Source: Elusimicrobia bacterium RIFOXYA2_FULL_47_53 (GTDB taxonomy: Bacteria > Elusimicrobiota > Endomicrobiia > Endomicrobiales > XYA2-FULL-47-53). From it: a stretch of DNA of 34,284 bases. A model generated the notes under the pieces. The model was not told the origin of the DNA. It did not search any database and saw only the letters and a program-made list of their open reading frames with translations. How positions within the stretch are numbered: the stretch's first letter is position 1; the number at the start of each line of letters is the position of its first letter. The position numbers were made by a program, and so were the translations under genes. Of this stretch, positions 1-34,284 are shown piece after piece. The stretch spans positions 1-34,284 of the forward strand of contig MGVE01000015.1 of assembly GCA_001800315.1 (NCBI GenBank), given 5' to 3'.

Positions 1-382
<382 letters not shown>

Positions 383-492
383 ATATTTTATACATATATA
401 TAGTTGCCCATATACATGCTCAATCTATAGAGAATAGAAAAGCTCTATTACTTTATTAGAATTGTACTACGAATTACTTTGGCCTTTGATTA

Positions 493-507
493 GCCCCGTT
501 TAGGGGC
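493..507 (-). other. rRNA leader stem-loop
   Basis: GCCCC at 493-497 and GGGGC at 503-507 form a perfect 5-bp stem with a 5-nt loop in the transcribed leader of the 16S gene. It lies between boxA and the mature 5' end. It may be part of the processing or antitermination leader, but its role is inferred only from position. Confidence 0.4.
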
Positions 508-537
508 GTTTATCTGCGCGCGTATATTATAAAAGAC

Positions 538-551
538 ATTTCAAAGAACTT
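538..551 (-). promoter_or_regulatory. boxA-like antitermination site in rRNA leader
   Basis: The minus strand reads AAGTTCTTTGAAAT, close to the boxA element (TGYTCTTTRA) found in bacterial rRNA leaders. boxA recruits NusB/S10 for rRNA antitermination. It sits about 160 nt upstream of the 16S 5' end and downstream of all three promoters, as expected. Confidence 0.65.
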
Positions 552-621
552 CGCTACTAAATTTTTTAGACAACAATATCTATATGCACTTTTGCTCGCA
601 TTCAAAAGACAACGGAGCGCT

Positions 622-650
622 ATCTTAGCAAAGTGCTAAAATTTTGTCAA
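622..650 (-). promoter_or_regulatory. rRNA promoter, proximal of three
   Basis: On the minus strand, -35 TTGACA (650-645) and -10 TAAGAT (627-622) are separated by 17 bp. An AT-rich stretch lies just upstream of the -35, like an UP element. Transcription would start near 615, giving a leader of about 230 nt. The perfect -35 and the spacing support the call; the -10 is only 4/6. Confidence 0.65.
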
Positions 651-831
651 TAGGTGAATTAAAATGTTTTTACAGAACTTGTTTCAGGTAAAACTGAGGA
701 GGTACAAGGAGCTTTTACGCTTTTCAGCGGAATCCGCCGTGGCAGACTCGGTCTCAGGTAGGCTACTCCGTCGTTTGTGTGCGACAGAGGATGTTTGCCT
801 CCCTCCTTTCTTGTTTATTGTTGTTGCAGTA

Positions 832-860
832 ATTGTAACAAACCGCAAAACATTTGTCAA
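832..860 (-). promoter_or_regulatory. rRNA promoter, middle of three
   Basis: On the minus strand, -35 TTGACA (860-855) and -10 TACAAT (837-832) have a 17-bp spacer. The upstream flank contains AAAAAATATTTTCATC, resembling the flank of the distal promoter. It is oriented toward the 16S gene. Confidence 0.72.
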
Positions 861-968
861 TACCCTGATGAAAATATTTTTTGAGAAAACTAATCACGCT
901 CCCTGCCGCTGTGTAAACTGCAGGGCTGCGTGCTTCATCAGGAAAGCATAGTTGTTTGCTACGGGTAT

Positions 969-997
969 AATATAGCAAACGAAAATATTTTTGTCAA
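969..997 (-). promoter_or_regulatory. rRNA promoter, distal of three
   Basis: On the minus strand, -35 TTGACA (997-992) and -10 TATATT (974-969) have a 17-bp spacer, with an A/T-tract (GAAAAAATATTTTCAATT) upstream that resembles an UP element. With the two promoters downstream it forms a tandem array. The 382-1020 interval holds no convincing gene: it is leader plus promoters. Confidence 0.75.
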
Positions 998-1020
998 TAG
1001 CTAATTGAAAATATTTTTTC

Positions 1021-1072
1021 TAAAAATCCGCGCGGCATTTTACGACGGAAAAATAACCGCGCGAGATTTTTT
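1021..1072 (-). terminator. Probable terminator of the LPP20 gene
   Basis: CGCGCGG (1029-1035) pairs with CCGCGCG (1057-1063) around a 21-nt loop. On the minus strand the stem is followed by GATTTTTAG, and on the plus strand by AGATTTTTT, so it could act in both directions. It lies just after the stop codon of the LPP20-family gene and separates it from the rRNA promoters. The loop is long for an intrinsic terminator. Confidence 0.5.
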
Positions 1073-1090
1073 AGAAAAAGTTTTTAGAAA

Positions 1091-1630
1091 TTATTTCGCG
1101 TGTTTTTCTTCTTCCGCTGACAATTTATCAAAAGCGTTTTCGGCGTTTGCTTTTATGTAATCGCGCATCTGCTGGGATAATTCCTGAACCTTGTCGGCCA
1201 TTGTTTTTAAATCGTCCAGATCAAGAGCCGCGAGCGCGTACATCACCTTCCCATCATCATAGCGGTCAATAATCTTAACACCCGACATGGTGTTTGAAGT
1301 AAATGTTTTGGCTGTGTTTTCCACATACTGCTCGCCGCTTGATTTCTCGGATTCCATGGCGCTTGCCGAGCTCATATAATCGCGCATAAGGGATGTTGAA
1401 ACCGTTGAGAGCTGGCGCGATACTTCGGCTATCGCCCTGTTGTCCGCCGTGGTTCTCCTGAGAGCCTCTGACTTAATATTTTCAACCAGGCCGACTCCGT
1501 AAAGAGTCTTTTTCTCGCCTTTAAACGCTCCGCTTCCCTTAAGAACCCAGTCCGGCTTTTTCGGGCCGCTCGCGCAACCGACAAGCATAACTATGCCAAG
1601 CAATACCGACAACAATGACAATTTCTTCAT
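1091..1630 (-). CDS. LPP20-family lipoprotein
   Basis: About 179 aa. The start at 1630 is chosen because it has a GGGAGG Shine-Dalgarno sequence and opens with a lipoprotein signal (MKKLSLLSVLLGIVMLVGC), predicting lipidation at the Cys of LVGC. The longer frame to 1738 lacks a signal peptide at its front. The mature part contains KPDWV followed by a GVG segment (LYGVGLVENIKS) and a long helical region, the pattern of the LPP20 family (LPP20, FlgP and relatives). The last 40 residues are highly charged. It is the last gene of an envelope cluster with a second LPP20 protein, a TPR lipoprotein and LpoB. Precise function is unknown; outer-membrane attachment is inferred. Confidence 0.8.
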   Translation of the reverse strand: MKKLSLLSVLLGIVMLVGCASGPKKPDWVLKGSGAFKGEKKTLYGVGLVENIKSEALRRTTADNRAIAEVSRQLSTVSTSLMRDYMSSASAMESEKSSGEQYVENTAKTFTSNTMSGVKIIDRYDDGKVMYALAALDLDDLKTMADKVQELSQQMRDYIKANAENAFDKLSAEEEKHAK

Positions 1631-1845
1631 ACAACCTCCCGCCTTTTCGGCAGGCCGCCAGTTTTCTGCCCGGAGGCAGGTGACGGCCATTTTGATATTC
1701 CCCCGCAACCTGTAACCAGGGTCTGCCCTCACGGGCATATTTTCTTAGAAAAATGAATTAAATCAGCAGAGCAGGCTCTGCGGCGCCTGACAAAACAATT
1801 CGCAAGCTTTGAATTTAACGCTTGGCTCGCGCATACAAGCAACGA

Positions 1846-2856
1846 TTACTCGCCAAGAATATATTCTCGGATCTTTTCTTCGGCGCAGGAGGCGGCTCCC
1901 TGAAGCGCGGCTTGAAGAGCCTTAGCGCGCGCGCCGTCATCATTGAGCTGGGAAGCCTGGCCTTCTTTGGTGCCGGAGGCCAGGATTACATTATTGTTTG
2001 CGTTATCAACCAATTCAACAGTTGCCCTCCAGGAATAAAATTTCCACTGGGGATTGTTCCGCTCAATCGGAGAAAGAGCGGTTTTGCACCTTGCTATAAT
2101 ATAGGTTGCGGAACCGGTTTTTTCGGGCATTAACGAAACAGCGCTGAAACCAAGCTTGGATATTCTGGAACTGACCGACTCGTTTAAGGTTGTGTCGCCA
2201 TACGGCTCAACAATGAATATGATTGATTTTTTAGCCGATTGTAGCCTGTTTTCTATTTCGGTTTTCTGGGAAGAATAAAGCGAGGGCGCGACCGCGGGGT
2301 CAACTATTTTCTTCTTTTCCGCTATGCGCTCTATTTCGGCAAGCGCGTTAAGCGCTTTTGAAGAAGCTTTTGCTATCTCAACGGGATTTGACGAAGCGGA
2401 CGATATATCGGTCTGCGATTTTACTATTTCTTCCTGATCCAATATTTTCTGCGAAAGAGAATTTCTAAGCTTTACCTTATCAAGCACCGCGAGCGCGTAG
2501 TTAGTTTTCTTTTTATCATCTATATATGTATCGGCTATCTCAACGCCTTCTAAAACCTCGTCGGTTGAAACGCTTGTCCTGGTCTGTGTGGCAAAACTGC
2601 TCTCAACTCCTTTTTTGGAGCTCGCCTCGCTCGCGGTGTCCTGCGAAGCCTGGGCGACGCGGGCCTTAAATACCTTTGCTATCTCGGCTCGCGCGGCGGA
2701 ACGGGCGGAATCAATAGAATCTCCTATACCCACGCCAATTAAAAATTTTTCCGCGGGGTATTGCCTGCTTTTGCCCGATACCCAGTCGGGCTTATTCACG
2801 GCGTAGGCCGTGGAGCACAAAACAACCAATAATGCCGAGAGAAGTATTTTGTTCAT
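1846..2856 (-). CDS. Secreted LPP20-family protein with extra C-terminal domain
   Basis: 336 aa with a type I signal peptide (MNKILLSALLVVLCSTAYA). The segment KPDWVSGKSRQYPAEKFLIGVGIGDS and the following Ala/Glu-rich helix match the N-terminal LPP20 domain of the neighbouring lipoprotein, so the two are probably paralogues. Residues about 200-336 form a second domain (FIVEPYGDTTLNESVSSRIS, then alternating strands) that recalls CsgG/FlgT-like periplasmic folds, but I cannot name it firmly. The AGGGGG Shine-Dalgarno lies right upstream. The gene starts 19 nt after the TPR lipoprotein gene, so the two are co-transcribed. The 1631-1845 gap holds only a short GCAGAGC/GCTCTGC hairpin (1766-1781). 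Confidence 0.75.
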   Translation of the reverse strand: MNKILLSALLVVLCSTAYAVNKPDWVSGKSRQYPAEKFLIGVGIGDSIDSARSAARAEIAKVFKARVAQASQDTASEASSKKGVESSFATQTRTSVSTDEVLEGVEIADTYIDDKKKTNYALAVLDKVKLRNSLSQKILDQEEIVKSQTDISSASSNPVEIAKASSKALNALAEIERIAEKKKIVDPAVAPSLYSSQKTEIENRLQSAKKSIIFIVEPYGDTTLNESVSSRISKLGFSAVSLMPEKTGSATYIIARCKTALSPIERNNPQWKFYSWRATVELVDNANNNVILASGTKEGQASQLNDDGARAKALQAALQGAASCAEEKIREYILGE

Positions 2857-2875
2857 TTTACCCCCTGAGAAAGCG

Positions 2876-4291
2876 TTACTGCGCGCTGCGCACAGCTACA
2901 AATGTTTTTTTGCCGGGCCTTATTACAATATTATCAAGCGTCTGCTCGCTGAGCGAGCTGCCGTTTCTGTCTTTAAAAACCACTTTGACGCTCTGTGTTC
3001 CCTTAGGCAGAGCGAGGCGAGCCATGACTATTTTGTCCGGCAGTGAGCGCCAGGAACGCTTATCAGCTTTCTCCGTAGCGGTAGCGGCCACAGTAAGAGC
3101 CTTTTTTGCCAGCCAGCCGGCGAGCTGGCCGTTTCCTTCCTCAACCTTCTGTGAAACTTTCTGTGCCAGCAGGAATTTTATCGTGGCCCTGACAATAGTT
3201 TTAATTCTTATGCGGTTAATCCTGTCTTCAAGATTGACCTTTGCTATAGAACCGATGTCGTCTGCGACCTTGCCCCTCGCGGCGAGGGTGCCGTCCGCGG
3301 ATTTAACTTCAATGCTGGCAACTGAATACGGGACATCCACATATTTCGGAAATGCCATTCTTATCTGGTCGGACGCTAAAACCGAGCGGGCTATGGCGCG
3401 CGCGTCTTCTTTTTTCTGCTCTTCTTCGCCCTGCACATCGGCGCTTTCCACATAGGCCCAGGCCCTGCCGAATGCTATTTCAAAAAAATTATCAATTTTT
3501 TCCGGGGAGTAACCGTTGTAATCAAGCACGACAAGCTCGCCGTAACCCTGCGGGATATTTCTGTTGGCGGGCGTAAAGTCAGCCTTTATTTTTGCCAGGT
3601 CGTCGTTAAAACCGAGCTGCTGGCCAAGCCTTAAGCAGTCGTCAACGAGTTCCTGCGGAGCGGCGCAGTTGAAATATTTGTAACCGTCGCGGTAAGCTTC
3701 AAGCGCGTTATAATATGATATGTAGGCGTCATTAAGCTGGCCCTGGTTTTCGTAGAGCATGCCCATGAGGTATCTGGCAAAAGCGTCTTCTTTGTAGACG
3801 CTCTTTTGGCCATAGTTTGTCTGGAGAGTTTTAAGCAGATGGTCCACCTGCCGGGCTTCAACGAGCGCGTCGTTCTCTTTGCCGAGGAAAATGTAGTTAA
3901 GAGACGCGAATATATTAATAAGCGCCCTTTCAAAATCTTCGCCGTAATAGGGGCGCACATTGTCGCTTATTAGAAAAGTTCCCGCTTCCTTAGTGACGCT
4001 CTTGGTAAAATGTTCCTCCGCCAGTTTTTTCGCTTTTTCAAAATACTTAAGGCTTTCCTCGTACTGGCCGCTTAGGTGCAGAAGGAAACCTTTATCAAGG
4101 TAAAACAGGAGAGCGTTTTTCTCGCCGTATTCCTTTTGCTTTGAGGATTCGGCGAAAGCCGCGGCCTCGGCATACCTTTTTTCGGAAACCAGGGAATTAA
4201 GGCTGTTGTAGTAAGCTGTCTGGGTGGCGCAGGAGGCAAGCAAAACGGAAGTTAAAACGAAGAATACGGATTTTTTAATCGCTGAACGCAT
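2876..4291 (-). CDS. TPR-type lipoprotein, COG3014-like
   Basis: 471 aa. The N-terminus is a lipoprotein signal ending in LLASC (Cys about residue 21). Residues about 30-220 are helical repeats of TPR character (AEAAAFAESSKQKEYGEKNALLFYL; YLMGMLYENQGQLNDAYISYYNALEAY). The C-terminal half (about 240-471) has a strand-rich region starting GYGELVVLDYNG and ends with RPGKKTFVAVRS. This layout matches the uncharacterised COG3014 family, which I recall being found beside LpoB- and LPP20-type genes. It sits between lpoB and the secreted LPP20 protein. Function is unknown; a role in an outer-membrane or cell-wall assembly complex is inferred from context. Confidence 0.7.
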   Translation of the reverse strand: MRSAIKKSVFFVLTSVLLASCATQTAYYNSLNSLVSEKRYAEAAAFAESSKQKEYGEKNALLFYLDKGFLLHLSGQYEESLKYFEKAKKLAEEHFTKSVTKEAGTFLISDNVRPYYGEDFERALINIFASLNYIFLGKENDALVEARQVDHLLKTLQTNYGQKSVYKEDAFARYLMGMLYENQGQLNDAYISYYNALEAYRDGYKYFNCAAPQELVDDCLRLGQQLGFNDDLAKIKADFTPANRNIPQGYGELVVLDYNGYSPEKIDNFFEIAFGRAWAYVESADVQGEEEQKKEDARAIARSVLASDQIRMAFPKYVDVPYSVASIEVKSADGTLAARGKVADDIGSIAKVNLEDRINRIRIKTIVRATIKFLLAQKVSQKVEEGNGQLAGWLAKKALTVAATATEKADKRSWRSLPDKIVMARLALPKGTQSVKVVFKDRNGSSLSEQTLDNIVIRPGKKTFVAVRSAQ

Positions 4292-4324
4292 GGTTTACCC
4301 CGCAATATATTTAACCGCTGACCT

Positions 4325-4379
4325 CAGGCCGCGTCCATTGCGGAACCGATATTTCAGTTCCGCAATGAAAGGGCCTGAT
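4325..4379. other. Long two-part stem-loop between lpoB and the COG3014-like gene
   Basis: An 11-bp perfect inner stem, CATTGCGGAAC (4337-4347) with GTTCCGCAATG (4358-4368), is enclosed by a 7-bp outer stem TCAGGCC (4325-4331) with GGCCTGA (4373-4379). No T-tract follows on the minus strand, so it is not a classic terminator. It may attenuate or stabilise the transcript running from lpoB into the lipoprotein gene. A smaller CCCGA/TCGGG hairpin lies at about 4419-4436. No gene is seen in 4292-4516. Confidence 0.55.
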
Positions 4380-4516
4380 ATTTAGTAATTTTACAACTGT
4401 CCAAATTAGACGCCATGCCCGAGTGCCGCTGTCGGGTATGACAACATAGGTTTGCGATTTCAAATCTCAATTTGTGGTTTTTGCCGCGACACACCGCCCA
4501 ATTTGAGACATATAAT

Positions 4517-5131
4517 TCAGAATTTAACTTTTTTACGCTCTACGATCTTCTTGATTTTTTTCTGGCCTATCCAGACCTTCTCGTTATTGGACATATCCAG
4601 AAGCTCAAGCTCAACCTGATAATATTTAAGAGCGGTTTTGCCGGCTTCGTCCATTATGGAATTGATCTGGCCCTTTAGCATAAAGTCCGCGCCAATCTCC
4701 TGCCCAGCGGCTTTAGCTGACTCCATGGTGGCGTTCTGCGCCTGATCCATTCTCTCGTCGCGGATCTCCTGCCTCTGTTCTTTTGAAGCGACGAATTTTA
4801 ACCGGCCTGAGTTTGTAAGCTCTCGCTCAAGGTCTTTGACGAAAGTTTCAGTGCTTATATGCTCATGGCTCTTGTTTAATATGGTACCAACAATAACTCT
4901 GGGCTTCTGCCCTTTGGCGGAAACAAAATCAGGAAGCCACGGACGGGAAAGCGAATCCCCTATCATTTCCTTTGAGACCTGCTGTGAATCGGTATCGTTC
5001 CAGTCACCGCTGAGATCTACTACATCATCCGAAGCAACCCTTGAAACCTTTGGCGTGCTCGCGCACGAAGACAAACCAAGCACCAGAGACAACCCTACGA
5101 GTGCGGCAAAAAGACCACGAAGCGAAAACAT
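4517..5131 (-). CDS. lpoB: LpoB-like penicillin-binding protein activator lipoprotein
   Basis: 204 aa with a lipobox LSSC near residue 23. The mature part carries VDLSGDWNDTDSQQVSKEM, RVIVGTILNKSHEHIST and IGADFMLKGQINSI, the characteristic blocks of the LpoB family. In E. coli, LpoB is an outer-membrane lipoprotein that reaches through the periplasm to stimulate PBP1b. The GGAGG Shine-Dalgarno precedes the ATG. A dispersed repeat lies immediately upstream, within or next to its 5' UTR. It is probably the first gene of the lipoprotein cluster. Family assignment is good; the PBP partner is not visible here. Confidence 0.85.
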   Translation of the reverse strand: MFSLRGLFAALVGLSLVLGLSSCASTPKVSRVASDDVVDLSGDWNDTDSQQVSKEMIGDSLSRPWLPDFVSAKGQKPRVIVGTILNKSHEHISTETFVKDLERELTNSGRLKFVASKEQRQEIRDERMDQAQNATMESAKAAGQEIGADFMLKGQINSIMDEAGKTALKYYQVELELLDMSNNEKVWIGQKKIKKIVERKKVKF

Positions 5132-5154
5132 TGAAACCTCCTTTTGTAATTTAA

Positions 5155-5312
5155 GTCAATTGAAAAACCCTTAATAAGACCCTGTCATTGCGATCTCCCG
5201 AAGGGAGAGAAGCAATCTCGCTTTTCTGTCGGGAACTACGAGATTGCCGCGTCGTTGCACTCCTCGCAAAGACGGCCTGAAACACTTTTTCAATTGACTC
5301 AATTTAAGTCAA
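5155..5312. repeat. Dispersed repeat, copy 1 (MITE-like)
   Basis: The element is bounded by inverted ends GTCAATTGAAAAA (5155-5167) and TTTTTCAATTGAC (5286-5298). It contains the module GTCATTGCGATCTCCC / GGGAGAGAAGCAATCTCG (5184-5220), an internal hairpin and GAGGAGTGCAACGACG on the complement. The 12-bp sequence AATTTAAGTCAA occurs at both outer edges (5148-5159 and 5301-5312), like a target duplication. A copy of about 90% identity lies at 6234-6355 in the same orientation, and partial copies lie at 18388-18700. Confidence 0.8.
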
Positions 5313-5428
5313 ATACTTTTCAAAATCGCGGGGCTTTTTTAACCCTGTGCCCCGGCCGGCTATTCATTTAAGTATTATTAAGTTCCCCTGAAAGGGGAAA
5401 CGGCAGCTGCCATATTATTCAATGAGCC

Positions 5429-5635
5429 TTATATCAGGTTTTTGCCTGTTGTTGATTTTCCCCTGCCATACTTGAACGGGCCGAATACCTTTTGAATGCC
5501 GCGCAGAAACTTTATGTACTCGTCCGGCGAATGCAAACTATTAACACCTGCGCGCCTTGCTTTCGCAAACATTTCTTTTCGGGCAGGATTATGCGCGTCA
5601 AACAGCATTTCTTTTTTTTCTTCATTGCTTAACAT
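5429..5635 (-). CDS. Small protein paired with nucleotidyltransferase
   Basis: 68 aa, starting at the ATG at 5635, which overlaps the stop of the upstream nucleotidyltransferase as TGATG, so translation is probably coupled. The sequence (LSNEEKKEMLFDA, NPARKEMFAKAR, SPDEYIKFLRGIQKVFGPF) resembles small helical proteins that I recall being encoded beside AbiEii-type nucleotidyltransferases. Either a toxin-antitoxin partner or a substrate adaptor is possible; function is not established. Between this gene and lpoB lie the repeat and a CCCCTGAAAGGGG palindrome (about 5385-5400). Confidence 0.65.
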   Translation of the reverse strand: MLSNEEKKEMLFDAHNPARKEMFAKARRAGVNSLHSPDEYIKFLRGIQKVFGPFKYGRGKSTTGKNLI

Positions 5636-6177
5636 CAATCTACCGCCTTCAAAATCCTGTCAAACTCTGCGGATTTTTCAAACAAATCAAAATACTCTTT
5701 TACCAAACCAAAATTCAGGGATTTTCTGTTTATTTTAATAAGTGTTTCTATGTCTAACATATCTTTTGCGCGCCGGCCGGGGTCATTAACACTTGACTGC
5801 AGCTTGAGCCCTATTATATCCTCGGGAATAACTATTTTAGCCTTAAAACTTCCGCCAAGAACATCTTTATCAACGGCCCTCATAAGCATTGCCATTGAAT
5901 ACTTTCTATGCGCATGCAGAAAATCAACCTTCCCAAGCTCTTCCATTTTACCCAGATAGTTTGAGATTTCTTCGTCCTCGCTTAATAATTCATACCCGTA
6001 GTCAAGCATAATCTTTTTGACCTTTTGCATGTCTTCTTTTTTCACAAGAAAATCAATATCGGTTGTCGCTCTGGTATAACCGGCTGAATGAACCGCAAAC
6101 CCTCCGATTAGCGCAAAGGTTACATTTTCCTGGTTAAATTTAGTTAGAATTAATCTAAAAACCGATTCAAAATCCAC
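5635..6177 (-). CDS. AbiEii/MNT-like nucleotidyltransferase
   Basis: 180 aa. The N-terminal block FALIGGFAVHSAGYTRATTDIDFLV (residues about 21-45) is the nucleotidyltransferase GG...R.T.DID signature of the AbiEii / MNT superfamily, with the paired Asp residues of DID as metal ligands. Further on, DIIGLKLQSSVNDPGRRAKDMLDIETLI matches the conserved helix with R-x-K-D of these proteins. Members act as toxins of type IV-like abortive infection systems or as paired MNT/HEPN proteins. Here the partner is the 68-aa protein translated by overlap. The module lies between two direct repeats (5184 and 6234), which suggests horizontal movement or loss by recombination. Confidence 0.75.
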   Translation of the reverse strand: MDFESVFRLILTKFNQENVTFALIGGFAVHSAGYTRATTDIDFLVKKEDMQKVKKIMLDYGYELLSEDEEISNYLGKMEELGKVDFLHAHRKYSMAMLMRAVDKDVLGGSFKAKIVIPEDIIGLKLQSSVNDPGRRAKDMLDIETLIKINRKSLNFGLVKEYFDLFEKSAEFDRILKAVD

Positions 6178-6201
6178 TTATAAAGCCTCATGAATGTAAC
6201 C

Positions 6202-6388
6202 TGAGTCTGTTGAATAACCCTCAAAAATGTCCTGTCATTGCGATCTCCCGAAGGGAGAGAAGCAATCTCGCCTTTCCGTCGGTAACGACGAGATTGCTTC
6301 GTCGTTACACTCCTCGCAAAGACGGCCTGAAACAGGCTTTTTCAATTGACTCAAATTGAGTCTGTTGAAAAACCCTTAAAAATACCTC
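6202..6388. repeat. Dispersed repeat, copy 2, with flanking direct repeats
   Basis: The core at 6234-6355 matches copy 1 (GTCATTGCGATCTCCC ... CTCCTCGCAAAGACGGCC ... TTTTTCAATTGACTCAA) at about 90%. It is flanked by a near-identical direct repeat of roughly 30 bp starting GAGTCTGTTGAA (left from 6203, right from 6359). It lies just upstream of the first nucleotidyltransferase module and in the same orientation as copy 1. Confidence 0.8.
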
Positions 6389-6718
6389 TTTCATTTTCAG
6401 CCTGAAAGGGGAAACGGCAACATCATAATATTTTGTTTTGAATGGTAGATCTCGGAAGTGGACTTTCTGATGGAAAAAATCGCCCCCCGATTTTCTTTTG
6501 CCGTGCTTCATTTATAAGCGCGCTGTGTGAAGCGGCTATTAAATCTACCACATTCTTGCATTTTTTGTCAATAGCGCAAAACAATTGTGCAAGGCTTCAA
6601 AGAACTTTAAGCGCTGTCTATGCAATTATATAATTTTTCTCCACCGCTTGAACGCCCCAATGTCTTCAGGTGATAAATCAAACCATTCCCCTTCGCCGGG
6701 CCGGAGCGGCTGCGTGAT
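6389..6718. other. Intergenic stretch without a convincing gene
   Basis: It contains CCTGAAAGGGGAAACGGCA (about 6400-6418), also found at about 5388-5406. It also has a possible weak minus-strand promoter, TTGACA at 6571-6566 with TAGATT at 6547-6542 (18-bp spacer), pointing toward the first nucleotidyltransferase module. ORFs here have no recognisable content. Confidence 0.4.
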
Positions 6719-6910
6719 TTATCTTTTATCAAACGAGATAACTTTTTTTACGATGTTATCTGCGGCAAGACCCTTTAACCTGAATATTTTTCTTCTTATT
6801 TCATTAACTGCCGCGACTTTTTCTTTTCCCGGCCTTGATAAGTCCTCATTAAACATATCTTTATCGGCCGCTTCGTAGGAATTATAATATCTAATTTGCG
6901 CCTTTCTCAT
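6719..6910 (-). CDS. Small protein paired with second nucleotidyltransferase
   Basis: 63 aa. It starts 3 nt after the upstream nucleotidyltransferase stop, with a GAGGTG Shine-Dalgarno lying within that gene's end. The N-terminus (MRKAQIRYYNSYEAADKDMF) resembles small proteins of the type K..iryynSfEeAd that I recall being encoded next to DUF-type nucleotidyltransferases. It is not similar in sequence to the partner of the first module, although the arrangement (enzyme first, small protein second) is the same. Function is unknown; it may be an antitoxin or adaptor. Confidence 0.6.
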   Translation of the reverse strand: MRKAQIRYYNSYEAADKDMFNEDLSRPGKEKVAAVNEIRRKIFRLKGLAADNIVKKVISFDKR

Positions 6911-6913
6911 TTG

Positions 6914-7429
6914 TCACCTCATTTTTCTGGTCTTAAAAGCTTTTAATACCTCAAAATCTGTTTCGTCCTGGCCTTTTCGCAGTTTTCTGTGAGGCAGATT
7001 TTTGACAATTCCCTTATTCTTAATCAACTCATCCACGCCGATGTAATAAGCGGCTATTTCGCCGTATTTATCTTTTACACGGTGATTCATTATTTCGGTT
7101 TCAGTAAGACCCGTTAACCCATTTGATAATTCTATCTGATTTGGCTTAAGGCCCAGGCGAATTATTACAGTTTTATCCGTATCAAAAAATCCCTCTTCCA
7201 TATCCAAACCGGCAAACTCTTTTATTGCCGCGGCGACTCGTTTTGAATTATCTTTTGTGTGGGCTATATAAAAATCAATGTCTTCGGTTGCTCTCGGCCT
7301 GGAATAAAAAGAAACGGCATATGCGCCTGTTATGCAGTAATCAACCCTGTGTTTGTTTAGAAGTTCTATAAAATCTTTAAAATCGTCTTTAAATAACGAA
7401 TCAATCATTTTTTTCATGTTTATACTCAT
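6914..7429 (-). CDS. Nucleotidyltransferase, AbiEii/DUF6036-like
   Basis: 171 aa. The block DYCITGAYAVSFYSRPRATEDIDFYI (residues about 30-55) gives the nucleotidyltransferase signature G-A-Y...R.T.DID. YGEIAAYYIGVDELIKNKG and RKGQDETDFEVLKA match the C-terminal helix with the conserved D-x-x-D-F of the family. No clear Shine-Dalgarno precedes the ATG at 7429 or the alternative at 7417. The gene starts 24 nt after the tyrS stop, so it may ride on the tyrS transcript. The role is either a toxin-like enzyme paired with the downstream 63-aa protein or a housekeeping nucleotidyltransferase; the sequence does not decide. Confidence 0.72.
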   Translation of the reverse strand: MSINMKKMIDSLFKDDFKDFIELLNKHRVDYCITGAYAVSFYSRPRATEDIDFYIAHTKDNSKRVAAAIKEFAGLDMEEGFFDTDKTVIIRLGLKPNQIELSNGLTGLTETEIMNHRVKDKYGEIAAYYIGVDELIKNKGIVKNLPHRKLRKGQDETDFEVLKAFKTRKMR

Positions 7430-7453
7430 TAGCAGTATTCATTTTCTTGAATG

Positions 7454-8611
7454 CTATTTATAAACTATTTTCTTAAACTTTCTTTTTCCGGCCTGGAGCG
7501 TGCATTCCTGCTGAACAGATATAATTTTGTCTTCCGTTATTTTCTCGTTGTTTAACTTTACCCCGCCCTGTTCTATCAGCCGGCGTGCCTCATTCTTGCT
7601 CTCCACCAGGCCTGAGCTGACAAGCAGATCGGCGAGCTTTATTTCTTTAGCGGCGCACTGGTAAATTTCCATATCCTGAGGAATTTCTTTTTTGCTGAAT
7701 AATTTGTCAAATTCCGCGCGTGCGTTTTTGGCGGGTTCAAGGCCGTGGTATTTTGCCGTTATTATCTCGCCTAGGTTTGCCTTTGCCTCGCGGGGGTGCA
7801 GGGACTTTACCTGCTTTAAATCCGCGTCCGTCAAAAGCTCGTAGTATTTATACATAAGATCGTCGGGTATGGACATTATCTTCCCGAACATATCCGCCGG
7901 CGAGTCGTTTAAGGCTATATAGTTCCCGTAGGACTTGGACATTTTTTTAACGCCATCCGTGCCTTCCAGGAGAGGCATTGTAATAATAACCTGCGGTTCC
8001 TGCTTGAAATCCCGCTGGAGCTCCCTTCCGACCAGAAGATTAAATTTCTGGTCGTTGCCTCCGAGCTCAACATCGGCGTGCACCGCGACGGAGTCGTAGC
8101 CCTGCAAAAGCGGGTAGAGAAACTCTATGATGCTGATTGGGCTGTCGCTTTTGTATCGCTTTTCAAAGTCGTCGCGCTGAAGCATCTGGGCAACGGTATA
8201 CTTGCTCGCAAGGCCCAGCAAACCCTCTATACCAAAGGGATACAGCCAGTGACTGTTAAAAACCACCTCTGTCCTGGACTTATCCAAAATTTTAAAAACC
8301 TGCTCCTGGTATGTTTTGGCGTTTTCCATTATGGCCTGTTCGCTCATGACAGGCCTTGTCTCGGAACGCCCCGAGGGGTCGCCTATGCGCGCGGTAAAAT
8401 CGCCTATAAGAAACACAACGGTATGCCCGAGCTCCTGAAAGGTGCGGAGTTTGTTTAAAAGAACCGTGTGGCCGAGGTGCATATCCGGCGCCGTCGGGTC
8501 AACACCAAGCTTTATCCGCAAAGGTTTGCCTTTGGCAAGTTTTGCCTCAAGCTCTTTTTCGCCTATTATTTCCACAACGCCGCGTTTTATTTTTTCAATG
8601 GCATTTTTCAT
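7454..8611 (-). CDS. tyrS: Tyrosyl-tRNA synthetase
   Basis: 385 aa class I aminoacyl-tRNA synthetase that charges tRNA-Tyr in the cytoplasm. The HIGH motif is HLGH (45-48), and KMSKS is perfect at 223-227. [17 protein letters not shown] (70-86) and [25 protein letters not shown] (164-188) are typical of the shorter bacterial TyrZ-like group. An S4 RNA-binding domain occupies about 325-385 ([20 protein letters not shown]). Length is normal and no key residue is missing. A purine-rich AGAAAGGG lies upstream of the ATG. It follows the cyclic-nucleotide-binding gene by 76 nt and could be co-transcribed. Confidence 0.97.
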
Positions 8612-8687
8612 CCGCGATACCCTTTCTCTTTAAATAAAAATATCACCGCGGCCGTAAACTGGGCGCAATGATTGTAAACTAAATTAA

Positions 8688-9143
8688 TCAGTCTTTCTTT
8701 TCTAATACCTGTTTGCGCATTTCCAGGCGTTCCGCGATTTTTTTCTTGATGTCGTCGGCAAGCGAAGGATTTTCCTTTACTATAGCCTGCAAAACCTCGC
8801 CGGGCAGAAAAACTATTTCCGCGTCGGTCTCGGCTTTTATGGTGGCGTTGGCGGCGCTGGGAGTCAAAAGCGATATCTCGCCGAAAAAACTGTTGGGGCC
8901 GAGCTCGGCGACTTTCGCCCTGTCTTTGCCCTTGCGCGCCCAGACCGAGACTGTTCCGCTTTCAACAAGGCAGAGCTTGCAGGAAATCTCGCCCTGGAAT
9001 AAAATTGTCGCGCCCAGTTTATAACGCTCTTTCTCTAGTCCGTCAAGGAGCTTAGCCATCTCGTCTTGCGTGCATGTTTTAAACAGCTCTATTTTTGAGA
9101 TATTGTCTTTTGCCCACTTTAAATCCTGTTCTGTTAACTGCAT
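8688..9143 (-). CDS. Cyclic-nucleotide-binding domain protein
   Basis: 151 aa, essentially a single CNB/CAP-type effector domain. Evidence is YKLGATILFQGEISCKLCLVESGTVSVWARKG (about 36-67) followed by VAELGPNSFFGEISLLTPSAANATIKAETDAEIVFLPGEVL (about 73-113). The FGEISLL phosphate-binding cassette is present, but the Arg that normally contacts the cyclic phosphate (R-x-A) is replaced in SAANAT, so ligand binding is uncertain. There is no DNA-binding domain. It starts 15 nt after pfkA and is in the same operon. Confidence 0.85.
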   Translation of the reverse strand: MQLTEQDLKWAKDNISKIELFKTCTQDEMAKLLDGLEKERYKLGATILFQGEISCKLCLVESGTVSVWARKGKDRAKVAELGPNSFFGEISLLTPSAANATIKAETDAEIVFLPGEVLQAIVKENPSLADDIKKKIAERLEMRKQVLEKKD

Positions 9144-9158
9144 CGCGCCCTCCTGGCC

Positions 9159-10124
9159 TTATGATGAAAGCCGTCTCGCCGTTTTATATAGTTCCTCGTT
9201 GAAAGCTTTTTCCCTGCCGGCGACTTCAGAAAATTTCAAATCGCATATTTTCCCGCCGGAAAAAGCCACCAGCCTGTTGTATTTTCCGTCGCTTAACAGC
9301 CTGACCGCGTGCGAACCGAAAAGGCCGGCCAGATAACGCGACCTCGCCGAAGGAACGCCGCCCCTTTGAATATAGCCCAGCGAACTTACGCGGACTTCGG
9401 TGACACAGCGCTTCTGCACTTCAGCCGCGAACTCAGCGATCTTTCCGCAGCCCTCGGCGTACACTATTATAAGGGATGTTTTGCCTTTTCTTTTTTCGTC
9501 TTTGAGCTGTCTGACAAGGGTGGATATTGAAATATTCTTTTCGGGCACTATTACGAACTCTGCGCCGGCTGCCAGGCCCACGGAAAGAGAAAGGAATCCG
9601 TGTTCGCGGCCCATAATCTCAACGATAAATATTCTTTCGTGGCTTGTGGCCGTGTCGCGGATCTTGTCTATGGCGTCAACAGCGGTATTTAAGGCGGTAT
9701 CGTAACCTATGGTTTCTTCGGTTCCGAAAATATCATTGTCTATGGAGGCCGGTATATTTATTACCGGAATTCCGTAAGAGCTTATTTTCTGGCCGGCCGC
9801 GAGCGAACCGTCGCCGCCGATAATCACAAGAGCCTGAATACCGTGTTTTTTTAATGTCCTTATGGCCTTATCAAGGCCGGGCTTTGTTCTTATCTCGGCG
9901 CAGCGTTTTGTTTTCAGAATTGTTCCGCCGCGGTTAATTATTCCCGAAACGGTGCGCATATGCATCTCAAGAAGGTCGTCTTCAATAAGGCCGCTGAAAC
10001 CGCGCCTTATGCCCATAACCTCATAACCCTTCAGGATGGCTTCCCTGACAACGGCCCTGACAGCGGGATTCATGCCCGGCGCGTCGCCGCCCGGGGTAAC
10101 GACTGCTATTTTTTTGATTTTCAT
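9159..10124 (-). CDS. pfkA: 6-phosphofructokinase
   Basis: 321 aa, the usual length for bacterial PfkA, which phosphorylates fructose 6-phosphate to the 1,6-bisphosphate in glycolysis. Motifs: GGDAPGMN (12-19), GGDGS (103-107; the Gly-Ser form typical of ATP-dependent rather than PPi-dependent enzymes), PASIDNDIFGTEETIGYDTA (125-144) with the catalytic Asp of the IDND motif, and MGREHGFLSL. PAS replaces the common PGT before IDND. It starts 5 nt after the HD-GYP gene, so the two are co-transcribed and probably coupled. Confidence 0.95.
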   Translation of the reverse strand: MKIKKIAVVTPGGDAPGMNPAVRAVVREAILKGYEVMGIRRGFSGLIEDDLLEMHMRTVSGIINRGGTILKTKRCAEIRTKPGLDKAIRTLKKHGIQALVIIGGDGSLAAGQKISSYGIPVINIPASIDNDIFGTEETIGYDTALNTAVDAIDKIRDTATSHERIFIVEIMGREHGFLSLSVGLAAGAEFVIVPEKNISISTLVRQLKDEKRKGKTSLIIVYAEGCGKIAEFAAEVQKRCVTEVRVSSLGYIQRGGVPSARSRYLAGLFGSHAVRLLSDGKYNRLVAFSGGKICDLKFSEVAGREKAFNEELYKTARRLSS

Positions 10125-10129
10125 TGGTT

Positions 10130-11086
10130 TTAAACGGTAACTATACTTTTGAAGGTTGCCAGCAGTTCTTTATCCCACCAGCCTTTATTGCTTTCTTCCT
10201 CAAGTATGCCGAAAGCCTTGTCCTGCGGTAGAGCCGTTCTGTAAGAACGGACGCTGGTCAAGGCGTCATAAACATCCACTATCGCCATTATTCTTGCGAC
10301 AACGGGTATCTGGTCGCCTGATATTTTGTCCGGGTAACCGGAGCCGTCAAGCTTTTCGTGGTGATGCCGGACTATTTTGGATGCTATGCGCATGGATTTA
10401 AGGGGTTTGCAGATACCTTCGCCGACGGCGGGATGGGTGCGGATGGCCGCGAACTCTTCGTCGGTCAGCCTGCCGGGCTTATTTAAAATGCCGTCGGGAA
10501 TTCCGATCTTGCCCACATCGTGCAGAATCCCGCCCTTGTAAAGAGCGTCCTGCTCTTCGGCGGAAAGCTTCAGCTGATGGCCCATGGCCAGAGCGAGCTG
10601 GCTTACGCGAGCGGTGTGGTCTTTGGTGTATTCGTCCTTGGCCTCAATGGCCTTGGCGAGAGAAAATATAACCTCTTCGGCGGAATCCAGCTCGTCATTC
10701 AAGAATTTAACTTTTAAAAGCGATTTAATTCTTGTGATCAGCTCAACGGCCTTATAAGGCTTATTGATAAAATCGTCGGCTCCGGCCTCTATGGCCTCAA
10801 GTTTGTCGGGTGTTTCGGTATAGCCGGTGAGCATTACCACCGGGATAAGCCTTGTTTTTGGGTCGTCCTTTATTTCACGGCATATTTCGCTTCCGGAAAC
10901 TCCGGGCATATAGTTGTCTAATATCACAAGGTCGGGTTTTTGCTCGCTGACCATTTCGCGCGTGGAATTTCCGTCGGATGCGGTAATGACATTCAGGCCC
11001 TGGCCCATCATTATCTGCTTAAGAATGCTAAGCGCCTGATGGTCGTCGTCCGCTATTAAAATCGTGGGTGTTTTATCGTTTGCCAT
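10130..11086 (-). CDS. Response regulator with HD-GYP domain (c-di-GMP phosphodiesterase)
   Basis: 318 aa. A receiver domain (about 8-125) has acidic residues DDD at 13-15, phospho-acceptor D57 (LVILDNYMPG), a T/A switch region and K109 (INKPYK). The HD-GYP domain (about 135-318) keeps H157, HD at 189-190 (LHDVGKIGIPDGIL), H218, the HHH at 241-243 and GSGYP at 248-252, so it should be catalytically active in c-di-GMP hydrolysis. The cognate kinase is not in the window. It is the first gene of an operon with pfkA and the cyclic-nucleotide-binding gene. The ATG lies only a few nt after the predicted start of transcription and has no Shine-Dalgarno. Confidence 0.93.
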   Translation of the reverse strand: MANDKTPTILIADDDHQALSILKQIMMGQGLNVITASDGNSTREMVSEQKPDLVILDNYMPGVSGSEICREIKDDPKTRLIPVVMLTGYTETPDKLEAIEAGADDFINKPYKAVELITRIKSLLKVKFLNDELDSAEEVIFSLAKAIEAKDEYTKDHTARVSQLALAMGHQLKLSAEEQDALYKGGILHDVGKIGIPDGILNKPGRLTDEEFAAIRTHPAVGEGICKPLKSMRIASKIVRHHHEKLDGSGYPDKISGDQIPVVARIMAIVDVYDALTSVRSYRTALPQDKAFGILEEESNKGWWDKELLATFKSIVTV

Positions 11087-11095
11087 TATATTGAA

Positions 11096-11124
11096 ATTCT
11101 ATCAAAGTCCCGCTCTATTGTCAA
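11096..11124 (-). promoter_or_regulatory. Promoter of HD-GYP/pfkA operon
   Basis: On the minus strand, -35 TTGACA (11124-11119) and -10 TAGAAT (11101-11096) have a 17-bp spacer. Transcription would start at about 11089, within a few nucleotides of the ATG at 11086, so the mRNA is probably leaderless or nearly so. Confidence 0.75.
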
Positions 11125-11145
11125 TGTAAAACCAAAGCTCGGATT

Positions 11146-11988
11146 TTATGGTTCAGCGTGCTCCTGTTTTCTTTTTTTGTCCGGGAAAAGCGCGGCTATT
11201 ACCCCGCCAAATCCTATCAATGCCACCACCGCTCTGACCAGCCAGCCTATTACCGGGACAAACCCGAAGAGCTCAAGCAGAGTTATGCCGAGCACCGCGT
11301 TCCATTCTTTTAAATCTCCCCGTTTAAAAATGGCGTTTATAGCTGCTTTTCCTATTATTTTTGCCGTAATGATATAACCGAACAGCATCGCTCCTACGAC
11401 AAGTATCACTTCAAGAGGTATAAGAAAAATACCCGCGACCGACATCGTGAGTATTACCGCCAGCGGCACAATGGTTAAAAGCGCCCTTATGCTCCAGGAT
11501 ATCGCGACTATAGTTTTAAACTCTATAATATGGGATATTTTTCTTACAGGCTCGGGCACGATGGCGATTACAAAAAGCGAGAGCGCGGCCAGGCCGACGA
11601 ATGAAACCGCTTTTATTAGGAAATGAAATTTTCTTGTTTTGTATTTTGTCAGCGTGAGAGAGGAAAAGCCGGGAATATTTACTTCAACAATGTTGCCGGT
11701 AACCTGCGCTTTGGTATTTTTATCTATAATTCCGCCGACTGAAACCACATTGCCGCCTATTACGGCGGCAGGCCCGATTTTCACCGAGCCGCCGACGGCG
11801 ACGACATCGTCTTCAACCGTGCCGTCCACCGTGACATCGCCGGCCACGGCCGCGACGCCTCTCACAACCCTGTTGGCGCCTATTTTAATATCTCTTCCGA
11901 ACTTTATGATGTTTTTTTCTTTGGCGTGACTTATCTGCGGGGCAAGAAGCGCGACCGCAATAGCTGAAATTATAAATATTTTTTTCAT
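11146..11988 (-). CDS. Bactofilin-like repeat protein with membrane segments
   Basis: 280 aa from the ATG at 11988, which has an AAGGAAA ribosome site and opens with a signal peptide (MKKIFIISAIAVALLAPQISHA). The longer frame upstream runs through a repeat element and is rejected. Residues about 30-105 form short repeats (GVAAVAGDVTVDGTVEDDVVAVGGSVKIG) of the type seen in polymer-forming bactofilin-like beta-helices. Then follow three to four hydrophobic segments (about 125-265), including LVRAVVALIGFGGVIAALF, and a basic tail. It is probably an inner-membrane protein with the repeat domain in the periplasm. Function is unknown. It is the only gene between the HD-GYP operon and the repeats at 12001. 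Confidence 0.72.
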   Translation of the reverse strand: MKKIFIISAIAVALLAPQISHAKEKNIIKFGRDIKIGANRVVRGVAAVAGDVTVDGTVEDDVVAVGGSVKIGPAAVIGGNVVSVGGIIDKNTKAQVTGNIVEVNIPGFSSLTLTKYKTRKFHFLIKAVSFVGLAALSLFVIAIVPEPVRKISHIIEFKTIVAISWSIRALLTIVPLAVILTMSVAGIFLIPLEVILVVGAMLFGYIITAKIIGKAAINAIFKRGDLKEWNAVLGITLLELFGFVPVIGWLVRAVVALIGFGGVIAALFPDKKRKQEHAEP

Positions 11989-12000
11989 ACTATTTCCTTT

Positions 12001-12165
12001 AAACCCGAGATTTGCATTAGGCGCGAGAACTGAGGCGAGCAAGGCGGAGGCTTTTTTGACTAAAAAAGAGAAAGCGTAGTGGTGACTACGGTTGAGCTTT
12101 TTTAGGATGAAAAAGTCCCGCATGGTTCGACGAATTCCGTGCCCTAATGCAAAATTTGGGTTAAA
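12001..12165. repeat. MITE-like element with terminal inverted repeats
   Basis: Imperfect terminal inverted repeats are AACCCGAGATTTGCATTAGGC (12002-12022) and, on the other strand, AACCCAAATTTTGCATTAGG from 12162 down. The 160-bp unit has an internal part CTTTTTTGACTAAAAAAG and no coding capacity. It ends 12 nt before the start of the bactofilin-like gene, so it forms part of that gene's upstream region. Confidence 0.6.
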
Positions 12166-12198
12166 TATCATGTTTGTAAAATATCGGAACATTTTTCT

Positions 12199-12223
12199 GG
12201 ATTCCCGCTTCCGCGGGAATGAC
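12199..12223. repeat. Palindromic repeat of the GGAT...ATGAC family
   Basis: GGAT, then the inverted arms TCCCGC / GCGGGA around TTCC, then ATGAC. It has the same outer signature as the palindromes near 18500, 24400 and 25180, but with different arm sequences. Confidence 0.7.
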
Positions 12224-12298
12224 AGGCGGCGGGCAGGCCAGCCTGTGAGCCAGCGGAGGAAAGACTGTCGGAATCAGATGGTTGCCGTTATACCTGGC

Positions 12299-12673
12299 CT
12301 ACCATACTCCGGAGCGGATCATTATGCACGAATCGCGGACAACGCTTATGCCTGCCGCCTCGGCATCTTTCACCGCGGCGTCCGAAGACGAACCGGGCTG
12401 CATCCAGAGCTCGCGAATGCCAAGAGCTATGCATTCGGCCACGATTTTTTCCGTGACGCTCGGAGGAACTACCGTTATCACAAGATCGGGTTTCGGGCTG
12501 ACAGTCGCCAGGCTTTTATGAATCTGCCTGCCGAGCACCGTTCCGCCCCGGACGCTCACGCCTTCCACCTTATAGCCGGCGTTGAGCAGATCCCTGAATA
12601 TTTTGTGGCCGTATTTTGTATCGTCTCCGGAAACGCCTATTACGGCTATTAATTTATCTTTTAAATTTTCCAT
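12299..12673 (-). CDS. CoA-binding domain protein (YccU-like)
   Basis: 124 aa Rossmann-type CoA_binding_2 domain. Features are IAVIGVSGDDTKYGHKIFRDLLNAGYKV (about 9-36), VTVVPPSVTEKIVAECIALGI (67-87) and the conserved WMQPGSSS (about 90-97) followed by ISVVRDSCIMI near the end. The single-domain length is normal. Its start lies 20 nt inside the end of the helicase gene, which indicates co-transcription. Members bind nucleotide-type ligands such as CoA, but the physiological role is unclear. Confidence 0.87.
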   Translation of the reverse strand: MENLKDKLIAVIGVSGDDTKYGHKIFRDLLNAGYKVEGVSVRGGTVLGRQIHKSLATVSPKPDLVITVVPPSVTEKIVAECIALGIRELWMQPGSSSDAAVKDAEAAGISVVRDSCIMIRSGVW

Positions 12674-14300
12674 GGTGATGATCCCGGCGCGCTCCGCCGC
12701 CTTGCGCGGGAGCGGTACTTCCCGCGGGCTGCATTATCGCCTTCTGGTTCTTAATATATTTCGTTTTCATTATGTTTATCACATTGTTAGCTTCTTCTTT
12801 TGGGATATCAATGAAAGTGTGCCGCTCATAAATATCTATGTGGCCTATCATTTTCCCGGGCAGGCCCGTTTCGCCGGCTATGGCGCCCACTATATCGCCC
12901 GGCCTGACATTGTGCGCTTTGCCGAGGTTAAGCTGAAGCTTGACCATTCCCGGCTCGGCGCTGTTTTCCGCGAAATCATGTTCGGGCGCGTCTTTTTTGT
13001 CCGCGCCGCTCTGCGCGTTGACTATCATTTTCAGAAGAGCCGCCGCCACATCCAGCGAGGAAACCTCTTCGCCGATAAGGCTTTCTATCATCTGGGCGTA
13101 CTTGCCGAGATCGGAAGCGCCCAGCCCGGTTTTGACTTTTTCCAGAAGCTGCGCCGATTTAACATTCTCAACCTCTTTGAGCGTGGGGACGACTTTTCTC
13201 TTTATTTCTATTTTCGCGTAGCGCTGAATGTCTTTTAACTTATAAATGTCTCTGCCGGAGACGAAAGAAAACGCTTTGCCCGATTTGCCGGCGCGGCCCG
13301 TGCGTCCTATGCGGTGCACATAATATTCTTCGTCCTGCGGGATATCGTAATTTATAACGGCATCCACATTTTCCACATCTATGCCGCGCGCCGCCACATC
13401 GGTGGCGACAAGAATTTCCACGGCGCCTTTGCGGAACTTGGACATTACCCTGTCTCTCTGGGCCTGGCTCATGTCGCCGTGAATAGCGTCGGCGAAATAA
13501 CCGCGCCCCTGCAGGTGGCCCACGACCTCGTCCACCTTTCTTTTCGTGTTGCAGAAAACCAGCGCGAGGTTAAGGTCGTAAATATCAATTATGCGGGTAA
13601 GCATTTCGGGCTTTACGGTTTCTTTGACTTCGTAATAAATCTGGTCAACGAGCGGAACCGTGAGCTTGTCGTGGACAACTTTAATATGCGACGGGCTTTT
13701 CAAAAACCTGTTAGAGAGCTCCAGAAAACGCTTGGGCATGGTTGCCGAGAAAAACACCGTCTGCCTTTCTTTTGGAACGCTCTTTAAAATAAGCTCAATA
13801 TCCTCGTAGAAACCCATGTCAAGCATCTCGTCGGCTTCATCCAGCACGACCATTCTTACCCTGTCAAGCTTGAGGGTTCCCCTCTCAAGATGGTCCATAA
13901 CCCTGCCCGGCGTGCCGATAATTACCTGGACGCCGCGGCGCAGAGCGTGAATCTGCCTGTCTATGGGCTGTCCGCCGTAAACCGGCAGAGTGTTAATGTC
14001 TCTTTTGAATTTCGCGAGCTTTTTGAGCTCTTCCGAAACCTGTATGGCGAGCTCTCTTGTAGGGCAGAGAATTATCGCCTGCGGGAATTTGTCTTTCTGG
14101 TTTATTTTTTCAATTATGGGGATACCGAACGCGGCCGTCTTTCCCGTGCCGGTCTGGGCCTGGCCCACCACATCCTTGCCTTTAAGCATTTCTGGGATGG
14201 CAAGCGTCTGAATAGGGGTAGCTTCCTCAAAACCCATTTCCTGCACGGCTTTTGAAACTTCCACTGAAAGCGGAAGTTCGCTGAACTTAATTTTTTGCAT
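12654..14300 (-). CDS. deaD: DEAD-box RNA helicase with DbpA-type C-terminal domain
   Basis: 548 aa ATP-dependent RNA helicase. The Q motif lies near residues 22-31, AQTGTGKT (48-55), PTRELA (80-85), GTPGRV (129-134), DEAD (154-157), SAT (185-187), ATDVAARGID (299-308) and HRIGRTGR (329-336). A DbpA/CsdA RNA-binding domain is at about 445-525 (KLQLNLGKAHNVRPGDIVGAI), then a basic Gly-rich tail. This matches the CsdA/DeaD group, which unwinds structured RNA in ribosome assembly and mRNA turnover, often in the cold. A promoter with a leader of about 90 nt lies upstream. Confidence 0.95.
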   Translation of the reverse strand: MQKIKFSELPLSVEVSKAVQEMGFEEATPIQTLAIPEMLKGKDVVGQAQTGTGKTAAFGIPIIEKINQKDKFPQAIILCPTRELAIQVSEELKKLAKFKRDINTLPVYGGQPIDRQIHALRRGVQVIIGTPGRVMDHLERGTLKLDRVRMVVLDEADEMLDMGFYEDIELILKSVPKERQTVFFSATMPKRFLELSNRFLKSPSHIKVVHDKLTVPLVDQIYYEVKETVKPEMLTRIIDIYDLNLALVFCNTKRKVDEVVGHLQGRGYFADAIHGDMSQAQRDRVMSKFRKGAVEILVATDVAARGIDVENVDAVINYDIPQDEEYYVHRIGRTGRAGKSGKAFSFVSGRDIYKLKDIQRYAKIEIKRKVVPTLKEVENVKSAQLLEKVKTGLGASDLGKYAQMIESLIGEEVSSLDVAAALLKMIVNAQSGADKKDAPEHDFAENSAEPGMVKLQLNLGKAHNVRPGDIVGAIAGETGLPGKMIGHIDIYERHTFIDIPKEEANNVINIMKTKYIKNQKAIMQPAGSTAPAQGGGARRDHHHGKFKR

Positions 14301-14396
14301 TTTTCCTCTTTTGACCGGGATTTATCGTTCTGCCGGTTCAACCCTTCTCTTGTTCGCCCTGCCGGAGCAAACGGCAGACAGGCGTTTCGCACACAC

Positions 14397-14425
14397 TTTA
14401 TACATAAAAACGAGCGCTCTTACAA
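14397..14425 (-). promoter_or_regulatory. Promoter candidate for the DEAD-box helicase gene
   Basis: On the minus strand, TTGTAA (14425-14420) and TATAAA (14402-14397) are separated by 17 bp, giving a 5' UTR of about 90 nt. A long leader is common for cold-induced helicase genes, but no cold-box was identified. Confidence 0.5.
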
Positions 14426-14458
14426 CCGCGCCCGTCAGCGGCGCAGCGCAAACTCAAA

Positions 14459-15181
14459 CTATTTGTCCCGCGTCATCGGCACAAAAAGCACCGGGATTAT
14501 GTCCCGCTCCAAAATTAGGCCGGCCTTATCTTTTTCCACGACTTTAAGATCCTGGCGCGGGAACTCGCCCACGGGTATAACCATTTTGCCGCCCGGGGCC
14601 AGCTGTTCTAAAAGCGGTTTGGGGATATTGTCGGGAGCGCAGGTGACGATAATTTTATTAAAGGGCGCATGCTCCGGCCACCCGAGGTAACCGTCGCCGT
14701 GTTTCGCGGAAACATTTTTGTAATCGGCGAGTTTTTCTTTAGCCCATAAGGCGAGATTTTCAACTATCTCTACGGTGTAAACCTCTTTGGCGAGTTTTGA
14801 AAGCACAGCCGCCTGGTAACCCGAGCCGGTTCCTATTTCAAGCACTTTGTCGGAGGTTTTTATGTCCAGCAGTTCCGTCATCAGAGCCACAATGTAGGGC
14901 TGGGAAATTGTCTGGCCTTCGCCTATGGGAACGGGGTAGTCGCCGTAGGCGCTCTTTGAGGAACCGCTTAAGAATCTTGCCGGTATAAACTCATGGCGCG
15001 GAACTTCGTTCATTGCCTTTAATACCTTCGCGTTCAGCACGCCGCGGGTTTTTACCTGGCTTTCAACCATTTCCGCGCGCGCCTCTGCGTATTTATCGGC
15101 AACGGCGCCGCCCCCGGACACTTCGGCCGAGAAGAAAACGGCGTTTGTCATTGAAAACAACGACAGCAACAGCTTTTTCAT
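14459..15181 (-). CDS. pcm: Protein-L-isoaspartate O-methyltransferase with signal sequence
   Basis: 240 aa from the ATG at 15181, which avoids overlap with the upstream GNAT gene and has GGGGGA in front. The SAM-binding motif is VLEIGTGSGYQ (113-123). RHEFIP (62-67), GQTISQPYIVALMTE (89-103) and APGGKMVIPVG are diagnostic of PIMT, which repairs isoaspartyl residues by methyl transfer from SAM. The first 20 residues are hydrophobic (MKKLLLSLFSMTNAVFFSAE), suggesting export to the periplasm; most PIMTs are cytosolic. It starts 4 nt after the GNAT stop. Confidence 0.93.
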   Translation of the reverse strand: MKKLLLSLFSMTNAVFFSAEVSGGGAVADKYAEARAEMVESQVKTRGVLNAKVLKAMNEVPRHEFIPARFLSGSSKSAYGDYPVPIGEGQTISQPYIVALMTELLDIKTSDKVLEIGTGSGYQAAVLSKLAKEVYTVEIVENLALWAKEKLADYKNVSAKHGDGYLGWPEHAPFNKIIVTCAPDNIPKPLLEQLAPGGKMVIPVGEFPRQDLKVVEKDKAGLILERDIIPVLFVPMTRDK

Positions 15182-15185
15182 TAAC

Positions 15186-15689
15186 TTACTTCCCCCGCGC
15201 TTCCATCCACTTCGGGTCGGCAAGCACTACCGAGCTTTCCCGGTGCCTGTCGGAAACATTCCAGTATTTTTTGAGCAGGCTATCGGCAACATCACGGTCT
15301 ACGACTGTAAAACCGTGTTTTTCGTAAAATATTATGGACCAGTCGGTATCGCGCCAGGTGCCGATTAAAACCGGCTTCATGGTAAGGCCGAGCAGATACT
15401 TAAGGAGCTGACTGCCTATCCCCTTGCCGCGATATGCGGTTTTAATGTAAGCGTGGCGGATAAGGGTGACATCAGTAAATTCCTGGAGCCCCATTACGCC
15501 GACAAGCTCGCCGTCCTGTTCATAGCCGTGAAACAAAACACCGTAATTTATATCTCTTTGAAGGTCTTCGGGCGACATGTAAGGCTCGTGCCAACAGTCA
15601 GGGGGTATAACGCCTTTATACGCCATGGCGGCATCGTTGATGATTGATAATATTGTTTTATGGTCTTTTAAAACGCATCTGCGGATCAC
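15186..15689 (-). CDS. GNAT-family N-acetyltransferase
   Basis: 167 aa. The acetyl-CoA-binding motif A is clear (HAYIKTAYRGKGIGSQLLKYLL, about 79-100, with R-G-K-G-I-G), and the C-terminal motif B is WSIIFYEKHGFTVVD. The start is GTG at 15689, supported by AAGGAG seven bases upstream; the overlapping ATG two bases away runs straight into a stop. The start overlaps the end of the frameshifted metallopeptidase gene by 32 nt, and the gene is followed 4 nt later by pcm. The substrate is unknown. Confidence 0.88.
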   Translation of the reverse strand: MIRRCVLKDHKTILSIINDAAMAYKGVIPPDCWHEPYMSPEDLQRDINYGVLFHGYEQDGELVGVMGLQEFTDVTLIRHAYIKTAYRGKGIGSQLLKYLLGLTMKPVLIGTWRDTDWSIIFYEKHGFTVVDRDVADSLLKKYWNVSDRHRESSVVLADPKWMEARGK

Positions 15690-16307
15690 ATAAAACTCCT
15701 TTTGGTTCTTTACGCTTTGCCCATCTAATCATTCGGTCGTAATTAATAAATTCTTTCGGACTCTCCCATACTTTATAAATAATTTTTTCTGCATCTCTTA
15801 AACCGCTTCCAATTAATGTACTAATAAATTCTTTTAATCTGCGCTCTTCACTATCTGGAACCAGCGAATTCCCTTCCATAAACTTCATGTTGCCAACAGC
15901 GAATTTTTTTCCGCCTTTAAACGAGAATCTATAAATGCATTCCATATTGACATTACAGCTTCTTTTTCTTTTTTCGATAGTGAATCATCTTTTTTTTCAG
16001 AGTACTCAAATTGAGGATTGAGCTTATCGGCAATGTGGGCAAATTCATGATACATAATATATTCAAAATTTGGCTTCTTTATTGTTTGTTGCACGCTTCC
16101 GGTTCCAAAAACAAACAAATCGGCATTTTTTGTTTTCAAATTATAATCGATTGCCTCGGTTGGTTTTTTCTTTTCCAATACATTTATGTCAATAATAGAA
16201 AGATTATCAATGGATTCTTCGAGTCTATTTGATAGCGGATGATTTTTTAATATATTCAACAGTTTCGTCTTATCTGGCAAGGCATTGTTAGTATCAATAA
16301 TTTTCAT
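15658..16307 (-). pseudogene. HExxH metallopeptidase-like gene split by an A7 frameshift
   Basis: Two overlapping frames appear to be one gene. Frame 1 (16307-15885) has YIMYHEFAHIADKLNP with HEFAH at residues 87-91, and SIWNAFIDSRLKA before it stops. Frame 2 (stop at 15658) continues with KKFAVGNMKFMEGNSLVP through DAEKIIYKVWESPKEFINYDRMIRWAKR. The frames join at a run of seven A (plus-strand T-run 15904-15910): eight A, or a -1 slip, would give one protein of about 216 aa. It could be a decayed gene, a sequencing error or slippage-expressed. HEFAH suggests a zinc peptidase, but I cannot name the family. Its 3' end overlaps the GNAT gene. Confidence 0.65.
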
Positions 16308-16412
16308 AAAATATTAAGAGGTAAAAAATGTAAGGAATTGACAAAAAATATAATTCTCTTCTAACCTTTTGCCCCCACACCCCATCCCCGCGCGATGCCG
16401 AAAAACCGGACA

Positions 16413-16521
16413 GCAAAGATTGTTCCGGAAAAAAGCCTTTTTGCGACGATTTACGCTTCTATGAGGAGCAAAGCGAAGCGAGGCTGCGACGCCGAGCGTC
16501 TTTTTGAGGAACAATCTTTGC
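16413..16521. repeat. Inverted-repeat element downstream of O-antigen ligase gene
   Basis: A perfect 14-bp inverted repeat GCAAAGATTGTTCC (16413-16426) and GGAACAATCTTTGC (16508-16521) encloses about 80 bp. The inner sequence includes GCGACG and CGTCGC-like pairing and a GCTTC / GAAGC segment. It begins 4 nt after the stop codon of the ligase gene. It may act as a terminator-like structure or be a small mobile repeat. The interval 16308-16524 otherwise holds nothing I recognise. Confidence 0.55.
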
Positions 16522-16524
16522 GAC

Positions 16525-18309
16525 CTATTCCGTCATCTGCTTCAACATCACAATTGCCTTCTCGTTTTTCGGATCCGCTTTTAAGACTTCCTTTAACTCG
16601 TCCACAGCTTCTTTGAGCTGGCCGTTATAATAATATGCCGTCGCGAGGTTTAGCCTTGAGTCCAGCTGGCCCGGCGCGACCTTAAGCGAGCGGCGCCAGA
16701 ATTCTATGGCCTGGGGCCTGTTTCCCGTCAGAAAATATATATTTCCGATATTATTCAGCGGCCCGGCGGACTTCGGGTTCAGCTCAAAGGCTTTTGTGTA
16801 ATTTTCTACGGCTTTCTGCCAGTTTTTTTCCTTTGAATATACCCAGGCGATTTTTTCGTAAACAAGAGCCTGCCCGGGATATTTTTGCGCTATTTTTTCC
16901 AAATCGTTAATAGTTTTTGCCGGCTCAAGCACTCTTTCGTCAAAGAAGTCCGGCGTCGCGGCAACATTTTTCTGGGCGATATACGGTTTCAATACCGCGG
17001 GAAAGACAAAAAACCCCGCGAGCGCCACAGCCGACATGCCGGCAAACCGCGCGGCAGGCGCGAGGTTAAGCGCGGGCGCGGGCTCTTCGCCAAATGAATC
17101 CATAAGCCCCATTAATATAAACAAAAACACCGCCGATATGATAAAACGCATATCCACGGAGAAAATATTCATGACAAGAATTCCCGCCGCGGAAGAAAAA
17201 TGACCGGAAAGCATTAATTTGTCAGGAGCGCGGGCGCGTTTTATTTTCGCGAGCGACTTGACGATAAAAGCCGCGATGAGCCACAAAAATATTCCAAAAC
17301 CCGCGATTCCCGTCTCGCTTAAGAGCTGAATGTATTCGTTGTGCGCGTCATTTACTATAAATTCGCCCTGCGGCCAGATATTTTTAAGTTCCTCGGAAGC
17401 AAATTTCGGGAAATATATATGAAAGGTCCCCGGGCCGGTGCCAAGCCAGGGATTTTGAGACCACATGACCAGCGTATCGCGCCAGATAAGACCGTGAGCC
17501 TGCTGGCGGGACCACAAATTTTTTGTGTTAAAAGCGAAAAGCGCCGAAAAGACCATGAGAGAAACAAAAGAGATGATTTTGATTTTTTTTGAAGTTATGT
17601 TAAGCCAGGCGAATATTAAAACGGAAATTCCAAAGGCGATAAAGGCGGCGCGAGTCTGGGTCTGGTATAAAGCAATAAGGCCGCAGACAATGCCTAAGCT
17701 GACAATAAGTTTAATATATGATTTTTTGGACGACAACATAAGGGCAAGCGCAACGGGGAGCGCCGCGACCAGATGAGCGGCGAAAAATATCGGGTTGCCG
17801 AAAGTTGACATTACTCGTTCAAATTTCGGCACCAGCACGATTCCCACGCCTCCGGTATGCTGTAATATGCCGTAGAGCGCCGACAACAGCGCTCCCGAAA
17901 GCCATGAAGTTATAATAATGTATTGGCCGCGGGCGGAGCCGGCTATATTTGCCGCGATTAAAAATGCGGAAAAGGAAAGCAGGCTTCTTTTCAGCTCGGA
18001 AAGCGCGACCAGCTTGTCGGGAGATAAAAAGTAGAATACCGTTGAGGCCGCGACATAGGCCGCGGCAGGGAGCAAGACCATGGAGCGGCGCGGAGATATT
18101 TTTGAGAGGTAAAAACTGCGGAAGGCCCAAAGAAACAAAATTCCATAAAGGCCGGTTTCAAGAAGCAGAAGTTTGGGACGGGTAAGCTTAACATCGGGAA
18201 CCAGCGGCGCGAGAAACAAAATCGCGGCCAGGGCATAGGCCAAAACATCGTTCCCGAGGGTAGATGTTTTGGATACCGGCTGTTTTTCCTTCTCCTGTTG
18301 CTTAGCCAA
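16525..18309 (-). CDS. O-antigen ligase/polymerase-like membrane protein with TPR tail
   Basis: 594 aa. About ten to twelve hydrophobic segments fill residues 20-440 (for example YALAAILFLAPLVPDV, ALYGILQHTGGVGIV, FGIFLWLIAAFIVKS). The periplasmic loop carries WLGTGPGTFHIYFP and NDAHNEYIQLLSETGIAGF, the hallmark of the Wzy/WaaL (Wzy_C) family. TPRs follow at about 470-594 (YEKIAWVYSKEKNWQKAVENYTKAFELNPKSA; ATAYYYNGQLKEAVDELKEVLKADP). Such proteins join or polymerise lipid-linked glycans or glycosylate proteins in the periplasm; the substrate cannot be told here. No other glycan genes are adjacent. Confidence 0.85.
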   Translation of the reverse strand: MAKQQEKEKQPVSKTSTLGNDVLAYALAAILFLAPLVPDVKLTRPKLLLLETGLYGILFLWAFRSFYLSKISPRRSMVLLPAAAYVAASTVFYFLSPDKLVALSELKRSLLSFSAFLIAANIAGSARGQYIIITSWLSGALLSALYGILQHTGGVGIVLVPKFERVMSTFGNPIFFAAHLVAALPVALALMLSSKKSYIKLIVSLGIVCGLIALYQTQTRAAFIAFGISVLIFAWLNITSKKIKIISFVSLMVFSALFAFNTKNLWSRQQAHGLIWRDTLVMWSQNPWLGTGPGTFHIYFPKFASEELKNIWPQGEFIVNDAHNEYIQLLSETGIAGFGIFLWLIAAFIVKSLAKIKRARAPDKLMLSGHFSSAAGILVMNIFSVDMRFIISAVFLFILMGLMDSFGEEPAPALNLAPAARFAGMSAVALAGFFVFPAVLKPYIAQKNVAATPDFFDERVLEPAKTINDLEKIAQKYPGQALVYEKIAWVYSKEKNWQKAVENYTKAFELNPKSAGPLNNIGNIYFLTGNRPQAIEFWRRSLKVAPGQLDSRLNLATAYYYNGQLKEAVDELKEVLKADPKNEKAIVMLKQMTE

Positions 18310-18387
18310 AGTATTCCCCTGAACTTTATTATAACATCACAAGTGTCGTCAGCTAAACAGACGAAAAAACCCGTATTTACTGCGTTT

Positions 18388-18700
18388 GTCATTGCAATAA
18401 CGGCTTTTTTCAGCGAGATTGCTTCTCTCCCTACGGGAGATCGCCCTCCACTGAAGCTTTGGCGGGCAGGCAACGACAGCCTTTTTCTGTGTCGTCATAC
18501 CAGCGGAAGCTGGTATCCAGTGGTTTTCTGGATCCCTGTTTTCACAGGGATGACAGGCCTTGATGGATTCCGGACAGAGGCACTCCGGAATGACGGAGCT
18601 TCCAAGATTGCTCTCCGCCACTGTGTCTTCGCGAGCGGAGCGTGGCGATCCCGCAGTTCACACCGAGATTGCTTCTCTCCCTGCGGTAGATCGCAATGAC
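18388..18700. repeat. Cluster of dispersed palindromic repeats
   Basis: The cluster begins with GTCATTGC and ends with GCAATGAC, so it is itself bounded by inverted ends. Inside are two reverse copies or partial copies of the GAGATTGCTTCTCTCCC module (about 18414-18450 and 18664-18700) also seen at 5184 and 6234. Three GGAT/ATGAC palindromes lie between, at 18494-18518 (arms ACCAGC/GCTGGT), 18530-18554 (arms CCCTG/CAGGG) and 18565-18594 (arms TCCGGA/TCCGGA). No gene is present in 18310-18721. Confidence 0.8.
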
Positions 18701-18721
18701 GACTCTTTTAACAAACCCAAA

Positions 18722-19531
18722 CTATAGTTTCACGCTGGCGGCGTAGCGCTCGGCATTAACCGCGCCTTCGCCGGAATTGCCCTTGTCTCTCAAAAGACCG
18801 AGGCGTTCGTTGGGGTTGGGATGGGTCTTAAAAAGCGTTGAAAATGAAGTGTCGCTTCCCCCGCGCTGAGCCAGAATCTCAACGAAGCGTTCCAGTCCTT
18901 TGGAGTCGTAGCCGGTTTTAGCTGCTATTTCATAACCTTTCTCGTCGGCTTCTTTCTCGTCGGACCTTGAGTAGCCTTTAAACAATATGTTTGAGCCAAA
19001 ACCGGCGAGCTGGCCCATGAGGTATTGGTTGTCGCTGTTTGAAACCGCAAGGTCGGTGCCGGCGTCAACCATGTTGGCTTTCTGAATTTCTCTGGCTATG
19101 TGGCGCTGGGATATGTGGGCTATCTCGTGGGCGAGCACGCCGGCAAGCTCGGCCTCGTCTCTTATCGCGGCAAGTGCGCCTTTTGTGATAAAGACATAAC
19201 CGCCGGGGGCCGCGAAGGCGTTGACTGTGTCGGTATTAAGAACCGCGAAATAATATTTTATGTTTGTCCTGCCCGAGTTGGCGGCAAGCGCGCGCCCGAC
19301 AAGGTTTACATATTTCATCAGGTTTTCATCGTCATAAAGGCCGTAGCGGGCGCAAAGGTTCGCCCCCATTTCCCTGCCGAGCAGTATCTCTTCTTTGTCC
19401 GAAATGCCGCGGGCCGCTTTGACTGCCTTGGCGCCCACGCGCAGCGCGGTGCCGACACCCAGCTCAAAAGCCGAGGCGCCGGCCGCGGAAAAAATCAGAG
19501 CTATACATATATATATGATATTCCTTTTCAT
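18722..19531 (-). CDS. Exported M48-family zinc metalloprotease
   Basis: 269 aa. The signal peptide is MKRNIIYICIALIFSAAGASA. HEIAHISQRH puts the zinc site HExxH at 135-139, and the third ligand lies in SRSDEKEADEKG (about 189-198). NAFAAPGGYVFITKGAL (104-120) is the conserved edge strand of the M48 group that includes BepA/YfgC and LoiP. The end is KTHPNPNERL. Such enzymes degrade or assist assembly of outer-membrane proteins in the periplasm. No TPR domain follows, unlike BepA. Its ATG overlaps the stop of the 91-aa gene (ATGA), so translation is coupled. Confidence 0.93.
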   Translation of the reverse strand: MKRNIIYICIALIFSAAGASAFELGVGTALRVGAKAVKAARGISDKEEILLGREMGANLCARYGLYDDENLMKYVNLVGRALAANSGRTNIKYYFAVLNTDTVNAFAAPGGYVFITKGALAAIRDEAELAGVLAHEIAHISQRHIAREIQKANMVDAGTDLAVSNSDNQYLMGQLAGFGSNILFKGYSRSDEKEADEKGYEIAAKTGYDSKGLERFVEILAQRGGSDTSFSTLFKTHPNPNERLGLLRDKGNSGEGAVNAERYAASVKL

Positions 19532-19803
19532 TTATTACCCCCTATGTTGCCGTTGGAGTTGAAATCTTCCTGCTCCTCCCGGCTAACCGAGAGCTTTTCA
19601 ACTTTTTCCAGCGAATTCCAGTCGCGAAGGCCGTTGTTATCCTCGGATTCCGGGTTATCTATTCCGCGCACTCCGATCGCGACGGTCTGGGTCTTTTTGG
19701 GTTTTTTAGGCGCCAGTGAATTTAATAATATATCGTTGGCTATCCCAACGCTGCTGCCGCAAAGCGCGCCGGCTAACACGGATATGGCGATTGTCTTTCT
19801 CAT
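19528..19803 (-). CDS. Small exported protein of unknown function
   Basis: 91 aa. The N-terminus (MRKTIAISVLAGALCGSSVGIA) looks like a signal peptide; the rest is hydrophilic and contains LAPKKPKKTQTVAIGVRG and an acidic middle. I recognise no domain. It overlaps both neighbours by 4 nt (ATGA with the 354-aa gene upstream and with the M48 gene downstream), so the three proteins are likely made together. A role as partner or regulator of the protease is only a guess. Confidence 0.7.
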   Translation of the reverse strand: MRKTIAISVLAGALCGSSVGIANDILLNSLAPKKPKKTQTVAIGVRGIDNPESEDNNGLRDWNSLEKVEKLSVSREEQEDFNSNGNIGGNK

Positions 19804-20864
19804 TTTTTATTCTCCTCCTGCTTTGAAACTCCGAGAGCTATCTCCGCGCTGAAACCTTTGTTTCCCCAGGCGTCCTGGGCCGCGCAGCGCACGGAAACTT
19901 TTCCCACCGGCAGGGCATCCGCCTTTAAGGTGAACATATACGGAGTACCGTACACATAGCGGCCTATTTTCTGCCATGCCTTGTTATCCAAGCTGTATTC
20001 AAGCCAGGCTTTCTCTATTTCGCTGCCGGTTATCTCCGCCGCGAAGGTTTTGTTTGAGGTTTTTTTCCTTCCTTCAAGCACCTGCGTTATCTGAACTTTT
20101 ATTTCGCGCTCGCTGCCCTGCGGGACAAGCTTTACCGCTATCGCGGGCTCAAAAACCGTAATGGCGGTTTTAAGAGAGGTCGCGGGATTTATGGGCGGAT
20201 AGCCCTTAATGTCGTTGTTCATCCAGGTATTGACTTCCTGACTTCCCCAGCCGCCGGCAAGCACCGGAGCCGAAGCCGTTGAAACAAAATATTCCGTGGG
20301 AGACCACAGGGAGACAAAGTTGGGGCCGTTAAAATTTACCGCCGAAAGCGGCACCTCGGCCCAGAACCAGCGCGACTCGCCGACACCTTCAAGCGCGTTT
20401 TCCATGTCCCCCTCTAAGGGAATATCAGCCGACGATACAAGGAAATATTTCTGGTTTGATTTCCACGCCGGAGTTGAGGAAATGGCCATATATATCTCGC
20501 CCGGTATCGGCTCGCGCTCCCAGACGGGTTTTCCCGCGACCGGCCTTGTTTTCATTCTGCCGAGCTTGGCGCCGATGTAAACTTTTGAGTAGCTGCCTTC
20601 GGGCGGTTTGGGAAGTTTTTCCATCCAGCAGACATTGTAGCCCGCGTACCAGCTGCCGTCCCAGCCACCGTTGGCAAAAACACCGTAATCGTTTATATTC
20701 GTGAGCTCCGAAAGGTAAACGGGAGGGCTTACCGCTTCCGAGGCCGCGGTATTCTGATTATCGGGCTGGCCCGTCAACAGCGGAGTTTCCGCGGCAGAAA
20801 CCGAGGCCGGGAGAATCGCCGTGAGATGAAACGCGATCGCGTAAAATATAATGTGCTTTTTCAT
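19800..20864 (-). CDS. Secreted protein of unknown function
   Basis: 354 aa with a signal peptide (MKKHIIFYAIAFHLTAILPASVSA). The mature region is rich in aromatic residues and strands (GGWDGSWYAGYNVCWMEKLPKPPEGSY; GPNFVSLWSPTEYF). The last 100 residues look like an Ig/fibronectin-type beta-domain (WLEYSLDNKAWQKIGRYVYGTPYMFTLKADALPVGKVSVRCAAQDAWGN). I do not recognise a family for the first 230 residues. It is the first gene of the three-gene secreted operon ending with the M48 protease. A GGGAAC ribosome site lies upstream. Confidence 0.72.
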   Translation of the reverse strand: MKKHIIFYAIAFHLTAILPASVSAAETPLLTGQPDNQNTAASEAVSPPVYLSELTNINDYGVFANGGWDGSWYAGYNVCWMEKLPKPPEGSYSKVYIGAKLGRMKTRPVAGKPVWEREPIPGEIYMAISSTPAWKSNQKYFLVSSADIPLEGDMENALEGVGESRWFWAEVPLSAVNFNGPNFVSLWSPTEYFVSTASAPVLAGGWGSQEVNTWMNNDIKGYPPINPATSLKTAITVFEPAIAVKLVPQGSEREIKVQITQVLEGRKKTSNKTFAAEITGSEIEKAWLEYSLDNKAWQKIGRYVYGTPYMFTLKADALPVGKVSVRCAAQDAWGNKGFSAEIALGVSKQEENKK

Positions 20865-20901
20865 ATGTATCGTTCCCTTTATTTTTTTGTCTGCTTGCGA
20901 A

Positions 20902-21336
20902 TTAAAGCGTCACTTCAGTCTTGGGCGCAAAATTAGTTGCCATGGTCCAGGTTACGGCCTTTCCGCCCTTTAAACGATAAACCATAAAAGTATTATAAAA
21001 ATTCTCAAGCGCGCCGGATTCTCTCCAGGGCTTGAGGAATTTGCGGGTCGGGTGCTCGCAGATCTCGTCTTTCAGCTTGTTATCTTCAACTATTTCAAGT
21101 TTGCCGGAAACCCTTACCTGCACCCCGTTCTTAAAGTCGTTGAAGCATAGCTCAACCTTGGGATTGGCTAAAATCTGGCCGTGCAACTGCTTCATGGTAC
21201 CCGAATGGAACAATATACCGTTCTCGTCGGCGCGGTAGAGGAACATACCGCGGCATCTCGGCTGGTCGCCTTCCGTAGTGGCAAGGTGAAAAGCCGGGTT
21301 TTCGTTTATCAGTTTCAGTATTTCGGTTTTATTCAA
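20902..21336 (-). CDS. Pyridoxamine 5'-phosphate oxidase-fold (flavin-binding) protein
   Basis: 144 aa split-barrel protein. The pattern ENPAFHLATTEGDQPRCRGMFLYRADENGILFHSGTMKQLHGQILANPKVELCFND (about 9-64) is that of the PNPOx-like FMN-binding family, with a second strand pair VQVRVSGKLEIVED. The start codon is TTG at 21336, supported by GGGAGA about 7 nt upstream; no nearby in-frame ATG exists. Members bind FMN, F420 or heme; the specific cofactor and substrate cannot be told. It is separate from the flanking operons. Confidence 0.85.
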   Translation of the reverse strand: MNKTEILKLINENPAFHLATTEGDQPRCRGMFLYRADENGILFHSGTMKQLHGQILANPKVELCFNDFKNGVQVRVSGKLEIVEDNKLKDEICEHPTRKFLKPWRESGALENFYNTFMVYRLKGGKAVTWTMATNFAPKTEVTL

Positions 21337-21388
21337 ATTTATTCTCCCAATATTTTATCTCTTGTCATTAACGGGGTCAGTCTTACTA

Positions 21389-22258
21389 TTAATGTTTCTT
21401 TGTTTTTAACATCGCCGCTATGCGCTCAAGCTCTTTAAGGGAATAATAATGAATCTCTATTTTCCCCTTTTTCGGGCTGCCGGCTATTTTTACTTTTGTG
21501 CCGAATTTTCTCTGAAGCTCTTCGGCGAGATGAGCGAGCTCGCTCTCGGTTTTCTTTGTTTTCTTCTTTTCGGTTTTGCGGCCGTCTTTAACTCCCGAGG
21601 CGAGCGATTCCAGCTCGCGGACGGAAAGTTTTTCGTTCATTATTTTTTTCGCGAGTTCAATGAGGGTGTTTTCGTCCTCAATGCCGGCGAGTATCCTGCC
21701 GTGGCCGGGGCTGAGCATGCCGGAAGAAATAAAATCCTGTATATCCTGCGGCAGGTTCAAAAGCCTCATGGCGTTTGCCACCACCGAGCGGTCTTTGCCG
21801 AGCACCTTGGCAAGCTCTTCCTGAATGAGCTCAAATTCGTGCGAAAGGCGCTTATAGGCCCTGGCCTCCTCAATGGGGTTTAGGTCTTCGCGCTGAATAT
21901 TTTCAATAAGCGAGATCTGGAAGCGCTCCTTGTCATTAGCCTGACGGATCACGACCGGCACCTGGGTAAGCCCCGCGATTTTGCTGGCGCGAAGCCTGCG
22001 CTCGCCGGCGATAAGTTCGTATTCCCCCGGCACTACGGTCGGCGTCACAAGCAGAGGCTGGGCCAGGCCGTGCACTTTTATTGAGTGGGCAAGTTCTTTT
22101 AATTTTTCTTCGTTGAAATGGTGGCGCGGCTGATAGCGGTTGGCCTTGATCTTGTCTATCGGCACGACCGAAACAGTTTCGCCTCCGTCAGCCGACGCCC
22201 TGGGCGCCGATTGCACCGAGAGAAGCGATTCAAGACCCCTTCCTAATGCCTTATGCAT
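21389..22258 (-). CDS. parB: Chromosome partition protein ParB (Spo0J-like)
   Basis: 290 aa from the ATG at 22258 (GGGAGA upstream); the longer frame to 22579 overlaps the TPR gene and is rejected. The N-terminus KALGRGLESLL is the ParA-interacting signature. The ParB/Spo0J domain has the CTP-binding GERRLRA motif (85-91) and ENIQREDLNPIEEA (119-132). An HTH lies near 140-175 (TQEELAKVLGKDRSVVANAMRLL-like), followed by a Lys-rich linker and a dimerisation tail. ParB loads at parS and slides as a CTP-dependent clamp. Two perfect parS sites lie upstream of parA (24472 and 25465). The third gene of the parA operon. Confidence 0.96.
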   Translation of the reverse strand: MHKALGRGLESLLSVQSAPRASADGGETVSVVPIDKIKANRYQPRHHFNEEKLKELAHSIKVHGLAQPLLVTPTVVPGEYELIAGERRLRASKIAGLTQVPVVIRQANDKERFQISLIENIQREDLNPIEEARAYKRLSHEFELIQEELAKVLGKDRSVVANAMRLLNLPQDIQDFISSGMLSPGHGRILAGIEDENTLIELAKKIMNEKLSVRELESLASGVKDGRKTEKKKTKKTESELAHLAEELQRKFGTKVKIAGSPKKGKIEIHYYSLKELERIAAMLKTKKH

Positions 22259-22334
22259 ATTTTTCTCCCTGTTAAGTCTTAAGCTGCCTGCGATGTAGTT
22301 ATTTTTTGACTTGCGCGCATGATTTTCTTGTCGT

Positions 22335-23375
22335 TTATAATTGTTTTTTGTACTGGGCGAGCCAGTTTCGTATTTCTTTGTTTTTCGGATCAAGTTTAAG
22401 CGCGTGCTCGTAGGCCGCGATAGCGTCTTCTTCCCGGCCGAGCGCGTAATACGCTCCGCCGAGGTATTGGTACACGAGCGCGTTAGCGGTGTCAACGCTG
22501 GAACAGTATTCCAGGTACTGCACCGCCTCGTCATATTTCTGGCTCTCGTAGCACGAAACGCCGGCTTGAAAATATTCATCCACGCTTCCGCGCGCCTTTA
22601 CCGCGGCTGATTCGCTTATGTCATCGTTGCTTTCAATCATGGTATTTTGGGGTTTTTCCCGAAGGAAAACCTTGCCGGCCTTCTCCATTTCTTTTATCTG
22701 GTCCACGATTTTTTTGCGCTCGTCTTCTATCTCTTCCTGCGTGGCGGGCCGGCCAAAATCCATTTCCTCTTTAAGCATCGCGGACGCGCTTGAAGACATG
22801 TTTATCAGAAATTTATCCAGCACCTCGCTCGCGGCGCCGCGCAGGGCCTTGGCCAGGCTCTCCGTCTTAAGTTCGCGGATTATCGCCTGGATAGCCGTGT
22901 TTGGAAATGACGGTATATCGTCAAAAGTTATTATGTATTTTCTGACTTTTTCGTACAGCCCAGGGTTGTCGTTTTTAAGCGACTGCAGAATATTTTCAAA
23001 AGTCGGCCTGTCCACTTTCTCAAGCACATCAAGCAGATGGTCAAGCCCGCCTATAACGAAATCCACCTTTTTCTTGAGCGCTATATCGTATTTTACAAGC
23101 TGGTCGTGGGTAACGACGCGAGCGTTTGACATTTCCACGGCGACATTGGCCTGCAGGTCGGGGGGGAGAGAACTTAATATCTGCTGGACATACTGAGGTT
23201 TGAGGTAACTAACAACAAGCGCTATGGATTTGGGCGGCTCTTTTCTGATAAGGTAAATAAGCTGGCGGATATTGCCGTCATTAATATAATGAAACGGAAT
23301 GTATTTTATCTCCCGTTTTTGCGAGGGGTCTATTTTATGTCTCGGCTTGATTTTATGCTTGACTATCTTTTTCAT
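22335..23375 (-). CDS. FliG-like domain protein fused to TPRs
   Basis: 346 aa. Residues about 35-245 resemble flagellar switch protein FliG (middle and C-terminal domains). KEPPKSIALVVSYLKPQYVQQILSSLP matches the FliG EHPQ-type helix but as EPPK (46-49). ITFDDI (149-154) and LAKALRGAASEVLDKFLINMSSSASAMLKEEMD (174-206) match the torque-helix region, with the acidic pair EE (203-204) kept but the usual Arg of MSKRA replaced by Ser. TPRs occupy about 265-346. No other flagellar gene is in the window, and it lies between parA and parB. A moonlighting or non-flagellar role is inferred. The gap to parA is 23 nt. Confidence 0.82.
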   Translation of the reverse strand: MKKIVKHKIKPRHKIDPSQKREIKYIPFHYINDGNIRQLIYLIRKEPPKSIALVVSYLKPQYVQQILSSLPPDLQANVAVEMSNARVVTHDQLVKYDIALKKKVDFVIGGLDHLLDVLEKVDRPTFENILQSLKNDNPGLYEKVRKYIITFDDIPSFPNTAIQAIIRELKTESLAKALRGAASEVLDKFLINMSSSASAMLKEEMDFGRPATQEEIEDERKKIVDQIKEMEKAGKVFLREKPQNTMIESNDDISESAAVKARGSVDEYFQAGVSCYESQKYDEAVQYLEYCSSVDTANALVYQYLGGAYYALGREEDAIAAYEHALKLDPKNKEIRNWLAQYKKQL

Positions 23376-23398
23376 AATGCGTTGATTATTGAATGCGT

Positions 23399-24178
23399 TT
23401 ATATCTCGGAGCCTTTGGGCTGCCTGGAAAGAAACTCTTTGGCGAGATCAAGGTAAAGCTGAGCGCCCTTTGAGGATTTATCATATAATATGACGGGTTT
23501 ACCAAAACCGGGGGCCTCGGCCAGGCGGACGGTTCTCTGAATAAGAGTGTTGTAAACTTTATCTCCGAAATGTTTTTTTACCTCGTCTATGACCTGCTGG
23601 GAGAGGTTGAGGCGGCTGTCGTACATAGTCAGAAGCACGCCCTCCAGAGCAAGCGCCGGATTTAAAGATTGCCTTATTAAATCAATGGATTTTAGCAATT
23701 GACCAAGCCCTTCAAGAGCATAATACTCGCACTGAATAGGTATCAGAACAGCGTGGGCTGAAACCAGCGCGTTTAAGGTCAGAAGACCAAGAGATGGGGG
23801 ACAGTCAATAACAATATATTTATAGACCTTCTGGAATTTCGCGAGCGCGTCCTTAAGTTTTGACTCGCGGCTTTCCATATTGACAAGCTCCACCTCGGCC
23901 CCTATTAAATCAATGTGCGAGGGCGCCAGGTCAAGCCAGTCCAGCTCGGTTGAATGAAGGACATCTTCAAGAAGAGTCTGATTGATAAGAACCTGGTAGA
24001 TGTTTTTGTCTACGGTTTTTTTGTCCACGCCGAGCCCGCTGGTTGCGTTCGCCTGCGGATCTAAGTCAATTAACAAAGTCTCCTGCCCGAGGTGAGCCAG
24101 GCTCGCCGCGAGATTGATGGCGGTTGTCGTTTTTCCGACGCCGCCCTTCTGATTTGCTATCGCTATAATTTTGCTCAT
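23399..24178 (-). CDS. parA: Chromosome partition ATPase ParA (Soj-like)
   Basis: 259 aa MinD/ParA ATPase. The deviant Walker A is KGGVGKTT (11-18) with signature Lys11; LLIDLDPQANAT (about 36-47) is the switch I/Asp block, and YIVIDCPPSLGLLTLNAL (about 117-134) is Walker B. The short form without an N-terminal HTH is the chromosomal type. It binds DNA as an ATP dimer and moves ParB-parS complexes. The ATG lies a few nt from the predicted transcription start and has no Shine-Dalgarno. It heads the operon parA - FliG-like - parB. Confidence 0.97.
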   Translation of the reverse strand: MSKIIAIANQKGGVGKTTTAINLAASLAHLGQETLLIDLDPQANATSGLGVDKKTVDKNIYQVLINQTLLEDVLHSTELDWLDLAPSHIDLIGAEVELVNMESRESKLKDALAKFQKVYKYIVIDCPPSLGLLTLNALVSAHAVLIPIQCEYYALEGLGQLLKSIDLIRQSLNPALALEGVLLTMYDSRLNLSQQVIDEVKKHFGDKVYNTLIQRTVRLAEAPGFGKPVILYDKSSKGAQLYLDLAKEFLSRQPKGSEI

Positions 24179-24187
24179 AATGGAAGT

Positions 24188-24216
24188 ATTTTAGCAAAAA
24201 TATTTTATATTGTAAA
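24188..24216 (-). promoter_or_regulatory. parA promoter
   Basis: On the minus strand, -35 TTTACA (24216-24211) and -10 TAAAAT (24193-24188) have a 17-bp spacer, both 5/6. The start of transcription would be near 24181, three nt from the parA ATG at 24178, so the transcript appears leaderless. Confidence 0.7.
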
Positions 24217-24231
24217 TCTTTTCGCTTAACC

Positions 24232-24358
24232 CTAATCCTCAGATAGAGGCAGAACTGACGGTGAAGATTGCACCAGACAGGCAAAGTCACCCTGAACGAA
24301 GCGAAGGGCCTCGTTATATTTTAAGTTATAAGTTTTAAGTTGTAAGCTTTAAGTGAAC
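24232..24358 (+). repeat. Long inverted repeat, left arm
   Basis: This 127-bp segment is the reverse complement, at about 85% identity, of 25212-25340. Shared parts include the AT-rich run GTTCACTTAAAGCTTACAAC, CTTATAACTTAAAATATAAC, CGCTCAGGGTGACTTT and CTATCTGAGGATTAG. It starts a few bp upstream of the parA promoter. Confidence 0.85.
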
Positions 24359-24370
24359 GACGGCGTTTTT

Positions 24371-24400
24371 GGATTCCAGACAGAACATTTCTGGAATGAC
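24371..24400. repeat. Palindromic repeat of the GGAT...ATGAC family
   Basis: GGAT, arms TCCAGA / TCTGGA, then ATGAC, with a 10-nt loop. It lies between the long inverted repeat and parS site 1. Confidence 0.7.
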
Positions 24401-24416
24401 GGCTCCTGCTTTTGGT

Positions 24417-24445
24417 GTCATCCCAGAGGTAGTAGTCTGGGATCC
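24417..24445. repeat. Palindromic repeat of the GGAT...ATGAC family, reverse orientation
   Basis: GTCAT, arms CCCAGA / TCTGGG, then ATCC. It is the same outer frame as its neighbours read on the other strand, with another arm sequence. Confidence 0.65.
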
Positions 24446-24471
24446 AGGGGTTTTTTGCGTTAAAGCGATAT

Positions 24472-24487
24472 TGTTTCACGTGAAACA
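24472..24487. promoter_or_regulatory. parS site 1
   Basis: TGTTTCACGTGAAACA is identical to the consensus bacterial chromosomal parS, a 16-bp perfect palindrome and ParB-binding site. Here the palindrome extends to 20 bp (24470-24489, with AT ends). It lies 290 bp upstream of parA, inside the region enclosed by the long inverted repeats. Confidence 0.95.
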
Positions 24488-24649
24488 ATCAGGCAAGCAA
24501 TCCGCGGTTGAGCGCGCGGACCGGATCTTTTTGACGCTGAAACCTGGGCCAATCGGATAGGCGAAAGAGGGGGAAGAAAGAGCTCTGCACGGCAGCGGAT
24601 CTGACAAATCAAAAAGACCACGAAGAGGCTCCTGAGCCTGACAGCTCTT

Positions 24650-25006
24650 CTAATAGGTATTATCGGAACCCTGGAAAAGAAAGTCCGGAGCTATGGCCTC
24701 CGCGGCATGGCGCAAATAAAGAGTGGCGTAGTTCCCGCCAAGTATGACCGGCACGCCCGGGAAAACCAGCCTTGCCAGTTCAACCGCCTCCTTGACGCCT
24801 GGGTACCAGTATGTCATAACCGAGGTGACCAGCGCCGCGTCAGGCCGGCTTAATTTCTTAAGCTCGGGGATTATGGTTTCCTTTGGCAAACCGAAGGGTT
24901 TAAACTTAAGGGGAATTTTACTAAGGGTCAAAACTGTACCTGCCGCAGCCGTACTCATTGGACCTGCAAGCCGGCAGAGATGGATGAAGCCTGTCAAGGC
25001 AGTCAA
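24650..25006 (-). pseudogene. Truncated B12-binding radical-SAM gene
   Basis: 118 aa open frame. Residues about 28-110 (IPLKFKPFGLPKETIIPELKKL, then RPDAALVTSVMTYWYPGVKEAV and FPGVPVILGGNYATLYLRHA) match the cobalamin-binding N-terminal domain of COG1032-type radical-SAM proteins. The frame stops at DNTY, before the radical-SAM core with its CxxxCxxC cluster, so the gene is a fragment. The first 27 residues do not look native. It lies within the long inverted repeat region, surrounded by repeats, which points to decay after insertion. Confidence 0.7.
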
Positions 25007-25079
25007 GGAGTCCTAATCTCCCGGTAAGGCGATGCTGTCATTCCGGGTCCGCCGTGGCAATCTCGTTGTGGAAAATACA

Positions 25080-25159
25080 GTCATTCCTGCAGTTGCAGTG
25101 CGGCGAATAAGCCGCACAAGCCTGCAACGGGTGCGAGATGCGAGCACACGCAGGAATCC
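25080..25159. repeat. Long nested palindrome of the GTCAT...ATCC family
   Basis: The outer ends are GTCATTCCTGC (25080-25090) and GCAGGAATCC (25150-25159). Nested inside are GTTGCAG / CTGCAAC (25092-25098 / 25122-25128) and GTGCGGC / GCCGCAC (25098-25104 / 25111-25117). It looks like the larger form of the short palindromes. Confidence 0.65.
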
Positions 25160-25171
25160 AGAAAAACCTCT

Positions 25172-25196
25172 GGATACCAGCTTCCGCTGGTATGAC
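25172..25196. repeat. Palindromic repeat of the GGAT...ATGAC family
   Basis: GGAT, arms ACCAGC / GCTGGT around TTCC, then ATGAC. The same arms occur in reverse orientation at 18494-18518. Confidence 0.7.
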
Positions 25197-25211
25197 GACA
25201 CAGAAGCCGTA

Positions 25212-25340
25212 GTTCACTTAAAGCTTACAACTTAAAACTTATAACTTAAAATATAACGAGACCCTTCACTTCGCTCAGGGTGACTTTACTTGCCCGGCGA
25301 AATCTTCACCGTCATGCACCGAGCTCTATCTGAGGATTAG
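25212..25340 (-). repeat. Long inverted repeat, right arm
   Basis: Reverse-complement partner of 24232-24358 (about 85% identity over about 128 bp). The arms enclose about 850 bp with a truncated gene, palindromes and parS site 1; parS site 2 is outside. The ends could be the borders of an insertion or inversion. Confidence 0.85.
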
Positions 25341-25464
25341 AGAGGAGGAAAACATCAGCGCCAAGGCGCTTTAGAGCGCCGCCCAAATACAGAAGCCCAG
25401 GGGCTTAAACCGCAGGTCGTAAGCCGAGAAATCATATATGGGAGGATTGATTAAAAGGAATGAA

Positions 25465-25480
25465 TGTTTCACGTGAAACA
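25465..25480. promoter_or_regulatory. parS site 2
   Basis: A second perfect TGTTTCACGTGAAACA, 993 bp from site 1. Two consensus sites next to parA/parB indicate a centromere-like region, probably near the replication origin. Confidence 0.95.
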
Positions 25481-25924
25481 ATATTAAACACTGTTTTTGA
25501 GTCCTCAAGTAAACGAGTTTGCGATTAACATCTTTTGGTATCATCGCCAGGGGCCGGCGTTACGGCTTTTGAAGTTAAGTCCCCATTATGGCTGACAATG
25601 AGCGAGCTGATTTTTGGGGAAGTAAGCGAGGACTGTCTGACAGGGCGCTCACCTCTCGCGCCCGTTGCCAACCCTGCGCAACTTAATCGTTGCGCGGCAA
25701 CTGCAGCTTCCAAAAATCGCGAAGCGAAATAGCCATAGGGGTGCGTTTTTTGTGTGGCGGCCCAATGGTTTAAATAAAACCAGCCGACCTCCCAGGCGAA
25801 TGCGAAGCATTCTTCACCCGTCTTTGACGGGTGTGTAGTTGCCGTGGGAAAAGTTTTCTTTGCGCACTCAAAGAAAACTTAGATCGGTTGTTGAGGCGTA
25901 AAGCCTTACTTAAATATAATTACA
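25481..25924. other. Intergenic stretch without a recognisable gene
   Basis: Short open frames here have no recognisable content. It contains a hairpin CACCCGTC TTT GACGGGTG (25818-25834 approx.) and a longer one around AAGTTTTCTTTG / CAAAGAAAACTT (about 25850-25880). I see no RNA gene. Confidence 0.5.
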
Positions 25925-26452
25925 TTATATATTCGTAATCTGCGAGTGATACCTTTCCCTGGCCGATAAAAGAAAAGCGGTGGCCGCCTCGGACTGGTAG
26001 TCAGGGTAGCTCCAGGGAAGAGCGGTGAAGCGCTTGTCTTTATACAAAAGGGTGATCTCGGCAAAAATGCCGTCCTGCAGATATATCCTGTGGCTGAAAT
26101 CTTTGGTGGAAGCGAGCACAACCTTGGAAAGCGCGATGTAGCCCGGGTCAATATTAATGCGCCTCTTGCCGGAAAGCGCGAAGCCGTCTTCTATCCTGTT
26201 TGTTTCAATTTTAATTTTCGCGAGTTCGCCCGGATTTATGAGCTTATCAAAACTGACCCACAGGCGCGACAGCCCGCTCCCCATCTCCGCGCCGTAATAA
26301 TCAGTAAAAGAAAATGGTATGGCCTGGCTTACATTATCCAGCTCCCCCCATCTCTGCTTTAGCATAACCATAGCCGCATCAGTCAACTCGTTTGACTTGG
26401 AAATAATCCCCATTATAAGCTTGACCGGCTCGGCGGATTTTATTGTTCCCAT
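25925..26452 (-). CDS. DUF4416 family protein
   Basis: 175 aa. The sequence fits DUF4416: KLIMGIISKSNEL, QAIPFSFTDYYGAEMGSGLSRLW, KIETNRIEDGFALSGKRRINIDPGYI, KDFSHRIYLQDGIFAEITLLYK and WSYPDY, i.e. the conserved F-T-x-Y-Y-x-x-E-M-G, N-x-D-P-G-Y and HRIYL blocks. Function is unknown. The ATG overlaps the stop of the upstream membrane protein gene (TAATG), so the pair is an operon. Confidence 0.88.
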   Translation of the reverse strand: MGTIKSAEPVKLIMGIISKSNELTDAAMVMLKQRWGELDNVSQAIPFSFTDYYGAEMGSGLSRLWVSFDKLINPGELAKIKIETNRIEDGFALSGKRRINIDPGYIALSKVVLASTKDFSHRIYLQDGIFAEITLLYKDKRFTALPWSYPDYQSEAATAFLLSARERYHSQITNI

Positions 26453-26904
26453 TATTTAATGTCCTTTTCTGTCTCGTGATACCCCTCGGGCAATACAAAT
26501 ACGCATTCACTTTTGAATCCTTTTTGTATTCTGTAAGCCAGGAAATAGCTCCCAGGATAGATAAAATTGAAAAGGCAGTCAAAAAGCATATGCTGTGCAA
26601 ATCCTATTGATATTCCAAGCAATATTGCACTTTTTGACAACCAGACCGCCACGGCAAGGGGAATAAGCATCTCAAGGCTGTGGAGCCAAAGGTGGGTTTT
26701 TCTCAGTTTGCAGGCATCAACCATTTCAAAGAAATGCGGCACATTCAGGCTGAGGGGGTGCTCCAGCCAATAATCCGTAACATGATCCAAATCTAATAAG
26801 ACGCCCGTGACAAAGGACGCCAGGGCAATGGATTTAGATCCGGTAATGCCGTAAATGCCGCCGCTGAAAGCAACCGACGCGATAATATGCTGGTGAAGCC
26901 TCAT
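26452..26904 (-). CDS. Membrane-bound metal-dependent hydrolase-like protein (YdjM-like)
   Basis: 150 aa from the ATG at 26904, which has GGAG eight bases upstream. The longer frame to 26985 would start inside the promoter and is rejected. Conserved His/Asp residues are visible: HQH near the start, LDLDHVTDYW, THLWLHSLEM and QHMLFDCLFN, with hydrophobic segments between them. This matches the YdjM/LexA-binding membrane hydrolase-type family. Activity has not been shown for most members. It is co-transcribed with the DUF4416 gene and divergent from the TetR operon. Confidence 0.72.
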   Translation of the reverse strand: MRLHQHIIASVAFSGGIYGITGSKSIALASFVTGVLLDLDHVTDYWLEHPLSLNVPHFFEMVDACKLRKTHLWLHSLEMLIPLAVAVWLSKSAILLGISIGFAQHMLFDCLFNFIYPGSYFLAYRIQKGFKSECVFVLPEGYHETEKDIK

Positions 26905-26935
26905 TTCATCTCCAAAAATTGTCCGCGACAAATAC

Positions 26936-26964
26936 ATTATGCCAAATAGAGATACAAATATCAA
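26936..26964 (-). promoter_or_regulatory. Promoter of membrane hydrolase / DUF4416 operon
   Basis: On the minus strand, TTGATA (26964-26959) and CATAAT (26941-26936), 17-bp spacer, both 5/6. It is back-to-back with the TetR promoter; the two -35 boxes are 14 bp apart. Confidence 0.65.
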
Positions 26965-26978
26965 TTTTTCGGCAGACC

Positions 26979-27007
26979 TTGACATTTTTACTATACATAT
27001 GTATAAT
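26979..27007 (+). promoter_or_regulatory. Consensus promoter of the TetR/efflux operon
   Basis: A perfect TTGACA (26979-26984), 17-bp spacer and perfect TATAAT (27002-27007). The strength predicted from sequence suggests that repression is needed, which the overlapping palindrome could provide. Confidence 0.85.
26992..27005. promoter_or_regulatory. Probable TetR operator
   Basis: TATACATATGTATA, a perfect 14-bp palindrome, spans the spacer and -10 of the TetR-operon promoter. Its position fits autorepression by the TetR-family protein encoded next. It is short and AT-rich, so it could be larger in reality. Confidence 0.6.
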
Positions 27008-27053
27008 TACACCACAGACCAGTAATTCTTTACTTAACATTAACGGAGGCAAA

Positions 27054-27701
27054 ATGAGCAGGCCGTCGCAGAATATTGACAAACTCCTGATAAAAGCAGG
27101 AATGGAGCTGATCCCGGCCACGGGCATATCCGGCCTAAAGATCAGGGCTGTAACCAAAAAAGCCGGTGTTAACCTCGGCATGTTCAATTACCATTTCGGG
27201 ACCAAAGATAAATTCATTGAAAAGCTTCTTTCCGAGATGTACAGCGAGTTTTTTAACGACATAAAAATTCAGGCTCTTCACGGGGAAACATCAATTGAGC
27301 AGCTCAGAAACTCCCTGGTCACAATTTCAAAGTTTGTGCGCGACAACAGGTCTGTATTCCTGACCTTCCTTGAGGAGATACTGCTCGGAAACACCAAAAT
27401 GATGGAATACGCCAAAAAAAACATGACGGCTCACATTTACCTTATAAGCGGCCTGGTGAGGAAATGCCAGCGCGACGGCTACTTGGCCAAAATGCCCTTC
27501 CAGAACGCGATAGTTTTTCTGATGGGCTCAGTGCTTGGGCCCAATTTCGTATTCAGGATATTCCAGAAACATTTCGCCAACAAAAATCTTTTCGGCATTC
27601 TGGCCGGCGCTGTTGAAAAGACAATGTTCTCCGATAAAGAACTTGAACGCAGGATAGACATGGCCTTAAGGGGCCTTTCAGCGGGAGGCGTCAATGCGTA
27701 A
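27054..27701 (+). CDS. TetR-family transcriptional regulator
   Basis: 215 aa from the ATG at 27054 (GGAGG five bases upstream). The HTH region is IPATGISGLKIRAVTKKAGVNLGMFNYHFGTKDKFIEKLL (about 20-60), the TetR_N signature with helix 3 in GMFNYHFG. The C-terminal part is a ligand-binding bundle of unknown specificity. It overlaps the next gene by 8 nt, so the regulator is the first gene of the exporter operon; E. coli CecR (YbiH) plays a similar part upstream of ybhGFSR. Confidence 0.93.
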   Translation: MSRPSQNIDKLLIKAGMELIPATGISGLKIRAVTKKAGVNLGMFNYHFGTKDKFIEKLLSEMYSEFFNDIKIQALHGETSIEQLRNSLVTISKFVRDNRSVFLTFLEEILLGNTKMMEYAKKNMTAHIYLISGLVRKCQRDGYLAKMPFQNAIVFLMGSVLGPNFVFRIFQKHFANKNLFGILAGAVEKTMFSDKELERRIDMALRGLSAGGVNA

Positions 27702-29046
27702 GATAATGATAATCGCTCTGATTACAGCCGCGCTGGCAGCCGATATCCCGGCTGTTGAGCAGCTCTCCATTTCTCTGGCTGAGGTTGAGAAAAGCTCCTT
27801 ATCCAATTCTTTCAGGCTCAAAGCCGCCCGCGAGGAGGCCCGCGGCGCGAGAAACCGCTCAAGAGCGCAGTTCGCCGGCTTTCTTCCCAAACTTTCAATT
27901 GACGGTTTTTACCGCTACAACTCCGTGGTTCCGGAAATCACGCTTGCCTCTCCGGGCGCCCGGGCCATGAAGCTTACGGACAATCCGAGCTATTCAATAG
28001 GCCCGTCAGTATCCTGGATGCTGTGGGACACCGGCGCCACATATTCTTCCTGGAAAAGCGCCCTGGCCGCCGCTTCCGCAAAAGAAAAGGAAGCCGAAGT
28101 TGCCGAAAGACAGGCTCTGCTGGCCGCGCGAAACGCCTACCTTCAAATAGTGCTCGCGGCCGAACAGGTTTTATCGGTATCGGACGCGCTGAAACTTTCC
28201 CAAACTCAATATAAAGACATAGAACTCAACGCGCAGGCAGGGACTAAAAGCAGGATGGACAAACTTTACGCGCACCAGGAAGTTCTTTCCAGGTCAAGGC
28301 AGCTGAGCCAGGCCAGGTCCGAACTGGCCGGCTATATAAGGGATCTCGCGGCTCTAACCGGCGAAAGCTATTGCGGCTCAAACTGCGTAATAGCCGACGG
28401 CCGTTTTACGGGTGAAATCTATTCCGACATCTCGGCTCCAAATTCGGTTATTTCGCTTGACTCCATTGAAACACTATTCAAAATCCTTGAACCTTACCGC
28501 GGGGCTCAGTTCTGGGAAGGCCATCCGGGTATTGAGTCGCTGGGGGAACTGGCCGAATCAATACGGTTCGCGGAAAAGAACTCATCCTCCAACCTCTGGC
28601 CCAAAATACAGGTCTCCGCGAGAAGCGCCCTGGACTATCCCAACGGCCCAAAGTTTGAGGAGTTCAATCAAAACAGTGTTTCCGCGTCGCTTGCCTGGCC
28701 GCTGTTTGACTCCGGGCTTACGGCAAACAGAGCCAAAGAAAACAGAAGCGCGCGAAACTCGGCGCTGGCAAAAAAGGAACAGGCGGCGATAGACCTTAAA
28801 AGGGACTGGGAAAAAACCATGGACCGCCTCGGCCAGCTTGACGAGCAGGAAAACATAAACAAGGACGCGCTCCGCGAAGCCGAAGAACTTGCCCTGATTG
28901 TTTATAATACCTATTTAAACGGTTCGGTTTCTTTCATTGAAGTGCAGAACGCCAATTACAGGGCGCTTGAAGCGAAGCTGCAGCTTGCCAGAACAAGGGT
29001 CCAGATACTTATGAATCTTTCCGTGCTGGCAAGCCTCGCGAAATGA
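27694..29046 (+). CDS. TolC-family outer-membrane efflux protein
   Basis: 450 aa. The signal peptide MRKIMIIALITAALAADIPA is followed by two repeats of the TolC/OEP fold: LSISLAEVEKSSLSNSFRLKAAREEARGAR starts the first helical pair and NSVSASLAWPLFDSGLTANRAKENRSARNSALAKKEQAAID the second. The long helices contain typical AEQVL.VSDALKLSQTQYKDIELNAQAG and SFIEVQNANYRALEAKLQLARTRVQIL. The protein is a trimeric channel across the outer membrane and tunnel through the periplasm. It begins inside the end of the TetR gene. Confidence 0.94.
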   Translation: MRKIMIIALITAALAADIPAVEQLSISLAEVEKSSLSNSFRLKAAREEARGARNRSRAQFAGFLPKLSIDGFYRYNSVVPEITLASPGARAMKLTDNPSYSIGPSVSWMLWDTGATYSSWKSALAAASAKEKEAEVAERQALLAARNAYLQIVLAAEQVLSVSDALKLSQTQYKDIELNAQAGTKSRMDKLYAHQEVLSRSRQLSQARSELAGYIRDLAALTGESYCGSNCVIADGRFTGEIYSDISAPNSVISLDSIETLFKILEPYRGAQFWEGHPGIESLGELAESIRFAEKNSSSNLWPKIQVSARSALDYPNGPKFEEFNQNSVSASLAWPLFDSGLTANRAKENRSARNSALAKKEQAAIDLKRDWEKTMDRLGQLDEQENINKDALREAEELALIVYNTYLNGSVSFIEVQNANYRALEAKLQLARTRVQILMNLSVLASLAK

Positions 29047-29074
29047 AGCGACTACGCATACAGGAGAACGAATT

Positions 29075-29809
29075 ATGAAGATCAGAGTTTTTGCCGGGCT
29101 GCTGGCCGTATTAGCCTTGATTGTTTCCGCGACGGTAGTGATAAACAGGAACAGGGAATTTCTCTACGCCGGAACCGTGGAAGCCACCGAAGTTGATATT
29201 TCATCCAGGCTCGCCGGAGTAATAGAAACCGTCAACGCGGCGGAAGGCTCAAAGGTTTCAAAAGGCGGGCTGCTTGTAAAACTTTCCGCGGAAGATCTTT
29301 CCGTCGCCTATGAAGCGGCCGAAAGGGATTACCGGCGCGCCGAAAAACTTCTCAGCGCGGGATCACTGAACCAGGAGGCCTTTGACAGGATAAAATTCAA
29401 ACGCGACGATCTCAGGGTGCGTCTCGGCTGGGCGACCATAGTGTCTCCCATAAACGGAACTGTGCTGACCTCCTACCATGAGCCCGGCGAAATGGTGGCG
29501 CCCGGGACAAAGCTTGTCACGCTTGCCGACCTGGAAAATGTCTGGGCTTACATTTATGTGGCCCAGCCGTCGCTGCCGGAAGTCAAACTCGGCATGAGCA
29601 TAGAAGGCTATATACCCGAATCAAACATGGCAAAAATATCCGGCACGGTGGTCAAAATTAACGACGAAGCCGAGTTCACCCCGAAGAATGTGCAGACCAG
29701 GAAAGAGCGCACCCGCCTGGTCTTTGGCGTAAAAATCCTGTTTGACAATAAGAATGGGGATCTAAAACCCGGCATGACCGTGGAAATGAAGCTGCCCGAA
29801 AAAAAATAA
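29075..29809 (+). CDS. HlyD-type membrane fusion protein
   Basis: 244 aa. A single N-terminal membrane anchor (VFAGLLAVLALIVSATVVI), then a lipoyl half (AGTVEATEVDISSRLAGVIETVNAAEGSKVSKGGLLVKL), a short helical hairpin (about 85-120) and the second half (IVSPINGTVLTSYHEPGEMVAPGTKLVTLADLENVW), then a beta-barrel part. The hairpin is short, so the protein is smaller than the usual 330 aa. It bridges the ABC-type inner-membrane pump and the TolC protein. AGGAG lies before the ATG, 28 nt after the TolC gene. Confidence 0.93.
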   Translation: MKIRVFAGLLAVLALIVSATVVINRNREFLYAGTVEATEVDISSRLAGVIETVNAAEGSKVSKGGLLVKLSAEDLSVAYEAAERDYRRAEKLLSAGSLNQEAFDRIKFKRDDLRVRLGWATIVSPINGTVLTSYHEPGEMVAPGTKLVTLADLENVWAYIYVAQPSLPEVKLGMSIEGYIPESNMAKISGTVVKINDEAEFTPKNVQTRKERTRLVFGVKILFDNKNGDLKPGMTVEMKLPEKK

Positions 29810-29818
29810 GCGGAACCC

Positions 29819-30538
29819 ATGATATCAATAGAGCTGGACAACATCACAAAGAGTTTTGAAAATACCCGCGCCATTGACGGCCTGAGCCTCAGGTTTGAGC
29901 CCGGCACATTGCACGGGATCATAGGGCCGGACGGCGCCGGCAAAACAACTCTCCTGCGGCTTGTAGGCGGACTGCTCAAGCCCGGCTCCGGCAGGATTTT
30001 ATACAAATCGGGCCCTAACCCCGCCGCGTTTGAGGAGGTCAGGGCAAACCTCGCCTATATGCCGGCCAGGCCAAGCCTCTATGCCGACCTTTCCATAAGA
30101 GAACACCTTGAATTTTTCAAAAGCCTCTACCAGCTGCCGCGGGATGAATACGCCGCAAAATCAAAACGGCTGCTTGAGATAACCCGTCTGGAGCGTTTCA
30201 CGGAGCGCAAGGTCGGAGAACTCTCGGGCGGAATGTATAAAAAACTCGGGCTCATGTGCGCGCTGCTTCAGTCGCCGACAATACTGCTTCTTGACGAGCC
30301 TACCAACGGCGTTGACCCGATAAGCCGCAGAGAGTTCTGGGAACTGCTCTACCAGCTTCTGGAACAGAATATTCTTATACTTATTTCAACCGCGTACATG
30401 GACGAAGCCGAGCGCTGCGGCATGGTTCACCTTATTGATTCCGGCCGCCTCATCGCTTCGGGCGAACCGAAAGAAATTCTAAGGAAAGAAAAAGCCGGGA
30501 CTTTTGACGAGCTTTTCCTGCGGAGCGCGAAAAAATGA
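29819..30538 (+). CDS. ABC transporter ATPase 1 of exporter (degenerate Q- and H-loops)
   Basis: 239 aa ABC ATPase. Walker A is GPDGAGKTT (36-44), signature LSGGM, Walker B ILLLDEPTNGVDP. The Q-loop position reads YMPARPSLY (Ala in place of Gln), and the H-switch reads STAYMDEAE (Ala in place of His). The gene starts 9 nt after the HlyD gene and overlaps the next ATPase by 4 nt (ATGA). It is the counterpart of the N-terminal half of E. coli YbhF. Confidence 0.94.
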   Translation: MISIELDNITKSFENTRAIDGLSLRFEPGTLHGIIGPDGAGKTTLLRLVGGLLKPGSGRILYKSGPNPAAFEEVRANLAYMPARPSLYADLSIREHLEFFKSLYQLPRDEYAAKSKRLLEITRLERFTERKVGELSGGMYKKLGLMCALLQSPTILLLDEPTNGVDPISRREFWELLYQLLEQNILILISTAYMDEAERCGMVHLIDSGRLIASGEPKEILRKEKAGTFDELFLRSAKK

Positions 30539-31464
30539 ACAATAAATCACCGGCCGTAGAGATAAAAAACCTCAGCGTCAGGTTCGGCAGTTTCACCGCC
30601 GTGGACGACATAAGCTTTTCGGTTCAGAAAGGCGAAATATTCGGGTTTCTCGGCGCTAACGGAGCCGGCAAAACAACTACCATAAGAGTCATCTGCGGCC
30701 TCCTCCTGCCGACAAGCGGCGAAGTTACCGTGGCGGGAGAGGTTTCTAACTCGGGCGAAAACAGGCTCAAGGAAAAAGTCGGGTATATGTCCCAGAAGTT
30801 CACGCTTTATGACGACCTCACCGTGGGCGAAAATCTATACTTTAAGGCGGCGCTGCGCAAAATAGATAACGAGGCCGCCTCAAAAAAGATCCCGGAACTA
30901 TTCAAATTCATAGGCTTCAGCCATTCCCCGTCAACCCTGGTCAGAGAACTCCCGACGGGGGCAAAACAGCAGATATCTCTTGCCGCCACGCTCCTGCACG
31001 ACCCTGAAATAATTTTTCTTGACGAGCCCACGGCCGGGGTCTCCCCCGGAGTGCGCGACATGTTCTGGAAACTGATAGAAAAACTCGCGAAAGAGGGCAA
31101 AACCGTTATTGTCACGACTCACTATATGGATGAAGCCGAACAATGCCGGAGGATAGCTCTTATGCGTTCAGGCAGGCTTATCGCGCTGGACAGCCCTCAG
31201 GGGCTGAAAAAATCGGCTTACCCCGAACCGCTGCTCCGGCTCTCAGGGTTGGGGCGTTCGGACAGCGAATTACTGGCCAAAATCTCCGCGGATCCGGCCG
31301 TTGAAAAGATATGGCCTTTCGGAATGCGCTACCACGCGTCGCTTAAAAGCGAAGAGCAGCTTGAAAGTTTTAAAAAACGGCTTCCGGAGCGAGTCTCCGT
31401 TGAAAGAATCAGCCCGTCGCTTGACGATGTCTTCCTGAAACTGGTTGAAGGAGCCGAACGATGA
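30535..31464 (+). CDS. ABC transporter ATPase 2 of exporter (degenerate signature)
   Basis: 309 aa. Walker A GANGAGKTT, Q-loop YMSQKFTLY (Gln kept), Walker B IIFLDEPTAG, H-switch TTHYMDEAE (His kept), but the signature is LPTGA instead of LSGGQ. A C-terminal extension of about 80 residues follows (residues 230-309). Together with ATPase 1 it forms a heterodimer with one canonical and one degenerate site. It overlaps the permease gene by 4 nt. It corresponds to the C-terminal half of YbhF. Confidence 0.94.
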   Translation: MNNKSPAVEIKNLSVRFGSFTAVDDISFSVQKGEIFGFLGANGAGKTTTIRVICGLLLPTSGEVTVAGEVSNSGENRLKEKVGYMSQKFTLYDDLTVGENLYFKAALRKIDNEAASKKIPELFKFIGFSHSPSTLVRELPTGAKQQISLAATLLHDPEIIFLDEPTAGVSPGVRDMFWKLIEKLAKEGKTVIVTTHYMDEAEQCRRIALMRSGRLIALDSPQGLKKSAYPEPLLRLSGLGRSDSELLAKISADPAVEKIWPFGMRYHASLKSEEQLESFKKRLPERVSVERISPSLDDVFLKLVEGAER

Positions 31465-32582
31465 AAAGAAACTTCGTGCTTCACCGCGCCCTGGCCATAG
31501 CGAAAAAAGAAGTGATGCACATAATGCGCGACCCGTTCACGCTCGGGCTTGCCGTCGTCGTGCCGCTGATAATGGTGTTATTTTTCGGCTTCGCGATAGA
31601 TTTTGATTTCAGGGGAATAAAAGTTGCGGTATACGATCAGGATAATTCGCGGCTTTCAAGGGAGCTGGTAAGAAGCTTCTCGGCTTCGGAATACTTTAAA
31701 ACCTTCGCCGGCGCCAGCGCCGGGGCCCCTGCCAAAGAAATTGAGGAAGGCAAAGCCACAATCTCCATGGTCATAAATTCAGGTTTTGAGCGCGAAATAT
31801 TTTCTTCCCGGAATTCGCAGGCGCAGATAATAGTGGACGGAACCGACAATCAGAAAACCGGCGTCGTCGCGGCCTATCTCGGCGGCATACAGAGGGCCTT
31901 TTCATCAAAACTCTCGGGCTCGCCCGCGAGCGATCCGATTAAAATCACCGCCAGATTCATATACAACCCGGAGCTCAACACAAAGTGGTTCATAGTGCCG
32001 GGGCTTATTGTAATAGTAACGGGGCTTTTATCAATACTGCTCACCGCGCTGACCGTGGCAAGAGAATGGGAAAACGGATCCATGGAAATGCTTCTTTCCA
32101 CGCCGGTCACGCCCTTTGAGATAGTGCTCGGCAAGATATTGCCCTATGTGGGCCTGGGCCTTACCGGAATTGTTTTTGTGTACATTGTCGCGAGGCTTGC
32201 GTTCTCGGTTCCGTTCCGCGGCAGCTATCTGGCCTTAGGCGCGGCCTGTTTTTTATTCATAACAACATCTCTGGCCCAGGGACTGCTGATTTCTGTCATC
32301 ACGCGGCAGCAGCAGAAAGCGATGCAGGCCTCAATGGTCGTGGGGCTTCTGCCTCCCCTGCTTCTGTCGGGTTTTATTTTTCCGATAGAAAGCATGCCGC
32401 TGTTTTTCCGCTACCTGACGATGGTACTGCCGCCGAGATGGTTCACCGCGATAATCCGGACGCTCTTTTTAAAAGGCACGCCCTTTGAGGGGCTTGTGAT
32501 ACCGTTTATCGCCCTTGCCCTGATGGCGGTTATTTTCATTGCCGCGGCTTCAAAAAGATTCAAAAGGGACCTTGAACCATGA
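31461..32582 (+). CDS. ABC-2 type permease 1
   Basis: 373 aa. N-terminal segment KKEVMHIMRDPFTLGLAVVVPLIMVLFFGFAID with TM1, a large extracytoplasmic domain (about 50-170), then five TM segments from KWFIVPGLIVIVTGLLSILLTALTVA to the end. The block AREWENGSMEMLLSTPVTPFEIVLGKILPYVG is typical of ABC2_membrane proteins such as YbhS/YhhJ. It overlaps both neighbours by 4 nt. Confidence 0.93.
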   Translation: MKRNFVLHRALAIAKKEVMHIMRDPFTLGLAVVVPLIMVLFFGFAIDFDFRGIKVAVYDQDNSRLSRELVRSFSASEYFKTFAGASAGAPAKEIEEGKATISMVINSGFEREIFSSRNSQAQIIVDGTDNQKTGVVAAYLGGIQRAFSSKLSGSPASDPIKITARFIYNPELNTKWFIVPGLIVIVTGLLSILLTALTVAREWENGSMEMLLSTPVTPFEIVLGKILPYVGLGLTGIVFVYIVARLAFSVPFRGSYLALGAACFLFITTSLAQGLLISVITRQQQKAMQASMVVGLLPPLLLSGFIFPIESMPLFFRYLTMVLPPRWFTAIIRTLFLKGTPFEGLVIPFIALALMAVIFIAAASKRFKRDLEP

Positions 32583-33688
32583 AAAGCAGCCTTAGAGTAA
32601 TACTTGGCTTTCTGAAAAAAGAGTTCGCCCAGACGCTTCGCGACCCGGTGATGAGGCTTTTTCTTTTCGGCGCTCCGCTGCTTCAGCTTACAATATTCGG
32701 TTACGCCATAACAACGGAATTCAAAAATCTTAAGCTCGCCGTGCTTTTGCAGCCCGATGACAGCGTAATGCGCGAGCTCAGCGGGCATTTCTACAACTCG
32801 GGATGGTTCACCCGCGCGGAAGCCGAACAGGGCGACCCGGAAAAAGCCCTGTATTCGGGCGCGGCCGACGCCGTGCTTATCGCGCCGCCGGGCGGACTGA
32901 CAAAAGCTCTGGGCAGAGGAAACGCCGGACTTCAGCTTTTGATAGACGCCTCCAATGCCACAAAGGCGCGGATTGTTGAGGCCTACGCGTCATCCATTGT
33001 TCAGAAATATGCCGCCTCCCGCTTCCCCGCGCGGGAGCCCGGGCCCGGGCTGTCATTTAATGTGCGGATACTTTACAACCCTTCGCTTGAAACTTCATAC
33101 TTCATGGTTCCCGGCGTAATGACAATGATAATTGCCCTGATCACCGTTATGCTCACGGGCATGTCCATGGCGCGCGAAAAAGAAATGGGAACCTTTGAAA
33201 CGATAATCAGCGCGCCGCTGAAGAACTCCGAGATAGTGCTCGGCAAGACCATCCCCTTTGTGGTTCTCGGCATGGCGGACGCTCTGCTCGTTATTGCCGC
33301 GGGGCTTTTGATTTTCAAGGTTCCCATAGTCGGAAATCTTTTTGTGATATTCGCGGCAAGTTTTATTTTTGTCTGCACCGCCGTCAGCGCCGGCCTGTTA
33401 ATCTCCACTTTCGCCAGAACCCAGCAGCAGGCGATGATGGGAACATTCCTTTTCATTTTTCCCGCGAATCTAATGTCGGGCATAATGTTCCCCATTGAAA
33501 ATATGCCGCTGCTTCTGCGCGCTGTTGCCTATATAAACCCAATAAAATATTACGCGAGCCTTCTTCGGAACAATATGCTTAAAGGCTCTTACCCGGTGGT
33601 GGTTCTTCCGGATCTGGCCGTGCTCACGCTTATGCTTCTGGTAATAGTATTTATTACAATCCGCCGCTTCCGCCGGACTCTCAACTGA
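32579..33688 (+). CDS. ABC-2 type permease 2
   Basis: 369 aa, the same architecture as permease 1 and clearly a paralogue: KKEFAQTLRDPVMRLFLFGAPLLQLTIFGYAITTEF, an extracytoplasmic domain, then MVPGVMTMIIALITVMLTGMSMAREKEMGTFETIISAPLKNSEIVLGKTIPFVV and further TM segments ending in VFITIRRFRRTLN. With permease 1 it likely forms the heterodimeric membrane part, like YbhR with YbhS. Last gene of the exporter operon. Confidence 0.93.
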   Translation: MKSSLRVILGFLKKEFAQTLRDPVMRLFLFGAPLLQLTIFGYAITTEFKNLKLAVLLQPDDSVMRELSGHFYNSGWFTRAEAEQGDPEKALYSGAADAVLIAPPGGLTKALGRGNAGLQLLIDASNATKARIVEAYASSIVQKYAASRFPAREPGPGLSFNVRILYNPSLETSYFMVPGVMTMIIALITVMLTGMSMAREKEMGTFETIISAPLKNSEIVLGKTIPFVVLGMADALLVIAAGLLIFKVPIVGNLFVIFAASFIFVCTAVSAGLLISTFARTQQQAMMGTFLFIFPANLMSGIMFPIENMPLLLRAVAYINPIKYYASLLRNNMLKGSYPVVVLPDLAVLTLMLLVIVFITIRRFRRTLN

Positions 33689-33720
33689 CTCACACTTAAA
33701 CTCCCTCATTGGTTTTTGCA

Positions 33721-33749
33721 TTGCCATAAAATATCATTTATGGTATAAT
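33721..33749 (+). promoter_or_regulatory. Promoter of the tRNA-Ser / GIY-YIG unit
   Basis: TTGCCA (33721-33726), 17-bp spacer, perfect TATAAT (33744-33749). The start of transcription would be about 33756, just before a 5' tRNA fragment. It looks like the original tRNA-Ser promoter. Confidence 0.75.
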
Positions 33750-33776
33750 TCACCCGTCAGGAGAACCCGCTTCGCA

Positions 33777-33808
33777 ATTGAATTCTGGAGAGGTCGCATA
33801 GTTGGCTT
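33777..33808 (+). repeat. Direct repeat, left copy: tRNA-Ser 5' fragment plus leader
   Basis: This 32-bp sequence (ATTGAATTCT followed by the first 22 nt of the tRNA-Ser) is identical to 34121-34152. It places a 5' half-D-arm fragment of the tRNA directly after the promoter. It is not a functional tRNA. Confidence 0.95.
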
Positions 33809-33854
33809 CCCGCCACCGTGTCTTTGGCGGGTTCGCCAGTGGTTTAGTGGCGAA
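33809..33854 (+). other. Pair of adjacent hairpins inside the inserted unit
   Basis: CCCGCCA (33809-33815) pairs with TGGCGGG (33825-33831), and TTCGCCA (33832-33838) with TGGCGAA (33848-33854). They follow the tRNA fragment directly and precede the nuclease gene. Confidence 0.65.
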
Positions 33855-33884
33855 AGTGCAACCGAGCCGTTGACCGGGGGGTCT

Positions 33885-34145
33885 ATGCGGGAATATTTCG
33901 TTTATGTTCTCAGAAGCATCAAGAATCGCAAAATATACACAGGATATACAGCGGAAATCAATAAGCGGATTCACAGGCACAACAGCAGAAGGGTTAAATC
34001 AACAAAAGCATGCGTTCCGCTTAAACTGATTTATTGCGAAAGATTTACTGAAAAGGCCACCGCGCAAAGAAGAGAAAGATTTTTGAAATCCGGTAAAGGC
34101 AGAATGGTGCTGGAAAATATATTGAATTCTGGAGAGGTCGCATAG
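33885..34145 (+). CDS. GIY-YIG nuclease, single domain
   Basis: 86 aa from the ATG at 33885 with a GGGGGG ribosome site; the TTG at 33870 is less likely. The GIY-YIG domain is complete: FVYVLRS (first motif), IYTGYT (YIG variant), an Arg in NKRIHRHNS and Glu in YCERF (about 52), then TAQRRERFLKSGKGR. Small GIY-YIG proteins of this kind are nucleases; many are mobile. The last 8 codons (ILNSGEVA and stop) are read from the tRNA-Ser leader and tRNA 5' end, so the gene overlaps the tRNA by 15 nt. Together with the repeats this suggests a mobile unit. Confidence 0.92.
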   Translation: MREYFVYVLRSIKNRKIYTGYTAEINKRIHRHNSRRVKSTKACVPLKLIYCERFTEKATAQRRERFLKSGKGRMVLENILNSGEVA

Positions 34146-34152
34146 TTGGCTT
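34121..34152 (+). repeat. Direct repeat, right copy (start of intact tRNA-Ser)
   Basis: 32 bp identical to 33777-33808, 344 bp apart. It supplies the tRNA-Ser leader and first 22 nt and the end of the nuclease frame. Confidence 0.95.
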
Positions 34153-34222
34153 AGTGCGCTGGTTTGCTAAACCGGTATACGGATGAAAATCTGTATCGAG
34201 GGTTCAAATCCCTCCCTCTCCG
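34131..34222 (+). tRNA. tRNA-Ser (anticodon GCU)
   Basis: 92 nt with a perfect acceptor stem GGAGAGG / CCTCTCC and discriminator G. The D stem is GCA/TGC, the anticodon stem CTGGT/ACCGG with loop TTGCTAA (anticodon GCT), the long variable arm has ATACGGAT/ATCTGTAT, and the T stem is GAGGG/CCCTC with TTCAAAT. CCA is not encoded. It reads AGC/AGU codons. The 5' end overlaps the nuclease gene. The nearest promoter is 382 bp upstream. Confidence 0.97.
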
Positions 34223-34262
34223 TTGATTTTTTGAATGGGCAAAAGCCCATACAAAAAATCAA
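34223..34262. other. Inverted repeat after tRNA-Ser
   Basis: TTGATTTTTTG ... CAAAAAATCAA (34223-34233 / 34252-34262) with an inner stem ATGGGC/GCCCAT around AAAA. It is a strong 40-nt hairpin but has no T-run at the 3' side on the plus strand, so it may process or end the tRNA transcript in an atypical way. Confidence 0.45.
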
Positions 34263-34284
34263 AGAATAGAATGGATTTGAACCG

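Follow-up and report, generated by a model that had tools for sequence, protein, structure and literature searches.

A GIY-YIG nuclease gene between a palindrome-bearing broken tRNA copy and an intact tRNA-Ser gene: a candidate homing-like element of tRNA-gene loops

The window (the whole 34,284-nt stretch of contig MGVE01000015.1 that was analysed) ends in a compact unit, in which a gene for a small GIY-YIG nuclease lies between a broken copy of a tRNA-Ser gene, interrupted by two palindromes, and an intact tRNA-Ser(GCT) gene, the sole one among the 43 tRNA genes that ARAGORN finds in the genome (Table 1). A sequence-only reading of this DNA had already described the promoter, the 32-bp repeat, two hairpins, the 86-aa reading frame and the tRNA, and all were found at the positions it gave; its view that a unit resembling an insertion lies at the tRNA D-loop, and that the tRNA is made whole again at the 5' side, is upheld, as are the absence of an integrase (the 344-bp unit holds the GIY-YIG gene only) and the placing of the promoter, now 5' of both the broken tRNA copy and the nuclease gene. 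The hairpins are indeed present, as tandem 23-bp palindromes, but their dispersed nature had escaped that reading. Because the D-stem sequence AGTGC resumes 3' of the palindromes, the upstream copy is a tRNA whose D-loop has received an insert, and a resumption of this kind is also seen at other loci. The last codons of the nuclease frame (S-G-E-V-A-stop) fall in the leader and tRNA, such that the gene does, as proposed, borrow its stop codon from the tRNA. At the other end of the window (positions 1-383, minus strand) lies a 16S rRNA gene of which the contig start leaves only the 5' part.

Table 1. Features of the unit at the tRNA-Ser(GCT) gene (positions in the window)
Feature	Position	Strand	Remarks
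Predicted promoter, TTGCCA-17-TATAAT	33721-33749	+	11/12 consensus matches, extended -10
32-bp repeat, copy 1 (10 bp leader + tRNA-Ser nt 1-22)	33777-33808	+	100% identical to 34121-34152
tRNA part of copy 1	33787-33808	+	ends within D-loop
Palindrome 1, CCCGCCA-N9-TGGCGGG, 23 bp, in D-loop	33809-33831	.	dispersed repeat
Palindrome 2, TTCGCCA-N9-TGGCGAA, 23 bp	33832-33854	.	tandem to palindrome 1, same family; from sequence
Resumed tRNA, AGTGC (D-stem 3' strand), then fades	33855-33859	+	compared with 34153-34157
GIY-YIG nuclease gene, 86 aa from ATG	33885-34145	+	stop at tRNA position 15
32-bp repeat, copy 2 (leader + tRNA nt 1-22)	34121-34152	+	exact direct repeat, spacing 344
Intact tRNA-Ser(GCT)	34131-34222	+	ARAGORN; Rfam 54.4 bits

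The 86-aa protein matches the GIY-YIG family PF01541 with 51.3 bits and is barely larger than the catalytic domain; Y5, Y16, R26 and E62 occupy the catalytic columns and are invariant in an alignment with its relatives (A1), and the gene thus encodes, as a freestanding homing endonuclease gene does, a homing-type nuclease domain with its catalytic residues. The nearest solved structures are those of UPF0213 proteins (best 1zg2 and 1ywl), followed by I-TevI and SLX1. By sequence, the one-domain UPF0213 (YazA/YhbQ-like) proteins and SLX1 have the same fold without a separate DNA-binding domain; the UPF0213-type relatives in the window's kin are, however, rarely linked to tRNA genes (about 3/38), unlike the window-type nucleases. 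SLX1 is a structure-specific enzyme, and we speculate that a single-domain enzyme related to it could recognise hairpins, which, if so, would account for both the tRNA loops and the palindromes. SGEVA-like C-termini, suggested from the sequence alone as a mark by which to search for such proteins, do not serve as a general one: the reading frame extends into the tRNA in about half of the cases with a downstream tRNA, often with its stop at the same tRNA position, and other members stop at other positions. A plasmid or phage origin was also considered and set aside, as all matches fall below 60% identity and those on plasmids resemble housekeeping YazA; a tblastn search of phage records with the subfamily consensus likewise gave only matches below 60% identity.

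With a consensus of window-type proteins as query, 453 relatives were found in GTDB genomes, and the best 80, picked by protein similarity alone, were kept. A tRNA gene on the same strand (no more than 260 bp upstream or 150 bp downstream of the nuclease gene) adjoins the nuclease in 60 of these best 80, downstream in 50 and upstream in 10, and an adjacent tRNA on the opposite strand in 0 of the same 80. For comparison, random positions on the same contigs have an adjacent tRNA in 4.2% of cases, and other GIY-YIG subfamilies in the window's kin in about 3/38, a figure reached after hand reassignment of three loci (L007, L037 and L053) that the motif criterion had mis-sorted. The remaining 20 of the best 80 have no adjacent tRNA, and count against the element model that we propose below. 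Targets within this set comprise tRNAs for Arg, Ser, Phe, Ala, Cys, Gln, Lys, Leu, Thr, Val, Glu, Met, Pro and Trp; its hosts belong to Bacteroidota, many Patescibacteria lineages, Chloroflexota, Margulisbacteria and Ignavibacteriota. This recurrence across many phyla had been overlooked by the sequence-only reading, together with the nuclease-free and T-loop (3') versions described below.

The layout of these loci repeats that of the unit in the window. A significant tRNA copy lies 5' of the nuclease in 40 of the 50 tRNA-downstream loci (38 being 5' parts and 2 being 3' parts), and in 34 of these 40 a hairpin begins within 4 nt of the junction, as against 12.5% in shuffles. Two clusters of junctions stand out, at tRNA positions 20-22 (18 cases) and 11-13 (10 cases); past the palindrome, tRNA sequence often continues up to roughly the anticodon arm, where the nuclease gene takes over. 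The loop that is interrupted, the D-loop in the window, is the T-loop or the anticodon loop at other loci, and mirror-image loci double the 3' part of the tRNA: at L060, the nuclease comes after an intact tRNA-Phe and precedes a 3' fragment whose T-loop holds a palindrome. In Mesohalobacter (L139) the units stand in tandem.

The pattern CCCGCCA-N9-TGGCGGG occurs 21 times in the source genome, as against 0 for the reversed pattern used as a control; these are dispersed copies of one hairpin, as in a palindromic interspersed element of the RPE/REP-like kind. Filled loci have palindromes in their broken tRNA copies, and palindromes also occur where the nuclease is lacking: at tRNA-Glu(CTC) (L157), a 25-bp leader-plus-tRNA 5' repeat is followed by the same D-loop palindrome pair and then by an intact tRNA-Glu, and at tRNA-Thr(TGT) the intact tRNA is followed by a 3' fragment with the palindrome pair in its T-loop. 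Overall, 17 of the 43 tRNA genes (including one Leu(TAA) match that is in fact a Ser-like 3' fragment) have partial copies no more than 700 bp away, with 5' parts always upstream and 3' parts downstream.

Further repeats accompany the tRNA genes of this genome. Hairpins of a second family, marked by the motif GTGCGACGAATAAGGAGCAC or a variant of it and by a conserved loop, lie in broken tRNA copies at L176, L177, L189, L190, L191, L192, L194 and L195, and a third repeat type (L170, L174, L188 and L189) starts with GGGATTTGAAGCCGACCCGAGCG, a T-arm antisense, and ends in a 3' tRNA copy; L174 consists of three tandem 127-bp units of it, and the contig end (window 34272-34284), which reads TGGATTTGAACCG, may be the start of another. 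A second window-type nuclease of the same genome (L002; C12:16568-16783) has on both sides a 60-bp unit made up of a tRNA-Asp 5' part (24 nt) and two hairpins whose sequence differs from those of the window, with an intact tRNA-Asp farther on.

Filled and empty sites can be compared directly at the yqeY-tRNA-Arg(TCG) neighbourhood of Flavobacteriaceae, which is conserved in all 30 of the loci studied, these being the best yqeY matches among 61 genomes. At 28 of the 30, the tRNA follows yqeY by 10-141 bp without a GIY gene ('empty' here means without the nuclease; some such sites hold tRNA copies); L231 has one unit, and L211 two tandem units of ~310 bp, between yqeY and an intact tRNA-Arg(TCG). 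Of the sites without the nuclease, L227 has a broken 5' tRNA copy with a palindrome, and L212 and L214 have 3' tRNA copies. Among 17 tRNA-Ser(GCT) genes of relatives, which were matched by the tRNA gene and not by synteny, the nuclease lies directly upstream in L253 only (in the same place as at L009); L237 has a nuclease of another subfamily downstream, and a few of the loci hold nuclease-free 5' or 3' tRNA pieces. A unit that is never missing, which the sequence-only reading had reckoned as evidence against mobility, is therefore not what was found (1/17 filled at tRNA-Ser(GCT), and 28/30 without a GIY gene at tRNA-Arg); what we see is sporadic presence with empty cognate sites, as for a freestanding homing endonuclease gene.

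The idea that a 5' tRNA piece travels with the element does not hold, as the repeat includes a leader specific to the locus: 10 bp in the window, and about 40 bp of local leader at tRNA-Ser(TGA) in the same genome. Whatever the species and isotype, it is also the local tRNA that the repeat matches. Because the repeats hold local leader sequence, we take the duplicate to be a copy of the target locus, and the duplicated piece was thus probably made from the target itself. A single staggered cut of fixed length was considered and rejected, since the duplicated lengths (about 20-60 bp) vary too much between loci, a spread that also weighs against the element model set out below. On the nuclease tree, the tRNA isotype changes 28 times, as against 34-45 times in 200 shuffles; as the tree is built on few columns and leaves many forks unresolved, this demonstrates an association and not an exact history. 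A Cys target is nested among Ser targets, with GTGGCC|GAGTGG at the break common to both, and together with the association this suggests that the sequence or shape of the D-arm is recognised.

Synthesising these findings, we think it likely, on the evidence of sequence comparison, that the unit is a small selfish, homing-like element based on a freestanding GIY-YIG gene that lives in the loops of tRNA genes. Insertion at tRNA loops, local duplication, a surviving tRNA, presence/absence and tandem arrays are demonstrated by the loci compared here: a one-domain GIY-YIG gene stands between a broken, palindrome-bearing tRNA copy and an intact tRNA, and the tRNA part beside the break is doubled along with local leader or trailer, such that the tRNA gene survives. 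We suggest that the nuclease cuts tRNA genes at their loops, and that repair of the break may then insert or amplify the unit, doubling the adjacent tRNA end; selection for the essential tRNA would retain only those events that leave an intact copy. The palindromes may act as a hairpin-like partner or substrate of the nuclease, or may be passengers that inactivate the duplicated half. Saying this, insertion of a homing endonuclease gene should abolish its target, and here an intact tRNA lies beside the gene; that it still holds the presumed target, and would so be exposed to renewed cutting, speaks against the model. The palindrome sits at the D-loop, yet ~10 nt of tRNA resume before the nuclease gene, and one insertion event therefore does not explain all of the junctions.

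A different account would make the dispersed palindromes, like Rickettsia palindromic elements or REPs, the mobile entity that enters tRNA loops, with the GIY-YIG gene a later passenger. It draws on the nuclease-free tRNA copies with palindromes (L157, L162 and L158 in the source genome, L227 in Flavobacteriaceae) and on the dispersal of palindromes outside tRNAs too; a gene that lies between broken and intact copies, in one orientation and in many phyla, is however too regularly placed for a passenger, and the target isotype tracks the nuclease tree, and we regard this account as unlikely. It is hardly credible that the tRNAs were duplicated in tandem spontaneously, with one copy decaying and a GIY-YIG gene nearby by chance: whilst integration events are known to leave partial tRNA copies (PMC9897764) and L083 has a nearly full pseudo-copy, the junctions cluster at loops and bear hairpins, 5' copies without exception precede the tRNA and 3' copies follow it, and adjacency reaches 75% in the best 80 of the 453 relatives, against 4% at random positions and 3/38 in other GIY-YIG subfamilies.

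The promoter upstream of the broken copy, and a D-arm sequence that is often exact, would suit a broken copy that works as a functional tRNA-like 5' leader, controlling nuclease expression or pre-tRNA processing. Against this, the leader region, taken as a single RNA, does not exceed shuffles in folding (z = 0.12), almost nothing of the copy is left at L112 and L132, and at L060 and L101 it lies downstream of the gene; we consider such a role very improbable.

More tentatively, and with some doubt on our part, the small GIY-YIG proteins might be the enzymes of a new type of transposition that acts on hairpins, be they the arms of tRNA genes or dispersed palindromes. Hairpin units would then be inserted at loops with duplication of the adjacent tRNA end, and there would be both autonomous elements (with the nuclease) and non-autonomous ones (palindrome-only). 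RAYT enzymes act likewise for REPs, with a nuclease unrelated to GIY-YIG.

The homing-like element that we favour has partial counterparts among known systems. SegB of phage T6, a GIY-YIG enzyme with a freestanding gene, makes its cuts within tRNA genes and causes tRNA plus segB to be amplified in tandem, via homology of the tRNA 5' end with the 3' end of the gene; the genes for SegB and other T-even freestanding GIY-YIG homing endonucleases likewise lie beside tRNA genes and not in an intron (PMC13096335). In our reading, the motif reported for SegB, RAWTSGAAC, is similar to the antisense of the T-loop of tRNA. SegB is a phage system, whereas ours is chromosomal, and no broken tRNA copy with a palindrome is known to us from that report (PMC13096335). 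In the fungal mitochondrial mORFs (atp6 of Allomyces and Glomus), an endonuclease ORF likewise sits in an essential gene whose interrupted part is doubled, with its function kept (PMC3630166); these are however protein genes, doubled at their 3' ends only, and the restored C-terminus is foreign and element-borne, whereas here the genes are tRNA genes and the duplicate matches the local tRNA and leader (PMC3630166). A gene hybrid of the mORF type was rejected on this ground, the duplicate being identical to local tRNA and leader.

The rRNA genes of CPR bacteria likewise have insertions that contain GIY-YIG ORFs and fit neither the group I nor the group II intron type, and the rRNA insertions as a whole lie mostly at the top or base of stem-loops (PMC11270868); that study concerns rRNA genes, with no duplication or palindromes described, and its authors judged the GIY-YIG ORFs to lie outside homing (PMC11270868). 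A group I or II intron was also set aside for the unit in the window, where no Rfam intron family appears at gathering score or among matches with E<=10, as was a tRNA-targeting element with a tyrosine integrase, since the unit has a GIY-YIG gene only and it is the 5' part, not the 3' end, of the tRNA that is rebuilt. Dispersed short hairpins inside RNA genes are likewise found with RPE, REP and mitochondrial double-hairpin elements (for the last, PMC2800124). Here they come in tandem pairs. We know of no RPE, REP or double-hairpin element that is tied to a GIY-YIG gene or to a partial duplication of the target tRNA.

No published description of the combination of GIY-YIG gene, broken tRNA and palindrome was found in the open-access literature; its parts are of known kinds, and provisionally we regard the combination as new. 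The homing-like element would give selfish DNA in essential, single-copy tRNA genes a rule by which the host is spared, and would account for many of the GIY-YIG genes and broken copies that adjoin tRNA genes in uncultured phyla. It would also point to an enzyme that may move dispersed palindromic repeats, for which, to our knowledge, no agent of mobility is known in most genomes; hairpin transposition, if true, would be a new kind of element. Because filled and empty sites occur in cultivable marine Flavobacteriaceae, besides uncultured lineages, these proposals can be put to experimental test.

Some related genes and repeats lie away from tRNAs. In a sister clade of the nuclease (L008, L075, L086 and L091), the gene has no tRNA and lies within a long inverted repeat, ATCCCGTTAGAGAT...ATCTCTAACGGGAT, that is, in the loop of a palindrome. 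At L054, a GIY-YIG gene seems to split a protein-coding gene (four-helix-bundle-like), with GTGGAAT/ATTCCAC on either side. In Dokdonia (G103), at L135, L138 and L142-L147, CCTGCCTGCCGGCAGGCAGG also occurs within a larger dispersed repeat (GCTTTCGCGAAATCGA...), far from tRNAs.
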